Source of the DNA: Nodosilinea sp. P-1105
Lineage (GTDB): Bacteria; Cyanobacteriota; Cyanobacteriia; Phormidesmidales; Phormidesmidaceae
Direction of reading: 5' to 3'
Assembly: GCF_012911975.1 (NCBI RefSeq)
Contig: NZ_SMDQ01000003.1
Span: 62,001-126,000, forward strand
Length of the DNA: 64,000 nt
Under the pieces are notes generated by a model. It did no database searches. It saw only the letters and a list, made by a program, of their open reading frames with translations, and was not told where the DNA came from. The translations under genes and the position numbers were made by a program. Each line of letters begins with the position of its first letter. Position 1 is the first letter of the stretch. This document shows, piece by piece, positions 1 to 64,000 of the stretch.

Positions 1-1235
1 AGGACCAGCCCCCCAATCGCCCCAATGAACAAAAAGGCTAAAAACAGCAGGCGGTAGATAAACACTACCCGGGGACCAAACACATACTCCCAGCTTTTTT
101 CGCCGTAAAAGTTCCACGTCAACATGGTGGAATAGGCAAACAGCACAATACCAATGGTGACAATCCAGCCACCGAATCCAGGCAAGGCGGTGTCAAACGC
201 CGAAGAAGCTAGTACAGCACCTGTTTCACCGGTTTCTAGACTACCCGTCACCAGAATCGCCAGAGCAGTCATCGTACAGACAATGATGGTGTCGATAAAC
301 ACCTCCCACATCCCCCACATCCCCTGGCGGGCGGGGGTATTTCGGGCCTGGGCATGAACAATAGAGGCCGCCCCTAGGCCCGCTTCATTGGAGAAAATCC
401 CCCGGGCAATCCCATAGCGCACGGCCATACCCACTGCAGCCCCTTGGAAACTACCCAAGGCTTCGCTGGGATTGAAGGCGTAGTAAAAAATCGAACCAAT
501 CGCCCCAGGTACCCGAGGCAGGTTAACCAACACAATCAGGGTAGCCCCAATGATATACAGGACCGCCATGGTCGGCACAATCTTTTCAGTAGTTTTGGCA
601 ATGCGGCTGATGCCCCCCAGGGTGACTAAACCAACCAGGACCAAAACAATAATTCCAGTCAAGACGGGGGGCATACCCAGGCGAGTCTCTAGCTCAGCTG
701 CAACAGTATTGGCCTGTACCATGTTGCCAATGCCAAAAGCCGCCAACCCAGATAACAGGGCATAGAGGATCGCCAGCCAGCGCCAGTTCTGACCTAGCCC
801 CTTCTCGATGTAATACATTACCCCACCGGAAACCTCTCCAGTTTGAGGATCGATCTCACGATAGCGGACCCCGAGGGCCGCTTCGCCAAACTTAGTGGCC
901 ATCCCCACCAGAGCTGACATCCACATCCAAAAAACAGCCCCAGGGCCCCCTAGAGCCATAGCCGTACTGACCCCGGCAATATTACCCACCCCAATGGTGC
1001 CAGCCATGGCTGAGGCAACCGCTTGGAAGGAGGTAATCGCGCCCGGTTCGTCACTGTATCGGCCTGAAAACAGTTGGCCAAAAGTCTGATTCCAAGCTGG
1101 AATCAAATGAGTAAATTGGAAAAACCGTAACCGAATCGTCAGATATAGTCCGGTGCCAATCAGAAGCACCATAAAGGGAGGACCCCAAACAACGCCATTG
1201 ATAGCGCCATTAATGGTTTCAATGGTTTCTATCAT
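1..1235 (-). CDS. Sodium:alanine (AGCS family) symporter, 3'-truncated by window edge
   Basis: The minus-strand reading frame starts at ATG 1235 (MIETIETINGAINGVVWG) and stays open to the window edge, giving about 411 residues without the C-terminus. AGCS proteins are inner-membrane Na+/alanine or glycine symporters. The family signature is visible around GTIGVGNIAGV, followed by ALGGPGAVFWMWMSALVGM and the FSNEAGLGAA segment, with many hydrophobic helices in between. A GTG lies directly before the chosen ATG and could also be used. The gene stands alone upstream of a small membrane protein on the same strand, about 200 bp away. Substrate choice between alanine and glycine cannot be read from the sequence. 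The family call is strong; only the missing C-terminus limits it. Confidence 0.9.
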   Translation of the reverse strand, partial: MIETIETINGAINGVVWGPPFMVLLIGTGLYLTIRLRFFQFTHLIPAWNQTFGQLFSGRYSDEPGAITSFQAVASAMAGTIGVGNIAGVSTAMALGGPGAVFWMWMSALVGMATKFGEAALGVRYREIDPQTGEVSGGVMYYIEKGLGQNWRWLAILYALLSGLAAFGIGNMVQANTVAAELETRLGMPPVLTGIIVLVLVGLVTLGGISRIAKTTEKIVPTMAVLYIIGATLIVLVNLPRVPGAIGSIFYYAFNPSEALGSFQGAAVGMAVRYGIARGIFSNEAGLGAASIVHAQARNTPARQGMWGMWEVFIDTIIVCTMTALAILVTGSLETGETGAVLASSAFDTALPGFGGWIVTIGIVLFAYSTMLTWNFYGEKSWEYVFGPRVVFIYRLLFLAFLFIGAIGGLV

Positions 1236-1439
1236 CACTTCAAGGTTCTTGTGTTATTGCGGCCAGTTCTAGGAGGAGCAGCATGGGCCTTTTAATGGCC
1301 CTAGGAGCATGATCAGGCATCAGGCTGAAAGCAGCCTATATGGCCCAAATACTAAGGTCAACCCATGCTTAACTCAAGATCAGTTCCAGAACTGTAACAA
1401 TTTGAACCTAATAGCCTATGATTGAACGATTGAACCTAA

Positions 1440-1772
1440 TTACCGGGTCTGAGACAACCAATCATTGGCGAAGTCGCCCCGGTCGGGTAGGGAGGCACTG
1501 GTATAAACCGGTTGCTGAATCGCAAATGATTCGAGCTGAAAAGCCTGGTTACGGTAGAGCAGATAGTTACTCATCAGAAAGTACACTCCCATCATGGCCG
1601 CAGCGGAAGTGGCCACCAAGAAGCCAGCCAGCATCAAGGAAAATTCCTGACCTTTGACAGCTTGTTCCATCAAGCGCAAAGCCCAAGCCACAAGTGCAAT
1701 AACAATAGCCAGGATGAGGAAAAGCATAAAACAGGAAATGCTGTAGACAGGTATAAATAGTTCAGATATCAA
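1440..1772 (-). CDS. Small hypothetical protein with two membrane helices
   Basis: A 110-residue protein with two clear hydrophobic segments, near residues 10-32 (CFMLFLILAIVIALVAWAL) and 47-68 (LMLAGFLVATSAAAMMGVYF). A polar C-terminal tail follows them. The open frame begins with TTG at 1772; a downstream ATG at residue 16 would cut into the first helix, so the TTG is preferred, without a strong ribosome-binding site. No family was recognised. It lies between the symporter and hisF, all on minus, but gaps of more than 100 bp on each side argue against one operon. It is probably a real cyanobacterial membrane protein of unknown function. Confidence 0.55.
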   Translation of the reverse strand: MISELFIPVYSISCFMLFLILAIVIALVAWALRLMEQAVKGQEFSLMLAGFLVATSAAAMMGVYFLMSNYLLYRNQAFQLESFAIQQPVYTSASLPDRGDFANDWLSQTR

Positions 1773-1899
1773 AGCCTTATGTTACACATCGTAACAGGCT
1801 TTAATAAAACTAACAGCCTTTCCATAGAAAGAATTCAGATCTTTAGATCTTCAGATTTCCTGAGATGCTGACGAGGACGGGGTGCCAGGGGACTAGAAT

Positions 1900-2670
1900 T
1901 TAGGTCAACCGCACTGGAACCTGGTGGGCTTGCAGATAAGCTTTGACCTCAGCCACAGTCAGTTGGCCGTAGTGGAGCAGCGAGGCCAATAAGGCGGCTT
2001 CCGCCTGACCTTCAGTCAGGGCTTGGTGAATGTGCTGGCAGTTACCGGCTCCCCCCGAGGCAATCACGGGTACAGGCACCCGCTGGGCAATGGTCTGAGT
2101 CAGGGCTAGGTCGTAGCCAGCTTGAGTACCGTCAGCGTCCATGCTAGTAACCAGCAGCTCGCCAGCGCCCCGACGCACCATCTCTTCGGCCCAAGCGACG
2201 GCATCTAACCCGGTGTTATCACGCCCCCCGCGCACGTACACATCCCAACCAGCGGTCTCTGCCCCTGCTCGGCGACGCGCATCAATGGCCACAACGATAC
2301 ATTGTGACCCAAAGCGATCGCTGGCTTCGTTGACAAACTCCGGCCGCTTAACCGCCGCCGAGTTAATGCTGACCTTATCGGCTCCCGCCCTTAACAATTT
2401 TTTAATTGTTTCTAAGGATTGAATGCCACCCCCGACGGTAAGCGGAATAAATACCTGCTCGGCGGTTTGGTAAACCACGTCATAAATAATGTCGCGGTCT
2501 TCGTGGGTGGCGGTGATGTCGAGGAACACCAACTCATCGGCTCCGGCCTGGTTATAGGCCTGGGCCAACTCCACGGGGTCACCAGCATCTCGCAGGTCGA
2601 CAAAATTAACCCCTTTGACCACCCGACCGGCTTTCACATCTAGGCAGGGAAGAATTCGTTTTGCCAACAT
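1900..2670 (-). CDS. hisF: Imidazole glycerol phosphate synthase cyclase subunit HisF
   Basis: HisF, 256 residues, the normal family length. With HisH it forms imidazole glycerol phosphate synthase, which uses ammonia from glutamine to turn PRFAR into imidazole glycerol phosphate and AICAR in histidine synthesis. The (beta/alpha)8 barrel is intact. The two catalytic aspartates are present: Asp11 in [17 protein letters not shown] and Asp130 in [10 protein letters not shown]. The phosphate-binding segments GGGIQSLE (about 80) and ASGGAGN near the C-terminus are also visible. The ATG at 2670 gives the canonical MLAKRIIPCLD-type start. hisH is not in the window, as is common in cyanobacteria where his genes are scattered. 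Confidence 0.97.
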
Positions 2671-2905
2671 TGCGGTTACCCAAACCTTAAAAATACGGTG
2701 CTATTACCTGGCCCACAGCGACTATCTGCCGAGGTAGCGCCCCATGGGCGTTGATTCAGGATTGCTCCCCGAGGGGAGACCCTGGCCTGGGCAATTATCT
2801 GCCACGGTAGATTTACCGCTTTACCATAGATCACTACGGGGCAAGACGCTGATAAACTGTGATCTGGTTTTATCGTTGGAATTGCAGTTGGAGCCCTTTG
2901 CAGTC

Positions 2906-3106
2906 ATGGGTTTAGAGATCGGACAGAAAGTTAAAGTTGCCCGCCTGCGCGATCGCGTCTCCCCAGACGTGGCCGACCGCCTAGGTAAAAGTGGCATCGT
3001 CAGCCAGTTCAAGATGGTAGACGGTAGTGGCATTGGTGTGGTGGTTGAATTTGACGATAAATACGCCACCTGGTTTTTTGAAGACGAGCTTTCTCCGGCC
3101 CAGTGA
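2906..3106 (+). CDS. petP: Cytochrome b6f complex subunit PetP (DUF2862, SH3-like)
   Basis: A 66-residue protein beginning MGLEIGQKVKVARLRDRVS and ending FEDELSPAQ, matching the small SH3-fold PetP family (formerly DUF2862) found in cyanobacteria and red algae. PetP is a peripheral, stroma/cytoplasm-side subunit of the cytochrome b6f complex that influences linear electron transport. The open frame extends upstream to 2744, but the family starts at MGLE, so ATG 2906 is chosen. The conserved core GKSGIVSQFKMVDGSGIGVVV and the aromatic YATWFFEDEL motif are intact. The ArsA-like ATPase follows 43 bp downstream on the same strand, then chlG, so cotranscription is plausible. Confidence 0.85.
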   Translation: MGLEIGQKVKVARLRDRVSPDVADRLGKSGIVSQFKMVDGSGIGVVVEFDDKYATWFFEDELSPAQ

Positions 3107-3149
3107 TTGTTAACGGGCCTGGCCCTAACGGTTTAAGACAAGGCGTGGT

Positions 3150-4250
3150 ATGGCACAGATTCTGACGTTTTTAGGCAAAGGGGGCTGTGGCAGTACCACC
3201 CTGGCGATCGCCACAGCCAAGCAACTGGCTCAGGCGGGGCAGCGGGTGCTGCTGGTGATTCGAGATATCAGCCCTGGGCCTGCCGTGCTGTTAAACCAAG
3301 GCTTAACCCCTGAGCCTGCCCCCCTCGGCACTAACCTCTGGGCCTTACAGGTCCACACCACCCACCTTTTAGAGAAAAGTTGGGATGATCTGAAAGCCCT
3401 GGAAACTGAATACCTACGGACTCCCCTACTCAAGGCTGTGTACGGACAAGAGCTGGGTATTATGCCCGGCATGGACAGTGCCCTAGCCCTGAACCTGTTG
3501 CGGGAGTACGATGCCAGCGGCCAGTATGACGTGATTGTCTACGATGGCACCAGCGCCATTGATACCTTGCGCATGTTTGGCCTACCAGAGATTTTGGACT
3601 GGTATGTGCGCCGCTTTCGGGGGGTATTTCAGCAGTCGGATCTGGGGCGGGTGTTATCCCCCTTTATTCAGCCCGTGTCAGCGGCGGTGCTGGCGGTTGA
3701 CTGGTCAGGGGATCTGCTCGATCAACCCACAGGGGAAGTGCGATCGCTGCTCGAGCAAGGCCGAGATGCGGTCAGTAATCCGGCCAGGGTCATGGCCTTT
3801 TTAGTCACCACCCCGGCAGCCGATGCGGTGGCCTCAGCCCGTTACTTTTGGGGCAGTGCCCAGCAGGTGGGATTAACCGTGGGGGGGGTGCTGGTCAACC
3901 ATGGGGAGCTGGCCTCAGACCAAATCGAAGCCTTTGTACCCTTGCCCCACTTTCCCATGCCGTCCCAGCAAACCCAGGGATGGGAGGCCTTGATGGCGGC
4001 GATCCCAGATCCTCAGCCCTTGGTAAGTTCTGCCCCCCACGCTACGGTAGTTGATGTGGCGGCCAAAACCGTCAAGCTGTTCCTACCCAGTTTCGACAAA
4101 AGCCAAGTGAAGCTAACCCAGTACGGTCCAGAGGTGACCGTGGAAGCCGGTGATCAACGCCGCAATTTGTTATTGCCACCCGCCCTGCAAGGACGCGCGA
4201 TCGCTGGCGCCAAATTCCAGGAACAATACCTGGTGATCTCATTTAATTAG
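3150..4250 (+). CDS. ArsA/Get3-like ATPase family protein with altered P-loop and C-terminal HSP20-like domain
   Basis: A 366-residue member of the ArsA/Get3 SIMIBI family. The N-terminal deviant Walker A reads GKGGCGSTT (residues 9-17). The signature lysine Lys10 is present, but the usual P-loop lysine (GKGGxGKTT) is Ser15. The segment after strand 2 is IRDISPGPA instead of the family DPAH switch I, and the switch II region is YDGTSAIDTLRMFGLPE (about 131-147) where ArsA/Get3 have DTAPTGHTLR. The last 55 or so residues form a beta-rich segment like the HSP20-type domain (ArsA_HSP20) found in plant and cyanobacterial relatives. ArsA/Get3 proteins target membrane proteins or drive anion export; the substitutions make normal ATP hydrolysis doubtful. 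It sits between petP and chlG, which points to thylakoid membrane biogenesis, but that is inference. Confidence 0.8.
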   Translation: MAQILTFLGKGGCGSTTLAIATAKQLAQAGQRVLLVIRDISPGPAVLLNQGLTPEPAPLGTNLWALQVHTTHLLEKSWDDLKALETEYLRTPLLKAVYGQELGIMPGMDSALALNLLREYDASGQYDVIVYDGTSAIDTLRMFGLPEILDWYVRRFRGVFQQSDLGRVLSPFIQPVSAAVLAVDWSGDLLDQPTGEVRSLLEQGRDAVSNPARVMAFLVTTPAADAVASARYFWGSAQQVGLTVGGVLVNHGELASDQIEAFVPLPHFPMPSQQTQGWEALMAAIPDPQPLVSSAPHATVVDVAAKTVKLFLPSFDKSQVKLTQYGPEVTVEAGDQRRNLLLPPALQGRAIAGAKFQEQYLVISFN

Positions 4251-4335
4251 TTGAGCATTGAGCTATGCCCTCCACAGGCCATCAAGCCCGGAGTGAGCAC
4301 TAGCGTTTTGACCACGATATCTACTAGCGTTCACC

Positions 4336-5343
4336 ATGGCAGAACCATCCACTCCCGCTGACAACGCTGTTACCCCTGCCCCTAACCCTGAGGACCAGGG
4401 GAGCAAGGCTCGCCAGCTGTTAGGCATGAAAGGGGCTAACCCTGGCGAAACATCCATCTGGAAAATTCGCTTGCAGTTGATGAAGCCGATCACCTGGATT
4501 CCCTTAATTTGGGGCGTCGTGTGTGGGGCGGCATCCTCCGGGCAGTTTCGCTGGAGTCTAGAATACGTCTTGATTTCTGCCGCCTGTATGTTGATGTCAG
4601 GGCCCCTACTGACCGGCTACACCCAAACCCTCAACGATTTTTACGATCGCGACATCGACGCCATCAACGAACCCTATCGCCCAATTCCCTCCGGGGCCAT
4701 TTCCATTCCCCAGGTAACCACTCAAATTTTAGTATTACTGGGGGCTGGCATTGCTGTGGCCTACGGTCTAGACCAGTGGGCCGGGCACGACTTCCCCATG
4801 ATTACGGTGCTGGCTATTGGGGGATCGCTGGTGTCCTATATTTACTCAGCACCGCCCCTAAAGTTGAAGCAGAACGGCTGGCTGGGTAACTATGCCCTGG
4901 GGGCAAGCTACATTGCGCTGCCCTGGTGGGCTGGCCATGCCCTGTTTGGCGACCTCAACTGGACCATCGTGATCCTCACCCTGCTCTATAGCTTGGCAGG
5001 GCTGGGCATTGCTGTGGTGAATGACTTTAAAAGCGTTGAGGGCGATCGCCAGATGGGCCTAAAGTCACTGCCGGTGATGTTTGGCGTCAGCACCGCCGCC
5101 TGGATTTGTGTCTTAATGATTGACCTTTTTCAAGGGGGCATGGCCGCCTACCTGATGGCGATTCAGCAAAATCTGTATGCCGTGCTGCTGATTTTGTTGA
5201 TTATTCCGCAGATTACCTTCCAGGACATGTACTTTTTGCGGGACCCCCTAGGCAATGATGTGAAATACCAAGCTAGTGCTCAGCCCTTTCTGGTCCTGGG
5301 GATGTTAGTTACAGGACTGGCCCTAGGCCATGCGGGGATTTAG
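4336..5343 (+). CDS. chlG: Chlorophyll a synthase ChlG
   Basis: ChlG, 335 residues, a polytopic UbiA-family prenyltransferase of the thylakoid membrane. It esterifies chlorophyllide a with phytyl or geranylgeranyl diphosphate, the last step of chlorophyll a synthesis. The first Asp-rich motif NDFYDRDIDAINEPYRPIPSG starts at Asn100 and the second, NDFKSVEGDRQMG, near 229. Between them lies SYIYSAPPLKLKQNGWLGNY, which is characteristic of chlorophyll synthases rather than other UbiA enzymes. About eight hydrophobic helices are visible. ATG 4336 gives the usual polar N-terminal extension. It follows the ArsA-like gene by 85 bp on the same strand. ChlG is known to associate with YidC and Hli proteins, which makes the upstream ArsA/Get3-like neighbour notable. 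Confidence 0.96.
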   Translation: MAEPSTPADNAVTPAPNPEDQGSKARQLLGMKGANPGETSIWKIRLQLMKPITWIPLIWGVVCGAASSGQFRWSLEYVLISAACMLMSGPLLTGYTQTLNDFYDRDIDAINEPYRPIPSGAISIPQVTTQILVLLGAGIAVAYGLDQWAGHDFPMITVLAIGGSLVSYIYSAPPLKLKQNGWLGNYALGASYIALPWWAGHALFGDLNWTIVILTLLYSLAGLGIAVVNDFKSVEGDRQMGLKSLPVMFGVSTAAWICVLMIDLFQGGMAAYLMAIQQNLYAVLLILLIIPQITFQDMYFLRDPLGNDVKYQASAQPFLVLGMLVTGLALGHAGI

Positions 5344-5530
5344 CCGTTACCCTTGATGAAATAGCAGAAACCCCATAAAGTGCTTGTTAGCCTTTTTGGT
5401 CCTTGGCGTTTGTCCAAAAGTCGCCCTCACTGTCTAAGGATTATGGTGAGAGCAGGAGGGCAGTAACGTCAGAGTAAAGTCATTGGGGTCTAGGGACCTC
5501 GATGTTTCACGGCGGTGGAGGATAGACATC

Positions 5531-7963
5531 GTGATCACTCGATTTTGGTTGAACTGGCTATCGCTACTGTCAGCTGAGCGTAAGCATCCCCATGATCATA
5601 CGGATTTTGCCCGCACAGCCCCCATTCAGCGATCGCCCCAGCCCCCAGCCCAGCCCCAAACCATCCAGTCGCCGCCGCCCCGCTTCTATCGGCCGCTATT
5701 TCTGCGACCTCTATTCTGGCTAGTTCTATTGCTGGCAGCAGGGCTAGCAGGGGGCTCTACTCGGGCCTACCGCGTGTGGCAAGCCACCAACGAAGACCTG
5801 CCTGACACCTCCCAGGCTCTGACCTTCCAACGGGATGGTACCGTCACCATGGTGTCCGCCGATGGCGCCATCCTCCAGAAGCTAGGACCAGCATCTCGGG
5901 AAACCATTGCCTATGAAGATTTGCCTGACGAGCTGGTAGCGGCGTTTATCGCCGCCGAGGATCAGCGGTTCTACAATCATAACGGCATTGACTATCGAGG
6001 CATTGCCCGGGCAGCCCGAGCCAATCTGCTAAATCGTGACCTGGTGGAAGGTGCAAGCACCATCACCCAACAGTTGGCCAGAATTGTGTTTCTCGATCAA
6101 GAACGCAGCTTCCAACGCAAAATCAAAGAAGGATTACTGGCCCTAAAGCTTGAAGAAAACCTCAGTAAGCGGGACATCATTGAGCGCTACCTGAATTTGG
6201 TTTACCTGGGGTCTGGGGCCTATGGGGTCGCCGATGCCGCCTGGGTTTACTTTGGCAAGACCATTGACCAGCTGACTGTGGCCGAGTCGGCGATGATTGC
6301 GGGGATGGCCCCAGCCCCTAGCCTCTATTCGCCAGCGGTTAATCAAGAGGCAGCCCGATCGCAGCGCAACCGGGTGATTCGGCGCATGTTAGCGACCAGC
6401 GCCATTACCACAGCGGAAGCCGAAGAGGCCTTGGCCGCCGATGTGGAGGTGTCCCCAAACCAGCCAAAATACCTCTACAGTGAATTTCCATACTTCACTA
6501 TCTACATTCAAAAGCAGTTAGAGCAGCTGTTACCCCCCGAACAACTAGAAGCCGGGGGGCTCACCGTCGAAACCACCTTGAATGTGTCCTGGCAGCGGAA
6601 GGCCGAAGCAACGATTGCTGAGGCCACAGAACGCTATGGTCGTTGGCAACGGGTTGAGCAAATGGCTCTAGTTGCCGTTGATCCCCGCAATGGCGAGATT
6701 AAGGCCATGGTTGGCGGCAATGACTTTAATGACAGCCAATTTAACCGGGTCACCCAGGCCCAGCGGCAACCTGGCTCTACCTTTAAATCGTTTGTGTATG
6801 CCACCGCGATCGCAGGGGGCCTTTCCCCTTACAAAAATTACACCGATGCCCGCTACGTGGTAGACGGATACGAGCCTGAAAACTATGGCAAAACCTTTAG
6901 CGGCGACATCGACATGCTGCGGGCCCTGCGCAATTCTGTCAACGTCGTCGCCGTAAAGCTGCTAGTGGATGTCGGCTTCGATCCGGTGATTCAAGTGGCC
7001 CAGCGCCTGGGCATTGAGTCGCCCTTACTACCAGCTTATTCCTTGGCCTTGGGCACCTCTGAGGTCAACCTTCTGGAGCTAACCAGTGCCTACGGCACCT
7101 TTGCCAACAAAGGGGTCCATCGGCAGCCCCATGGGATTCGTCGCGTTCTAGACGGGAACGGCGAGGTGATTTATGAAACCCCTAACGAATGGGAGCAGGC
7201 CATTGACCCAGATACAGCCGCAATCATGACCTGGATGCTACGAGGGGTGGTTGAAGGAGGTACGGGTGGTAATGCTAGCCTCGGGCGGCCCGTTGCCGGT
7301 AAAACCGGCACCTCTGAAAACTACCGAGATCTGTGGTTCATTGGCTACATTCCCCAGTTAGCCGCCGGGGTTTGGATGGGGAATGACGACAGCACGCCTA
7401 CCCGAGGAGCCAGTTCGACCGCCGCTGCCATCTGGCGGATGTTTATGGCCCAGCTGACGGATGACATTCCCGTAGAGCAGTTTCCTGAGCTACCTCGCCT
7501 GGGCGGGCGTGAGGCCACTGTAGAGCTGCAACCGGTTAGACCCGGTCGAGTGGTGGCCGATGATAGTCCTGGCCAAACTGCCAGTTCTGGCTCATCGGCA
7601 CCAAGCCCTACCGCTGCTAACGATTCCTCTGAATCATCCTCCTCTTCGGAGTCTTCTGAGTCCTCTGAATCACCCCGGACTTCGTCTGGTGGTAGCGGCT
7701 CAGGCTCTAGCGGTACCGGCAGCTCCTCTACCCGATCAAGGGGAACCAGCTCCGAGTCGTCCAATGGTTCTGGCTCCTCTGCCCCATCCGAACCTGCTGC
7801 TGCGCCGTCAACCCCGACCCCCCAACCGGCCCCAGCCCCTCAGCCTGCGGTCAACCAAGAGCCACCCCCGGTGGCCCCAGCACCGCCACCAGCCCCGGCA
7901 CCGCCGCCGTTGGCCCCCCCAGCCCCCCTAGAGAGCCCGCCCCCCAGCAACGGGGGAGATTAG
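5531..7963 (+). CDS. Class A penicillin-binding protein (PBP1A-like, GT51 plus transpeptidase)
   Basis: A bifunctional peptidoglycan synthase of 810 residues. GTG 5531 is chosen as the start because a GGAGG lies about 9 bp upstream; the open frame begins at TTG 5483 without such a site. A membrane anchor lies near residues 55-75. The GT51 glycosyltransferase has its catalytic glutamate in IAAEDQRFYNHNGIDYRG (about 143). The transpeptidase has STFK (about 416), SVN (about 469) and KTGTS (about 590). The last 130 or so residues are low complexity: a Ser/Gly-rich stretch, then a Pro/Ala-rich tail ending in GGD. It acts in the periplasm on lipid II and nascent glycan. It is transcribed in the same direction as chlG but about 190 bp away, so probably separately. 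Confidence 0.93.
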   Translation: MITRFWLNWLSLLSAERKHPHDHTDFARTAPIQRSPQPPAQPQTIQSPPPRFYRPLFLRPLFWLVLLLAAGLAGGSTRAYRVWQATNEDLPDTSQALTFQRDGTVTMVSADGAILQKLGPASRETIAYEDLPDELVAAFIAAEDQRFYNHNGIDYRGIARAARANLLNRDLVEGASTITQQLARIVFLDQERSFQRKIKEGLLALKLEENLSKRDIIERYLNLVYLGSGAYGVADAAWVYFGKTIDQLTVAESAMIAGMAPAPSLYSPAVNQEAARSQRNRVIRRMLATSAITTAEAEEALAADVEVSPNQPKYLYSEFPYFTIYIQKQLEQLLPPEQLEAGGLTVETTLNVSWQRKAEATIAEATERYGRWQRVEQMALVAVDPRNGEIKAMVGGNDFNDSQFNRVTQAQRQPGSTFKSFVYATAIAGGLSPYKNYTDARYVVDGYEPENYGKTFSGDIDMLRALRNSVNVVAVKLLVDVGFDPVIQVAQRLGIESPLLPAYSLALGTSEVNLLELTSAYGTFANKGVHRQPHGIRRVLDGNGEVIYETPNEWEQAIDPDTAAIMTWMLRGVVEGGTGGNASLGRPVAGKTGTSENYRDLWFIGYIPQLAAGVWMGNDDSTPTRGASSTAAAIWRMFMAQLTDDIPVEQFPELPRLGGREATVELQPVRPGRVVADDSPGQTASSGSSAPSPTAANDSSESSSSSESSESSESPRTSSGGSGSGSSGTGSSSTRSRGTSSESSNGSGSSAPSEPAAAPSTPTPQPAPAPQPAVNQEPPPVAPAPPPAPAPPPLAPPAPLESPPPSNGGD

Positions 7964-8148
7964 GACTGACTGGCAGAGATCTGGCCACGCTTAGGGGGGA
8001 GGTCTTGGGTATCGGGTAGCAGTATCGGATGTCAGGAAGAATGCCCCACTGCTACCGCAGGGTTTCCGCTCAAGGGCCGTCACTTTCTGTCATGATCAGT
8101 CCAACGTCAACACTGACGCACCGATGTTTCTTTGGAGATGAACGTCCT

Positions 8149-8346
8149 ATGACTATGATTCTTGCCGCAGTAGGTGGTCTGCCATCTTCATTTGTGTTGG
8201 TTTACGTCGTCGGGTTTATTGCGGCAGTCACCATTGGCTCTATCGCTTGGTATAACTCGAAGCGTCCCGCTGGTTGGGAAGGCAAAGACAAGCCAGACTT
8301 TATTCCCTCGGTGAAAACAGACGACGACACCAGTGAAGACAATTAA
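8149..8346 (+). CDS. psb35: Photosystem II assembly protein Psb35-like
   Basis: A 65-residue single-helix protein. A hydrophobic segment of about 22 residues (SSFVLVYVVGFIAAVTIGSI) is followed by AWYNSKRPAGWEGKDKPDF and an acidic tail. This matches the cyanobacterial Psb35 (Ssl2148-type) family, which associates with CP47-containing photosystem II assembly intermediates; the assignment is from memory of the AWYNSKRP-GWE motif. The frame is open upstream to 8029, but ATG 8149 with a nearby GGAG and the family length support this start; ATG 8155 is also possible. It stands between the PBP gene and a minus-strand small gene. A 110-bp palindromic repeat lies downstream. Confidence 0.72.
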   Translation: MTMILAAVGGLPSSFVLVYVVGFIAAVTIGSIAWYNSKRPAGWEGKDKPDFIPSVKTDDDTSEDN

Positions 8347-8511
8347 GCGATCGCAGTGGTCTGAAGCCTTAAGTCCCCGGGCAAGGTAGTCTTGTCCGGC
8401 AGACATAGAACTGCCGTTGCTGAGGGTGTCAGATGTCGTTATCCCTCCTGGGATGGGCAGGGGTGGGTTACACAGGTATCAGGAATAGCTGGCCGATCGA
8501 TGCCGTAGATC

Positions 8512-8621
8512 ACTAGAACGCCGGTTCAGATCCCAGGGTTCTGTCCCTGAATGCCCCAAAAAACGTGGCCAATCAGCCCAAGAACCCTGGGATCTTGACA
8601 TACTGTACCGATGCTCTAGGA
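8512..8621. repeat. 110-bp palindromic intergenic repeat, copy A
   Basis: One of two closely matching 110-bp units (the other is at 22457-22566). It begins ACTAGAACG and ends TGCTCTAGGA. Inside it is a perfect 15-bp inverted repeat, AGATCCCAGGGTTCT (8528-8542) and AGAACCCTGGGATCT (8581-8595). The outer ends are imperfectly complementary (CTAGAACGCCGG against CTAGAGCATCGG on the other strand), so the whole unit could fold into a long hairpin. It lies between two tail-to-tail genes. No coding potential is seen. It may be a MITE-like or REP-like element that also serves as a transcription barrier. Confidence 0.85.
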
Positions 8622-8627
8622 TCCCTA

Positions 8628-8819
8628 TCAGTCGACAACCCTCAGGCGGCCTTGTTGAATGGCATCGAACACCTGCTGGGCCATACGTTTATCCTGGCTG
8701 CTGAGGGTTGGCTGGCTCAGCAACGCCTGCATTAGGTCCTGCTGCACCTGCCGGGTAATGCGGCGATCGGCAAAGATTTGATCGACGATGGTTTTCAGGG
8801 AAGAGGTGGTGGTAGCCAT
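8628..8819 (-). CDS. Small conserved hypothetical protein
   Basis: A 63-residue soluble, mostly helical protein starting MATTTSSLKTIVDQIFADRR and ending QGRLRVVD. The open frame begins at TTG 8831, but ATG 8819 gives a more natural start. The pattern of alternating charged and hydrophobic residues (IVDQIFADRRITRQVQQDLM) suggests a compact helical bundle. No family name can be given with confidence; similar short proteins occur in many cyanobacteria. Its stop is only 7 bp from the 110-bp repeat, which may act as its terminator. Confidence 0.6.
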   Translation of the reverse strand: MATTTSSLKTIVDQIFADRRITRQVQQDLMQALLSQPTLSSQDKRMAQQVFDAIQQGRLRVVD

Positions 8820-8936
8820 GGCACCGTTCAACTCGTGATGGGCTTTTTTCGTACTCTAACTATGGCGTAATTGCAGGGTCACCACTGTGATAGCCCTGTA
8901 GCAAAGCTGTGATAGGGATAATGGATACAATTGATT

Positions 8937-8960
8937 CGGATCAGGGATCCTGTTGATCCA
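8937..8960 (-). terminator. Hairpin downstream of rarD
   Basis: GGATCA and TGATCC arms flank GGGATCCTGT at 8939-8960, just past the rarD stop on the minus strand. There is no T-run, so its role as a terminator is a guess. Confidence 0.3.
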
Positions 8961-8973
8961 GATCACGACAGAT

Positions 8974-9942
8974 CTAGCGCCCCACTCGATCGGTAGTCAC
9001 CCTCTTTTCTGGTGTGTCGGCCAGATCCGTGGCCGCAGGTTGGGGACGGGTGGCATGGCCCCAGGCTCTGACAGAATAGAGGCCCAACGCGAGCCAGATG
9101 CTACCAAAGGTAACGCCATGGGTAGGGGTGAAAGGTTCGCCATAGAGAAAGATGCCGAGCAGTAAGGCAATCGATGGCGCCAGATACTGAAAGAAACCCA
9201 GGCTGGCTAGGGATAGACGCTGGGCAGCGTTATTGAACCACAACAGGGGTAGCGAGGTGGTCACCCCTGCGCCCATAAACAACACAGTCATAGGAAAGGA
9301 TTGGCCAAAGTGACCGTTCCCCGTTAATCCTAGATAGCTAACAAACAACAGGGTTAACGGGGTAATTAATAAAGTTTCAACCGTTAGGCCCACCAAGGGG
9401 GCTACTGGGACGACTTTTCGCACCAGACCGTAAACGGCAAAAGTAAGGGCTAGACCAAGGGCAATCCAGGGAACCTGGCCTAACTGCCAGATAAAGTAGC
9501 CCACACCCACAGCCGCTAGGGCGACGGCCAGTTGTTGCACCCGATGCAGTCGCTCTTGCAGAAAGACAAACCCCAGCACTACACTCACCAGGGGATTGAT
9601 GTAGTAGCCCAGACTGGCTTCTACGACGCGATCGCTGTTGACTCCATAGATATACAGCCCCCAATTGAGGCTGAGCAAGCTAGCGGTCAGCAGTAGCGCC
9701 GCCACCGCCTGAGGGGACTGCAAAAGGGCCCGCAGTGCCGGTAGTCGTCGCTGCGCCAGCAAAATGGCACAAAGAAACACCGCTGACCAAATCATGCGAT
9801 GGCTGAGCACCTCAATGGCGGGGATTGCCCCAAACCACTTCCAGTAAATGGGCAAGATGCCCCAAGCAGCATAGGCCAATACCGCGTACAGAGGGCCTAA
9901 ATTAGCCTCGGAGATAAGGACAGACAGCTTTAAAGAAGACAA
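8974..9942 (-). CDS. rarD: EamA family transporter RarD
   Basis: A 322-residue drug/metabolite transporter superfamily protein of the RarD type. About ten hydrophobic helices in two EamA repeats are visible. RarD-type features include YAAWGILPIYWKWFGAIPA near residues 24-42, EVLSHRMIWS just after it, and NWGLYIYGVNSDRVVEASLGYYINPL, which is diagnostic of RarD. It acts in the inner membrane; the substrate is not known for the family. The gene reads away from polA, with a divergent promoter region of 170 bp between them. The polar tail after about residue 295 is not conserved. Confidence 0.9.
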   Translation of the reverse strand: MSSLKLSVLISEANLGPLYAVLAYAAWGILPIYWKWFGAIPAIEVLSHRMIWSAVFLCAILLAQRRLPALRALLQSPQAVAALLLTASLLSLNWGLYIYGVNSDRVVEASLGYYINPLVSVVLGFVFLQERLHRVQQLAVALAAVGVGYFIWQLGQVPWIALGLALTFAVYGLVRKVVPVAPLVGLTVETLLITPLTLLFVSYLGLTGNGHFGQSFPMTVLFMGAGVTTSLPLLWFNNAAQRLSLASLGFFQYLAPSIALLLGIFLYGEPFTPTHGVTFGSIWLALGLYSVRAWGHATRPQPAATDLADTPEKRVTTDRVGR

Positions 9943-10112
9943 GACATTACCGAAGAGTGGGCCGATTTATTTTAAGCTGCACGACAGATTTGCCCTAGTT
10001 GGACCTTTAATCCCTAACATGCAAAATTTAGATGGATTGATTCAATGCATCGATCCATCGGGCCAGCCCGTGCGTCAAAATCAAGAAACCCGTAGACAAC
10101 GAAACAAAACCT

Positions 10113-13040
10113 GTGGCAACGACCTCTTCCTCTGACCAGCCCACCCTGATGCTGGTGGATGGCCATTCTTTGGCTTTCCGCTCCTACTATGCTTTCGCTA
10201 AAAATGCTGAAGGGGGGTTGCGCACCTCCACCGGCACTCCCACCAGTGTCTGCTACGGCTTTCTCAAGTCGTTACTCGACATGATGGAGGTGGAAAAGCC
10301 CCAGTACGCCGCCGTCGCCTTTGACCTGGACCAGCCCACCTTTCGCCACACGGCAGACAAAACCTATAAAGATGGGCGCCCAGAGGCACCAGAGGGGTTC
10401 TTAGAGGATGTCCAAAATCTGAAACAGCTACTCACCGACTTTGGCCTCAACATCTATGTAGCCCCAGGCTATGAGGCCGATGACGTGATTGGCACCCTGG
10501 CCACTAAGGCGCTGGGAGAGGGGTTCCGGGTCAAAATTCTCAGCGGCGATCAGGACTTGTTTCAGTTGATTGATCCAGAGGAGCGCATCACGGTACTACA
10601 CCTGGGTAATGCCTTTGCCAAAGGGGCCAAAAATGGCCTGGCCCAGGAATTTAAAATTGAGGATGTGAAGGCCAAGCTAGATATTTTTCCGGCTCAGGTG
10701 GTGGACTATAAAGCCCTATGCGGTGACTCCTCCGACAATATCCCTGGGGTGAAGGGGGTTGGGGCTAAAACTGCGGCCAAACTGCTGAACGAGTATGGCG
10801 ATCTTGATGCCATCTATGGCGATATTGACCACATCAAGGGGGCCACCAAGAAAAAGCTAGAGGCGGGGCAAGAATCGGCCTACCACTCGCGGTTTATGGC
10901 CAAAATTGTCACCGATGTAGACTTCGATGTGGATCTAGCCACCTGCAAGCTTCAGGGGTTTGACCCAGATGTGGTGATTCCAGCCCTAAAAAAGCTGGAG
11001 TTCCAGAACTTTATTAACCGGCTTGGCAAGCTACAGGCGGCCTTTGGCGGGGCGCAGGCGGAGGAAACAGCGGCAAAGGCAAGCCGGGCGCTGGAAGCGA
11101 AGAGTGCAGGGGTAAAGGATGAGGGGGCCGATGTGGCCTTCTTTTCCCCAGAGGAAACTGACAGCGCCCAGGGGGTAGATGACGTCGTCATTCAGCCCCA
11201 GATTGTCACCACCGAGGCCCAACTCTACGAACTACTCGACAGTCTGTCAGCGCAACAGAATCCCGCCGCCCCCGTCGCCTGGGACACCGAGACCACCTCC
11301 CTGGAACCACGGGATGCCACCCTGGTGGGCATCGGCTGCTGCTGGGGCACCGGGCCCGACGAAATGGCCTATATTCCCCTGGGCCACAATCAAGGAGAGA
11401 TGCTGCCTCTAGCCATGGTGCTAGAAGCGCTGCGCCCAGTGCTGGAAAGCGCAAAATTTCCCAAAGCCCTGCAAAATGCTAAGTACGACAGGCTAGTGCT
11501 CTTGAACCAGGGTATCCAGCTGCAAGGGGTAGTGTTTGACACCATGCTGGCCAGCTACGTGCTCAACCCAGAGGCCAGCCATAACCTGACCGATCTCAGC
11601 CTGCGCTACCTCAACCTGGTAGCCCAAAGCTATGAAGACCTGGTACCAAAGGGCCAGACTATCGCCGATGTGGACATCGCTGCCGCCGCCACCTACTGCG
11701 GAGCCGATGTGCACACCACCTATTTGCTGGTGCCTAAGCTGCGGGCCGAACTGGAACAGGTGCCCAACCTCCATGCCTTGTTTACCGACGTTGAGCTCCC
11801 CTTAGAACCGGTGCTAGCCGCCATGGAGCAACAGGGTATTCGGGTGGATGCTGACTACCTCGCCAACTTGTCCCAGCAGCTGGAAACGGACCTGGCCCGG
11901 ATTCAGGAAACCGCCTACCAGGAGGCCGGAGAAACCTTTAATTTAGGGTCTCCCAAGCAGCTAAGCCAGCTGTTGTTTGAAACCCTGGGACTCGATAAGC
12001 GCAAGTCCCGCAGAAATAAATCGGGCGGTTATTCCACTGATGCGGCCACCCTAGAAAAGCTACAGGGGGATCACCCGGTGGTGGATTTGGTGGTAGAACA
12101 TCGCACCCTATCCAAGCTGAAATCCACTTATGTGGATGCTCTGCCTACTCTAATTCGAGCCGATACCCAGCGGGTCCACACTGACTTTAACCAAGCGGTG
12201 ACGGCCACTGGGCGGCTGTCGTCATCGAACCCTAACTTGCAGAATATTCCGATCCGCACCGCCTTCAGTCGTCAAATTCGAGCGGCATTTATTCCTGAGG
12301 CGGGCTGGCGGCTGGTGGCAGCGGACTATTCTCAAATTGAGCTGCGCATTCTCGCCCATCTCAGTGATGAGCCGGTGCTGGTAGAGGCTTATAACACAAA
12401 TGACGATGTCCATGCCCTCACGGCCCGGCTGTTGTTTGAAAAAGAGGACATTAGCCCCGAGGAACGGCGCATGGGCAAGGTGATTAATTTTGGGGTGATT
12501 TACGGTATGGGGGCTTCCCGGTTTGCCCGGGAAGCCGGCGTTAGCCGCACCGAGGCCAAAACCTTTATCGATCGCTACTACGATCGCTACCCCAAGGTGT
12601 TTGAGTACCTGCAACAGATGCAACGCCAGGCGATCGCCCAGGGTTATGTGGAGACCATCCGGGGGCGGCGGCGCTATGTTAACTTTAGCGACAGCAAACT
12701 GCGATCGCTGCGAGGCACTGACCCCGCCAGCATTGATCTAGAAGCACTGCGTACCAATGGCTATGATGCCGGCTTACTCAGGGCAGCGGCCAATGCTCCC
12801 ATCCAGGGCAGCAGCGCCGATATCATCAAGATTGCGATGATTCGCTTGCATCAGTTGCTGAAAAAGTATCAAGCCAATCTGCTGCTGCAAGTGCACGACG
12901 AGCTGGTGTTTGAAGTTCCCCCCGAGGAATGGGCAGCACTGGAACCCACGATCATCACCACCATGGAATCAGCCATGGACTTGAAGGTACCCCTCAGGGT
13001 TGAAGCCCACGCTGGCCCCAACTGGATGGAGGCTAAGTGA
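10113..13040 (+). CDS. polA: DNA polymerase I
   Basis: Full-length DNA polymerase I, 975 residues, starting at GTG 10113. The N-terminal 5'-3' exonuclease (about 1-300) has LMLVDGHSLAFRSYYAF and YEADDVIGTLA. A low-complexity Ala/Glu linker follows (about 310-345). The 3'-5' proofreading domain appears functional: DTETTSLE (exo I), NAKYDRL (exo II) and YCGADVHTTY (exo III). The polymerase domain has motif A DYSQIELRILAHLS, motif B RRMGKVINFGVIYGMG and motif C VHDELVFE. It fills gaps after Okazaki-fragment primer removal and in repair. The 3' end stops 3 bp from the convergent DUF7219-like gene. Confidence 0.97.
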   Translation: MATTSSSDQPTLMLVDGHSLAFRSYYAFAKNAEGGLRTSTGTPTSVCYGFLKSLLDMMEVEKPQYAAVAFDLDQPTFRHTADKTYKDGRPEAPEGFLEDVQNLKQLLTDFGLNIYVAPGYEADDVIGTLATKALGEGFRVKILSGDQDLFQLIDPEERITVLHLGNAFAKGAKNGLAQEFKIEDVKAKLDIFPAQVVDYKALCGDSSDNIPGVKGVGAKTAAKLLNEYGDLDAIYGDIDHIKGATKKKLEAGQESAYHSRFMAKIVTDVDFDVDLATCKLQGFDPDVVIPALKKLEFQNFINRLGKLQAAFGGAQAEETAAKASRALEAKSAGVKDEGADVAFFSPEETDSAQGVDDVVIQPQIVTTEAQLYELLDSLSAQQNPAAPVAWDTETTSLEPRDATLVGIGCCWGTGPDEMAYIPLGHNQGEMLPLAMVLEALRPVLESAKFPKALQNAKYDRLVLLNQGIQLQGVVFDTMLASYVLNPEASHNLTDLSLRYLNLVAQSYEDLVPKGQTIADVDIAAAATYCGADVHTTYLLVPKLRAELEQVPNLHALFTDVELPLEPVLAAMEQQGIRVDADYLANLSQQLETDLARIQETAYQEAGETFNLGSPKQLSQLLFETLGLDKRKSRRNKSGGYSTDAATLEKLQGDHPVVDLVVEHRTLSKLKSTYVDALPTLIRADTQRVHTDFNQAVTATGRLSSSNPNLQNIPIRTAFSRQIRAAFIPEAGWRLVAADYSQIELRILAHLSDEPVLVEAYNTNDDVHALTARLLFEKEDISPEERRMGKVINFGVIYGMGASRFAREAGVSRTEAKTFIDRYYDRYPKVFEYLQQMQRQAIAQGYVETIRGRRRYVNFSDSKLRSLRGTDPASIDLEALRTNGYDAGLLRAAANAPIQGSSADIIKIAMIRLHQLLKKYQANLLLQVHDELVFEVPPEEWAALEPTIITTMESAMDLKVPLRVEAHAGPNWMEAK

Positions 13041-13043
13041 AGC

Positions 13044-13340
13044 TCACTCCTGTCCCTCCTCCGGGGGTATTTCAGGAGGATTCTGGGGCTCTGTGTCCAG
13101 CAAGTTCGCCTTTGACTGCTTCAGGGATTTCCACAACCGCTTAATTTCGTCATAGGCCTCCTGGGCCGACATTTTGCCGCCAGTTTCCAGATTGCACACA
13201 AAGGAAACCCGCTGAGCAAACTCCTGCAGGTTGGCGTTAAAGGCAAGCCGTTGGGGAGTAAATTCACCCCAGTACTTGCTGCGAGGAAATAGAAAGTCGT
13301 CCTTAGGGGATGGCTTTTGATCTGTCATAGGAATAGCCAT
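13044..13340 (-). CDS. Conserved cyanobacterial protein (DUF7219-like)
   Basis: A 98-residue soluble protein containing FLFPRSKYWGEFTPQRLAFN, then LQEFAQRVSFVCNLETGGK and a helical AYDEIKRLWKSLKQSK segment, ending in a Pro/Glu tail. These motifs match a small cyanobacteria-specific family that I recall as DUF7219; the function is unknown. The start could be ATG 13340 or the ATG four codons later. It converges on polA with only 3 bp between stop codons, so neither gene has room for its own intergenic terminator. Confidence 0.7.
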   Translation of the reverse strand: MAIPMTDQKPSPKDDFLFPRSKYWGEFTPQRLAFNANLQEFAQRVSFVCNLETGGKMSAQEAYDEIKRLWKSLKQSKANLLDTEPQNPPEIPPEEGQE

Positions 13341-13616
13341 GGAAAAGGGTTAACATATCGGGCTGGGAACCAGCATCGTCAGACTTGAGCGAACTAGCTA
13401 AGATAACACTCTAGAATGGCGCACCAATCATCACTGGTTAGATTCTCATTAGAATAAACTGGTTTTTGCCTCAGAGTATCCCAACTAAAAAAACATCCAT
13501 TTCTAGGACGCGAACTCATTCCGTTGGGTCGGTCGCAGCAAGACACCATGTCCGCACAGGCGGGAGTGCGTGATGGGGTAACTGCTCTAGCAGGTACTTT
13601 ATCTTGAGGCGCATCC

Positions 13617-14117
13617 CTAAGCACGACCTGCCATCAAAAGGCCTTGAATATGAGTTACCGCCTCGCTGGCAGTGTCTATTTTCAGCATAGGCGATGGGGT
13701 CAACGTTTGCCAAAAAGCCACAGCGGCGGCATCCATTTCCATTAGGATCACTGGCTTCTGGGTTTTGATGGCCAAGGCAATTTCTGATGCCGTCCCTGGC
13801 CCTAGGCCACAGGCCACAACCACGCGGCTGGACAAAACATTAATCAGATTCCGCCCCTGGCCCAGACCTGTCATGATGGGAATGTCGACGGCTGGGGATA
13901 GATCCACCGGGCCTGCGCTGGGCAAAATACCAATGGTGAGTCCGCCCCCGGCTTTCGCCCCCTGACTGGCGGCAGCCATCACCCCAGCATTGCGCCCCCC
14001 AGTCAGGAGCACCCATCCCACCTGGGCAATCCCCTGCCCTAGGGCATAGGCCGTAGCGGTTTGTTGCGGTGTAGCCTGTTCTCCAGGTCCCATGACCCCA
14101 ATCACCACTTTGGACAT
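13617..14117 (-). CDS. TIGR00725 / LOG-like (SLOG superfamily) nucleotide-binding protein
   Basis: A 166-residue Rossmann-type protein starting MSKVVIGVMGPGEQA. The ATG at 14117 is chosen over an in-frame TTG at 14141 because a perfect AGGAGG (13 to 8 bp before the ATG; plus-strand 14127-14132) lies between them. Motifs: LLTGGRNAGVMAAASQGAK (about 39-57), DIPIMTGLGQGRNLINVLSS and CGLGPGTASEIALAIK, as in TIGR00725 proteins related to LOG cytokinin-activating enzymes and to the DprA Rossmann fold. The family's own substrate is unsettled. The gene precedes nothing on its strand; 276 bp of noncoding DNA lies downstream. Confidence 0.8.
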   Translation of the reverse strand: MSKVVIGVMGPGEQATPQQTATAYALGQGIAQVGWVLLTGGRNAGVMAAASQGAKAGGGLTIGILPSAGPVDLSPAVDIPIMTGLGQGRNLINVLSSRVVVACGLGPGTASEIALAIKTQKPVILMEMDAAAVAFWQTLTPSPMLKIDTASEAVTHIQGLLMAGRA

Positions 14118-14240
14118 GAGCGATATCCTCCTAAGCCGCAAGAAAACTTGACGATCTCCCCCCTGCCAACTGGCAAGGCTGTCGTTTAGATTAAACTAAC
14201 CCATAGAGAAAATTAGGGCCCTGTCGCCCTGACTGCATAC

Positions 14241-16145
14241 ATGATTCCACGGTTCTCTGTCGTCGCTCGGTTGAAAATTTTCGGTTCCCAACGCCTGGGC
14301 CTAGGGCTAGTCACCGCCATGGCGGTGACAGGGGCTTTGGTGATGGGGGGGACTGGTTTAGGCACATCAGTCTTGGCTGCAGAAACAGTGACAATTCGCC
14401 TGGGCCGGTTTTCCCAAACCATTGCCTTGGCCGATCTAGAGACCTTTGTGGCCACAGGGGAGGTGCCGCCGTCTTTAGGGTTATATCGTCCAGTGCTGAC
14501 CCCTAGTGTGCGCCAGGCCCTAGGAGACCAGATTTCTCTAGATCCCGACGTCAGCCAGGTGATCTTAGATGAAATTCTGACCACCCCTGGCGGTAGCCAA
14601 CTTCTGGAAACCCTGGAGGCGGTGGCCCCTAATTTGACCCCTGCAGATCTAAAAGCCACCATTGATGAAGCCTCGAAATCCCCGGAGGGACTGACCTTAT
14701 TAGGGCTGTTGCGGGTGATTCCCCAAGACACGCTGGAAATTAATTTGGGGACATTAATTTCCCTTGGTTCCCAGTTTCGGTTGGCCCAAATGGAGAGCGA
14801 GGCCCTCAGTCGAGTCCTGCGCAAAGACTTGTCGGACACCCCCGTGGATATCACCCCCCTGGAGGATATGGATCCATTTTCTGAAGGGGAATCCCAGGTG
14901 GAGCGATGGGAATTGCTATTGCGCGATCGCCAACGCGATCGCCAGATCCCTGTCGATGTCTATTGGAGTCGGGATACCCAAGGTCCCCTGGTGGTGATTT
15001 CCCATGGCTTTGGGGCCGATCGCCGCTTTTTTGCCTACTTAGCTCAGCATTTGGCCTCCCACGGGCTAACGGTAGTGGCAGTGGAGCACCCAGGCAGTAA
15101 CGTCGCGGCTCTGATGTCCTTACCCGTGGTCGATCCCCCCGAAGAGGACAAGCTTAGCCGCATTTTGCCAGCCACTGAATTTCTAGATCGGCCTCGCGAC
15201 ATTAGCTTTGTGCTTGATCGCCTAGAGAAACTAAATCTGTATTCCTACACCCTCCGGGGCCGCTTAGATACCGATCAGGTTACCCTGATTGGTCATTCCC
15301 TGGGCGGATATACCGGTCTGGCCCTGGCGGGGGCGGCCCTGGACTTGCGATCGCTGCAATCGTTTTGCCCCGATCTCAGCCCCGTTAGTTTTTCCCCAGC
15401 TGACTGGTTGCAATGTGCAGCGTTAGATCTGCCAGTGAAATATGCCAATCTCAAAGACAACCGGATTAGCCAGCTGATTGTCACCAACCCGCTTACGGGT
15501 CTGCTATTTGGGGAAGCGGGCCTGAGCCGGGTGCAGGTCCCCACCCTGATGGTAGCCAGCACCCATGATAGTGTTACCCCCATGGCTAAGCAGCAGTTGG
15601 GGCCATTTATGCAGCTGTCCGGGCCCAAGTATCTGATGACGGTACTTGGCGGATCTCACCTCAGTGTGGGCGATCCCGATAACCTCAATGCGGATCTACA
15701 TCGGATCCCCTTTATGCCAGAGGTGCCTGACAGTTCCACAGCGGCAATGCGTCAGTTTTTCCAGGGCATTAGTCTGAGCTTCATCATGCAGCAAACTGAC
15801 GATGCTGATGCCTACGCCCCGATGTTGAGTGCTGACTATGCCCAACTCTTCTCTACAGACGACCTCTCATTACGCCTCAGCCAGGATTTACCGGCCCGGC
15901 TCAGCCATTGGCCCCGTTTGCGACAGGGGGCGTTTTACCATCAAGAAACGCTGATGGCCTACGGCTCCTCACTACTGCATCTAGAAGCCATGGCCGTGCA
16001 AGACCATTTCCAGACACTGCAACGACAGATGCTGGCTTATCTCAGAACCAGCCCCCCATCATTAACAGCCATTTACCGGCCCCGCCGCTTTTTCTCACCT
16101 CACCTCCAGGCGCAACGCCATGGCTCTAACCGAGCCACCCCTTAG
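14241..16145 (+). CDS. Secreted alpha/beta hydrolase with N-terminal DUF1400
   Basis: A 634-residue cyanobacterial exported hydrolase. An N-terminal signal sequence (about 20-46, ending near SVLAAE) is followed by a DUF1400 region, TVTIRLGRFSQTIALADLETF, with helical repeats to about 190. The alpha/beta hydrolase part has the oxyanion segment VISHGFGADRRFFAYLAQHLA (about 252-272) and the nucleophile elbow GHSLGGYTGLALA (about 350). Candidate acid and base residues lie in VASTHDSVTPM and GGSHLSVGDPD. This architecture occurs in proteins annotated as predicted dienelactone hydrolase or lipase; the substrate is unknown. The stop codon lies inside a 20-bp perfect tandem duplication. Confidence 0.88.
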   Translation: MIPRFSVVARLKIFGSQRLGLGLVTAMAVTGALVMGGTGLGTSVLAAETVTIRLGRFSQTIALADLETFVATGEVPPSLGLYRPVLTPSVRQALGDQISLDPDVSQVILDEILTTPGGSQLLETLEAVAPNLTPADLKATIDEASKSPEGLTLLGLLRVIPQDTLEINLGTLISLGSQFRLAQMESEALSRVLRKDLSDTPVDITPLEDMDPFSEGESQVERWELLLRDRQRDRQIPVDVYWSRDTQGPLVVISHGFGADRRFFAYLAQHLASHGLTVVAVEHPGSNVAALMSLPVVDPPEEDKLSRILPATEFLDRPRDISFVLDRLEKLNLYSYTLRGRLDTDQVTLIGHSLGGYTGLALAGAALDLRSLQSFCPDLSPVSFSPADWLQCAALDLPVKYANLKDNRISQLIVTNPLTGLLFGEAGLSRVQVPTLMVASTHDSVTPMAKQQLGPFMQLSGPKYLMTVLGGSHLSVGDPDNLNADLHRIPFMPEVPDSSTAAMRQFFQGISLSFIMQQTDDADAYAPMLSADYAQLFSTDDLSLRLSQDLPARLSHWPRLRQGAFYHQETLMAYGSSLLHLEAMAVQDHFQTLQRQMLAYLRTSPPSLTAIYRPRRFFSPHLQAQRHGSNRATP

Positions 16146-16168
16146 GAAACCGAGCCACCCCTTAGGAA
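16129..16168. repeat. 20-bp perfect tandem duplication over two stop codons
   Basis: The same 20 bases occur at 16129-16148 and 16149-16168. The first copy contains the stop of the hydrolase gene (TAG 16143-16145). The second covers the TAA of the convergent pentapeptide gene (16162-16164, minus). Recent slippage duplication at the junction is the simplest reading. Confidence 0.9.
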
Positions 16169-17055
16169 TTGCTGACATAGCCATCAGGCAAAGTAGTGCC
16201 CTGCAGGTTCGCGTGGCGGAGGTTAGTGTAGTCAAGCTTGGCATTGATCATGACGGCGTTGGTCAGGTTAGCACCGCTTAAGTTTGACCAACTAAGTCGG
16301 GTCCGGTAAAGGGTCGCCCCTTGGAGATTGGCCCCCCGCAGAGAACTCCAACTGAGATTAGTGCCTCGCAAATTCGATCGAGACAGGTCGACATTGACTA
16401 AGTTAGTGCTGGTCATTTTGGCCCGACTTAAATCAGTATCTTGCAGATTCGCCCCCTCCAGGCTAGCCCCGCTCAGAAAAGCCCCCACCAGGCTGGCCCC
16501 CTGTAAGTTAGTGCCATTCATCAAGGCGCTGGTGAGGTTGGCATGGTCCAGATTGGCCTGTTGCAGATCAGTCCCCATCAGTTTGGCCCGACTCAAGCTG
16601 GCTTCCGTCAGGGTAGCTTGGTAGAGAGAGGCCTGGTCCAAGGTGGCTTCGTTCAAGTTAGCGTTGTCTAAATTGACTTGACTCAGGTTTGCCCGAATCA
16701 ACAGAGCACTACGCAAGCCAGCTTCGGTCAGATCGGCCTCTCGTAAATCGGCCTCGGTCAGATCAGCACCGATTAAGTTAACTAACAGTAGATTGGCTCG
16801 GTGGAGGCAAACAGAGGCCATTTGTGCTTCTCGGAAATTGACTCCCACCAAGGTGGCCCCAGTGAAGTTGGTGTGCTGGAAATAGGACTGACGAAAATTA
16901 GCGCCACTCAAATCTTGGTGGGCTAAATCAGCACCAATTAACTGCACCCCCCGAAAGTCACGCTCGCCAGCCTGGTAACTTTCGAGCAGGGCATCGGCCG
17001 TGATTTCCTGGGGTGGTTCAGGGGAGCGTAGGTGATTGAACGATGAGGTTTCCAA
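16162..17055 (-). CDS. Pentapeptide-repeat protein
   Basis: A 297-residue protein made mainly of A(D/N)LXX pentapeptides from about residue 40 to 290, for example LIGADLAHQDLSGANF, LIGADLTEADLREADL and LRGTNLSWSSLRGANL. Such proteins fold into a right-handed quadrilateral beta helix. The N-terminal 35 or so residues (ITADALLESYQAGERDFRG) are a short helical cap seen in many cyanobacterial family members. No signal peptide or kinase domain is present, so it is probably cytoplasmic. The molecular role is not known; pentapeptide proteins are very numerous in cyanobacteria. It converges on the DUF1400 hydrolase with 16 bp between the genes. Confidence 0.92.
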   Translation of the reverse strand: METSSFNHLRSPEPPQEITADALLESYQAGERDFRGVQLIGADLAHQDLSGANFRQSYFQHTNFTGATLVGVNFREAQMASVCLHRANLLLVNLIGADLTEADLREADLTEAGLRSALLIRANLSQVNLDNANLNEATLDQASLYQATLTEASLSRAKLMGTDLQQANLDHANLTSALMNGTNLQGASLVGAFLSGASLEGANLQDTDLSRAKMTSTNLVNVDLSRSNLRGTNLSWSSLRGANLQGATLYRTRLSWSNLSGANLTNAVMINAKLDYTNLRHANLQGTTLPDGYVSNS

Positions 17056-17640
17056 TGACGGGTCTCAAATGCAACAATTTTCAGGACAGAAATGGTCCGA
17101 CGGGACCGATTTAGAGTTACCTTGCTCACAAATTGCTTGGGCAAGGGAGAGCAGGCAAGGAATGACCAAAGTTATCAGCATGTCAAGCATATGCCCCCTG
17201 CACCCAGACCAGTGACCGGAGATGATAACGACACCGCTGCTGAAGCGTGCCATTCACCCCAAATTTTAGTCCTTAGTGGCCGGTCAGGTCGTTAGCCATT
17301 TGGCTAATTTGACCAGATGAGTTTAATTTCAAGGATGAGGGCAGATGCCTGTATATTTAGGTAGAAAGCTCGTCGGCTAAGGATATTTATTATACCGAGT
17401 ATTTGCTGATAACCCTAGCCTCGCTGACCAGAACATCAGGATCTGTATGGGTGCGTCAGTAGCGTAGGCCAGTAGCGGTAGGATAGTAACAGTAAAGTAG
17501 GTCTAGTTGTACTGATCACGAAGATGCTGGAGCGTTGAGCTAAGCCTAATCCGGGTCTAGGCTAGCCATTGCAGGCGACTTTAGACTGGTTCGATGGCTA
17601 ACGGCAACCCATCCCCCTACCCTGTGAGAACAAATTGCCT
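17056..17640. other. Intergenic region without recognised gene
   Basis: 585 bp between the divergent pentapeptide and DUF6816-like genes. The only short open frames (17065-17253 minus, 17092-17295 plus) lack motifs and plausible ribosome sites. A TATTATACC stretch near 17387-17395 could be a -10 element for the plus-strand gene. A loose repetition of GCAGTAGCG/CAGTAGCGG occurs around 17455-17480. Nothing else is supported. Confidence 0.5.
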
Positions 17641-18486
17641 ATGCTTCGTCACCTAAAGCTATTGGTGCGCCGTCGTCTCACCTGGCTGCTGCTATTGTTG
17701 GCTGTGTGGCTACTGTGCAGTGGGCAGGCTCAGGCTGGTGTCTTGGGCGATGACCTCAAGGGGCCGGTCTTTGACTATCGCATCCAGCATGTCCCCAGTG
17801 GGCAGGCTCTTCCCTCCCTGGCTCCGGCCCAAGGGGATTTGGTCTATCCAGACTGGTTTCAGGGCACTTGGCAACTGACCAGTACCCTGGTGGAGTTAAC
17901 TGCTCCCCTGGCGCCAGCACTGACTACCCCCGGTTTCGAGGGCAATCAGACTTGGCTGCATCAGCCGGTTACCTGTGTGGTACGGTTCCTGTCAGTTCCT
18001 AAAGTGAGCCGGGGGATCGTACCTTTGGTGCAGGGCCAGTCTCAGGTTATCAGCGATCGCGCCTTTAATGGGCTAAACCTAGCCCGAGCCTACCTCAGCG
18101 ATGGAGCGGTTAAAGCAGTCAAGGTGGATCCCAGTAACCCTAACCGCCAGGTCACCTTGCTAGACCACGGGCGACAATTAACCTCGACAGTCACGGCCCG
18201 TGGTACTGAAACCCCCTCCCCTGAACGCTTTGTTACCACTGAGCGGTTTCAGCAAGTGTTTAGCGGCACTGCCATCCCTTACCTAAATCAGGTGGATATC
18301 ATTACCGACTACAGCCAAACCCCAGCGGGAATCGTTGCTGACCAAGTGACCGCTGTCTATCTGTCTCCCCAAGATCCCGAGTTCTTTAAGGCTCTAGACC
18401 AGCCCGTTGCTCTATATCACTATCGACTTACCTTGACCAAAGTGGACTCTCCTCCTAAAGAGGCAGCAACTAGCTGGCTGGGGTAG
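17641..18486 (+). CDS. Exported (likely thylakoid-lumenal) DUF6816-like protein
   Basis: A 281-residue protein with an N-terminal signal peptide: a positive start (MLRHLKLLVRRR), a hydrophobic core (LTWLLLLLAVWLLCSG) and an Ala-X-Ala site near GQAQA-GV. The mature part contains YPDWFQGTWQLTSTLVEL and later FNGLNLARAYL and PYLNQVDIITDYSQTP. It resembles the cyanobacterial and plastid-lumen DUF6816 family; that name is from memory and less certain than the signal peptide. ATG 17641 is chosen over TTG 17635. Its last 67 bp overlap the convergent glycosyltransferase gene. Function unknown. Confidence 0.75.
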   Translation: MLRHLKLLVRRRLTWLLLLLAVWLLCSGQAQAGVLGDDLKGPVFDYRIQHVPSGQALPSLAPAQGDLVYPDWFQGTWQLTSTLVELTAPLAPALTTPGFEGNQTWLHQPVTCVVRFLSVPKVSRGIVPLVQGQSQVISDRAFNGLNLARAYLSDGAVKAVKVDPSNPNRQVTLLDHGRQLTSTVTARGTETPSPERFVTTERFQQVFSGTAIPYLNQVDIITDYSQTPAGIVADQVTAVYLSPQDPEFFKALDQPVALYHYRLTLTKVDSPPKEAATSWLG

Positions 18487-19442
18487 AGGCGGCCCTGTTT
18501 ACCCAGGGTGGTAACCAGGGTGTACAGCACATACAGAAAGCCCAGCCCGTAGCATAGACCTCGGATCATCACTTTGCCTGTATGGCGATCTTTGTTACAG
18601 GGGGGATGCCCGAGCACATGGCAGGTAAACAATCTCCAAAACAGCTGGCGATTTTGACGGCAGGTTAAATTTTTCAGGCCCAAGAGAAAGTGATTGTGGT
18701 AGAAATCGAGCTGATAGCGCAGGGTCTGAGTAGCAATATGGTGGCAACCGCCGGTTGTTTCCCCCCGATGGAGTAAGTAGGCCTGGGGGTTGTACCAGAC
18801 GAGGTAGCCGGTCTGGCGCAACCGCAGACACAGGTCTGATTCTTCTCGCACCGCCGTGCCGTAGAAGCGCTCGTCAAACCGGAGCCCATACTGGTTAAAC
18901 ACCTGCCGCCGAAACGACATATTGCAGCCCCGTGCTGTCAGCACCGCCTGGGGCTGGGTAGGCCGTACCAGGTCCAAATGATACCAGGCAACGCCAGGGT
19001 CCATCGCTTCTGGGGGGAGGTAATCAATGGTCAGGTCTGGGGCCTCGGCCAGCTTACTGGGATCATGAACCCGACCGGCCACCGCCCCCACCTGAGGCTG
19101 CTGCAAAAAGCTACGGGCATGGGCATATAGATACCCGGCAGGCAACACCACATCATCGTCGATAAACAGCACAATCTCCCCAGTAGATTGCTCGATCCCC
19201 AGGTTGCGGGCGGCGGGTAGACTGGCCCAAGGCACCTGATACCAGGTAATTTGTCCAGTTTGGGCCCAGTGCATCAGCTGTTGCTGGGTAGAGGCTTGGT
19301 GGACCGGAGTCTGATCGACCACAATCACCTCATAGGCCGGGTAATCCTGAGCTAGCAGGCTGGCTAAGGTGTCGCACAGCACCGCCTCCCGCCGGTAAGT
19401 GGGAATGATCACCGTAAGGGTGGGCCAGGGGAGGGAATCCAT
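18420..19442 (-). CDS. Family 2 glycosyltransferase
   Basis: A 340-residue GT-A fold glycosyltransferase. The nucleotide-sugar-binding start is LTVIIPTYRREAVLCDTLASL. The DXD-type metal motif is IVLFIDDDVVLPAGYLY (about 90-106). The acceptor region is ARGCNMSFRRQVFNQYGL, followed by the acidic FDERFYGTAVREESDLCLRLR (catalytic-base ED region). A hydrophobic segment near the C-terminus (GLCYGLGFLYVLYTLVTTLG) may touch the membrane. It probably acts in the synthesis of a surface polysaccharide; donor and acceptor are unknown. It is divergent from the LPS-export genes and its 3' end overlaps the DUF6816-like gene by 67 bp. Confidence 0.9.
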   Translation of the reverse strand: MDSLPWPTLTVIIPTYRREAVLCDTLASLLAQDYPAYEVIVVDQTPVHQASTQQQLMHWAQTGQITWYQVPWASLPAARNLGIEQSTGEIVLFIDDDVVLPAGYLYAHARSFLQQPQVGAVAGRVHDPSKLAEAPDLTIDYLPPEAMDPGVAWYHLDLVRPTQPQAVLTARGCNMSFRRQVFNQYGLRFDERFYGTAVREESDLCLRLRQTGYLVWYNPQAYLLHRGETTGGCHHIATQTLRYQLDFYHNHFLLGLKNLTCRQNRQLFWRLFTCHVLGHPPCNKDRHTGKVMIRGLCYGLGFLYVLYTLVTTLGKQGRLYPSQLVAASLGGESTLVKVSR

Positions 19443-19586
19443 ACACCGGAGGACATAGGGCTGCTTTTAGCATAGCGGGATCATCTGGCGGCGATGGTCA
19501 AAAACCGGCTCCTCGAGGCGATCGCCTTAGGCCTGTCAATCGCTGGGCTAGAATTGAGCCATCAGTTGTTTTGGTCCGGTCGGATT

Positions 19587-20108
19587 ATGGCGCGTTTTCT
19601 TCGCTGGTCTTGGTTAGGCATGTCGATCACCGCAGTCCTGGTACTGGCTGGCGGAGAGTCCGGGGTATCGCCGTTAGTGCCACCTCAGGCCCAGGCCCAG
19701 GACACCATCACCTTGCGATCGGACGTCCAGGAGGCCAATACGATTACAGGGGTGATTACCGCCCGGGGGAATGTGCAAATTGACTATCCGGCGGAGCAAA
19801 TTCGGGCCACCTCAGCCCAGGCAGAGTATTACAGCAATGAACAGCGCATTGTACTCAGTGGCAATGTGTTGATTGACCAGCGGGGCAGTACCGTACGGGC
19901 CGAGGTGGTGACCTACCTAATCGAAGAAGGGCAGTTTGTGGCGGTGCCTAGCCCCAATAACCAGGTGGAGTCAGTCTATGTGTTGCCAGAATCTCAGGCA
20001 GCCCCCAATGGCAATGGGGCCGCTTCGAGTCCACCGGCCCAGCCATCTTCTTCTCGCCCACCAGTCCTGCTAGATGTCAGCCCAATTGAGCCAGCCGATC
20101 CTAGCTGA
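19587..20108 (+). CDS. LptA/OstA-like periplasmic protein
   Basis: A 173-residue exported protein of the LptA/OstA N-terminal family, which carries lipopolysaccharide across the periplasm. After a signal sequence (MARFLRWSWLGMSITAVLVL, cleavage near PQAQAQD) it has the jellyroll repeats ANTITGVITARGNVQIDYP, ATSAQAEYYSNEQRIVLSG and VLIDQRGSTVRAEVVTYLIEEG. The tail is rich in Ser, Pro and Asn. ATG 19587 gives a proper signal peptide; an in-frame ATG at 19494 would add 31 residues and cannot be excluded. lptB starts about 160 bp downstream and a permease gene after that, so this is a compact LPS-export module. No LptC gene is seen. Confidence 0.82.
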   Translation: MARFLRWSWLGMSITAVLVLAGGESGVSPLVPPQAQAQDTITLRSDVQEANTITGVITARGNVQIDYPAEQIRATSAQAEYYSNEQRIVLSGNVLIDQRGSTVRAEVVTYLIEEGQFVAVPSPNNQVESVYVLPESQAAPNGNGAASSPPAQPSSSRPPVLLDVSPIEPADPS

Positions 20109-20267
20109 TGGGGGGCAAATCCCCCAGGGTAGCGTTTTAAAGTTGGCTAGGGGATAGTTGAAAGCTGTGTGCCGGTTATCGGAATGGGTACCTGTACTAC
20201 CTAGATAGGGAAGAGCCTTTGATACAATTTTTTAGGTTTGGCATTGTGTCGTCGCCCAGGCAAACCT

Positions 20268-20996
20268 TTGAAAATCGTTCTTGACAATGTTCAAAAAACC
20301 TATGGCAAGCGCCAGGTGGTTAACCGGGTCAGCCTTTCCGTTGCCCAAGGAGAAATTGTGGGGCTGCTGGGGCCTAATGGGGCTGGAAAAACCACAACGT
20401 TTTACATGGCTACAGGCCTAGAGCGTCCCGATGGTGGCCGAGTGTGCCTCGATCAAATTGATATTACTGATCTACCCATGCACCAGCGAGCTCGTTTGGG
20501 GATTGGCTATCTGGCCCAGGAACCCAGCATTTTTCGCAACCTGTCTGTGGTTGACAATATTTTGCTAGTGATGCAGCAAACCCGAGTCGCCCCTGAAGAA
20601 TATGGTGATCGCCTCCAAGACCTACTCAAAGAGTTTCGCCTTGAAAAGGTGGCTAACACCCTAGGCATTCAAGTGTCTGGGGGCGAGCGGCGGCGCACCG
20701 AGCTAGCCCGGTCCCTGGCCTCTGGCCCAGAGGGGCCTCGGTTTCTGTTTTTAGATGAGCCGTTTGCTGGGGTCGATCCGATTGCGGTAGCTGAAATTCA
20801 AGAGATTATTGCTCAACTGCGCGATCGCGATATGGGCATCTTAATTACCGATCACAATGTGCGGGAAACCCTGCGAATTATCGATCGGGCTTACATCATG
20901 AACGACGGTCAAATTCTAGCGTCAGGCAGCGCTGATGATCTCTATAACAATCCCCTAGTGCGCGAGCACTATCTCGGCAAAGACTTCGCCCTTTAA
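20268..20996 (+). CDS. lptB: LPS export ABC transporter ATP-binding protein LptB
   Basis: A 242-residue ABC ATPase. Start: the open frame begins at TTG 20238, but TTG 20268 gives MKIVLDNVQKTYGKRQVVNR, the usual LptB start, with an AGG about 7 bp upstream. Walker A is GLLGPNGAGKTTTFYM, the signature is VSGGERRRTELARSLA, Walker B is FLFLDEPFAGVDPIAV, and the H-loop is in ITDHNVRETL, all typical of LptB. It powers LPS extraction with the LptFG permease in the inner membrane. The neighbouring LptA-like and LptF/G-like genes support the assignment. Confidence 0.95.
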   Translation: MKIVLDNVQKTYGKRQVVNRVSLSVAQGEIVGLLGPNGAGKTTTFYMATGLERPDGGRVCLDQIDITDLPMHQRARLGIGYLAQEPSIFRNLSVVDNILLVMQQTRVAPEEYGDRLQDLLKEFRLEKVANTLGIQVSGGERRRTELARSLASGPEGPRFLFLDEPFAGVDPIAVAEIQEIIAQLRDRDMGILITDHNVRETLRIIDRAYIMNDGQILASGSADDLYNNPLVREHYLGKDFAL

Positions 20997-21091
20997 CCCG
21001 ACTCCCAATGGGTAACGACTGAACGATTCAGGTCACTTTCAGCCCTCAGGACAACAGTTCTTTCCCTCCGATTGTTTCTCAGATCCTATCC

Positions 21092-22270
21092 ATGGCTCAA
21101 GCATCTTCTCCATCTCAACTATCCTTTCCCCGACCCCGCCAAAGTCGGACTGTGATTTCTGTGATGGATCGCTACATCGCCAAAGAGCTTTCCCTACCAT
21201 TTATGTTCGGCGTCGGGGCCTTTTCCTCCATTGGTATTTCCATCGGCGCTTTGTTTGAGTTGATCCGGCGCATCACCGAGTCAGGGCTATCCATTACCCT
21301 GGCCATCCAAATTTTCATGCTCAAGCTGCCAGAATTCATTGTGTTGGCCTTTCCAATGGCTACCCTACTGGCGACGATGATGACCTATAGCCGATTTTCC
21401 AGCGATAGCGAGCTGATTGCCCTGCGAGGGGTGGGCGTCAGTATTCGACGGATTATTGCCCCAGCGGTGGTGCTTAGTTTGCTGGTCACCGGCATGACCT
21501 TTGTGTTCAATGAGCTGATTACTCCTGCCGCCAACTATCGAGCCGCCATCACCCTAGAGCGAGCCTTAAATTCCGAACGCCCCCCCTTTCAAGAGCGCAA
21601 CATTTTTTACCAAGAATTTCAACCGGCCAGGGATGACCCCGCCGCCCAGGAACTGAAGCGGCAATTCTACGCCCGCCGCTTTGACGGCGATACCATGTAC
21701 GGGTTGACCATTCTCGACTTTTCCCAGGAGGGCCTCAGCCAGGTCGTCAGCGCTGATTCAGCCACTTGGGACTTTAGTCAAAACACCTGGAACTTTTACG
21801 ATGGCACGATTTATGCCGTTGCCCCGGACGGCTCATTCCGCAACATCATCACCTTTGAAAATCAAAAGCTGCAACTGCCCCGCACGCCCCTAGACCTGGC
21901 CGGTCGCACCAAAAACGATACTGAAATGAATATTGCCGAAGCCTCTCAACAACTAGACCTGGTGCGCCAGGGGGGCGACGAAGCCTTAATTCGCCGCTGG
22001 CAGATTCGGATTCAGCAAAAATATGCCCTTCCCTTTGTCTGCGTCGTGTTTGGCCTGGTAGGGTCCTCGATTGGGGTACTGCCCCAGCGCACCAGCCGGG
22101 CCACCAGCTTTGGCATTAGTATCGTGATTATTTTTGGCTATTACCTGTTGTCATTCATTACGAACGCCATGGGAGAAGTCGGGATTCTCTCTCCATTTAT
22201 GGCCGCTTGGCTGCCTACCTTACTGGGGCTGGCCATTGGGCTGTATTTACTGATCAAAGCTTCTAACTAA
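21092..22270 (+). CDS. LptF/LptG family permease
   Basis: A 392-residue permease with the LptF/G pattern: two or three N-terminal helices (MDRYIAKELSLPFMFGVGAFS; ALFELIRRITESGLSITLAI; FPMATLLATMMTYSRFSSDSE), a periplasmic beta-jellyroll of roughly 190 residues, then three C-terminal helices (ALPFVCVVFGLVGSSIGVLP and following). SDSELIALRGVGVS is the conserved coupling-helix region that contacts LptB. ATG 21092 starts about 95 bp after lptB. Cyanobacteria often have one such permease that may form a homodimer; that is general knowledge, not visible here. Confidence 0.92.
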   Translation: MAQASSPSQLSFPRPRQSRTVISVMDRYIAKELSLPFMFGVGAFSSIGISIGALFELIRRITESGLSITLAIQIFMLKLPEFIVLAFPMATLLATMMTYSRFSSDSELIALRGVGVSIRRIIAPAVVLSLLVTGMTFVFNELITPAANYRAAITLERALNSERPPFQERNIFYQEFQPARDDPAAQELKRQFYARRFDGDTMYGLTILDFSQEGLSQVVSADSATWDFSQNTWNFYDGTIYAVAPDGSFRNIITFENQKLQLPRTPLDLAGRTKNDTEMNIAEASQQLDLVRQGGDEALIRRWQIRIQQKYALPFVCVVFGLVGSSIGVLPQRTSRATSFGISIVIIFGYYLLSFITNAMGEVGILSPFMAAWLPTLLGLAIGLYLLIKASN

Positions 22271-22456
22271 ACCAGAGCCAAGTCTGGACTTGGTATAAAT
22301 CAACCCGGGGTTGGAATAGGCATTCCCCTCCTGGGAGGGGTGCTCGGAGGGCGGGGTGGGTTCCTTCGGGCTTGAGTGGACCCACCCCTACTTACTTCGA
22401 CAAGCTCAGGCTACCTCCCCCGATACCCCAGCGGTGCATTGCGGCTAACCAAAGCG
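22271..22456. other. Hairpin-rich region after the permease gene
   Basis: Three inverted repeats occur in a row. CCAAGT and ACTTGG lie at 22278-22293. CCCCTCC and GGAGGGG lie at 22325-22340. GGGGTGGGT (22353-22361) pairs with ACCCACCCC (22380-22388). They probably act as terminators or are remains of dispersed repeats. With copy B of the 110-bp repeat they fill most of the 419-bp gap to the next gene; no coding frame is credible. Confidence 0.6.
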
Positions 22457-22566
22457 ACTAGAACGCTGGTACAGATCCCAGGGTTCTGCCTTGAGACGCC
22501 CTAAAGTTCATGGTCAATCAGCCTGAGAACCCTGGGATCTTGCCATACTGTACCGATGCTCTAGGA
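22457..22566. repeat. 110-bp palindromic intergenic repeat, copy B
   Basis: The second copy of the unit at 8512-8621. It has the same length, the same ends (ACTAGAACG ... TGCTCTAGGA), the same inner 15-bp arms AGATCCCAGGGTTCT and AGAACCCTGGGATCT, and a more diverged loop. In this copy the outer arms match better: CTAGAACGCTGGTACAG against CTAGAGCATCGGTACAG on the other strand. It lies between the permease gene and a minus-strand HEAT-repeat gene, again between tail-to-tail genes. Confidence 0.85.
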
Positions 22567-22689
22567 CGTTCCCGGATGTCCCTGTAGCCGCATAGGCAGA
22601 GCCGCGCCCTTGGCGCTATGCACCCTACGGTCGGCCTTTTGGGAATCGGGGTTGTGTGACTCGAATTTGGTATGAACCGGGTATAAGCC

Positions 22690-23442
22690 TTAAAAAAAGC
22701 CATCCTGCTCAATTTCTTCGATCACCTGTAGCCCACGGGTATCCCCTACTTTGAGGATGGCAGAGCGGGCATCTTCCCGTACCCCCAGGTCCTTATCTTC
22801 GGCAAAGGTTTCAATCAGAGCATCGATAGCCGTGTGGTACACCACATTAGACGGTAACTCGCGGCAAAGCTGGCCAATGGCCCAGGCGCAGTTGCTGCGC
22901 ACCGCCGACACACTGTCTTGGCGCATAGCTTCAATCAGCGGCGGGATAGCGGCAATCACCGGCTCATACCCCACCTGGGCCATTTGCGCTAAAGCACTGG
23001 CCGCCCAAAGACGCACTGCTGGAATGTCTGTTTTAAGGGCATCAATCAAAGGAAAGAGGGCGCGACCATCGTGGGAGTTACCCAAGGCCCAGACGAGACC
23101 TTTGCGCACGTAGCCATTCCAGTCAGCGGCCAGTTGCGTAATCAGGGAATCAACCGCCGATGGGTCGGGGTTACGACCCAGGGCATAGGCGGCGCTCACC
23201 CGCACTAGGGGGCATGTATCTTGCAATAGCCGCACCAAAGCTGGAATGGCACGACCATCTTCCACCTCGCAAAAGGCACGGGCCGCCAACATCCGCTGCT
23301 GGGGGTCTGTGGCATCCAACAATGGCAGCATCACCTCAGGATCGTACGGGGGGGCACTGTTTTCTTCAGGCGGCCCCAGGGCATCAAGAGGGTCAGCAAA
23401 CTCAAGGTCTGGATTCAGGGTAGTTAAGTCGTCATCATACAT
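22690..23442 (-). CDS. HEAT-repeat protein
   Basis: A 250-residue all-helical protein with an acidic N-terminal 35 residues and then about six HEAT repeats: ATDPQQRMLAARAFCEVEDG, LLQDTCPLVRVSAAYALGRN, DWNGYVRKGLVWALGNSHDG, DIPAVRLWAASALAQMAQ, DSVSAVRSNCAWAIGQLC and KDLGVREDARSAILKVGDT. Such repeats form a curved scaffold for protein binding. In cyanobacteria similar proteins include phycobilin lyases and NblB-like proteins, but nothing here allows that choice. The ATG at 23442 gives MYDDDLTTLNPD. No partner gene is next to it. Confidence 0.85.
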   Translation of the reverse strand: MYDDDLTTLNPDLEFADPLDALGPPEENSAPPYDPEVMLPLLDATDPQQRMLAARAFCEVEDGRAIPALVRLLQDTCPLVRVSAAYALGRNPDPSAVDSLITQLAADWNGYVRKGLVWALGNSHDGRALFPLIDALKTDIPAVRLWAASALAQMAQVGYEPVIAAIPPLIEAMRQDSVSAVRSNCAWAIGQLCRELPSNVVYHTAIDALIETFAEDKDLGVREDARSAILKVGDTRGLQVIEEIEQDGFF

Positions 23443-23834
23443 ATGGCCACTTTATCCGGTTCCGAGGCACTTTGATCCGGTAGCCCAGTCTGATGTTAAC
23501 TTTCGTTAAGCCAGCCCTATGTTGAGCTTGGTGTTTGCGGCGGCTACCCAGGTTTGAAGGTGATACCCCCCTTGGCAGAGTCCTCAATTCGATTGGGGGT
23601 TACTGATTCAGATTGTAGGATGAGTTGCATTGACAGGGCAGACTTTAGCCCGCCGAACCCAACCTCCGTCTCCCGTCCCCTATGTCCCACCGACATTCGG
23701 AAGAATATCCTTAGATATACTCCGGCTAAGCTTTTAGGCGTTAGGATCAAAATCAATGAATGTATGCATTGTCTGCACGGGGCAGAATCTATGCTTGCAC
23801 TACTCTATGCTTGCACTACACAGAGGCAATTTTT
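23443..23834. other. Intergenic region with a 16-bp tandem duplication
   Basis: 392 bp between divergent genes. Just before the plus-strand gene, a perfect 16-bp unit (TCTATGCTTGCACTAC) stands twice in a row at 23788-23819, so the duplication falls in its probable 5' untranslated leader. The overlapping open frames (23554-23868 plus, 23544-23756 minus) show no motifs and are not called. Confidence 0.6.
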
Positions 23835-24329
23835 ATGGCATCTCAAGAGCAAGTTCGAGACTTTCTAGCCCATTGGTTTCAGTTGGGCAAGCCCATCGTA
23901 CTGGCTGAGAATAGAGGAGAGCATTTACCCAGCCCGATCTACCACCAGGGGACGTACAGCCAGTCCTTTGAAGATTGCTGGCACAACGTTATGGTAACCA
24001 GTGGTCAGGGCTGTTATCTCAAGGGGACAACCCAGAGCGTGGCTGATATGCTCTCTCCGGCCTGGGTGGTTACCTCCTGTGCCCGCTGTGATATGCCTTT
24101 AGCCATTCCAGAACTAGGGATAGCAAAATCTCCCTGCCCCTGTGATGATTTAAGCAGTTGGCCGAATTATGATGTGCCGGTGCCGCGCACGGCAGTAGAC
24201 AGCGATCGCCGTCTCAGCGATATTCAGCGTCGGGTGAATATCGCCTCTGGTTTTGACTCGGTGCCATCCAGAGGCCCCTATGAGGCAGAAGAAACCAGGG
24301 TCTTTTCCGCCTGGCGGGCCAGATCATAA
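23835..24329 (+). CDS. Conserved hypothetical protein with Cys-rich motif
   Basis: A 164-residue soluble protein beginning [23 protein letters not shown] 23835 is chosen over an upstream in-frame ATG at 23760 because AGAGG lies 9 bp before it. Near the middle is [20 protein letters not shown] followed by PCPCDD; two CxxC/CxC pairs could bind zinc or form disulfides. The C-terminal half is polar and ends in [12 protein letters not shown] do not recognise a named family, though the protein looks cyanobacterial. The last 52 bp overlap the 3' end of the convergent rnz gene. Confidence 0.7.
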
Positions 24330-25240
24330 ACCATGAAATCGTAGGCCATGGTGGTGCTAGGGAAAATAGCCTGCGCCTCAGCCAGTAGATCCCCCAGTTG
24401 AATATCATTGCCAGGGGCGTAGCGGGGGCTGAAGTGAGTCATGATCAGATGTTTGACTTGAGCCGCCAACGCCACCTGCGCCGCCATTGTGGACGTGGAA
24501 TGCAGCCGTTGGTAAGCTAACTCGGCATCCCGGTGGGAGAAGGTGGCTTCGTGGATTAACACGTCGGCCTCTGCGGCCAGTGCAACGGCGCGATCGCAAT
24601 AGATAGTATCAGTGCAGTACACCAGCTTACGCCCCACCAGGTCTGGCCCACACAGGTCAGCCCCATTGATACTGCGGCCATCGGGCAGGGTGACCCGCAA
24701 GCCCTGCTTCAGTTGGCCATAGATGGGACCCGGCGGAATCCCCAGGGCCTTGGCTCGTTTCACGTCAAATCGGCCAGGGCGATCGCGCTCTTCCACTCGG
24801 TAACCATAGGCCGGCACTCGATGTTCTAAGCGATCGCACACCACCCGAAACTGCTCATCCTCAAACACCAGCCCTGGTTCCACCGGATGGATCTTAATCG
24901 GTAGCGAAAAGTGGGTTTGGGAATAGCGGCGACAGGCCTGAAGGTAATCATTCAGGGGTTTGGGACCATAGATATCAATCCGCTGTTGGCGGTTGCCTGC
25001 TAAGCCACAGCTGGCCAATAGTCCCATCAGCCCAAAAATGTGATCCCCATGCATATGGGTAATAAAAATGCGCCGAATCTGGCTAGACTTAACGTCGCTA
25101 CGCAAAAATTGGTGTTGGGTGCCCTCGCCACAGTCAAATAGCCATACCTCAGCTCTCTGAGGTAACCGTAGGGCGATACTAGACACATTGCGCGATCGGG
25201 TAGGAACCCCGGAACTGGTACCCAAAAACGTGATTTGCAA
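24278..25240 (-). CDS. rnz: Ribonuclease Z
   Basis: tRNA 3'-processing endonuclease of the metallo-beta-lactamase fold, about 320 residues, the normal length. It removes 3' trailers from tRNA precursors. Motifs: [20 protein letters not shown] at the start, [15 protein letters not shown], the zinc motif [17 protein letters not shown] (HxHxDH), LIHEATFSH and [10 protein letters not shown]. The open frame extends upstream to 25300, but homologues start directly before ITFLGTSSG, so TTG 25240, preceded by GAGG, is proposed; an earlier start is possible. The gene converges on the Cys-motif protein with 52 bp of overlap. Confidence 0.94.
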
Positions 25241-25383
25241 GAAACTGGCCTCTACCAACTCTCCTATCTTGGCATGGGCCGCCACAATTGGTGGAATCAC
25301 AGCAGGGTAGCATCACCTAGGCCATAGGCTAGACCAAGGCCAGCCGCCACTGAGATCAGTCAACTGCAAGAGGATTACCAAGT

Positions 25384-25725
25384 ATGAGGGCTGTCATTCA
25401 CACTTTAGGGGCAGGGGTTGTGGGATTAGGGGCTTTAGGCGTCATCCCCGCCGCCCAGGCCGAGCCGCCGGGGGTATACTATGCCTGGCAAAGCCTGAGC
25501 GGTGATGTAGATCAATGCATCAGTCGAGCCAGCCAGGCTTTAAATAGTCAGGACCTGGCCCTGACCCAAGCTGACGATAATAGCATTGCCGGACAGTCTG
25601 ACCAGGTAACAGCCGTGTTTGTGTGCCTGCAGAATCCCAGTAACACCACGGTGATGATGATTGTCTCTAGCCAAGACGCAGTCCAGGCGGTGGCTGTACG
25701 AGAAGCCTTAAAAGCAGCGTTCTAA
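25384..25725 (+). CDS. Small secreted protein of unknown function
   Basis: A 113-residue protein with a signal peptide (MRAVIHTLGAGVVGLGALGV, cleavage near PAAQAEP) and a compact mature domain: YYAWQSLSGDVDQCISRASQ, then DNSIAGQSDQVTAVFVCLQN and a beta-strand TVMMIVSSQD. Two cysteines about 55 residues apart could pair. Location would be the periplasm or thylakoid lumen. Not recognised by family. It precedes the recombinase gene by 4 bp on the same strand, so they may be cotranscribed, an unusual partnership. Confidence 0.7.
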   Translation: MRAVIHTLGAGVVGLGALGVIPAAQAEPPGVYYAWQSLSGDVDQCISRASQALNSQDLALTQADDNSIAGQSDQVTAVFVCLQNPSNTTVMMIVSSQDAVQAVAVREALKAAF

Positions 25726-25729
25726 GGGT

Positions 25730-27082
25730 ATGCGGGTCATTGCTTACCAATATTGTGAAGACGCTTCTAGCCCGCCAGGGTCTAATCCGTGGCCGGGATC
25801 TATTCAACGTCAGGGGCAGATGTGGCCCATTGCCCAGGTGTATACCGATGTCGCTCTACCCACCTCCCCTGACTATCGACCCCAGTTGGCGCAATTGCTG
25901 GCGGATAATCAAATCACCCCGGCTCAGGTGGTGCTGGTGGCGGATCTCAGCCAGCTCGGCGAGAGCCTGAACAAGATCAAAGCCTGCCTCAGTATCCTAG
26001 AAGCCGCCGGTACTCAAGTGGTGTGCTTAGCTGGGAGCGAGGCAGAAGCTAGCCTAGAGGGGGTTACGGCATTGCCCCCCGGTGTGGAGCTGGGTCATCA
26101 GGTGGCGCAGCAGCAGCACCGTCGTCGGCTACGGGCTGGCCATGCCCAGAATCGGCTCAACGCGCTTCCCCCGCCTGGTAAAGCCCCCTACGGCTACCGC
26201 CGTGGCCAAGAGCGTTACCTGATCGATCGTAGTGCGGCCCCTGTGGTCACAGCTTTTGTCAATGAATTCCTCTTGTACGGATCCCTACGGGCAGCGGTAC
26301 GTTTTGTGGAAAGCCGATTTGGCAAACGCATCTCAGTTTCAACGGGGCGTCGCTGGTTGACCCACCCGGTGTACCGAGGGGACTTGCAGTACCACGACGG
26401 TCAAGTGCTACGCAACACTCACGCCGCACTGATCAGCCGTGAAGAAGCTGCCCAAATCGATCGCCTGCTACGCCGCAACAGTCAACTTCCCCCTCGCACC
26501 GCTGGAGCCCCTCGCTCGTTAGCGGGGTTAGTCACCTGTCAGGAATGTGGCTGCTCCCTGGCTGTGTCAACTACCACCAACCGCCAGACCCGTCACCGCT
26601 ATCTGTATTTGCGGCCCAGGGCCTGCGGGCGGCAACAGCCCTGCCCGGCGATTCCCTACGATCGCGCCTTAGATCACATCATCAGCCAAATTTGCCAAGA
26701 CTTACCTCGGGCTGTGGCCCAGCGGTTTGCCAGTGGCCCAGAGCAACTCCCCCCCGCCGGAACGGGCCTGCAGGCGCAAATTCAGCAGAAACAAATGGCT
26801 CTAGAGCAACTCCCGATCCTGGTGGACAATGGGGTGTTAGATCAAGCGACAGCTGACCTGCGACGCTACACATTGCGCGGCGAAATGGCTGAGCTTGAGC
26901 AACGTCTAGCGCAACTGCCGCCGGTAAATCTACAAGAGCTCTCCCAGTCAGTGTCCATTCCCCAGTTCTGGCATGACTTGTCTGAAGCTGAGCGTCGCTT
27001 TTTCTTCCGGGAGTTCATCCAGACCATCAACATTATTCGCCATGGCACCCAGTGGGAGATTGCCCTGACGCTAGTGTTTTGA
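25730..27082 (+). CDS. Serine recombinase family protein with degenerate catalytic domain
   Basis: A 450-residue protein with the layout of a large serine recombinase. An N-terminal resolvase-like domain (1-120) has SPDYRPQLAQLLADNQI and VVLVADLSQLGESLNKIKAC. A Recombinase domain follows: PPPGKAPYGYRRGQERYLID and VSTGRRWLTHPVYRGDLQYH. Next come a zinc ribbon (LAGLVTCQECGCSLAVSTTT ... RACGRQQPCPAIPY) and a coiled coil near 350-400. The usual catalytic RxS motif near residue 10 is absent (the region reads YQYCEDASS), and the RLxRS motif is QLGES. Catalysis by the standard mechanism is therefore doubtful. It may be a domesticated DNA-binding protein or one with shifted chemistry. No attachment sites or cargo were seen nearby. 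Confidence 0.8.
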   Translation: MRVIAYQYCEDASSPPGSNPWPGSIQRQGQMWPIAQVYTDVALPTSPDYRPQLAQLLADNQITPAQVVLVADLSQLGESLNKIKACLSILEAAGTQVVCLAGSEAEASLEGVTALPPGVELGHQVAQQQHRRRLRAGHAQNRLNALPPPGKAPYGYRRGQERYLIDRSAAPVVTAFVNEFLLYGSLRAAVRFVESRFGKRISVSTGRRWLTHPVYRGDLQYHDGQVLRNTHAALISREEAAQIDRLLRRNSQLPPRTAGAPRSLAGLVTCQECGCSLAVSTTTNRQTRHRYLYLRPRACGRQQPCPAIPYDRALDHIISQICQDLPRAVAQRFASGPEQLPPAGTGLQAQIQQKQMALEQLPILVDNGVLDQATADLRRYTLRGEMAELEQRLAQLPPVNLQELSQSVSIPQFWHDLSEAERRFFFREFIQTINIIRHGTQWEIALTLVF

Positions 27083-27466
27083 TCGTAGAGCTTTGATCTT
27101 TGATCGTCAATTTGCATGAATACCATGGGATGTCGGCCATCTTCCCTGGGGGGCAACCAGGTCTGCCTTAACCTAGCGAGTGGAAGGTTTGAGGCGAGTT
27201 CTGTCTGGCAGACATAGGACAGGATACCAGGTGTCAGGTACCGTTAGCCGACATCTGCCGCAGAGTACTCAAAAAACACTTCATAGAAAAAGCATCATAT
27301 CTTTAAAGACGCGATCGCCTGAGGTGAGCGGAGTAGTTGTACTATATGAACCAGTAATATAATTCTTAAATTTCTCTCAATTAATTCAGCCCATTAATTT
27401 GTTTCAGAGAGACTCTGTAACTAGACAATCAAAAGTCAGAAAAATTGGAAGGTTGGAAAATTAAAT
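27083..27466. other. Intergenic region becoming AT-rich before the glycosyltransferase
   Basis: 384 bp. The first half resembles the local base composition and contains short GTCAGGTACC-type repeats. From about 27250 it becomes clearly AT-rich. A TTGTAC (27337-27342) and a perfect TATAAT (27358-27363) are separated by only 15 bp, giving a weak promoter candidate for the glycosyltransferase. The 60-codon frame at 27180-27362 is not convincing. Confidence 0.5.
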
Positions 27467-28681
27467 ATGACCCTATGTACCGATTATCGGTCCTATGTCC
27501 TAGGGCTTTCAGTTCGTCAAATCCGCAACCTGGTTGGTTTCACATCCCTCTACGAATTTGAGGATATTATTCAAAATAATAATCATGCCAGTCTGATTCA
27601 AATCAAGGATCATCAGGCTATTGAAGCTAGCAGGAAAATATACAAAGCCTTTAAAGCCATTGACAAGTCAGGTAATCTTAGTAATTTTTTGTCTCGCCAT
27701 TACATTCCAAATCAAAGTCGTTTCCACCTGCAGAATGACTACGATTTATTTTTCCCATCTTTCAATAGTCCCTTTGAACTGTTTGCCCTCAAATCAGTAG
27801 AAGGATGGCGCGATCGCAGTCGCTATGCTGCTTGCTTTATCAACGAAGTTTGGGAGCGAGAATTAAAGGACTGCACCTATTTGCTGGAGCTGCTCAAAGA
27901 CTTTGACCACATCTTCGTGGGACTGCACCACAGTGTTAACAGCGTTTCCCAGTTGACGGGCAAACCCTGTACTTACCTACCCATCGGCATCGATGCCCTG
28001 ACGTTTTGTCCTTTTGTTAGATCAGAAAAAGTTCGCAATATTGATATTTGCAACATTGGCCGTCGCTCCGATATTACTCATCGGGCCTTGCTAGACTTGG
28101 CCGAGCAAAACGATTTGTTTTATTATTACGATACTGTCTCAACCAGTGGCGTCGCTGATGCCGCTAAGCAAACCACCTTTCATGTTAAAAACCATCAAGA
28201 GCATCGACTGCTTTTGGCTAACCTACTCAAGCACAGTCGCTATTTCATTGCTAATCGGGCCTTTATTAATGCTCCTGAAAGGACTGGAGGCAAAAGCGAA
28301 ATCCCCAGTCGTTTTTTTGAGGGAGCTGCCGCTGGCACGGTGATGATGGGGACACCACCAGAGACAGGAGTATTTAAAGAATACTTTGACTGGGAAGACG
28401 CCGTGGTTCACCTGCCCTTTGATGCTCCTGACATCGCCACGGCGATCGCTGACTTAGACGCTCAGCCAGAGCGGGTGGCGGCCATCCGGCGCAACAATGT
28501 GATCAATGCCTTACTCAAACATGACTGGCTGCATCGCCTGCAAGTGGTCTACGACACCTTTGACCTGCCGCCATCTTTAGCTATGGTAGAGCGATCGCAG
28601 AAAATTTCGGCACTGGTCGATCAGATTCAACAACAGGCCCCAGACGTGCGCCATTACTCGATGAGCAAAGCTATCCCCTAG
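27467..28681 (+). CDS. Glycosyltransferase, family 1/4-like (CgeB-type C-terminus)
   Basis: A 404-residue protein with a GT-B-like layout. The N-terminal half includes DYDLFFPSFNSPFELFALKS and an HHSV element, then LPIGIDALTFCPF, which resembles the pre-linker segment of GT4 enzymes. In the C-terminal half, RTGGKSEIPSRFFEGAAAGTV (a donor-binding EG motif) matches the Glyco_trans_1_2/CgeB-type domain, followed by DWEDAVVHLPF and a helical tail. It probably transfers a sugar in surface-polymer synthesis; substrates are unknown. The 5' half is more AT-rich than neighbouring genes, a hint of transfer. A GGAAGG lies 17-20 bp before the ATG. Confidence 0.78.
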   Translation: MTLCTDYRSYVLGLSVRQIRNLVGFTSLYEFEDIIQNNNHASLIQIKDHQAIEASRKIYKAFKAIDKSGNLSNFLSRHYIPNQSRFHLQNDYDLFFPSFNSPFELFALKSVEGWRDRSRYAACFINEVWERELKDCTYLLELLKDFDHIFVGLHHSVNSVSQLTGKPCTYLPIGIDALTFCPFVRSEKVRNIDICNIGRRSDITHRALLDLAEQNDLFYYYDTVSTSGVADAAKQTTFHVKNHQEHRLLLANLLKHSRYFIANRAFINAPERTGGKSEIPSRFFEGAAAGTVMMGTPPETGVFKEYFDWEDAVVHLPFDAPDIATAIADLDAQPERVAAIRRNNVINALLKHDWLHRLQVVYDTFDLPPSLAMVERSQKISALVDQIQQQAPDVRHYSMSKAIP

Positions 28682-28772
28682 TTCTCTGCGGCAAGTCGGC
28701 CAATCCTTCCTGTTAACTGTCACCTAGCAGCTAACACCTTCAGCAACGGTTTTCATACTTCTGCAGGCAGTA

Positions 28773-29322
28773 CTAGGATTCTTCCCAGGCGGGCAGCTCA
28801 TCAATACTCAGGCGATTTTTTTGCTGGCGATAGGTGATCAGGCCACTCGCTCCCTTTTTCTCAGCCCAAGTTTGCAGTGTCTGTCTGGGCGCCTGTAAAG
28901 TCATTAGGGGTACGCCGTAGCCGCAAGAGTCGCTGACCCGACTAACTGTCAACCGCACAATGGATCGGGTTGCCCAGGTGAGGCGGAAACAGGGGCATGA
29001 GGGTGGCAAAGTCTGGATGGTCACCCGTCAGCACCTCCCCCTGGCCATGCAAGCGCACAATCTTAGGAGGGTGCTCGAACGAGCAAAACATCACCACCAT
29101 GCGACCATTTTCCCGCAGGTGAGCCAGGGTCTCCGCACCGCTACCGGTCAGATCCTGGTAAGCCACCGTGAGCGGATCAATCACCCGGAAGGTGTCCCCG
29201 CCCTTTGGCGAGCAATTCACATGTCCCTCTGCCCCCAAAGGAGCCGTAGCGACAAAAAATACTGGCTGTTGTTCCATCCACTGACCCAAGGGAGCCGAGA
29301 TGTCTGGGTAAACCTTTCCCAT
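28773..29322 (-). pseudogene. Pyridoxamine 5'-phosphate oxidase-type flavoprotein, frameshifted
   Basis: Two minus-strand frames together spell one PPOX-type protein of about 180 residues. The first (start 29322) runs MGKVYPDISAPLGQWMEQQP through HVNCSPKGGDTFRVIDP and LAHLRENGRMVVMFCSFEHP, then stops at 28942. The second, offset by one base, continues TVSRVSDSCGYGVPLM ... WAEKKGASGLITYRQQKN and ends at 28773. In intact relatives these parts are continuous. The shift falls at about 28955-28975, best explained by one extra base. The rest is well conserved, so the event is recent or a sequence error. Intact members bind FMN and act on unknown substrates. It lies 16 bp after glgA on the same strand. 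Confidence 0.8.
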
Positions 29323-29338
29323 TGGCTTAAGTCCTGGT

Positions 29339-30829
29339 CTATTTGAGCTGTGGCAAGGGTTGGGATGGCGGATCTAATGGCGGCTGATCCGTCGACTTTG
29401 GCTCCTGTACAACAGCACTGGGAGCTGGGTCAGGTTGGGGTAACTGAGTCTGGTAATCAAGGCCGAGCACGTCACTGTAGAGTTTGATGTATTCCACCGC
29501 TGACTTGTCCCAGCTAAAGTCTTGGGCCATGGCCCGTTGTTGTAGTGCTCTCCAGGCATCTTTGTAGTGATAGCCCTCCCAAGCGCGAATCAGACTGGTA
29601 AACAGGTCGAGGGGCTCATAGCGGTCAAAACAGTAGCCAGTGCCAGCCTGGTGCTCAGGGTCATGGTGTTGCACCGTATCGACCAGGCCGCCTGTACGGC
29701 GCACCACAGGAATGCAACCATAGCGCATGGCAATCATTTGGCTAATGCCACAGGGCTCAAACCGCGACGGCATTAAAAAGGCATCGGCCCCGGCATAAAT
29801 CCGCCGACCTAGCCCTTCGCTGTACAGCAGGTAGGTGGCCATACGGCCCCGGTAGCGACCAGCCATTTGCCACAACTGGGTTTCGTAGTAGCGATCGCCG
29901 GTTCCCAACAGCACAAACTGGGCATCGGTATAGGAGAGAAACCGATCCAAAATTTGCAAAATCAGATCAAGCCCCTTCTGTTCCACCAAGCGGCCCACGA
30001 GGCCCACTAGAAACGCTTTTGAATTCACTTCAAGGCCCAACTCTTCTTGAATCGCCACCTTATTCTTGCGGCGATGCTCCAGGGTATCGGCGGTGAAGGG
30101 CTTAGCAATATATTTATCCGTAGCCGGGTTAAACGACTCTGTGTCAATTCCATTTAAGAGACCGCTCAATTTGCCACTAATGAATGACAGTAGTCCTTCC
30201 AGGCTTTCCCCATAGTCAGCGGTCTGAATTTGCTGGGCATAGGTGGGCGACACGGTATTCACCCGATCGGCAAACTGTACCGCCGCCGCCATGGTGTTGT
30301 GGCCCTGCATATACCACGGACACCAGGTAATCTGCTCAAGTCGCCAGCGCCAGGGCCCCTGGTAGGCCAAGTTATGGATAGTAAAGACCGTGCTAATATC
30401 CGGCGATTGGTTCATCCACACCGGAATCATGCCCGTATGCCAGTCATGGCAGTGGATAATCTGCGGCTTCCAATAGTTCCAGGCAAATTCAGCCGCCCCG
30501 TTGGCGAAAAAGGTAAAGCGCCAGTCTTCGTCATTACCAAAGTAAACCCGGCGGGGATCAAAGGCGGGGTGGCCAAATAAATACAGCGGCACATCCGACT
30601 CGGGTAGGGTGGTTTCGTACACCGCAAAGTCATTGAACATGGCGGTGCCCCGCCACACCGGCTCCTTTGGAATGTCAATTTTGTCCGGTAGAAAGCCATA
30701 GTAGGGCAAAAACACCCGCACATCGTGCCCCATTTTTCGCAGCACTTTGGGCAAGGACCCTACTACATCCCCCATGCCCCCCACCTTGGCCAGGGGCGCT
30801 GCTTCCGCTGCCACAAAAAGAATTTCCAT
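29339..30829 (-). CDS. glgA: Glycogen synthase GlgA
   Basis: A GT5 starch/glycogen synthase, 496 residues. It transfers glucose from ADP-glucose to the non-reducing ends of glycogen in the cytoplasm. The N-terminal ADP-glucose-binding lysine is in [20 protein letters not shown] (about 12-31). [23 protein letters not shown] and the C-terminal [20 protein letters not shown] with the following TGGLVDTV are all present. After about 465 comes a Pro/Gln-rich tail that is not part of the enzyme. The ATG at 30829 gives [18 protein letters not shown], the canonical start. Cyanobacteria often carry two GlgA isoforms; only one is in the window. Confidence 0.96.
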
Positions 30830-30952
30830 ACCGCCCCGCTATTGCACAAATCCTAGATTCCAGTCTACGAGGGTGTGGACGTTCTGCCTAGATGCTAGGC
30901 GATCGCATCTGTCAGGGTAGATAGCCTGAGTTGGGTGGCTACAGACAGCTGA

Positions 30953-32020
30953 CTATGACAGGGCCAACGCTTCCTGGTTAGGGCTATCAGCCCCAGGGGA
31001 TGTTGGCGTGGGTTGCAACATGTCGGTCAGCAATATGCTGGGGGGCTGCCGATGGGGCCAGGCAAACGCATGACGAAAAGCCGCCTCCTGGCAAGCTTGC
31101 AAGCCATCAAAGCCAATCACATCGTGGGTCAACAAGTTCTCGTATTCAAACGGCAAGCGAACATTGTGGAGCCCAGCGTTATCGGTGCAGATGGCGATAT
31201 CTACCCCCGCATCAAAGCAGCGATCAAAGACTAGCTTGAGTTGGTGAATGTCTTCCAGGGTACCCGTTTTCAGATAGGTGGTGGGGCACACCTCTAAACA
31301 CTGGCCCCGGGCTGCCACTTCGGGTAAGAGGTCTGGCCGCAGCAGAGGAATTTGAATGCCATGGCCAATCCGCATCAGGTAAGGCAACAGTTGGGGATGG
31401 CACCCATCTGCGGTTTCATAGAGATGGCCAGTGGTGTTCACCCCCAGTGTCTGGGCCCGCTGGTAAAGCTGAATAAACTCAGCCATGCGATCGCCATATT
31501 GGGCATCTCCCCCGGCCACATCCACAGCACACACATAGTCCGGGTACTGAGCCGCCAGTTCCACAATCGCTTGGTTAACCGCATGGGGTAAGCGGGAGTG
31601 CATACAGAGAATCTGCTTGGTCACAATCGGATACTCGGGTTGTTGACTGGCCCGCCCTACGATTTCTACAATATTGGCCATGGCCTCAATGCGCTGATTT
31701 TGAGGCAAATGGTCAGGGGTACGCAGGTAAGGGGTATAGCGCAACTCCAGGTAGGCTAAATTCTCAAAGATATAGGCTCCGCGAATCAGACGATAAATAA
31801 AGTAGGGCAGAGCCTCTTGGGTCTGCACGCTTTCCACCAGGGTATGTAGCTCTAAATATTCAGCTAGGGTATTGCGGGGTTGAGTATAAAACTGCTCAAA
31901 GGCTCCATAGTCCGCAAACCGATCGGATAAATCGGGGCGGTTGCGCTGGAAGTAGCGCCACAGAACGCGGGGCACCACCGAACCGCCCAGGTGGCGGTGA
32001 AGTTCAGCATATAGGCTCAT
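30953..32020 (-). CDS. Adenosine deaminase-like metallohydrolase
   Basis: A 355-residue amidohydrolase of the adenosine/AMP deaminase fold. The zinc ligands and active-site residues can be followed: ELHRHLGGS (HxH, 6-14), GHLYETADG (His and Glu with the spacing of HAGE, about 200), RIGHG (about 218) and the metal-binding aspartate in AICTDNAGLHNVRLPFEYE (about 290). In true adenosine deaminases that last motif is TDDP; here the second Asp is Asn. The substrate may be adenosine, N6-methyl-AMP or another aminopurine. The gene is divergent from purA, so both could tune the purine pool. The start MSLYAELHRHLGG at 32020 is canonical. Confidence 0.82.
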   Translation of the reverse strand: MSLYAELHRHLGGSVVPRVLWRYFQRNRPDLSDRFADYGAFEQFYTQPRNTLAEYLELHTLVESVQTQEALPYFIYRLIRGAYIFENLAYLELRYTPYLRTPDHLPQNQRIEAMANIVEIVGRASQQPEYPIVTKQILCMHSRLPHAVNQAIVELAAQYPDYVCAVDVAGGDAQYGDRMAEFIQLYQRAQTLGVNTTGHLYETADGCHPQLLPYLMRIGHGIQIPLLRPDLLPEVAARGQCLEVCPTTYLKTGTLEDIHQLKLVFDRCFDAGVDIAICTDNAGLHNVRLPFEYENLLTHDVIGFDGLQACQEAAFRHAFAWPHRQPPSILLTDMLQPTPTSPGADSPNQEALALS

Positions 32021-32189
32021 AATGTCACACCTCTTTTAAGATCCCCACAGTCACGGAAACATGAAGATATATAAACAAGACTATTTGTACTGTTTTATCG
32101 CATATTTCACAGATTGGGTATATGGTTAAGCCCATTTAAAGTGAGGTTATCCTGGGATAAGTGCCATGGAGCCAATCCTTAACCATGGG

Positions 32190-32219
32190 TTGACACATGT
32201 ACATCTAAGTCACGATAAT
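32190..32219 (+). promoter_or_regulatory. Sigma70-type promoter of purA
   Basis: TTGACA (32190-32195) and GATAAT (32214-32219) are separated by 18 bp. Transcription would start about 7 bp later, leaving a leader of roughly 28 bases before the purA TTG start. The elements match the consensus well. Confidence 0.7.
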
Positions 32220-32253
32220 GGGAATTTGTGTGAACTTGAGAGTCTGAATTCCC

Positions 32254-33588
32254 TTGGCAAACGTTGTAGTGATTGGAGCCCAGTGGGGCGATGAAGGAAA
32301 GGGTAAAATTACCGATCTGTTGAGCCGTTCAGCAGATGTGGTGGTGCGCTACCAGGGTGGTGTTAATGCTGGTCACACGGTTGTTGTTCAAGATCAGACC
32401 TTTAAGTTGCACCTGATTCCCTCGGGCATTCTTTACCCTGACACCGAATGTGTGATCGGTAGCGGCACCGTGATTGATCCCAAGGCGCTGATTGGCGAAC
32501 TTGACAAGCTAGAGGAACTAGGTGTTTCTAGCAAAAATCTATTTATTTCCAATGCGGCCCATGTGACCATGCCCTACCACCGCCTGATTGATCAGGCGGC
32601 AGAGGAGCGTCGTGGGACCAACAAGATCGGCACCACTAAGCGGGGGATTGGACCTACTTACGCTGATAAGTCAGAGCGCATTGGCATCCGCATCATTGAT
32701 CTGATGGATTACGTCAAGTTGCGGGAGCAGTTGGAGTGGACCATTCAGTACAAGAATGGCATTTTGGAAAAGCTTTACGACATCGAGCCCCTCAATCCAG
32801 CGGCTGTGGTAGACGAGTATATCCAATATGCCGAGCGGTTGCGGCCCTATGTGATTGACAGCTCTCTACATGTGTACCAGGCCATTCGTCAGCGCAAAAA
32901 CGTGCTGTTTGAAGGAGCCCAGGGGACATTGCTGGATCTTGATCACGGTACATACCCTTACGTCACCTCCTCTAATCCAGTGGCTGGGGGAGCCTGCATT
33001 GGCACTGGCATTGGCCCTACCGTGATTGACCGGGTGATTGGGGTGGCCAAAGCTTACACCACTCGAGTAGGGGAAGGTCCTTTCCCCACTGAGCTCACTT
33101 GTGGGATTGGGGAGCAACTCTGCGATCGCGGTGCCGAATTTGGTACCACCACCGGTCGTCGTCGTCGCTGCGGCTGGTTTGATGCGGTGATTGGCCGCTA
33201 TGCAGTGCGCATCAATGGGCTCGACTGCTTAGCAATCACAAAGCTGGATGTCCTGGATGATGTAGATGAAATTAACGTCTGTGTCGCCTACGAGCTAGAC
33301 GGCACCCATTGTGAGGAGCTACCGGGCAGTGCCTATGCCTTTGCCCGCTGCAAGCCCATCTACAAAGCCATGCCGGGGTGGAAGCAGCCTACGGATCACT
33401 GCCGATCCCTGAGTGATTTACCCAAGGCCGCCCTAGACTACCTAAAGTTTTTGGCGGAACTGATGGAGGTACCTATCGCCATTGTGTCCTTAGGGGCCAG
33501 TCGCGATCAAACCATCATTGTGGAAGATCCGATCCACGGGCCTAAACGGGCATTGCTATACAGCAGCGGTGAGTCCCAGGTCGCTTAG
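32254..33588 (+). CDS. purA: Adenylosuccinate synthase PurA
   Basis: A 444-residue GTP-dependent ligase. It joins IMP and aspartate to adenylosuccinate, the first committed step to AMP. The start is TTG 32254 ([19 protein letters not shown]), which fixes the P-loop-like WGDEGKGK at residues 11-18. [41 protein letters not shown], the [13 protein letters not shown] loop and the C-terminal [11 protein letters not shown] are present. A strong promoter lies just upstream. rplY follows on the same strand 64 bp downstream and may be cotranscribed. Confidence 0.97.
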
Positions 33589-33652
33589 ATCAGCTGGGCT
33601 AAAGGGGTTACGATTACACGGTTTATTAATTTTTTACGGGGGAGATTTTGCC

Positions 33653-34279
33653 ATGGAACTGACAATTGAGTGTAAAGCACGGGATCCAAAAGCTAAGGCT
33701 AATGCGCTGCGCCGTCAGGGACTGATGCCTGCGGTGCTCTACGGCCACAATGGCACCGAATCGATGTCTCTGACGGTAGATCAGAAGGCCGCTGACCTGC
33801 TGTTGCGCAAGGCAGCAGTGAATAACACCATGATTGCTTTAAAGATTCCAGACCAGTCTTGGACCGGCAAGGCGCTGCTGCGGGAGGTGCAGTCTCATCC
33901 GTGGAAGAATCTGGTCTACCACCTCAGCTTCTTTGCGGTCAAAGCCCAGGATGAGGTGGAAGTTGGTGTGGTGCTTAACTTTGTGGGTGAGCCGGTGGGC
34001 GTCAGCGACGAAGGGGGTGTGCTGAATACAGAAATTAACGAAGTCACCGTTAGGTGTAAGGCGATCGACATTCCTGAGAGCATCGATGTGGATGTGTCTG
34101 GCCTGGCCCTGGGGGGGTCATTGACCCTAGCCGATCTGCAGCTGCCGGATGGAGCCGAGGTCGTGGGTGAGCCAGAACAGGCGATCGCCACTGTGCTGCA
34201 AGCCCGCAAGGCAGAACCAACAGCCGAGACAGAAAGCGTCGAGGTCGCCCTACCTGTGGTTGAAACCACTGAGGCATAG
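33653..34279 (+). CDS. rplY: 50S ribosomal protein L25/general stress protein Ctc
   Basis: A 208-residue bL25 of the long CTC/TL5 type, which binds 5S rRNA. ATG 33653 follows GGGGGAGA at 33638-33645, and the family start MELTIECKARDPKAKANALR fits. The open frame extends upstream into purA but has no ribosome site there. The N-terminal L25 fold (1-95) includes QGLMPAVLYGHNGTES. The C-terminal TL5 beta domain (about 100-185) has VVLNFVGEPVGVSDEGGVL and DIPESIDVDVSGLALGGSL. The last 25 or so residues are an acidic tail. In cyanobacteria rplY next to purA is a familiar neighbourhood. Confidence 0.94.
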   Translation: MELTIECKARDPKAKANALRRQGLMPAVLYGHNGTESMSLTVDQKAADLLLRKAAVNNTMIALKIPDQSWTGKALLREVQSHPWKNLVYHLSFFAVKAQDEVEVGVVLNFVGEPVGVSDEGGVLNTEINEVTVRCKAIDIPESIDVDVSGLALGGSLTLADLQLPDGAEVVGEPEQAIATVLQARKAEPTAETESVEVALPVVETTEA

Positions 34280-34493
34280 GCCGTTATCACGTCGTTTATA
34301 GGCTGGTCTAGGGTGTTTTAAGCGCCCCTCAGATTAAGTTTTAGCATCAGTCCATGGGGGGGCTAAGGAGGGTAATCCTGGCCCCTTTACTGTCTTGCTG
34401 TATGAGTGCCTTAACGCCTGGCCAGAAGATGGGGCCATACCAGCGACCGCCTTTTGTTTCGTTCGTCTTAGCTAGAGCTAGTGTCTATCCCCT

Positions 34494-36029
34494 ATGACTG
34501 ACTTCACCCTGCCGCTGCTGATTCAACGGATGTGCCAGCCGGGGTTTTACCCCCACCCCGTAACCGAGCCGATTCAGCTAATTCAGACCCATGTGTCCTA
34601 TGTGCTGCTGACCGGGGACTATGCCTACAAAGTGAAAAAGCCAGTTAACTTTGGCTTTTTAGACTATTCCACCCTAGAAAAGCGGCACCACTTTTGCCAG
34701 GAAGAGTTACGCCTGAACCAGCGGGGAGCAGCTCCCTTGTATGTGGAGGTGGTGACCATTAGTCAAACTGGTGACACTTACAGCCTGGAGGGAGACAACC
34801 CAGTCGAGTACGCCGTCAAGATGGTGCAGTTTCCCCAGGACACCCTGTTGAGTGCCCTGTACGATCGCGGCGAACTGAGTGACACCCTGATGCAGGAATT
34901 GGCGACAACAGTGGCGGCGTTTCACCTGGCGGCCGAGACCAATGATCATATTCGCAGCTATGGCCAGGTTAGTCAGATTCGGCAGGCCTTTGACGAAAAC
35001 TACGAGCAAACCACTGGGTTCATTGGCGGCCCCCAAACCCAGAGTCAGTTTGACGAAACCAAGGCCTACACCGATCACTTTTTTGCCACCCAATCAGAGT
35101 TATTTCACCAGCGGGTCGAGCAAAATTGGATTCGCGCTGGCCATGGTGATCTACACCTGAACAACATCTGCTATTGGCAGAACCAACTCTACTTATTTGA
35201 CTGCATCGAGTTTAACGAGCCCTTTCGCTACGTGGATGTGATGTACGACGTGGGCTTTGTGGTCATGGACCTGTTGGCTAAAGATTGCGCCCCCTTCGCT
35301 AATACTTTTTTGAATCATTATGTGGAGCGCACCGGTGATTGGCTGGGGCTCCAGTTGTTGCCACTTTATATTAGCCGCCAAGCCTATGTGCGAGCCAAAG
35401 TGACGTCATTTTTACTGGCGGATTCTGCCATAGACACTGACACCAAGCGCCAAGCCGAGGCTACCGCAGCGGGCTACTATCGCCTAGCCTGGGCCGCCGT
35501 CCAACCCAAGTCAGGACGACTGATGTTGATGGCAGGCCTGTCTGGGGCTGGCAAATCCACCACAGCCCGAGCTGTCGCCCGACAGCTCGATGGTATTCAC
35601 CTGAGATCCGATGCGGTGCGCAAGCATCTGGCGGGCATTTCCCTAGATCAGCGGGGCGATTCCAGCCTGTACACCCCAGCCATGAGTCAGGCCACGTACG
35701 ATCGCCTGCTAGCCCTAGGGCTGACCCTGGCTAAGGCTGGGTTTACAGTAATTTTAGATGCTAAATATGATCGGGCAGCTTTTCGGCAAACAGCTATCGC
35801 TGCCGCTCAAGCAGCTAACTTACCGATTACCCTGCTGCACTGTACCGCCCCCCCTGCCGTGCTAGAAGCTCGCCTGGCCGCTCGCTCTGGGGATATTGCC
35901 GACGCTACGGTAGCGGTATTGCAACAGCAACACATGGAACCATTTACCACAACCGAACAACCCCTGGTACAGACCATCGATACGACCGACGACCTAGCAC
36001 CTCAAATAGCGGCTATAGTTGGGGCATAG
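34494..36029 (+). CDS. Aminoglycoside phosphotransferase-like and P-loop ATPase fusion
   Basis: A 511-residue two-domain protein. The N-terminal kinase-like domain (about 1-330) has YVLLTGDYAYKVKKPVNFGF, AGHGDLHLNNICYW (the Brenner-type HGD catalytic loop) and LFDCIEFNEPFRYVDVMYDV. The C-terminal domain (about 335-511) has Walker A MAGLSGAGKSTTARAVA and a Walker B-like VILDAKY, as in zeta-toxin or gluconate-kinase-like P-loop kinases. This fusion is widespread in bacteria and is annotated as bifunctional aminoglycoside phosphotransferase/ATP-binding protein; its true substrate is unknown and antibiotic resistance should not be assumed. It is followed 30 bp later by a small membrane-protein gene on the same strand. 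Confidence 0.88.
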   Translation: MTDFTLPLLIQRMCQPGFYPHPVTEPIQLIQTHVSYVLLTGDYAYKVKKPVNFGFLDYSTLEKRHHFCQEELRLNQRGAAPLYVEVVTISQTGDTYSLEGDNPVEYAVKMVQFPQDTLLSALYDRGELSDTLMQELATTVAAFHLAAETNDHIRSYGQVSQIRQAFDENYEQTTGFIGGPQTQSQFDETKAYTDHFFATQSELFHQRVEQNWIRAGHGDLHLNNICYWQNQLYLFDCIEFNEPFRYVDVMYDVGFVVMDLLAKDCAPFANTFLNHYVERTGDWLGLQLLPLYISRQAYVRAKVTSFLLADSAIDTDTKRQAEATAAGYYRLAWAAVQPKSGRLMLMAGLSGAGKSTTARAVARQLDGIHLRSDAVRKHLAGISLDQRGDSSLYTPAMSQATYDRLLALGLTLAKAGFTVILDAKYDRAAFRQTAIAAAQAANLPITLLHCTAPPAVLEARLAARSGDIADATVAVLQQQHMEPFTTTEQPLVQTIDTTDDLAPQIAAIVGA

Positions 36030-36059
36030 CAGCCAGGTTGACAAGGCGAGGAGAACACG

Positions 36060-36353
36060 ATGGCCGATAAAATTATCCCGCGAGCGTTAAAAATTTGGCT
36101 AGGCTTTCTATTTGTCTTTTTGCTGCTGGACTATGGCATTATCCCCAGTATTGGGTTTAGCGCGATCGCCGGAATAGCGGGAGGCACCATTGGGGCCTGG
36201 TGGATTACCCCCGGCGGTGAGCCCAGGAATCTGGATCTACCAGAACCAATTCGCAGATTTGGTCGACAAATTCGACAGACCCCCAATTGGCTACCCTTTA
36301 GGCAATCGATTGGCCGTAATCAGGGTCAGCGATACTCTCGGCCTCGCCGGTAG
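36060..36353 (+). CDS. Small hypothetical membrane protein
   Basis: A 97-residue protein with two hydrophobic segments, LKIWLGFLFVFLLLDYGII (about 9-27) and IGFSAIAGIAGGTIGAWWI (about 31-49). A basic, Arg- and Gln-rich tail follows and probably stays in the cytoplasm. AGGAG lies 8 bp before ATG 36060. Not recognised. It is 30 bp after the APH-ATPase fusion and 101 bp before dprA. Confidence 0.7.
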   Translation: MADKIIPRALKIWLGFLFVFLLLDYGIIPSIGFSAIAGIAGGTIGAWWITPGGEPRNLDLPEPIRRFGRQIRQTPNWLPFRQSIGRNQGQRYSRPRR

Positions 36354-36454
36354 TCAGTCCTAAACCCGGGATGGGCATACTACAGTCAGGCAACACGTCA
36401 ATCATGCCTGTCTTGATTGACGTGACTGGCTGGCAACATCTATCCCGGTGACCG

Positions 36455-37582
36455 GTGAGTACAGAGCGGGCATATTGGCTAACGTGGGCCCAGGCCAAAG
36501 GTCTAGGGCCAGTCTTACTAAAGCGGCTGCATAGCCACTTTGGCAGTTTAGAAGCAGCCTGGCAGGCAGATGGCGCCGATCTGCTTGCCGTTGAAGGCAT
36601 TGGTCTGGGGTTAGGGTCGAGCCTGGTGCAATACCGGCAATCCGTCTGCCCTAAGCAAACCTTGGCCACCTTTGAGCAGCAACAGCCCAACTTTTGGACC
36701 CCGGCCGATCCCCAGTACCCGGCACTGCTGTTTGAAATTACTGATCCACCGCCCCTGCTGTTTTACCGTGGTCGTCCAGAACTGGCTGAGGCCTTAAACA
36801 CTCAGCCATCGGTAGGCATAGTGGGAACCCGTAGCCCCTCCGACTATGGCCAACGCTGGACCCGTCGGTTAACACAGCAGCTAGCGATACATGGGGTGAT
36901 TGTGGTGTCAGGGCTAGCAAATGGGATTGATCGCCATGCTCACTACCAAGCCCTAGAGAGCCATGGATTAACTATCGCTGTTTTGGGCACGGGGGTCGAT
37001 ATCGTGTATCCCTGGGCAAACCGTGCTCTGCAGGAACGGATTGCCAACGTTGGCTTGCTCCTGAGTGAACACCCCAACGGCACACCTCCAGACCGAGTAC
37101 ATTTTCCCCGCCGCAACCGGATTATTGCTGGCCTCAGCCGGGCGGTGGTGGTGACCGAAGCCCCAATCCGCTCTGGGGCATTAATCACTGCTCGCCTGGC
37201 CAATGACTATGGCCGAGATGTGTTTGCTTTACCAGGCTCCCTAGATAACCCCTGTAGTAGAGGTTGCCTAGAGTTGATCAGCCAGGGAGCCCAAATGATC
37301 TTGGATGAAAAGACCCTGGTCACTGAGATGGCTTATCTGCCCCAGTTAGACAGCGCCGCCGCCAAAGTTGAAAGTCGGCCAGAGTCTGCACCTCAGATTC
37401 CCCTATTGGCGCCAGCCATGGCAGCGGTATTCGATGCTATTGGCCATGACCCCGTTACCCTCGACCAACTGGTAACCCAACTCGGACAGCCCACCGCCGA
37501 AGTACTGAGTACCTTAGTTCAGTTAGAACTGATGGGGGCGGTGATTCAACTACCAGGCATGCGCTATCAGCGATCGCCCTAG
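36455..37582 (+). CDS. dprA: DNA-processing protein DprA
   Basis: A 375-residue DprA, which loads RecA on single-stranded DNA during natural transformation. GTG 36455 gives MSTERAYWLTWAQAKGLGP. An N-terminal helix-hairpin-helix/SAM-like region (1-75) precedes the Rossmann domain: VGIVGTRSPSDYGQRWTRRL, VVSGLANGIDRHAHYQAL, FPRRNRIIAGLSRAVVVTEA and YGRDVFALPGSLDNPCSRGC. A C-terminal winged helix (about 310-370) follows. The gene suggests, but does not prove, competence. Its stop lies 2 bp from the convergent FHA gene. Confidence 0.95.
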   Translation: MSTERAYWLTWAQAKGLGPVLLKRLHSHFGSLEAAWQADGADLLAVEGIGLGLGSSLVQYRQSVCPKQTLATFEQQQPNFWTPADPQYPALLFEITDPPPLLFYRGRPELAEALNTQPSVGIVGTRSPSDYGQRWTRRLTQQLAIHGVIVVSGLANGIDRHAHYQALESHGLTIAVLGTGVDIVYPWANRALQERIANVGLLLSEHPNGTPPDRVHFPRRNRIIAGLSRAVVVTEAPIRSGALITARLANDYGRDVFALPGSLDNPCSRGCLELISQGAQMILDEKTLVTEMAYLPQLDSAAAKVESRPESAPQIPLLAPAMAAVFDAIGHDPVTLDQLVTQLGQPTAEVLSTLVQLELMGAVIQLPGMRYQRSP

Positions 37583-37584
37583 CC

Positions 37585-38148
37585 CTAACCATGGGACGGA
37601 TAGGCAACATCAGTACAGGTCTCTTGTAAGAATTCAATCTGCATGGAACCAAGTTGAATTAGGTCTCCATCTTTCAGAGAGTAGGGCTGCATCGGTGCCA
37701 AACGGCAATGGTTAACCCACGTGCCAGATGGACTGTCCAAGTCGGTAATACCGAAGCCTAGGCCTGAATCGAAACTCATGGCGGCATGGCATAGGGCCAC
37801 CTCTTGGTGGGGAACTGCAACGGTACATTGGGTGCTGTAGCCCAACAGCCACCGGGTATCGCAAAGGGTTAACTGAATGGTCTGGTGGTGATTAATGTTA
37901 GTACTCAAAAAGGCTCGTTCCTGTACAACAACCCCTTGTAAATACCAAGGGGAATTGCAGCAGTGGTTTTGAGCGGTCAAGATCGGATCTATCGCCTCTG
38001 CCACCTGCTCTAAGTCGTATTCAAAATTATGAAACAATGTGTCTAACAGCCAAGGAGCGTCCTTGGGTGGGCCAGACAGCGGTGAGCGGGAAGGCTGATC
38101 TAAGGACGACGTCTTAAACTGGGGCTGGGAAGACTGTGAGGAGACCAT
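37585..38148 (-). CDS. FHA-domain protein
   Basis: A 187-residue protein. A variable helical N-terminal part (1-85) contains WLLDTLFHNFEYDLEQVAE. The C-terminal FHA beta-sandwich contains VALCHAAMSFDSGLGFGITD, DSPSGTWVNHCRLA and LKDGDLIQLGSMQIEF. Asn in GTWVN, typical for phosphothreonine loops, is present; the usual upstream GR..S..H pattern is altered (LGYSTQCTVAV). It probably reads phosphothreonine in a signalling complex. Partners are not visible here. It converges on dprA, with 2 bp between stop codons. Confidence 0.85.
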   Translation of the reverse strand: MVSSQSSQPQFKTSSLDQPSRSPLSGPPKDAPWLLDTLFHNFEYDLEQVAEAIDPILTAQNHCCNSPWYLQGVVVQERAFLSTNINHHQTIQLTLCDTRWLLGYSTQCTVAVPHQEVALCHAAMSFDSGLGFGITDLDSPSGTWVNHCRLAPMQPYSLKDGDLIQLGSMQIEFLQETCTDVAYPSHG

Positions 38149-38517
38149 AAACGCATCGATTCCATCGCTAACGACAATCTCTAGAAGCTGAACCTAGCCC
38201 ATGACGATCATGAGCTGATCGGGTGTGATCGATCTGGTAGATAGTACCCTTGATCTTAGTTCCAGAATTTTGCCAATTCTGGAGGAACTCCTATGGATTA
38301 GTTAGAACTGGATTAGTTAGAACTGAGCGTGACGATTTCCTGACAGACAGGTTGGATAAATCTAGCTGAGTCGGCAAAGATGCTTGTTTAAGCTAAGCAA
38401 CCCACCTGGGCTGACGCCATTAAAGCGGGTTTCCGATCATTAGACAATCCTCAGGTTTGGGCTATTTACAAAAGCTTTATCCGCCTCCTAGGTATTATTC
38501 GGGTTTAGAGAGGATTT
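38149..38517. other. Intergenic region with hairpin and 15-bp tandem duplication
   Basis: 369 bp between two minus-strand genes. CCAGAATT (38262-38269) and AATTCTGG (38275-38282) form a hairpin. Next to it TGGATTAGTTAGAAC stands twice in a row at 38294-38323. These lie upstream of the FHA gene and may be part of its leader. No gene seen. Confidence 0.6.
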
Positions 38518-39153
38518 CTAGCCTGTGAACACTTCCGTGCCATAGCTGGCTTGACTATCCACGGTCAAGATCTTGAGTGGTAGGGCTGTTGCCGATTCGG
38601 GTAATGCCGCCAAAACAGCGTCAACGCGCTGCCCATAGCCCCTATCTGAGAGCGCTGGCTGGGTGGTTTCTACCGCCACCGACTGCCCCAGGTTAACCCA
38701 GGACCGACAGCCCCCGTAGCTTTTTTGCCAGGGCAGTACCAGGGGGTGGGGCAACCGATAGGCCCGCAATACCATGGCATAGGTAGGGCGATCGGGTTGC
38801 CAATCTAGGCGTTCTTGCAAAAACCGCTGATTCCAAATTAGGTAAGGCAAGAGGGGGGATAGATCGGCACCTGGCCCCAGTAAAAAGGCATGGGTGACGG
38901 TGGCCCAGCCCTCAAAGCTGACTGTTGCCCTAGCAGGGGAGGCTGGATAGCAGGGTAGTTGAGCTGTAAACTGCGGCTTTAACAACTCGGCGGTTTGGTG
39001 TTCTAGGGTGGGTAGCAACAACATCTGCTGAGCCGTGAGGGAAAATTGGCCCTGATGTTCTCGAATGCCGCCCTTACGGATGAGCAGTACCGTGTCACCG
39101 TTGAGCAACGCGGTTACGGCCACTGACCATTCCTTGAAGGCCCAATCTACCAT
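38518..39153 (-). CDS. DUF1802 family protein
   Basis: A 211-residue cytoplasmic protein that starts FKEWSVAVTALLNGDTVLLI, continues RKGGIREHQGQFSLTAQQML, and has FLLGPGADLSPLLPYLIWNQ and FLQERLDWQPDRPTYAMVLR in the second half. This is the pattern of the DUF1802 family common in cyanobacteria. Function unknown. The ATG at 39153 gives MVDWAFKEWSVAV. A HAD hydrolase gene precedes it on the same strand by 56 bp, so the two may be cotranscribed. Confidence 0.88.
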   Translation of the reverse strand: MVDWAFKEWSVAVTALLNGDTVLLIRKGGIREHQGQFSLTAQQMLLLPTLEHQTAELLKPQFTAQLPCYPASPARATVSFEGWATVTHAFLLGPGADLSPLLPYLIWNQRFLQERLDWQPDRPTYAMVLRAYRLPHPLVLPWQKSYGGCRSWVNLGQSVAVETTQPALSDRGYGQRVDAVLAALPESATALPLKILTVDSQASYGTEVFTG

Positions 39154-39209
39154 GGCTTCACCCTCCTGGTTCCATCTCTTTCAGCCTAACCTTAGCTCTC
39201 TAAAGCGTG

Positions 39210-39971
39210 TTACTGATCAACCTGTAGATCATCCCAGGTGTGAAGCACTAGATGTGCGCCGGGGACTGGCGATCGCCCCCATGGCTCCGAAACAGACAGG
39301 AATGTTGCTCCCCCATGGACTGCCAGGCTGCGATCCACCCAGCTATCACCCACAATGATGGTATGGCTGGGGTTGACTTGGAGGCGATCGCATAGACCAT
39401 AAAACAGTGTAGGGTCTGGTTTCGGCAAATCGCCAGCATCGGTTCCCTGCCATTGGTCCACCCAGGGGGTTAGGCCATAGTGATCTAAAAATTCCTTGAC
39501 ATAGGCACTACTATCCGACGACAGCACGCCCACTTGAATAGCACTGTGCTTAAGTCGCTGCAACAGCTCCTTAGTTCCTTCATAGGGAGGTGTATAGGCT
39601 GCTTTGCCCTGGGATTGTTGATCCACTTGAAAAAATGCTTGATTCACCAGCTCAAAGGCCTGATCCACCGGATATCCGGCCTGAGTTAACACCGCTATAG
39701 CCGCATCAACATTAGCCTGCCGGGTGCCAACCGCCATCAGCCCATCTGGGGCTAACCCGTCGGCGGTGACCCCAACCCTAGCCAACAACATTTCGATGAG
39801 AGCGCTAGGCCCTAGGGGTAGATTACCGACCACTGACTGGGTAATCGTTTCCGCTCGGGCGATCGCCAGTTGTCGCAAGAACTCCCGAGAGTCAGCCAGA
39901 GTGCCGTCTTTATCGAAAATGATGGCAGCTACAGGAGCGATGAGCTGCTGCTGGCAGCGTACTTGAGTCAT
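39210..39971 (-). CDS. HAD family hydrolase (phosphoglycolate phosphatase-like)
   Basis: A 253-residue haloacid dehalogenase-type phosphatase. The nucleophile motif is IIFDKDGTLADS, motif II is VGVLSSDSSAYVKEFL, and motif IV is HTIIVGDSWVDRSLAVHGG. The cap-domain helices in between resemble the Gph group. ATG 39971 is preferred over TTG 40004 because it leaves a normal N-terminus and follows GGATG. The rpsA terminator hairpin lies just upstream, within the 121-bp gap to rpsA. The substrate is unknown; phosphoglycolate is one possibility in a phototroph. Confidence 0.88.
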   Translation of the reverse strand: MTQVRCQQQLIAPVAAIIFDKDGTLADSREFLRQLAIARAETITQSVVGNLPLGPSALIEMLLARVGVTADGLAPDGLMAVGTRQANVDAAIAVLTQAGYPVDQAFELVNQAFFQVDQQSQGKAAYTPPYEGTKELLQRLKHSAIQVGVLSSDSSAYVKEFLDHYGLTPWVDQWQGTDAGDLPKPDPTLFYGLCDRLQVNPSHTIIVGDSWVDRSLAVHGGATFLSVSEPWGRSPVPGAHLVLHTWDDLQVDQ

Positions 39972-39986
39972 GATCATCCAAAAAAT

Positions 39987-40020
39987 AAGCGAGAAAACGT
40001 CCAAAGACCTTTTCTCGCTA
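39987..40020 (-). terminator. Rho-independent terminator of rpsA
   Basis: A perfect 10-bp stem, AGCGAGAAAA (39988-39997) and TTTTCTCGCT (40010-40019), with a 12-nt loop. On the minus strand it is followed by TTATTTTTT. It ends rpsA transcription shortly before the HAD gene. Confidence 0.85.
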
Positions 40021-40092
40021 AACTACTTGATGCCCCCCTCGGTAGCGGCCTCAGCAGCCCTCTAAGGGTCTCAAAGACTCAACTCCGGAACT

Positions 40093-41058
40093 CTAGTCAG
40101 CCACCAGGGCAACCTCTTCCTCATAGACCTCACCGTTCAGTTCAGCCGCCTTTTCAGCCGCTTGTTTACGCAGTTGCTCCCGGTATTTGGCAGCCATTTC
40201 CTCGGCCTTGTCGTAAACCAGGTCAGGATTTTTCACCATATCCCCAGGCTCGGGTTCAAGTTGCTTGGTAGACAAGGAAATGCGACCCCGCTCCGCATCC
40301 AAGTCAATGATCATCACTTTGATTTCATCATTGACGTTAAAGACATCATGGGGAGTATTGATGTGATCGTGGGAGATTTCGGAAATGTGCAGAAGACCGC
40401 TAACACCACCGATATCAATGAAGGCACCGTAAGGCTTAAGACCCCGTACAGCCCCTAGAACCACTTCACCCACCTGCAAACCATTCATCTTGCGCTCAAC
40501 CAGAGCCCGACGATGGCTGAGGACTAAGCGGTTACGCTCTTCGTCGACTTCCAAAAACTTCAATGGCAAATCCTCACCCACAAGATCTTCCTTGGGCTTG
40601 CGAGTACTAATATGAGAGCCAGGAATAAAGCCCCGTAACCCTTCAATGCGCACCAAGGCCCCACCTCGGTTGGTGGCAAATACGCCAGAGCGAACGGTGG
40701 CATCTTCTTGTTGCAGCTGCCGTACCCGCTCCCAAGCGCGCATGTACTCAATCCGACGAATGGAGAGGGTCAACTGGCCATCTTCATTCTCGTCAGTCAG
40801 AATAAAGAATTCACGGCTCTCGTTAGATCGCAGTACCTCTTCAGGATGATCTACCCGATTGATAGACATTTCCTGAATGGGGAGGTAGGCAGCGGTTTTT
40901 GCACCGATATCAATCAGGGCGCCTCTGGGCTCAAGACTAAACACGGTTCCGGTTACAGTATCTCCGGGGTTGAAGTGATAGTCGTACTGATCCAGCAGTG
41001 CGGCAAAATCTTCGTGTGTAAACCCGATGTCAAAGTCTTTTACGTCCTGATTGAGCAT
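40093..41058 (-). CDS. rpsA: 30S ribosomal protein S1 (cyanobacterial short form)
   Basis: A 321-residue S1 with three S1 RNA-binding domains, the short form found in cyanobacteria and chloroplasts; E. coli has six domains and 557 residues. Domain 1 (about 32-100): GDTVTGTVFSLEPRGALIDI and KTAAYLPIQEMS. Domain 2 (about 115-185): GALVRIEGLRGFIPGSHIST. Domain 3 (about 199-270): GEVVLGAVRGLKPYGAFIDI and GGVSGLLHISEISHD. A charged helical tail ends the protein. It helps mRNA binding to the 30S subunit. nrdR lies upstream on the same strand 279 bp away. Confidence 0.96.
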   Translation of the reverse strand: MLNQDVKDFDIGFTHEDFAALLDQYDYHFNPGDTVTGTVFSLEPRGALIDIGAKTAAYLPIQEMSINRVDHPEEVLRSNESREFFILTDENEDGQLTLSIRRIEYMRAWERVRQLQQEDATVRSGVFATNRGGALVRIEGLRGFIPGSHISTRKPKEDLVGEDLPLKFLEVDEERNRLVLSHRRALVERKMNGLQVGEVVLGAVRGLKPYGAFIDIGGVSGLLHISEISHDHINTPHDVFNVNDEIKVMIIDLDAERGRISLSTKQLEPEPGDMVKNPDLVYDKAEEMAAKYREQLRKQAAEKAAELNGEVYEEEVALVAD

Positions 41059-41337
41059 GCTAGTGTTTTCCTATGATTTTCTCCGTAAATACTGCGGTTT
41101 CTGTGCAGACGTACAAAACAATCAACTCAGTTAGTTAGAAGCCCACGCCAGATACATGCGACAACGCATCGGCACAGACTGACCGATAAACCCACAGGAT
41201 TAAAATTATAACTGATGAAATGGCGTTGGTGAATAGTTGGTGCAACTATCTCCGGAGAAGCCAAGGCTTGTCAGCCGCTAGGAACACAGCTCGATGTAAG
41301 TCATGCCAACCCTTCGCCACCCTCGAACCTCTCAGAG

Positions 41338-41862
41338 TTAAGATCTGAAAACGGAAACGGCATAAGCAGGGGATGCGTCTGGATCAGCTTGTTCCGATGT
41401 TGTCTCACTGGCATGGTCTTGGAGCAGATTTAGGGCATCGGTGAAATCGCGGATACCTTGAAACTGGCGGTAAACCGAGGCAAACCTGACAAAGGCAACT
41501 TCATTAATGGTTTGCAGCTTTGCCAGTACCATTTCACCAATTTCAGCACTATTAACCTCCCGACTGGCCCGCTGTTGAAGCTCTGCCTCAATGTCGTCCA
41601 CTACCGTTTCAATGGTTTGAGGGGTGACAGGGGTTTTTTCACAGGCGCGGACAATTCCCCGCAGCACTTTAGATCGCTCAAAGAGTTCGTGGTCACTATT
41701 GCGTTTAATCACGGTGATCGGCACGTACTCAATGCGCTCGTAGGTAGTAAACCGTCGTTCGCACCGTAAGCACTCTCGCCGTCGCCGAATACTACGTCCA
41801 GCTTCTGCGGAACGAGATTCTAGGACACGGTTGTTGGGATGTTGGCAAAACGGACAATGCAT
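41338..41862 (-). CDS. nrdR: Transcriptional repressor NrdR
   Basis: A 174-residue NrdR, which senses ATP/dATP and represses ribonucleotide reductase genes. The N-terminal zinc ribbon is [15 protein letters not shown] ... [13 protein letters not shown]. The ATP-cone follows: [20 protein letters not shown] and [19 protein letters not shown], with [14 protein letters not shown] near 140. The ATG at 41862 gives MHCPFCQHP. In cyanobacteria nrdR often lies next to psbT/psbB, as it does here, without known functional reason. Confidence 0.96.
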
Positions 41863-42071
41863 GGGTTTGCTCCCGGGGGACGGAAGATGCGAACGACGGA
41901 CCCTCTGTCAGAAATTTAGAGTAACAACGACAGAAGCAAGCCCTCTTAAAAAGAAAACTTGCTTCTATATTAATTAAATTGTGCAAAAAGCAACTAAATT
42001 AATTACCCACCTCAGCAAAGTTCCGGCATAGCCTAGACCAGGCAGTGGGAATTTCCAGCTTAATCCCCAGC

Positions 42072-42170
42072 TTAGTCCTTAGAAATGCGAGGCGGCTCAC
42101 GAAAGGCAATTGCGAAAAAGAGCGTACCGATAACGCAAGCAAAAATGAAGATGTAAGCGACAGCTTCCAT
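42072..42170 (-). CDS. psbT: Photosystem II reaction centre protein PsbT
   Basis: A 32-residue single-helix protein: [20 protein letters not shown], then [24 protein letters not shown] is the invariant PsbT signature. PsbT sits at the PSII dimer interface near D1 and CP47 and helps stabilise the QA site and the dimer. It lies 123 bp downstream of psbB on the same strand, the classic psbB-psbT pair. The N-terminal part (EAVAY) differs from the frequent ETFTY but keeps the helix. Confidence 0.95.
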
Positions 42171-42293
42171 AGTGAACAGGCTCCTACTCTAACTAGCTAT
42201 CTTTAGTTTACAGGTATTTCAGATGTCATGTGCCCGACAGATGGGCGGACAGGCTCAACGGTCGGGCACATTGTTCATCAACAGGCGTCAAAC

Positions 42294-43826
42294 TTAAACT
42301 GTTTCTTCCTGGCGCGTAGAGGTATCCCCTACTTTGGCAAAGAAGCCCCATTCCACCTGCTCGGCAGACAGGTCGGGGTCAATGCCCGCAAACACATCCC
42401 GGAACAGGGTACGAGCACCGTGCCAGATATGGCCAAAGAAGAACAACAGCGCAAACACAGCATGACCAAAGGTAAACCAGCCACGGGTGCTGGTGCGGAA
42501 CACACCATCCGACCCCAGGGTTTCTAAGTCAAACTCAAAGGGCTCACCCAATTGAGCTTTACGGGCATAACGTTTCAACAGGGCTGGTTCGGTAATGGTC
42601 TGACCATTCAACTCACCCCCATAGAAGGTAGCCGTAACACCGGTTTGCTCAAAGCTATACTTCGATTCGGCCCGGCGGAAGGGGATATCAGCTCGGATAA
42701 TACCGTCTTCATCCACCAGCACAACTGGAAAAGTCTCGAAGAAGCTGGGCAAACGACGCACGGACAGAACTCGGCCTTCACCATCTTTGAAGACGGGGTG
42801 CCCTAGCCAACCCTGGGCTAAGCCATCACCTTGGTTCATTGGGCCAACTCGGAATAAGCCCCCCTTAGCAGGGCTATTACCCACGTAATCGTAAAACGCC
42901 AATTTTTCAGGAACCGTGGAATAGGCCTCAGCTAACGTGGCCCCGGCGCTTACTTCAGACTGAACTCGCCGTTGAATTTCCTGCTGGAAATAGCTGCTAT
43001 CCCACTGATAGCGGGTAGGACCAAACAATTCGATGGGGGTAGCGGCACTGCCATACCACATGGTGCCTGCGACCACGAAGGCCGCAAAGAAAACAGCGGC
43101 AATACTGCTGGACAGTACGGTTTCGATATTACCCATGCGCAGCGCTTTGTACAGTCGCTGCGGTGGACGTACCGTCAGGTGGAATAGCCCGGCAATAATA
43201 CCGACAATGCCAGCCGCAATGTGGTGGGCGACAATCCCCCCCGGATTAAAGGGGTTAAACCCAGCCGACCCCCACTCTGGGGCCACACCCTGCACATGGC
43301 CAGTGAGACCGTAGGGGTCCGACACCCACATGCCAGGACCCCAAAGCCCTGTTAAGTGGAAAGCTCCAAACCCGAAGCACAGTAGCCCGGACAGGAACAG
43401 GTGAATACCAAACATTTTGGGCAAATCTAAGGCAGGCTCCCCAGTGCGAGGGTCCCGAAATAGATCGAGATCCCAGTAAACCCAGTGCCAGCAGGCGGCC
43501 AAGAATAGCAGGCCTGCCAATACAATATGGGCAGCAGCAACGCCTTCAAAAGACCAAAAGCCAGGGTTGACAGCGGTTTCGCCAGTCACACTCCAGCCGC
43601 CCCAAGATTGGGTAACGCCTAGGCGCGCCATGAAAGGCAACACAAACATGCCCTGCCGCCACATGGGATTAAGCACAGGATCGCTTGGATCAAAGGTGGC
43701 TAGTTCAAACAGGGCCATAGAGCCAGCCCAGCCAGCCACCAGGGCTGTATGCATTAGGTGTACAGAAATCAGTCGCCCGGGATCGTTGATGACGACCGTA
43801 TGTACCCGGTACCAGGGTAGTCCCAT
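42294..43826 (-). CDS. psbB: Photosystem II CP47 chlorophyll apoprotein PsbB
   Basis: CP47, 510 residues, the core antenna of PSII with six membrane helices binding chlorophyll a through conserved histidines. The start [20 protein letters not shown] is invariant, and a strong AGGAGGAGAG site lies 7-16 bp before the [29 protein letters not shown]-type [20 protein letters not shown] and [20 protein letters not shown] are typical helices. The large lumenal loop E lies between helices 5 and 6, and [20 protein letters not shown] forms helix 6. Transcribed with psbT; the promoter faces the divergent ferredoxin gene. Confidence 0.98.
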
Positions 43827-44179
43827 TGACTACTCTCCTCCTCTAGGTAAAACAGTGTTGTTTTGAAATTGTCTTAAGAATGCCAGATACTGATAAGCCT
43901 ATCAGATTGGGCTCACAGAATCCCCTATCCCATCTCCATCCTCCGGGATCGTTTGGCAATTGCCATGGCCGTTGATGGATAAGAATTCATTTGGTACAGA
44001 TGAGATGTAACAATGAAATTACTTAAAGAAGTGTAACTAGTTGAAATCCTCCTCGCAAGCTTATGGCTTGATTCTGGCTAGATTTCAGCTGAGAGCAGCT
44101 CCGAGGAATACACACATCAGCCGCGAAACGCTCGAATTATCAGTCATTGTTGACGCCGCAATCATAAGGAGATAGGCCC
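43827..44179. other. Divergent promoter region of psbB and ferredoxin
   Basis: 353 bp between psbB (minus) and the ferredoxin gene (plus). It holds the psbB ribosome-binding site at its left end and AAGGAG for the ferredoxin at its right end (about 44167-44172). An HLR1-like element near 44004-44037 is listed separately. No gene is seen. Confidence 0.7.
44004..44037 (-). promoter_or_regulatory. HLR1-like (RpaB-type) repeat candidate upstream of psbB
   Basis: On the minus strand GTTACACT (plus 44030-44037) is followed after 2 bp by TTTAAGTA, and 16 bp later by GTTACATC (plus 44004-44011). HLR1 sites are two GTTACAWW-like octamers with 2-bp spacing and bind RpaB at light-responsive photosynthesis promoters. 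Here the half-sites with correct spacing match imperfectly, so this is tentative. Confidence 0.3.
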
Positions 44180-44518
44180 ATGGCAACTGTTAAGTTTCTT
44201 AACGAAGATACTCAGATTACGATGCCAGACGGGGCCAACCTGCGCTTTAAGGCGTTGGAAAATCGCATTGACCTGTATACCTTCAGCGGCAAACTAATGA
44301 ACTGCGGGGGGTATGGCCAGTGCGGTACCTGTGTGGTGGATGTGGTGGATGGTCATGAGAATCTGTCTCCCCGCACTGCTGTAGAAGAGCGTAAGCTAAA
44401 GAAATGGCCGGAAACTTGCCGATTGGCTTGTCAAACAACGGTCCATGGACCAGTGACGATCGCCACTAAGCCCAAGAAATCAGGTCGCTCATCCTCCCAG
44501 CAGTCAAAAACCGCTTAA
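44180..44518 (+). CDS. [2Fe-2S] ferredoxin, divergent cyanobacterial type
   Basis: A 112-residue plant/adrenodoxin-fold ferredoxin. Cluster cysteines: [18 protein letters not shown] gives CX5CX2C at about residues 42-51, with the fourth in [15 protein letters not shown] (about 77-82). The C-terminal Lys/Ser-rich tail (about 93-112) is unusual. This type lacks the exact plant PetF loop (CRAGACSSC) and is closer to the low-abundance ferredoxins found beside PSII genes in cyanobacteria. Its electron partner is unknown. ATG 44180 follows AAGGAGATAGGCCC. psbM lies 173 bp downstream on the same strand. Confidence 0.9.
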
Positions 44519-44691
44519 CCGATGGGGGTACCCCCAGGACCGAGTCGGCGGGCAATGGCTGTCAGGCCAATTTTGCCTCTTCCCAAGTTTCCATCACCCA
44601 GGAGGAAAGTCAGGTGGTATTCTAAAAGCGTTAGGTTACAACTTGATGGACTGCTGTTTGATTGAGAGTAAGAGAGTAGAGGCAAGCACCG

Positions 44692-44802
44692 ATGGAAGTA
44701 AATAAACTTGGGTTTGTAGCTAGCATTCTCTTTGTGCTGGTTCCCACTGTGTTCCTGTTGATTCTGTACATCCAAACCTCTAGTAAGCAAACGGGTGCCT
44801 AG
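44692..44802 (+). CDS. psbM: Photosystem II reaction centre protein PsbM
   Basis: A 36-residue single-helix subunit: [20 protein letters not shown], then [16 protein letters not shown]. The [15 protein letters not shown] core and ending YIQT are diagnostic for PsbM. It lies at the PSII dimer interface together with PsbT, whose gene is 2.5 kb away in this island. It is too short for ordinary gene callers to favour. A Rho-independent terminator follows at about 45143. Confidence 0.95.
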
Positions 44803-45280
44803 ACTCGTTATGGTCTATTGAGGCTTTGGTCTGCGAGATGTTGATATCGAGGCGCTGGTATGGCGCTCAGTTGCAGCAGGTAAGCTTTGGCAGATGGGCT
44901 AATCCTAAGGGGTACACCTCTTCTTATAAAGCCAAAGGTTATGGGGCTAAAGGCTGTAGACTGTTTGGCGATAGTGGCTAAGGCTAGCCCTAGCTAACAG
45001 TATTGCGATACCCCGTATGGGTATTACGGTTTTGGCCATTGCTTTTGTTAAGCTGCTTTTGCTAAACAGGGGGATGACCGAATTCAAGGATGGTTTTTGT
45101 GAAAAACAGTCTTTGTGAAAGATACTCTTTGTGAAAAATCTCAAGGCGCTGGTGTTCTATCAGCGCCTTTTTTTCAGGGCATGCCCCTGGTGGCCCTAGG
45201 GCTGATTTTATTGGGCCATTCAGGGTCTAGACTGCATGAATAACAATGGGCCTGGTGGATATTGGGTTGGGGTCAAGCCT
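44803..45280. other. Intergenic region after psbM
   Basis: 478 bp. Three 16-bp imperfect tandem units built on TTTGTGAAA lie at 45095-45142, directly before the terminator at 45143. The open frame 45236-45280 would be an N-terminal extension of the protease and is rejected. A minus-strand frame (44947-45144) has no support. Confidence 0.6.
45143..45174 (+). terminator. Rho-independent terminator
   Basis: A 9-bp stem, AAGGCGCTG (45143-45151) and CAGCGCCTT (45161-45169), with a 9-nt loop and a T-run to 45174. It separates the ferredoxin-psbM unit from the protease gene. Confidence 0.9.
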
Positions 45281-46057
45281 ATGACGTATTGTCTCGGGGT
45301 GTTAGTCAAAGAGGGTCTGGTGTTGGCGGCTGATTCGCGCACCAATGCCGGGGTTGACTATATCTCTTCTTATCGCAAAATGTTTGACTTATCTCGGCCT
45401 GGGGACCGGGTGATTTTACTCTGCACCTCTGGGAATCTATCGGTGACTCAAGCCGTTGTGCATAACCTAACGGAAGATATTAAGCGCGATCGCCCGGACA
45501 ATCTATATGCCTTGCCCACGTTGTATGATATGGCGCGACACATTGGCGAGCACATTCGTCGGATGCAAGAGACCGATCGCCCCTGGTTGGAGAAGGATCG
45601 GGTTGATTTTCAATGTAGTTTCTTGCTAGCGGGACAAGTGCAGGGGGAGCCCCCAGGGCTGTATTTAATCTACAGCCAGGGCAACTGCATTCAGGCCACC
45701 CCAGAGACTCCTTTTTTGCAAATTGGTGAAACAAAGTATGGCAAGCCCATTTTGGATCGCACCCTAACGTTCGATTCACCGCTGGATGCGGTTGCCAAAT
45801 GTGCCTTGCTGTCCATTGACTCCACCATGCGCTCGAACCTGTCGGTGGGTCCACCGGTACATATGGCCATGTACAAGGCCGATACCTTTGCCGTTCGCCA
45901 TCGGGCTCAGTTTCAGGCGGGTGATCCCTACTTAATTAAGATGCGCAAGCATTGGGAGGTGGCGTTACGGGAGGCCTCCAGCAATATGCCTGACATCTCC
46001 TGGAACCAGGACGATATTGCACCTACGTTGGGCATTCCGGAACTGGAAGCCTTGTAG
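45281..46057 (+). CDS. Anbu-type proteasome-like peptidase
   Basis: A 258-residue Ntn-hydrolase of the Anbu (ancestral beta subunit) family, related to HslV and proteasome beta subunits. The start must be ATG 45281, because Thr2 (MTYCLGVLVKEGLVLAADSR) becomes the N-terminal nucleophile after Met removal; the upstream frame from 45236 would bury it. With Thr as residue 1, Asp17 and a Lys at 32 (SSYRKMFDL) fit the catalytic triad. RVILLCTSGNLSVTQAVV and QIGETKYGKPILDR are typical of Anbu. Anbu assembles into open rings; its substrates are not settled. Its usual neighbours in proteobacteria (ATP-grasp, alpha-E, transglutaminase genes) are absent. The 3' end overlaps the convergent phosphopantetheinyl transferase by 35 bp. 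Confidence 0.87.
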   Translation: MTYCLGVLVKEGLVLAADSRTNAGVDYISSYRKMFDLSRPGDRVILLCTSGNLSVTQAVVHNLTEDIKRDRPDNLYALPTLYDMARHIGEHIRRMQETDRPWLEKDRVDFQCSFLLAGQVQGEPPGLYLIYSQGNCIQATPETPFLQIGETKYGKPILDRTLTFDSPLDAVAKCALLSIDSTMRSNLSVGPPVHMAMYKADTFAVRHRAQFQAGDPYLIKMRKHWEVALREASSNMPDISWNQDDIAPTLGIPELEAL

Positions 46058-46877
46058 GCTGTGGGTGGTCATCGTGGATTAACTGTTTGGCGGTGGTTTG
46101 GTACAGCCGAATCTGGGGATGTGTGGTTAAATCTGAGGTCTGCACGGCGATCGCAGCGATGTACGCTGGGCTAGGCTGCCATTGGTAAATGTGCCAGCCC
46201 TGATCGTGCAGTGGGCCAGGGGTAATGGGGGCTGGTTGAGGGGCGATCGCTCCAGGGGGAATCGCTAGCTCGACAGAGGTCATAGATGCGGTCAGTCCTA
46301 ACCCTAGGGCCTTCAGGTAGGCTTCTTTGCCAGTCCAGTATTGTAAAAATCGGAGATTCGCCTGAGTTGGTTCGAGCCCTTGCACCGTAGCGGTTTCAGC
46401 AGGGGTCAAACAGCGTTGACACAGACTCGGTAGCTGTGACAAAAGTCGCACCAACTCGATATCAACCCCGATGGCTCTCCCCTGGCAGAGGGCAATGACG
46501 ACCCAGTCACCAGAGTGGGACAAGTTGAACTCTAGGGAACGCGACGGCGAGTCGTGCCGGTGCTGGACCGTAGGGTGTGTAAGCTTAAGGGCAGGTTTCC
46601 CCTGGGGACCGTAGGTGAAATCGAATGCTTTGGGTGGCTGTTGCAGGTATCCCCCTAAAATGTGGCGCAACGCCCCTCGACTGACAAGAAACGCTTGGCG
46701 ACCAGCGGGTCGACTGAGCCGTTGCAGTTTGCCGCGCTCTGAGGCGGATAAACAGGTCGCTAAAGCCTCAAGATCAGCACTAGAGTCCTCCGTCAACGGA
46801 ATCATCCACACATGGACAACATCGCCCAAGTCCGGAATTGGGCTTACAGAGGTGTCGGTAGAGCCGAACTGAGTCAT
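46023..46877 (-). CDS. 4'-phosphopantetheinyl transferase (Sfp/HetI type)
   Basis: A 284-residue Sfp-type transferase that attaches the phosphopantetheine arm of coenzyme A to carrier proteins. It is made of two pseudo-repeats. RLSRPAGRQAFLVSRGALRH lies in the first; FDFTYGPQGKPAL and FNLSHSGDWVVIALCQGRAI, then GVDIE (magnesium site, about 135-140) and WTGKEAYLKALGLGL (about 183-197) form the active site. In cyanobacteria one such enzyme may serve fatty-acid, polyketide and peptide carriers; no carrier or synthase gene is in the window. ATG 46877 gives MTQFGSTDTS. The last 35 bp overlap the convergent Anbu gene. Confidence 0.92.
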   Translation of the reverse strand: MTQFGSTDTSVSPIPDLGDVVHVWMIPLTEDSSADLEALATCLSASERGKLQRLSRPAGRQAFLVSRGALRHILGGYLQQPPKAFDFTYGPQGKPALKLTHPTVQHRHDSPSRSLEFNLSHSGDWVVIALCQGRAIGVDIELVRLLSQLPSLCQRCLTPAETATVQGLEPTQANLRFLQYWTGKEAYLKALGLGLTASMTSVELAIPPGAIAPQPAPITPGPLHDQGWHIYQWQPSPAYIAAIAVQTSDLTTHPQIRLYQTTAKQLIHDDHPQPTRLPVPECPT

Positions 46878-47309
46878 ATCCCAAATTTAGGCCATTTGGG
46901 GTCAAAAGGACAGCCATGCCACTTAGCTTTCATCAGGGGAGGACAAGTGGCTTAGTCGGCACCAAATACCGGCTAGATCGCGACTGAAAATTGCTGTCAA
47001 TGCGTTTAGCGTGTTCCAGCTAACTAAAACTTATCCGAAATCTTGCCGCGACCGGGCCCAACTGACCGAGTTCGCGTCCTGGACATGGCTGTTCTTTTCG
47101 TTGGGATACGCTGAGGGGGTTGCTGACTCGGATTGAGTATGGATCGATCGCAGCTATCTATCAATATTGTCAAGCCGAGTGGGCATGCTTGAATCACCGT
47201 CAGCCGTCAGCACAGCATGGGCTGAACAGCATGGGCTGGGGCGAGGGGACACTCGCTGGCCGCAAAGGCATTAGGCGGCCCTAATGCCTTTGATCCTGTA
47301 AGTACTGTG
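46878..47309. other. Intergenic region before the type II NAD(P)H dehydrogenase
   Basis: 432 bp between divergent genes. A 14-bp near-perfect tandem unit (ACAGCATGGGCTGA) lies at 47212-47238. A perfect 11-bp hairpin, AAAGGCATTAG (47264-47274) and CTAATGCCTTT (47281-47291), ends 18 bp before the downstream start and could affect translation or termination. No gene is seen. Confidence 0.6.
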
Positions 47310-48575
47310 ATGGGATTGTTCATGGGTATGCCTCCTCAGATGCAAGCGTACAATCACTCGACGCCATCAGATGTCCATCAACCTCAGACCAGGATATGCA
47401 TTTTAGGCGGTGGCTTTGGCGGCCTCTACTGCGCTCTGGCCTTGCATCGATATCTAAAGCGTTGGCCTCAGCCCGTTCAGGTCACCCTGGTGGAGCCCCG
47501 CGATCGCTTTACATTTACCCCCCTGCTCTATGAGCTGCTCACCGATGAGCTCAAACCCTGGGAAATTGCCCCCTCCTACCAGCAGCTACTGGGGCACACC
47601 TCGATTCAACAGCGGCAAGCTACGGTGAACACAATTGATCTGCCTAACCGCCTGGTCAAACTCCACCAGGGAGACTCCCTTCCCTATGACTACTTAGTGG
47701 TGGCGATGGGAAGTCAGATGCGCCCTCCAGCAGCCGTTGGCCACCAGGGCCAGGCCCTCCCCTTTTCCACCCTGGCAGATGTATGGCGGCTAGAGCAGCA
47801 GCTGGCCGATTTAGACCGGGCTGCCGCCACAGGGCTGGTCCAGGTGGTGGTGGCTGGGGCGGGGCCGAGCGGCGTGGAACTGGCCTGCAAATTAGCGGAT
47901 CGCCTGGGGGCCAAAGGACAGGTCACCATCTTAGACCGGCGGGGGAAAATTCTACGGGCCTATCCAGAACCCCTACGCCAGGCTGCGGCCAAAGCCCTGA
48001 AGCAACGGGGGGTTACTGTGTATTTAGGGGCTGCCATTCAGACTGTAGATGCCGCCACTGTCACCTATCAGTACCAGGGCCAAACCTGTCAGCAACCTGC
48101 CGATCTGGTGGTGTGGACCGTGGGGACCGTGCCTCGCTCCTGGCCTGGGCTCGATCCCCTAAAGCCATCCCCCCTGGGGCAGTGCTTAGTCCGTCCCACC
48201 CTACAGATCCCCCAGGATGACCGCGTGTTTGTGCTGGGGGATATGGCCGAAATGCCAATCATAACCCGCGATCGCCGACCAGGGTCAAGCGCCCCCATGA
48301 CGGCCCAATCCGCCTACCAGGCCGCTCCTGTGGTGGCCCATAATATTTGGGCATTGGCGGCGCAGCGGCCACTGCGATCCTTTGGGTATGTCCACCTGGG
48401 AGATATGCTCACCCTAGGGCGAAACAATGCCGTGGTGTGTGGCTTTGGCCTATGTATTACCGGCAGACTGGGCGCTGTTTCCCGTCGCTGGGCCTACTGG
48501 CTGCGGTTACCTACCGCCCATCACCGTTGGCGGGTGCTGCGCCATTGGCTTAGTTCAATTTTTATAACGTCTTAG
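47310..48575 (+). CDS. Type II NAD(P)H dehydrogenase (NDH-2)-like flavoprotein
   Basis: A 421-residue FAD/NAD(P)-dependent oxidoreductase of the NDH-2 group. The FAD-binding motif is RICILGGGFGGLYCALALHR (about 28-47), with VTLVEPRDRFTFTPLLYELL after it. The NAD(P)H motif is QVVVAGAGPSGVELACKLAD (about 180-199), and the second FAD contact is RVFVLGDMAEMP. No membrane helix is obvious; a C-terminal amphipathic region may attach it to the membrane. NDH-2 enzymes reduce quinones without proton pumping; in cyanobacteria some (NdbB) work in phylloquinone synthesis. The start is GTG 47307 or ATG 47310, with no clear ribosome site; a hairpin lies just before. Confidence 0.9.
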   Translation: MGLFMGMPPQMQAYNHSTPSDVHQPQTRICILGGGFGGLYCALALHRYLKRWPQPVQVTLVEPRDRFTFTPLLYELLTDELKPWEIAPSYQQLLGHTSIQQRQATVNTIDLPNRLVKLHQGDSLPYDYLVVAMGSQMRPPAAVGHQGQALPFSTLADVWRLEQQLADLDRAAATGLVQVVVAGAGPSGVELACKLADRLGAKGQVTILDRRGKILRAYPEPLRQAAAKALKQRGVTVYLGAAIQTVDAATVTYQYQGQTCQQPADLVVWTVGTVPRSWPGLDPLKPSPLGQCLVRPTLQIPQDDRVFVLGDMAEMPIITRDRRPGSSAPMTAQSAYQAAPVVAHNIWALAAQRPLRSFGYVHLGDMLTLGRNNAVVCGFGLCITGRLGAVSRRWAYWLRLPTAHHRWRVLRHWLSSIFITS

Positions 48576-48671
48576 GGGGTCCCCGATAGGGTTGTCCCTG
48601 ACCGGTGCATCCTAACCGATGGGGATGACTATACCTTGGCCATTTCCGCTGCTGTTAGCCCTAGTATTGCT

Positions 48672-50522
48672 ATGAATGACTTCTTTAAAGGTTTTGAGCA
48701 ACTGTTGGAACTGGCCAAGACCCTGGAAGAAAAAGCCGAAAACGGCGAGTTGAAAACAAACGTCCAGATTAACGCCCGCGGGCTCAGCAGTATTCCCCGC
48801 CAGGGAAACATTCCTGATATGGGGGTCAGCAAAATGGGCCGTAATTCCGGTGCCCCTTCCCCCGACGATGATGTCATCATCACCCCACCCCCCACCTCCC
48901 CTACCTCCCCATCTAGTCCTCCACCCGCCCCCACCATCCAAGACGTCGGTGGCCTTTCTGACACCCTCCAGGAGTTGCGCGAGCTGGTGGAAATTCCCCT
49001 CAAACGTCCAGATGTGCTAGCCAAGCTGGGGTTAGAGCCCACCCGGGGGGTATTGCTCGTGGGGCCGCCCGGGACCGGCAAAACCCTGACAGCCCGCTCC
49101 CTGGCAGAGGATCTAGGGGTAAACTACATCGCCATTGTTGGCCCTGAGGTGATGGGTAAATATTACGGGGAGGCCGAAGCGCGCCTGCGAGCCATTTTCG
49201 ACAAGGCTAAAAAGGCGGCTCCCTGTCTGGTGTTCATTGATGAAATCGATAGTCTCGCCCCCGATCGCAGCAAAGTGGAAGGGGAAGTGGAGAAACGCCT
49301 AGTCGCTACTTTGCTGGGATTGATGGATGGTTTTGCCCAAACGAATGGGGTGATTGTGCTAGCGGCCACCAACCGTCCCGACCATTTGGACCCAGCCCTG
49401 CGGCGACCAGGGCGATTTGACCGAGAAGTGGCCTTTCGGGTACCGGATCGCCAGGGACGGTTAGAGATTTTGCAGATTCAAACCCGGGAGATGCCTCTGG
49501 ATGAGGTGAATCTGGAAGGGATTGCTGACCTGGCGGTGGGGCTGGTGGGCGCTGACCTCAAAGCTCTGTGCCAAAAGGCAGCCTATCTGGCCCTGCGGCG
49601 GCAGGTGCCCTCCCTCACGGGCCCCATGCCGGACGAGATGACCCTGGTCCAAGCCGACTTTTTACAGGCGATTAAAGCAATCAAACCCTCGGTCCTGCGA
49701 TCGGTGGAAGTGGAGTCTCCGGCGATCGCCTGGGAGGATATTGGCGGCTTAGAGGCGATCAAGCAAACCCTGCAGGAGTCCGTGGAAGGGGCGCTGTTAT
49801 ATCCTGAACTGTATGCCCAAACGGGGGCCAAGGCGCCACGGGGGTTGCTGTTGTGGGGGCCACCTGGTACTGGCAAAACCCTATTGGCGAAGGCGGTAGC
49901 CGCCCAAGCCCGAGCCAACTTTATCGCGGTCAATGGCCCAGAGTTGCTCAGCCGTTGGGTGGGGGCGGCAGAACAAGCGGTGCGCGAACTATTTGCTAAA
50001 GCCCGTCAAGCCGCTCCCTGTGTCATCTTCATTGATGAAATTGACACGCTGGTGCCCGCCCGGGGGCAGTTTCAAGGCGACTCAGGAGTCAGCGATCGGG
50101 TGGTGGGGCAACTGTTGACAGAGCTAGATGGGTTGCAGAGCTGTCCTAACGTGCTGCTGATTGGCGCCACCAATCGTCCCAGCGCCCTGGACCCAGCTAT
50201 CCTGCGCTCAGGCCGACTGGACCTACAGTTGGAAGTGGGGCTACCCAATGCCGATAGCCGCAGGGCAATTTTGCAGGTCCACAACAGCGATCGCCCCTTG
50301 CAGGGTATAGACCTGAACAATTGGGCCAGTCGCACCGAAGGCTGGAATGGGGCTGACCTGGCCCTGTTAAGCAACCAGGCCGCCCTAGAGGCGATTCGTG
50401 AATACCGGGCCCAAGGGTTAGATGATCCCAGTCAACTTCAAATAAGCGCTAACCATTGGGAACAGGCCTATCTTGCTCTTATGCGTCAACGGCAATCAGC
50501 CCTCGGTGGGCCAGCAACCTAA
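48672..50522 (+). CDS. CDC48-like double AAA+ ATPase
   Basis: A 616-residue protein with two AAA modules. Module 1 (about 90-320): DVGGLSDTLQELRELVEIPL, Walker A GPPGTGKTLTA, Walker B CLVFIDEIDSLAPDRS and RRPGRFDREVAFRVPDRQG. Module 2 (about 350-600): DIGGLEAIKQTLQESVEGAL, GPPGTGKTLLAKAVA, CVIFIDEIDTLVPARG and ILRSGRLDLQLEVGLP. The usual CDC48/p97 N-domain is replaced by a helical segment (FFKGFEQLLELAKTLEEKAE) and a Pro/Ser linker. It is likely a hexameric unfoldase or segregase with unknown adaptors. ATG 48672 is chosen; TTG 48636, preceded by GGGG, is possible and would add 12 residues. It follows the NDH-2 gene by about 100 bp on the same strand. Confidence 0.88.
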   Translation: MNDFFKGFEQLLELAKTLEEKAENGELKTNVQINARGLSSIPRQGNIPDMGVSKMGRNSGAPSPDDDVIITPPPTSPTSPSSPPPAPTIQDVGGLSDTLQELRELVEIPLKRPDVLAKLGLEPTRGVLLVGPPGTGKTLTARSLAEDLGVNYIAIVGPEVMGKYYGEAEARLRAIFDKAKKAAPCLVFIDEIDSLAPDRSKVEGEVEKRLVATLLGLMDGFAQTNGVIVLAATNRPDHLDPALRRPGRFDREVAFRVPDRQGRLEILQIQTREMPLDEVNLEGIADLAVGLVGADLKALCQKAAYLALRRQVPSLTGPMPDEMTLVQADFLQAIKAIKPSVLRSVEVESPAIAWEDIGGLEAIKQTLQESVEGALLYPELYAQTGAKAPRGLLLWGPPGTGKTLLAKAVAAQARANFIAVNGPELLSRWVGAAEQAVRELFAKARQAAPCVIFIDEIDTLVPARGQFQGDSGVSDRVVGQLLTELDGLQSCPNVLLIGATNRPSALDPAILRSGRLDLQLEVGLPNADSRRAILQVHNSDRPLQGIDLNNWASRTEGWNGADLALLSNQAALEAIREYRAQGLDDPSQLQISANHWEQAYLALMRQRQSALGGPAT

Positions 50523-50674
50523 GATTGGCTGATAGATATCTGACCGAATCTGATTGAGGGTTTCAGGGGCCGGGTAGTAGGTCTCAGGACCAGTTGACCA
50601 ACGTATGCCGGAGATTACTAGCGTGCCAGGCTGGTGTTCAGTCAAAACAATTAATGACGGGAGATGGGACTTAG

Positions 50675-50710
50675 GGTTCACGGTTTAAGGCAAGCCGTAG
50701 ACCGTGAACC
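50675..50710. terminator. Stem-loop between AAA ATPase and formamidase genes
   Basis: GGTTCACGGT (50675-50684) and ACCGTGAACC (50701-50710) form a perfect 10-bp stem with 16-nt loop. GTAGACC is repeated on both sides. No T-run, so a role in termination is uncertain. Confidence 0.45.
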
Positions 50711-50772
50711 GTAGACCTTGCACCGCAGACCCTGTTAACCCGTTACTTCTGGCTTGACAGCCTACTAGTAAT

Positions 50773-50789
50773 CTGCGCAATTTGCGCAG
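50773..50789 (-). terminator. Palindrome after the formamidase stop
   Basis: CTGCGCAA-T-TTGCGCAG is a perfect 8-bp palindrome with a one-base centre, 5 bp past the stop on the minus strand. A stem with so small a loop cannot close fully, so it may rather be a protein-binding site. Confidence 0.4.
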
Positions 50790-50793
50790 TCTC

Positions 50794-52194
50794 CTAATCT
50801 GCCGAAGGTTTGGGCTTAACGTTTTCTGCGGCAAAAATTCCCTTCGGAATAATGCCGTGGACCCCCCAATTACCATCAACCACTTGGGTAATGGCAAAGT
50901 CTGCCCCTACGGTCATCAGGGAAAAAGCCTCGTCTTCGCTCATGGTCATGCCGTTCATTAGAAAGTCGCGCATTTTAGCCGAGCTATCTTTCAGCGCTGG
51001 GTCCAAAGACGACAATTCATAGATTCTGGATTGGGCCTCATCTCCCAGGGCCTCCAGATAGTTAGGGTAGGTAAAGCCATGGACAATCCAAGCTTCGGCG
51101 GTTTCCAGCAAAGGATAGTTCACCCCTTCAAGAATAGTGCCAGCTAAGTCTGCTTGCTTGTGCAAGACAAATTGAAAGATGCCATCCATAGAGGTTTCAA
51201 TGGCGGTGCCATCCAGTTCTCCATCCCCTTGGGAGGCATGGGCATCTCCGGCAGAAAACAGAGCCCCAGGGACGGCCACCGGGTAATACATGGTGGTGCC
51301 AATACCAATGTTGCGGTTATCAATATTGCCACCAAAGTAGCTGGGAGGAATAGAATCCACGATGTCGGCTTCACTGGGGGCAACTCCCATCGAACCCATG
51401 TGTAGCCGTAGGGGAATTTTCACCCCGTCTAAGGTTTCGTCAATCTGGGTGACCGTAGCCGGATCGACAATAATGCCAGGGTAGTCGATGGTTTCGTGCA
51501 GGGTGCCATCGGGGGTGGTTTGGGGAGTCCACTGGTAGCGATAAACCGCTTCAGCCCAATTTTCTGCTCCGGTGGCATCCATTTCGTAGATGGTGATCAC
51601 TTCCCGGGGCTTGGGGTCTTCTTTCAAGTTGTCGTACTGGAACCCCCACCAAGCAGCGGCATTAGAGCCAAAGGCTTTGCCTGCATACAGCGGGTTGCCA
51701 CTGGGCCGAGGCTTCAAATCAATCACCCGGACCTCTAAGAGATCGCCAGGTTCGGCCCCACACACATAGACAGGCCCGGTCAGAATATGAACCCCAGGAC
51801 CGCGATCGCTTACAGTCTTTTCATCAGCCGTCCAATGATAAATACTTTCAATGGCAGGATCGCCAGCAGCCATGCGCTCGTAGTCATCTCCAGCATGGTG
51901 GGTAATCGTTTCTAGGGTGACGTAGTCCTGGGAGTTGACCGTCACTAGCGGGTCCAGGTTTTTGCTGTAAAAGCCCCAATGTACTGTTTCAGGACTGGCT
52001 ACCAGCTTGTAATGGTGAGGGCTACTGGTGGGGCTGGTGCAACTTGTGGGTAGGGTCGATTCGATCGGTGGCAATGCCCCCTCAACCGCAGCAAGACTTG
52101 CAGGCCAGACCCCAATCAACCAGCTTAGGACCAAGGTTACCCCAAATAATAACCCCCAGGGCTTAAACCAACGCCCTTTGCGATATTCAGTCAT
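50794..52194 (-). CDS. Secreted acetamidase/formamidase family protein
   Basis: A 466-residue FmdA/AmdA-family amidohydrolase. The signal peptide is basic start MTEYRKGRWFKPWGLLF, hydrophobic core GVTLVLSWLIGVW and cleavage near PASLA-AVE. The mature enzyme has TLETITHHAGDDYERMAAGD, GPVYVCGAEPGDLLEVRVID, HMGSMGVAPSE, FGGNIDNRNIGIGTTMYYPV and GDAHASQGDGELDGTAIETS, which are the conserved metal and active-site stretches of the family. Members hydrolyse formamide, acetamide or related amides; an exported form would act in the periplasm. Substrate cannot be fixed by sequence. Not in an obvious operon; rlmN is 165 bp upstream on the same strand. Confidence 0.9.
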   Translation of the reverse strand: MTEYRKGRWFKPWGLLFGVTLVLSWLIGVWPASLAAVEGALPPIESTLPTSCTSPTSSPHHYKLVASPETVHWGFYSKNLDPLVTVNSQDYVTLETITHHAGDDYERMAAGDPAIESIYHWTADEKTVSDRGPGVHILTGPVYVCGAEPGDLLEVRVIDLKPRPSGNPLYAGKAFGSNAAAWWGFQYDNLKEDPKPREVITIYEMDATGAENWAEAVYRYQWTPQTTPDGTLHETIDYPGIIVDPATVTQIDETLDGVKIPLRLHMGSMGVAPSEADIVDSIPPSYFGGNIDNRNIGIGTTMYYPVAVPGALFSAGDAHASQGDGELDGTAIETSMDGIFQFVLHKQADLAGTILEGVNYPLLETAEAWIVHGFTYPNYLEALGDEAQSRIYELSSLDPALKDSSAKMRDFLMNGMTMSEDEAFSLMTVGADFAITQVVDGNWGVHGIIPKGIFAAENVKPKPSAD

Positions 52195-52359
52195 GGTTAC
52201 TGTCCTTAAGCGAATAAACGACCAATGCGCTTCAATTCTTCCTTAAGGACAATAAGCCGTCTGTATATAAAACAACTTGCTATAACAACTTGCCTGCGTT
52301 CAAGGCATCGGTACAGTAGGTTCTTTGCTGTGCCCAGGTCTTCAAGTCTGGGGCTATCG

Positions 52360-53481
52360 TCAGCCTAAGGTTGTGGTATCTGACCCGGCGGCAGCGAGAT
52401 TCCCCTTAGAGGCCCGCAGCTGTCCACAGGCCGCGTTTTCCTCTAAGCCACGGGAATAGCGGACGCTGACGGCAATGTGGCGAGATTCTAAAGCCGCTAC
52501 AAAACTACTGATGCTGGCTTCACTGGGTCGCTGATAGTCGGCCTCATCGATCGGGTTGTAGGGAATCAAGTTGACATGGCTCTGGAAGCCGCGCAAATGC
52601 TGGGCCAGTTCAGCCGCATGACGGGGTTGATCGTTCAGCCCCGCCAGCAAAATATACTCAAAGCTGACCCGTCGCCCGGTCAATTTGACATAATCGCGGC
52701 ATTCATCCAGCAGGGTTTCCAGCGGATAGGCTTTGGCGCTAGGAATCAACTGGAGCCGTTGGGCTTGGTTAGAGGCGTGCAAACTCACCGCCAGGGTGAC
52801 CTGCAGCTGCTCGTCCGCCAGTTTGCGAATCCGCCCCGGTAGGCCCACGGTCGATAGGGTGATGGCCCGCTGACTAATGCCCACATCCTGATTGAGGCAG
52901 CGAATCGCCGCCACCACAGAGTCAGTATTCAGCAGCGGTTCCCCCATACCCATAAACACAATATGACTAACCCGTTGGCCAAAGTCAGCCTGCACCGTCA
53001 ACACTTGATCGACAATTTCGTGACAATACAGGTTGCGCAAAAAGCCGCCCTTACCCGTGGCGCAAAAGTCGCAGGCCATGGGGCAACCCACCTGCGATGA
53101 AACACACACCGTCAGCCGGTTTGCAGAGGGGATACCCACAGTTTCAATAATTTGGCCATCCCCCAGGCGCAGCAGGTATTTGACCGTACCGTCCCTGGCC
53201 ACAGCCCGGTGATGTAGGGTAGAGCGACCAATGACCACCTGCGACATCGCTTGTCGCCAGGCTTTGGGGAAGACGGTGATATCTTGCAGCGATCGCGCCC
53301 CCTTTTTGTACAGCCAGTTGTGCAGTTGTTTGCCTCGATAGGCCGGTTGCCCATGGGCCTGTACCCATTCTGTCAAGGCCTCTAGGGATAACCCCAGCAG
53401 GTAAGTTTCAGAGGCTACTTCCCCCGCCTCGGCACCAGGAGCATCGGCAGGCATGATCGGGGACAGGGAGGTAGTAGCCAT
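52360..53481 (-). CDS. rlmN: 23S rRNA (adenine(2503)-C(2))-methyltransferase RlmN
   Basis: A 373-residue radical SAM enzyme that methylates A2503 of 23S rRNA and A37 of some tRNAs. The cluster cysteines are in [20 protein letters not shown] (CX3CX2C). [47 protein letters not shown] and [17 protein letters not shown] are conserved, and the resolving cysteine is in [12 protein letters not shown] near the C-terminus. The N-terminal 27 residues are variable. A few residues would be lost if a later ATG were used, but ATG 53481 is preferred. Confidence 0.97.
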
Positions 53482-53570
53482 GGCGAAGGTCGAAATACAG
53501 GGTCTTCTATGGTAACGGGGTTAACCCAGTCTAACCATATCGGCCGATTAAGATAGCTGATGGTTGATAT

Positions 53571-54464
53571 TCAGGGCCGGTTGCGGCTAGGGAAATCCTT
53601 AGTTTTAGTTGTCGGGTCTAGGGGAGGGGCAGTATCTTCCATCAGACGCACTAGGCCATCGGTTAGCAACTCAGGGTTCATAAACACCACCTTTGAATTC
53701 TCGCTAGCACCCAGTTTTTGGTTGGCTTCAACATAGCTTTGAGCCAACAGATATTTCAGAATTTCAGCGGTATTATTGGCTCCAACCCCTTGGGCCGCAT
53801 CTTGGGTGCCCTGCTGCAACGCTTTCGACAACATTTGGATGGACTCCACCGTAGCCTCAGCCCGTTCAATGGTAGCCTTCCGATCCCCCTGGGCTTCTAG
53901 CACAGCCGCTCGGCTTTTCAACTGTGCTGCCTGTTCCTTCTGCATTGAACGTCTCACCTCTTCCGGCGGAATGATTTCCTGCACCTCCACCCGCGTCACC
54001 TTAACCCCCCAGGGTTCAGTGGCTTCGTCCAATTGAGACAACAACTTCTGGTTCAACTCATCCCGCGACGAAAACGTTTCTTCAAACTCCATTCTGCCGA
54101 TTGCCGATCGCAGGGTGGTGGTCACTAGCTCTTTGATCGCCTCTTCCACATCTTCAATGGCGTAGTAGGTCAACTCCAACTCTAAAATACGCCAGTACAC
54201 CACGGCATCCACATCCAAGGACACATTATTCTTAGTGATTGCTCCTTGTTTGGGCACATCTAACAATTGCTCCCGCACCGTGTCCTTCAGCACGATGGAG
54301 TCAAACACGGGCACAATAAAGTTAAGTCCAGGTTTGAGTTTGCGATGGTACCGGCCCAAACGCTCCACGAGTGCTTCGTTGCCCTGGTTAATAATTCGCA
54401 CCGAACCAAAGGTATAGCCAGTGATGATTAAGGCCAGAATACCGATAATTGTTGAAGTAGGCAC
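53571..54464 (-). CDS. SPFH/Band 7 (stomatin/paraslipin-like) membrane protein
   Basis: A 297-residue stomatin-type protein. One N-terminal hairpin or anchor, TIIGILALIITGYTFGS, is followed by the SPFH domain: RIINQGNEALVERLGRYHRK, PGLNFIVPVFDSIVLKD, VREQLLDVPKQGAITKNNVS and AIGRMEFEETFSSRDELNQK. A coiled-coil region (about 165-210) includes RRSMQKEQAAQLKSRAAVLE, ending in the variable LLTDGLVRLMEDTAPPLD. Such proteins form large membrane oligomers that organise microdomains and proteases. The NfeD-type partner often found beside them is absent. Confidence 0.92.
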   Translation of the reverse strand: MPTSTIIGILALIITGYTFGSVRIINQGNEALVERLGRYHRKLKPGLNFIVPVFDSIVLKDTVREQLLDVPKQGAITKNNVSLDVDAVVYWRILELELTYYAIEDVEEAIKELVTTTLRSAIGRMEFEETFSSRDELNQKLLSQLDEATEPWGVKVTRVEVQEIIPPEEVRRSMQKEQAAQLKSRAAVLEAQGDRKATIERAEATVESIQMLSKALQQGTQDAAQGVGANNTAEILKYLLAQSYVEANQKLGASENSKVVFMNPELLTDGLVRLMEDTAPPLDPTTKTKDFPSRNRP

Positions 54465-54572
54465 AGCAATAGTCTCGCAGTAGGTAACAATCAGCTGATC
54501 ATATAGTTCAAGTTTACTCAGTTCTTTTTGCAGTGGGCTATGGAGCCAGCAAATTACTCTAACTCCATATCT

Positions 54573-55478
54573 CTAACAGGCCACCTGCTGTAGCAACGTC
54601 ATCGGGCCAATGGCCTTAAGTAAGGCTAACTGTTCTGGGTTTTTGACTAACAGGGATCCAGCAAACCCTAATGAATTAACAGGAATAGACTGATAATGGT
54701 CTTGACGTCGACCTATGATCATCATCCAATCCCAGGTGACCAGCAGATTATAGGGAAATGGCTGCGAGCTTTGAGCCCAATGGCTGCCGGGGCAGTCTAA
54801 AAGTGTTTGATAGGCCGTGTGGAGGATTTTTCCAGCGGTAACCTTCTGACTTAGCCAGCCGCTCGGTAGCTTGATAATACTATGGCCAAAGGGAAAATTA
54901 GGGTTATGGCCCAGGGTTGCCTCAGCTAGCGCTAATTGATCAATGGCCTGGGCCACTGGCAGCGGACTGCCGTCCGGGCATAGGGGTAGAGGAACTAACT
55001 GCAGATGCTTATGACGCTGGCTGGCCCCAGCCAATCGTCCGCCATTGTAAAAGGCCAACCCATCCATCTCAGCCATGGCGATCGCTAACGCCTGAAAATC
55101 TGCCAGGGTAAGCCAGGTATCTTGGTCTTCAAACGTACGAGTGACAATCAAAATGTGGTGATCCACCACATTGTACTTATTCAGCAAACACAGGTGGGTG
55201 GGCGTCAAATCCGCCACGAATAGGTCAGGATCGTAGGGTAGAAAAGGGTTAAAGGATTGCCCTGAAGGCTGTTGACTAACTTGGCGTTGGGCCGCCTTTT
55301 CCTTACGAGCCAGATTGGCGAGTATCCGCACCAAGAAGCGCATTCCCCCCTGTTCAATAAATTCGTACTGGGTTTCAATGGGCTGAAGGGCGCCACATGC
55401 CAGAGCATAGCTAGTTTGCTGACGAACCTGGTCCCACAGGGAACGAGACACCTGCTGGGCTGCGGGAAACTTCACCAT
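54573..55478 (-). CDS. ATP adenylyltransferase / Ap4A phosphorylase-like protein
   Basis: A 301-residue HIT-superfamily protein of the Ap4A phosphorylase (ATP adenylyltransferase) group. The N-terminal domain contains PFLPYDPDLFVADLTPTHLC, LLNKYNVVDHHILIVTRTFE and WLTLADFQALAIAMAEMDGL. The active-site segment is GGRLAGASQRHKHLQLVPLP with the HxHxQ-type triad (HKHLQ, about 155-159). The C-terminal domain contains YNLLVTWDWMMIIGRR and VNSLGFAGSLLVKN. These enzymes use phosphate to split diadenosine tetraphosphate into ATP and ADP. Length and motifs fit the family; no neighbour adds to it. Confidence 0.9.
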   Translation of the reverse strand: MVKFPAAQQVSRSLWDQVRQQTSYALACGALQPIETQYEFIEQGGMRFLVRILANLARKEKAAQRQVSQQPSGQSFNPFLPYDPDLFVADLTPTHLCLLNKYNVVDHHILIVTRTFEDQDTWLTLADFQALAIAMAEMDGLAFYNGGRLAGASQRHKHLQLVPLPLCPDGSPLPVAQAIDQLALAEATLGHNPNFPFGHSIIKLPSGWLSQKVTAGKILHTAYQTLLDCPGSHWAQSSQPFPYNLLVTWDWMMIIGRRQDHYQSIPVNSLGFAGSLLVKNPEQLALLKAIGPMTLLQQVAC

Positions 55479-56190
55479 AACTAACTTAGACAGAGGTCAA
55501 ATTACTTACCCGACTCTAGCAAACCGCTGGCAATTCCCACAAACTTGGGCTCCCGTGTAGGGGGGGGCATTTTGCTTGTGCAGGCGAGACGTCTCACTAG
55601 TACTGGCCGATAGGAATATGCCCATCTTTGTTGAGGGTGTCAGGGGTTCCAGGTGGCAGGTGACATGTCTCAGAAGTAACCCACCTATTTCAGTTAGTGA
55701 AAACCTTGCGTGGAGCGGGATTTCCTTTCCGCCTGCGGCCTTCTTACTTCTACCTTTTTATATTAGGGATTTATATTAGGGAGTTTCAAGATTAATACAT
55801 AATTACTGTATAGTCAAAAAGCATGACTAAAAATAATCACTACATACAACAACACCCAACCTCTAGTCCAGAAAACTTCCTACCCTTGGTTAAGACTATT
55901 TGGAGGCAAACACACCAATATAAACAACCTAGTTAGGCGATAAATTGATGGCTTGAACGACTCCCCTAATCTACTTTAGGAAGTATTGAACGGAGAATTG
56001 GGTGTTGGTGGTTAAACGAGACAGATGAGCTATTAACAGCGCTTTCACTCCTTCTTGTGTGTGGACAATTGGCTGTTTGATCTGCCAGGGGAGCCTTATC
56101 AGCTCCATATTCAATATACCGACTTTTAGCGTCAATCCAAACAGATGAAACGATAGTTAACACGGCAGGAAAGCTGTGCCCGAAGCCGCT
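55479..56190. other. Long gene-free region
   Basis: 712 bp, the longest gene-free stretch. The middle (about 55745-55960) is markedly AT-rich. TTTATATTAGGGA stands twice in a row at 55757-55782. The frames 55576-55779 (plus) and 55966-56163 (minus) have no motif, odd composition and no ribosome site. No tRNA, riboswitch or known RNA was recognised; an unannotated small RNA is possible. Confidence 0.5.
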
Positions 56191-58365
56191 TCATCCCCCC
56201 AGGTGACTAGCTTGGTGGGCTTGCTTCATCAGCTGGACCTGGGAACTGAGCTCTGGTGCCTTGAGTCCAGGGCGGCGCTGAACATAGGACCCATCAGCCT
56301 GCATGTCCCAAGCCTGGCGATTGTCCTGAAGGGAAAGATCCAAGATCGTTTTCAACTCAACCTGGATCGCTGGATCCTCAATAGGGACAACCACTTCTAC
56401 CCGACGATCCAGGTTGCGGGGCATCCAATCGGCACTGCCTAGCAAGTAGACCTCATCCCCCCCATGGTGGAAATAAAAGATGCGGGAATGCTCTAAAAAT
56501 TGACCAATAATGCTAACCACCTGAATATTGTCACTCACACCAGGCAATCCTGGGCGCAGACAGCAAATGCCACGAATAATTAAATCAATGGACACCCCAG
56601 CTTGGGAGGCTTGGTAAAGGCGGGCAATCAAATCAGGGTCAACTAAGGAATTCATTTTGGCGATAATGCGCCCCTGGGCTCCTTTTTGGTGCTGACTAAT
56701 TTCCTGCTGGATTAAATCCTCCAGTTGCTGGCGTAGGGTTAAAGGGGCAACCAACAACTTGCGGTAATGGTACTGCCGAGAATACCCGGTCAAATAGTTA
56801 AACAGGTCGGATAGATCAGCGCCAATGTCTGGACGGGCACTCAGCAGACCGAGATCGGTGTATAGTCGAGCAGTTTTGGGGTTGTAGTTGCCCGTACCAA
56901 TGTGAAAGTAGCGGCGAATTTGGTCATCCTCTCGGCGAACTACTAGGGCAATTTTCGTGTGGGTCTTCAGCCCCATCAGGCCATACACCACATGTACCCC
57001 AGATTTCTCCAGCTTGCGAGCCCAGTTAATGTTGTTTTCTTCGTCAAATCGAGCCTTCAACTCCACCAGCACCGAGACTTGCTTGCCATTTTCTGCTGCG
57101 GAAATTAAAGAACTGACAATCGGAGAATCCCCCGAGGTGCGATACAGGGTCATTTTTATCGCTAGCACCTGGGGGTCATGGGCCGCCTGAGTTATAAATC
57201 GCTGTACTGTGGTGGCAAACGAATGATAGGGATGGTGTAGGAGCTGATCCTGCTGGCGCAGTAGGGCAAACAGGTCGTCGGCAGGTTCCAGGGTCATATC
57301 AGCATCTTCCACCTGCGGCGGGCTCAAAAGCTCAAAAGTGGCAGGGGTAGTGGGCGCCCAGGTAGGGGCTTTTAAGTGGGGGAGGGGCAGCCCCATAAAG
57401 GTCATCAAGTCACTTAGACCCATCAGCCCGTCAATATCGTAAACGTCTGCTTCTGCCAGATCCATTTCTTGGATCAGCATGGTCCGCACGGGGGGTGGGG
57501 TTGACTGCTGAATTTCCAGGCGGACAGCCGATCCCCCGAGGCGACGTTTCCGTAGTTCCTGCTCGATCGCTAACATCAAATCATCGGCTTCGTCCTCTTC
57601 CACTGCCAGGTCAGCATTACGGGTAATCCGAAACACATAATGGGCCTGAATGTCCATCCCCGGGAAGAGGGCTGACAGATTGTGGGCAATCACCTGTTCT
57701 AGGGGTACCCCTAACCAACAACAGATACCCAAATCATCCGTTGATGGCCACAGGCTTTCAGGCAGGGGTACAAATCGAGGAAGGACCTTGGGCACTTTGA
57801 CCCGGGCAAAGTGAGTTTGATGCGTTCGGGGATCATCAACGACGACAGCCAAATTGAGGCTGAGGTTAGAAATGTAAGGAAAGGGATGCCCTGGGTCGAC
57901 CGCCAGGGGGGTCAACACCGGGAAAATTTGCTCTTCGAAGTACTCTTGCAAATAGGTTTGCTGGGTTTCTGTTAAGGCGTCATAGTTCAACAGGTGAATA
58001 CCCTGCTCAGCCATCGCGGGGCGCAAGGTTTGCTCAAAGGCTTGGTGTTGCTGAGTGACCATCGGACCTAATCGCTGGCTGATCACCTCCAGTTGGGCGG
58101 CAGGGGTGAGGCCATCGGGGGAGGTGCGGCTAACGCCAGCGGCAATCTGCTGCTTCAGCGCCGCCACCCGCACCATGAAGTATTCGTCTAGATTGGCACT
58201 GAAGATGGCCAAAAATTTCAGGGCTTCTAGCAACGGCGTACGACTGTCTAGGGCTTCGTGCAGGACCCGACGGTTGAACTCTAGCCAGCTGAGTTCTCGA
58301 CTGACGTAGTATTGAGGGCTGATCGCAGGTTGCGTCTCGTACGGTTGGGGCTGTGCCATGGTCAT
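56191..58365 (-). CDS. ppk1: Polyphosphate kinase 1
   Basis: PPK1, 724 residues, the normal size. It reversibly polymerises the gamma-phosphate of ATP into polyphosphate at the membrane. Four PPK domains: the N-domain (YYVSRELSWLEFNRRVLHEA), the head domain (FPVLTPLAVDPGHPFPYISN), then two phospholipase D-like catalytic domains. The autophosphorylated His lies in GLMGLKTHTKIALVVRRE, followed by RYFHIGTGNYNPKTARLYTD; the second catalytic region is LIIRGICCLRPGLPGVSDN. Start ATG 58365; ATG 58359 is also possible. A small gene ends 4 bp upstream on the same strand and is probably cotranscribed. Confidence 0.96.
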   Translation of the reverse strand: MTMAQPQPYETQPAISPQYYVSRELSWLEFNRRVLHEALDSRTPLLEALKFLAIFSANLDEYFMVRVAALKQQIAAGVSRTSPDGLTPAAQLEVISQRLGPMVTQQHQAFEQTLRPAMAEQGIHLLNYDALTETQQTYLQEYFEEQIFPVLTPLAVDPGHPFPYISNLSLNLAVVVDDPRTHQTHFARVKVPKVLPRFVPLPESLWPSTDDLGICCWLGVPLEQVIAHNLSALFPGMDIQAHYVFRITRNADLAVEEDEADDLMLAIEQELRKRRLGGSAVRLEIQQSTPPPVRTMLIQEMDLAEADVYDIDGLMGLSDLMTFMGLPLPHLKAPTWAPTTPATFELLSPPQVEDADMTLEPADDLFALLRQQDQLLHHPYHSFATTVQRFITQAAHDPQVLAIKMTLYRTSGDSPIVSSLISAAENGKQVSVLVELKARFDEENNINWARKLEKSGVHVVYGLMGLKTHTKIALVVRREDDQIRRYFHIGTGNYNPKTARLYTDLGLLSARPDIGADLSDLFNYLTGYSRQYHYRKLLVAPLTLRQQLEDLIQQEISQHQKGAQGRIIAKMNSLVDPDLIARLYQASQAGVSIDLIIRGICCLRPGLPGVSDNIQVVSIIGQFLEHSRIFYFHHGGDEVYLLGSADWMPRNLDRRVEVVVPIEDPAIQVELKTILDLSLQDNRQAWDMQADGSYVQRRPGLKAPELSSQVQLMKQAHQASHLGG

Positions 58366-58369
58366 GGCC

Positions 58370-58618
58370 CTATTTTTCTCCTACTCCAAAGGCCTGTTTC
58401 TCTTGCCCGCTCCACCACTCACCCAAATCCATCAGGGGTTGGGGCAGGTGGCCCCACTCGGGGTCATAGGCCTCAGGTGACTGGGTAGAGCGCTGTTCAT
58501 TCAACCAGTGCAGCCGCCACGGCATCAATAGCCAAGGTTGCGACAGGCCGTCGGTGGATTCTATGTACTGCGCCCAGTCTTGACTGTCCATGGGTAGTCT
58601 GGTGTGCGGCACTGCCAT
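58370..58618 (-). CDS. Small hypothetical protein upstream of ppk1
   Basis: An 82-residue, Trp-rich soluble protein starting MAVPHTRLPMDSQDWAQYIE and containing PWLLMPWRLHWLNEQR and MDLGEWWSGQEKQAFGVGEK. ATG 58618 is selected over TTG 58624; a further ATG nine codons later is possible. Its stop is 4 bp from the ppk1 start, which suggests translational coupling and a real gene. Not recognised. Without the tight spacing the call would be weak. Confidence 0.55.
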   Translation of the reverse strand: MAVPHTRLPMDSQDWAQYIESTDGLSQPWLLMPWRLHWLNEQRSTQSPEAYDPEWGHLPQPLMDLGEWWSGQEKQAFGVGEK

Positions 58619-58719
58619 TAACAAAGGCTGGCCAATCGCCGACCTGGCCAGTTGCGTAACTTAACGTTAAGTTAATCATCCTACCCTGCCTGAGCTGGCA
58701 GGGAAACCCTAGACAGCAG

Positions 58720-58749
58720 AAAAAACGCCCTATCTATTTGGATAGGGCG
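58720..58749 (-). terminator. Rho-independent terminator of the mechanosensitive-channel-like gene
   Basis: A perfect 9-bp stem, CGCCCTATC (58726-58734) and GATAGGGCG (58741-58749), with a 6-nt loop. On the minus strand it is followed by TTTTTT. It lies about 70 bp past the stop of the upstream minus-strand gene. Confidence 0.88.
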
Positions 58750-58817
58750 CCTTAACCTAACAAATTCACCATTGCCGCTAAGGTGGCAAACCTAAGCCAC
58801 AGCGTACTCGGTTCGGA

Positions 58818-60452
58818 CTAACGCCGTTGCTTAAAGGAGGTCAACCACTCTCGCAGTTGCTCGCCAGCGACATCGCGCCCCCCTAGGCCAAAGGAAATGG
58901 CAATGGCCACCGCGATCGCCCCGAGCAGCAAACCAAAGGCTAGATTCACAATGTCGGGGGCAACCCCCATCTGTTGTAGGGCCATAGCACCCACAAAAAT
59001 AACGATGGCAATGCGGGCCGCCTGGGCTAGGACCTTAGCTTGGCCCGTGCCCATAGTGTTGACCAGCCGATAGGCCAAATTGGCCAAATAAAGGCCCACT
59101 GCAAACACGACAACGCCACTCAGCACTCTGGCACCGACCTGGAGCACAGCCCGAACAATATCAGTTAAGCCAGGGAAGTTAAGAATCTCGGTGGCGGTTA
59201 TCGCCCCAAACAAGACAATGGCTACCAGGGCAATGATACCCACTAATTCAGATGGACTGCGTCCTGGCGATTGCACTGTGGGCACGGGGCGACCTTCGGC
59301 ATCTACCCCTGGCTGTACTGTGGGCTCAGTCCCAACATTCAGTTCGGGTAGGCCCAAGATCGACATAATGTTGTCAAAGCCAGCCCCGCGCAGCAGGCTC
59401 GTGACTAGATCCGCCACAAACTGGCCGACAAAGTAAGCGGCGGCGATTACCACCCCAGCCATAATGATTTGGGGAATAGCTGTCAGCACCTGCTCCAGCA
59501 TCAAAATGGCTGGCACCGAAATAGCGTCGATATCTAGTTCGTTTAGAGCGGCAATCACGGCTGGGATCAACACCAGCACATAGGCTAAAGTACCCGCTAA
59601 ACCAGATAGGGTTGTGCCCTCAGCGGTGGTCGCCTTCAGCCCCATGCGGGTGCCCACTTGGTCTGCACCAGTGGCCATCAATAGGTTAGTGACGACGCCG
59701 CGCACAATCCGGGCAATGATCCAGCCCAGGGCTAGGACAATACCAGCAGTAATAATCCGAGGAATGGCCTGCAAGAAGGAATTAATCAGGCCTTCCACCG
59801 GGGCCAGTAGCCCCGGAATTTGCAGCGCACTGAGAATTAGCGGAATAAACAGCAGCAAAATGAACCAATACAGCACATTGCCGATGGTTTCATTCAGCAC
59901 AATCGGGGGACCGCCTGATTCCATCTGGGCTTGCTGGGCCAAACGCTCATCCAGGTTAAAGCGGGACAGACCATTGATGACGAGCGATCGCACCAGGGTA
60001 GCGGTCACCCAAGCTACCCCGAGCAAGACAACAGCCCCACCAATGCGGGGCAGGTACAAGAAGATCTGATCGAGAAAATTGTTTAGCGGTGCCGACACCC
60101 CAGCCAAATTCAAGGCATTGAGGGACGCCACAATGGCAAATAGGAAGATCACCCAGTAGACAATGGTGGCCACCCATTTTTCAACGGCAATGCCCTGGTC
60201 TGCCGGTTGTCCGGTCACCCAACTGGCAATGCGGTTGTCAAAGTTGGTCCGCTTGAGTAGATTTTTGACGGCCAGGGCTACTAGGGTGGCGACAATCCAC
60301 CCCAGCAACAGCAGCACGATGGCCCAAACCAGGCTGGGTAAAAACTGCCCTAGCTGCCCTGATACTTCATCGGCAAAACGGTTGACAGAGGCCGCAGGGC
60401 CTGGTGACTCAGTGGTCGTCGTTTGAGCTAGGAAGAGGTAGGTAGAAAACAT
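58818..60452 (-). CDS. Mechanosensitive ion channel-like protein with conserved TM-helix repeats
   Basis: A 544-residue integral membrane protein with about ten to twelve hydrophobic helices. They form repeats of the Conserved TM helix type (PF05552-like), for example LPSLVWAIVLLLLGWIVATL, IFLYLPRIGGAVVLLGVAWV, FLQAIPRIITAGIVLALGWI and VLTAIPQIIMAGVVIAAAYF. Each is followed by a short segment such as VKNLLKRTNFDNRIASW. The C-terminus ends ISFGLGGRDVAGEQLREWL, similar to the MscS pore-helix surroundings. It probably takes part in osmotic or lipid-tension responses. It lacks a clear cytoplasmic MscS beta domain. ATG 60452 is chosen over GTG 60458. A terminator follows the gene. Confidence 0.85.
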   Translation of the reverse strand: MFSTYLFLAQTTTTESPGPAASVNRFADEVSGQLGQFLPSLVWAIVLLLLGWIVATLVALAVKNLLKRTNFDNRIASWVTGQPADQGIAVEKWVATIVYWVIFLFAIVASLNALNLAGVSAPLNNFLDQIFLYLPRIGGAVVLLGVAWVTATLVRSLVINGLSRFNLDERLAQQAQMESGGPPIVLNETIGNVLYWFILLLFIPLILSALQIPGLLAPVEGLINSFLQAIPRIITAGIVLALGWIIARIVRGVVTNLLMATGADQVGTRMGLKATTAEGTTLSGLAGTLAYVLVLIPAVIAALNELDIDAISVPAILMLEQVLTAIPQIIMAGVVIAAAYFVGQFVADLVTSLLRGAGFDNIMSILGLPELNVGTEPTVQPGVDAEGRPVPTVQSPGRSPSELVGIIALVAIVLFGAITATEILNFPGLTDIVRAVLQVGARVLSGVVVFAVGLYLANLAYRLVNTMGTGQAKVLAQAARIAIVIFVGAMALQQMGVAPDIVNLAFGLLLGAIAVAIAISFGLGGRDVAGEQLREWLTSFKQRR

Positions 60453-60823
60453 GATCACAGGTTGTCTTGAACGAAGATCGGGATATCCATATCCAGTGCA
60501 AGGTTATGTTGGTCGGACACATCCGTTAGCAAGGGGGCAGCTGATCGCAGACCAACGTCCCGCTTAACCGGTTGGGTCCCAATATAAATAAAACTGTGTT
60601 CTGATGAAAAAGATTACCGTCAGAAGGGTCGCGATTGGTTCTATGATCAGCGTTTCTAGCGCTCACGCTCTGGAGGCCCAGGTAGCCTGAATAGTTGCCC
60701 TAGAAGTTGAGGGATGACAAATTCTGTGAAAATTTGCCCCTACTGACCAAAGAAGCGAAATTTCTGCTTTTCTTCTCCACTAGAGACACTACATGCCGCC
60801 AATCTTCTCAGGAGTTGGATGAT
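60453..60823. other. Divergent promoter region
   Basis: 371 bp between the channel-like gene (minus) and the SRPBCC gene (plus). The AGGAG that decides the SRPBCC start lies at its right end (60810-60814). No further gene or clear regulatory site was recognised; the open frame beginning at 60707 is only an extension of the SRPBCC frame. Confidence 0.55.
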
Positions 60824-61267
60824 ATGTCTACCCACCGAAGGTTTGAACAGACGATTTTGATTGCCGCTAGCGCCACCACGGTAGAACGCTGCATCACCGA
60901 TCAAGATCTAATGCACCAGTGGCTCAATCCGGCGCTGCGCTGTGAGCCAATTGGTACCTGGGGAACCGCACTGGGCGATCGCAGTCGGTTTATTATTCAA
61001 ATCCCCCTGTGGCGACCCACCTTGATCAGTACTGTGGTTGAACGACAACCTGGTCTGGTTGTTTGGGAATTTGAGGGGTTCTTTCAGGGACGCGATCGCT
61101 GGGAATGTCAACCGGTTGACCAGGGCACTCATCTGCTCAACCGGTTTGAGTTTAAAGTGCCAAATCCATTGGTACAGGCTGGGTTTGACTGGTTTGCCGC
61201 AAATTGGACCCAGCGGGATATGCTGGCCCAACTCCAGCGGTTAAAAGCGGTAGCTGAGTCTCTGTAG
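60824..61267 (+). CDS. SRPBCC (START/Bet v 1 fold) family protein
   Basis: A 147-residue protein of the SRPBCC fold, which has a deep hydrophobic ligand cavity. ATG 60824 is chosen over the upstream frame start at 60707 because AGGAG lies 9 bp before it and the family begins this way (STHRRFEQTILIAASATTVE). CITDQDLMHQWLNPALRCEP, RSRFIIQIPLWRPTLISTVV and LVVWEFEGFFQGRDRWECQP follow, with the long C-terminal helix WFAANWTQRDMLAQLQRLKA. The ligand is unknown. It stands alone between the channel-like and RNA-binding-protein genes. Confidence 0.85.
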   Translation: MSTHRRFEQTILIAASATTVERCITDQDLMHQWLNPALRCEPIGTWGTALGDRSRFIIQIPLWRPTLISTVVERQPGLVVWEFEGFFQGRDRWECQPVDQGTHLLNRFEFKVPNPLVQAGFDWFAANWTQRDMLAQLQRLKAVAESL

Positions 61268-61375
61268 GGGCAGTCAACTCGTCGTGCTGGTTAGCGAGCT
61301 ATGGCTGCTGTCGGGGAGAGAACACTATCGCGATCGCGTTACCGATCTAGCCATGACAGATCAGCGCTGAACAAA

Positions 61376-61409
61376 ATTCTCCCGACAGATGATCATCTGT
61401 CGGGAGAAT
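61376..61409. terminator. 34-bp perfect palindrome, likely bidirectional terminator
   Basis: ATTCTCCCGACAGATGA and its exact complement follow directly on each other at 61376-61409. It lies between the convergent SRPBCC and RNA-binding-protein genes. On the minus strand it is followed by TTTTGTT, which supports termination of the RNA-binding-protein transcript. Confidence 0.75.
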
Positions 61410-61442
61410 CAACAAAAAATAATTTTCTTTTGCTAATTTCTG

Positions 61443-61871
61443 TTAACTAGATGTGGTTTGAGTCGCCAACATTTGCTTGAGTTTCTCTAGTTCATCAGCC
61501 CAACGAGGATCGGGCTGGGCCGCAGCACTACTGGAAGAAGAGGTTGACGCTTTGCGGTTATTGGACTTAGACCGCTTACTCCCCCCCTCAGACCGAGCTT
61601 CAGGGGCGTCATCTCCCTTGGTCCGAGGCAGGGCCTTTTCAACCTTTAGGGGCATGTCCTGCAACACTTGTCCGTTGAGTGCTGACACGATTTCATCGGC
61701 TTTTTCGTCAGTTTTGACAGTTACAAATCCGAATCCTCGACATTTACCGGTTTTCTTATCAGAAATCAGCTTCACAGACACTAAATCTTCAGTGTAATCA
61801 GAAAACACTGTCTCGAAATCTTGCCGTTCTAGATCTCGAGAAAGATTGCCAACGTAAAGACGGATGGACAT
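61443..61871 (-). CDS. RRM-type RNA-binding protein
   Basis: A 142-residue protein with a single RNA recognition motif (1-80). RNP2 is RLYVGNLSRDL (4-14) and RNP1 is KCRGFGFVTV (about 43-52), with ALNGQVLQDMPLKVEKALPR after it. The C-terminal part is Ser/Lys-rich and ends in a short acidic-amphipathic helix (RWADELEKLKQMLATQ). Cyanobacterial Rbp proteins of this kind are often cold-induced and help to localise photosynthesis mRNAs. GAGG lies 8 bp before ATG 61871. The upstream noncoding leader of several hundred bases fits post-transcriptional control, but this is inference. Confidence 0.94.
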   Translation of the reverse strand: MSIRLYVGNLSRDLERQDFETVFSDYTEDLVSVKLISDKKTGKCRGFGFVTVKTDEKADEIVSALNGQVLQDMPLKVEKALPRTKGDDAPEARSEGGSKRSKSNNRKASTSSSSSAAAQPDPRWADELEKLKQMLATQTTSS

Positions 61872-62341
61872 GTTAGATACCTCTGGTATTTAAAGCAACT
61901 AGGTGCATCAATAAAAAAGTACTTATAAGCGCTAAGGCATTGGAGTTGGGCTGTAACAAGCAGCCTAACCAATCACCAAGTCTAAAAACCCATGGCCCCA
62001 AAACTCATATAGCCAGATTAATTCGGTATCGCTAAAGGTATTCACCAGAGCCCTGAGTGGCTCAGCAATAGCGAACCAATAATTAAGGTAACACGGGATA
62101 TGGAGCAGAACCACCATTCAAACGGATTAGTCACCAAAGAATTCATGTTCAGGCAATAAAAAACCAGCCTAACAAGGCTGGTCCATTTGCTGTGTTGAGA
62201 GTAGGAGAACCTGATACCCAATAGAACCCGTATCGATGACGAAGATCGGGTAGGCCCTTAGGCATCCGTTTCTGTAAATAAATGTAACATTGCCAGAGCA
62301 ATATTGCAACATATCGTTAACGAGTGTTGGGCGATCGCCCG
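61872..62341. other. Leader region of the RRM gene and terminator of the M48-like gene
   Basis: 470 bp. The part next to the RRM gene (61872-61960) is AT-rich and is the likely promoter and leader. A terminator for the upstream minus-strand gene lies at 62157-62182. The frame 62169-62375 (minus) crosses that terminator and is not accepted. Confidence 0.6.
62157..62182 (-). terminator. Rho-independent terminator of the M48-like gene
   Basis: A stem of ACCAGCCT (62163-62170) and AGGCTGGT (62175-62182) with a 4-nt loop. On the minus strand it is followed by a run of T residues (TTTTTTATT). Confidence 0.88.
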
Positions 62342-64000
62342 CTAGCCCCCCGTAAAGATGATGACAATACCCCATAGGCTAATCCCTAAACTGATCAAGG
62401 TAGCCCACTGTGGCCCGTGGCCGACCATAGCTTGCCGTTGGTCAAGGTGAATATGGTCGATGTCAAGCCAGAGTTCACCCCCGGCCCGTCGTCCCCATCC
62501 CTTGACGGTTACCCGTCGTCCGATCCAAGCCGCAGGGTGCTGCTGGGGTCGTCTGAGTGCTTGCCAGGCGCTAAAGGGAGAGGGGCAGGCTAGCCGTACC
62601 AACCCCTCGGGGCAAGCTAAATACAACCTCTGACAAAACCAGTTAGCTGGCCCCGATCGTCCCATCAGCTGGCCTTGGAGGTTAATCGGCGCTCCCTGCA
62701 CTGGTAGGGGTGGCAAAGCAGATATCAAGCGGCTGGCAGATTCTGGCGGCAAATCATGGGGAGGCTCGGGGTAGAGGGTATTGATTCGCAGTAGCAGCCC
62801 GATACCCAGGCCCAACAGCAACAGCCCCCAAAGAACCGTGGGATCTTGGTACAGCCAGCTCAAGAAGGGTAACCGTAACCCTTGGGTGACTCCCCCTAAA
62901 AACCACAGCCCCATGGCCAAACTACCGCCGACGATCAGGCCCACCAGGGGTGCTTTTTGGCGCAGCAGCGGTGCCATGGCAAAAGCAGGCATGGGAGAGA
63001 GGTCCGCAGTCTCAAGTGAGAGGGGGGGCTGCCCGTACTGCTTAGCGGCTTGGTTGAGCACGACCAGGCGTTCCCCCAGCGGTAGATGGGAGGTGTTAAT
63101 CCTCAACCACTGGCGATAGGGGTTGGTCACATCGGAGGTAACCACGGGTCCTAGGCCTAACGTCGACACAAAGCTGCCGGGGCTAAGGGCCTGGGCAGGG
63201 CTAATCGGTAGCAACACCCCCAGGCTACAGAGAATTGGCGAAATCGAGCCCGAATGCTGACTGTGGGAGGCCAGGGTGGCACTTAGATGAATTAAGGTGT
63301 CCGCCAAAAGGCGTGGCTGTCGAGTGAGTACAACGGTGCGGCGATCGCCCCAATCACTCCGCCAGCGCGACAGCCCCAATGTCAGCTGCCGTAAACCCCA
63401 ATAGAGGGCATAGAAGCCATGGGCCAGAGCGCCGATGATCGACCGCAACCAGGCCTGCTGCCGTTGTTCAGCCCAATCTGCCAACTGGCCATAGACGGTA
63501 TGGCAAACCAGCAGCCATAACCCCACCGCTGATAAGACAGGTAATGCGCCATTAATAGCGTGAGCCAACTCCACACTGTATAGGGTCACCACCTGGTCTG
63601 GGGGTAATGTGTCCAGCATCCCCTGGCTGACCACAATACGGGTATTACGAGGATGCCAGCCATAGCTAAAACAGTAGGGGGTTGACTCTGGAATCAGCCG
63701 TAACTCCGGCAAGTGCCAGCCCTGGCGGCGGCAGAGTTGTCGCAACACCGTTAGGGCCTGAGGGTTGAGCTGTTGTAGCTGTCGGGTGGATAAAACCCGC
63801 TGACCATGCCACCGGGCCAGCAGCCAGTCCAGTATCCAGGGGCTACCCACCGCTAGTAGCAAGACTAATCCGATTACCCAGGGATTGTAGGACTGATCAA
63901 GGGCAGGCAGACCGTAAAACCGTACCGGCCAGCGCACCAGTCGGATCAGGCCATTAACCCCCCTCAGACCCAGATGGAAGACCCAGTTGATTCCCCATAC
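62342..64000 (-). CDS. M48 metallopeptidase-like membrane protein, 5'-truncated by window edge
   Basis: A minus-strand frame open to the window edge, more than 550 residues, so its start is outside; GTG 63937 is only an internal codon. Membrane helices appear near the first visible residues, at WVIGLVLLLAVGSPWILDWL, and in the middle. The M48-like core has FSYGWHPRNTRIVVSQGMLD and LYSVELAHAINGALPVL. The zinc motif HExxH is here VELAH, so the first His is missing. The C-terminal part has an OB-like segment (INLQGQLMGRSGPANWFCQR; RRVTVKGWGRRAGGELWLDI). Similar cyanobacterial proteins with lost zinc motifs exist. It is probably a non-catalytic membrane protein, or uses other ligands. A good terminator follows. 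Confidence 0.75.
   Translation of the reverse strand, partial: VWGINWVFHLGLRGVNGLIRLVRWPVRFYGLPALDQSYNPWVIGLVLLLAVGSPWILDWLLARWHGQRVLSTRQLQQLNPQALTVLRQLCRRQGWHLPELRLIPESTPYCFSYGWHPRNTRIVVSQGMLDTLPPDQVVTLYSVELAHAINGALPVLSAVGLWLLVCHTVYGQLADWAEQRQQAWLRSIIGALAHGFYALYWGLRQLTLGLSRWRSDWGDRRTVVLTRQPRLLADTLIHLSATLASHSQHSGSISPILCSLGVLLPISPAQALSPGSFVSTLGLGPVVTSDVTNPYRQWLRINTSHLPLGERLVVLNQAAKQYGQPPLSLETADLSPMPAFAMAPLLRQKAPLVGLIVGGSLAMGLWFLGGVTQGLRLPFLSWLYQDPTVLWGLLLLGLGIGLLLRINTLYPEPPHDLPPESASRLISALPPLPVQGAPINLQGQLMGRSGPANWFCQRLYLACPEGLVRLACPSPFSAWQALRRPQQHPAAWIGRRVTVKGWGRRAGGELWLDIDHIHLDQRQAMVGHGPQWATLISLGISLWGIVIIFTGG

Follow-up and report, generated by a model that had tools for sequence, protein, structure and literature searches.

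What does a protein of the Get3/ArsA kind do when serine stands at the position of its Walker A lysine, and why is its gene placed between one for a cytochrome b6f subunit and one for chlorophyll synthase? The gene that raises this question lies in a 64,000-nucleotide stretch of Nodosilinea sp. P-1105 DNA (the window; features are listed in Table 1). The original prediction, made from the letters of the sequence, was a chaperone for thylakoid proteins or pigment-protein assembly that is either ATP-independent or a slow switch. The answer given below draws on sequence, model fold, family survey, synteny and selection from this analysis, and on the homologue literature for the dimer, the chamber, TA protein binding and the weak ATPase.

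Table 1. Positions in the window of the genes and protein features discussed in the text
Feature	Position	Strand	Evidence
hisF, divergent, marks conserved block	1900..2670	-	TIGR00735 394.3 bits; same place in many relatives
petP, cytochrome b6f subunit PetP	2906..3106	+	NF050003 106.8 bits (cut-off 65); start by family extent
get3d (NosAFP/Get3d family), 366 aa	3150..4250	+	NF050088 545.7 bits (cut-off 325); 3igf/8egk and 8elf matches; Foldseek
P-loop, residues 9-17, GKGGCGSTT; Ser15 codon AGT at 3192-3194	3174..3200	+	Sequence, family survey
Switch I region IRDISPG, Asp39 kept, PAH lost	3258..3278	+	Alignment with paralogues reading DPAHS 20/20
Asp132, switch II / Walker B Asp	3543..3545	+	Asp in 166/177 family members
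Asn250, aligns with adenine-selecting Asn of Get3	3897..3899	+	Kept in 105/120 altered at residue 15 only, 3/43 collapsed
C-terminal alpha-crystallin (HSP20-like) domain, residues 305-366	4062..4247	+	PF17886 E = 7.8e-16; among the family's most conserved regions
chlG, chlorophyll synthase	4336..5343	+	TIGR02056 593.2 bits (cut-off 436)

Identity of the gene between petP and chlG

The open reading frame starts with ATG, and the NCBIfam model NF050088 (NosAFP) spans residues 1-365 of its 366-residue product. The nearest PDB sequences are All4481 (NosGet3d; 3igf/8egk, E = 2e-121) and AtGet3d (8elf, E = 8e-49). An AlphaFold (AF2) monomer model has a mean pLDDT of 80 and a pTM of 0.81, with low confidence for the helices at residues 171-193, and its top Foldseek matches are 8egk, 3igf and 8elf (TM 0.75-0.94), of which 8egk is the best (TM 0.87-0.90). 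The window gene is the cyanobacterial Get3d, a member of the known family Get3d/NosAFP that Barlow et al. 2023 (PMC10248533) characterised. The original prediction had not recognised this published family, to which the NF050088 match assigns the protein, but it was right about a Get3-like fold with a client-binding C-terminal HSP20-like domain: PF17886 (ArsA_HSP20) matches residues 307-365, and the model has strands over the same residues.

Two other identities were rejected. Canonical Get3/TRC40 is excluded by a TIGR00345 score of 76.4 bits (cut-off 135) and by a Walker A that reads GKGGCGST and not the deviant GKGGxGK[ST], and the arsenical pump ATPase ArsA by a TIGR04291 score of 36.5 bits (cut-off 650) and by the presence of a single half (366 aa) instead of two tandem ATPase halves. 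Yeast Get3, archaeal Get3 and ArsA share the fold and the intradimeric Walker A architecture with the window protein, but they have Lys15, a DPAH switch I and an A-loop, lack the alpha-crystallin domain and, in eukaryotic Get3, carry a CXXC. The CXXC zinc motif was found in none of 177 cyanobacterial Get3d proteins, the window protein included, whose sole Cys is Cys13. At the sequence level its A-loop is absent as well; the stretch reads MPSQQTQG, without the Glu of the invariant PL...E..G of the paralogue described below.

Closer relatives differ from the window protein mainly at the nucleotide site. NosGet3d (PDB 3IGF/8EGK) aligns over the full length, with 50-53% identity in the structural alignment and the same domains, and like the window protein has neither CXXC nor Lys15; however, its residue 15 is Arg, its P-loop is altered at other positions too, and the catalytic Asp and the adenine Asn are replaced by Glu and Ile, respectively, whereas the window protein combines Ser15 with retained Asp39 and Asn250. 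AtGet3d (At1g26090, PDB 8ELF), a chloroplast protein of about 32% identity and a long branch in the tree, has the same architecture with the alpha-crystallin domain, but it keeps the Walker A Lys and has Ile for the adenine Asn. The Sll0086-type Get3d paralogue is a second copy that is found in nearly every genome holding the first (in the window's genome at C146, L002/L233). It too has the Get3 fold and a C-terminal alpha-crystallin domain, but its identity is ~26%, it reads canonical GKGGVGKTS and DPAHS in 20/20 with an invariant active site, and it is not next to petP or chlG.

Conclusions on Get3d have so far rested on NosGet3d and AtGet3d. Get3d is a dimer with a hydrophobic chamber, in which the alpha-crystallin domain docks where Get4 binds Get3; apo NosGet3d is closed without nucleotide, and both homologues capture a TA protein and are weak ATPases (kcat 0.28 per min for NosGet3d and 1.1 per min for AtGet3d) (PMC10248533). 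We infer that the window protein would behave in the same way (dimer, chamber, TA binding and weak ATPase). The family, its fold, TA binding and weak ATPase are thus already known (PMC10248533); what is new relative to the published work is that loss of Lys15 is the norm, that there are two classes of nucleotide site, that the petP-get3d(-chlG) gene order is ancient, and that the gene is retained in genomes with decayed photosystem genes.

Residue 15 in cyanobacterial Get3d

The P-loop has Ser at the Walker A lysine position and retains the signature Lys10, just as first described. Switch I (IRD39ISPGP) had been said to lack the DPAH pattern, and the PAH is indeed missing, but Asp39, which aligns with the catalytic Asp, is still present. 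The accompanying premise that every active ArsA/Get3 has Lys at residue 15 fails, as NosGet3d has a weak measured ATPase although Arg occupies that position (PMC10248533). Nearly all relatives in the window's genus have Ser15, L009 (96% identical) among them, and get3d dN/dS is 0.05 against L009 and 0.05-0.16 within the genus, so Ser15 is not a sequencing slip and the gene is not a pseudogene. Within the genus pN/pS is 0.12 in the P-loop, 0.12 in the alpha-crystallin domain and 0.25 over the whole Get3 part; the P-loop is under purifying selection there.

How widespread is the loss of this lysine? Get3d genes were collected from 45 GTDB contigs and from phylum, family and deep-branching samples, and among the 177 distinct proteins residue 15 is Arg in 117, Ser in 20, Cys in 15, Lys in 14, Gln in 7, Thr in 2, Pro in 1 and Glu in 1. 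Because Lys is present in only 14, its loss is the norm in cyanobacterial Get3d and not the drift of one organism; the suggested check, whether this position is ever Lys, has a positive answer. Parsimony gives 27 state changes at residue 15, and 10 when it is scored as Lys versus non-Lys. Under the one-residue Mk model almost all of the tree's backbone has Arg; one Arg to Ser change falls on the branch that leads to the clade of the window protein, and changes from Arg to Lys are numerous and scattered, Lys being found again inside Arg clades in certain relatives (e.g., L035, L011); with equal rates the model favours the commonest state, so the root state is unsure. Arg codons aside, a single base separates every codon observed at residue 15, TCA excepted, from one for Arg. 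The residue has changed within the Gloeobacter-like family f45, which is believed to be without thylakoids: G353 and G362 have Lys there, and G367 and G374 have Arg.

Normal P-loops in the same gene order had been named as a finding that would count against the proposal. The motif GKGGxGK[ST] is present in the 14 Lys15 proteins, and L116, L121, L132, L156, L186 and L035 are examples with both petP and chlG adjacent, so the locus is not defined by loss of this Lys.

Two classes of nucleotide site

When the P-loops of the 177 proteins are classified with the test GKGGxGx[ST], 14 are canonical, 120 (the window protein included) are altered at residue 15 alone, and the loop of the other 43 has collapsed. 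The collapsed loops, such as LLGTTPEQQTALG and FLGQSRSSCAIAS, are spread over about 7-8 lineages and occur in proteins that retain the chamber region and the alpha-crystallin domain; the Nostoc-clade loops GKNGIARS and GKSGIART are of this type, as is that of NosGet3d (GKSGVART), the cyanobacterial homologue with a crystal structure, which also fails the test. The remainder of the site follows the same division. Proteins altered only at residue 15 retain Lys10 and Asp132 in 120/120 and Asp39 and Asn250 in 105/120 each, and the collapsed class (n = 43) retains Lys10 in 27, Asp132 in 32, Asp39 in 4 and Asn250 in 3. Even where residue 15 is uncharged and the loop otherwise intact (34 proteins), Asn250 is retained in 32 and Asp39 in 30. 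Correlated loss of active-site residues was consistent in direction on independent pairs, with only 5 supported pairs and no significance, and the contrast between the classes is largely shared descent.

Where, then, does constraint lie? Among 20 genomes with both copies, G9 is the sole residue of the Get3d P-loop that never varies, and the invariant positions of Get3d are concentrated in E101-L102-P106-G107, in W151-Y152-R154-R155 and in the alpha-crystallin domain. In the same genomes neither the P-loop nor switch I of the Sll0086-type paralogue varies.

Does the window protein still use nucleotide?

The explanation that we favour, with a probability of roughly 0.55, is that window Get3d is a holdase for hydrophobic segments with a weak, slow nucleotide switch, and that its clients may include electron-transport membrane proteins. 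Built on the Get3 fold, with a chamber for clients and with its alpha-crystallin domain docked, the protein would hold hydrophobic segments (of a tail-anchor-like kind) that are to be delivered to the membrane. Its Walker A lysine would have been replaced early in cyanobacteria, probably by Arg, and by Ser in the window's genus; with the rest of the site (Lys10, Asp39, Asp132, Asn250) retained, binding and slow hydrolysis of nucleotide most likely persist, a weak grip on phosphate making the protein a slow switch and not a nucleotide-free holdase. The collapse of the site in several other lineages, with chamber and alpha-crystallin domain kept, suggests that the shared function leans on those two parts. 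The clients would include membrane proteins of the electron-transport chain, among which b6f is suggested by the petP linkage only.

Of the two options first put forward we thus retain the slow switch, because the site is otherwise kept and the P-loop pN/pS is 0.12. The ATP-independent option would make the protein a holdase that is closed without nucleotide, with the alpha-crystallin domain gating the chamber and the P-loop a structural remnant. It accords with the closed apo state of NosGet3d (PMC10248533) and with the 43 collapsed loops, but it is doubtful for the window protein, which keeps every other nucleotide contact tested and whose P-loop is under purifying selection in its genus; moreover, Lys recurs inside Arg clades, and NosGet3d, with its collapsed-type P-loop, still shows weak ATPase (PMC10248533). 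The shared Get3d function may nonetheless never need nucleotide, as 7 or 8 lineages have lost the site. A broader proposal, which we think rather unlikely, is that cyanobacterial Get3d is escaping nucleotide control: Lys would have gone early and the entire site on about 7-8 independent occasions, and the alpha-crystallin-gated chamber would work on, possibly for b6f, whose petP gene is the neighbour of get3d, or for the small single-helix subunits of that complex. The natural series Lys, Arg, Ser/Cys and collapsed asks whether a Get3 chaperone needs its ATPase.

Linkage to petP and chlG

Family matches (NF050003 and TIGR02056) bear out the original assignment of petP upstream and chlG downstream, both on the strand of get3d; the petP start is probably ATG 2906 and not the listed start of the ORF at 2744-3106. 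The same order was found on comparison across genomes: of 99 get3d loci, 90 have petP upstream in the same orientation, at a median gap of 94 bases, and 61 have chlG downstream. The petP-get3d(-chlG) order is ancient, and the linkage to petP is tighter than that to chlG. For Synechocystis there is support for the statement that ChlG and YidC work together (PMC6175206); a link of Get3d to ChlG-YidC was not found in the literature examined. Barlow et al. 2023 (PMC10248533) do not mention petP or chlG, nothing beyond that paper was found on Slr1794, All4481 or NosAFP, and Slr1794 is not named in the main texts (supplements aside) on native complexes and on ChlG complexes. A promoter scan gave nothing informative. 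A few kb 3' of chlG, beyond a PBP1A-family gene, the window encodes the photosystem II assembly protein Psb35 (8137-8346, + strand; NF047378, 96.5 bits).

Distribution, losses and reduced genomes

In a 291-genome sample of the phylum, ChlG is present in 140 genomes, PetP in 140 and Get3d above cut-off in 104. The ChlG-bearing genomes without Get3d number 36 (counted from the tables), are 1.6-3.7 Mb in size and all belong to family f20, presumably picocyanobacteria. In f20 petP lies directly before chlG, and in four genomes that were read hisF is divergent upstream, so that the block is the usual one minus get3d. The ChlG-bearing f20 genomes show joint loss of both Get3d copies (no match at 1e-20), and several f20 genomes carry two or three PetP-like matches.

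Retention at the other extreme is seen in G141, G177 and G262, whose size and gene decay make them look like photosystem-less endosymbionts. Here psaA/psaB and psbA are decayed or absent, get3d is open with a dN/dS of 0.17-0.27, and petP and petA are intact. G141 (2.8 Mb, no psaA/psaB match) has a chlG with 8 in-frame stops (G141:C1:1973986-1974786, L184) beside intact get3d and petP. The PsaB of G353 matches 7f4v at full length, which we take to be that of Gloeobacter violaceus, and G353 to be this species. Gloeobacter violaceus is not known to have thylakoids. Its Get3d has Lys15 and is encoded away from petP and chlG.

A strictly photosystem-related role is weakened by the three genomes with decayed photosystem genes, and a strictly thylakoid role by G353, though its get3d does not adjoin petP or chlG. 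We infer from the distribution that get3d is not tied to photosystems and is dispensable in small-genome species; it is probably older than thylakoids and, given gene order and distribution together, probably closer to petP than to chlG. The chaperone part of the original proposal is therefore kept, and its chlorophyll and photosystem link is weakened by intact get3d in the three decayed genomes, by its absence from small ChlG-bearing genomes and by the greater frequency of petP than chlG beside it. Hints on function come from the petP link, from the small genomes in which get3d is cleanly missing between petP and chlG, and from its retention amid photosystem decay.

The same observations bear on the idea that Get3d ferries lipid or pigment between membranes and ChlG, its hydrophobic chamber serving small molecules and not transmembrane helices. 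A ~750 Da molecule, built as a phospholipid, co-purifies with AtGet3d (PMC10248533) and chlG is often the downstream gene, but this reading is improbable: the charges that contact the lipid are not conserved according to the authors, both homologues tested bind TA protein (PMC10248533), 36 genomes have ChlG without get3d, and in G141 chlG is broken while get3d stays intact and, in comparison with the sister genomes, shows purifying selection. That Get3d is a relic heading for loss, with Ser15 mere decay, is very improbable in spite of its absence from all 36 small f20 genomes and its widely varying active-site residues, since by count the remaining 104 ChlG-bearing genomes of the sample have it, it evolves at a dN/dS of 0.05-0.16 within the genus, it has invariant alpha-crystallin and chamber-region residues, and reduced genomes whose photosystem genes have decayed still carry it.

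G046 (f7 g17, 3.8 Mb, one contig) has psaA/psaB and about ten psbA-type matches, but petP, chlG and a get3d of the NosAFP type gave no match there; of the two Get3d copies it has the Sll0086-type paralogue alone, and the whole neighbouring block seems to be missing, perhaps through an assembly gap. Four genomes of family f1 (G291, G304, G322 and G297) have three Get3d-type matches each and not two.
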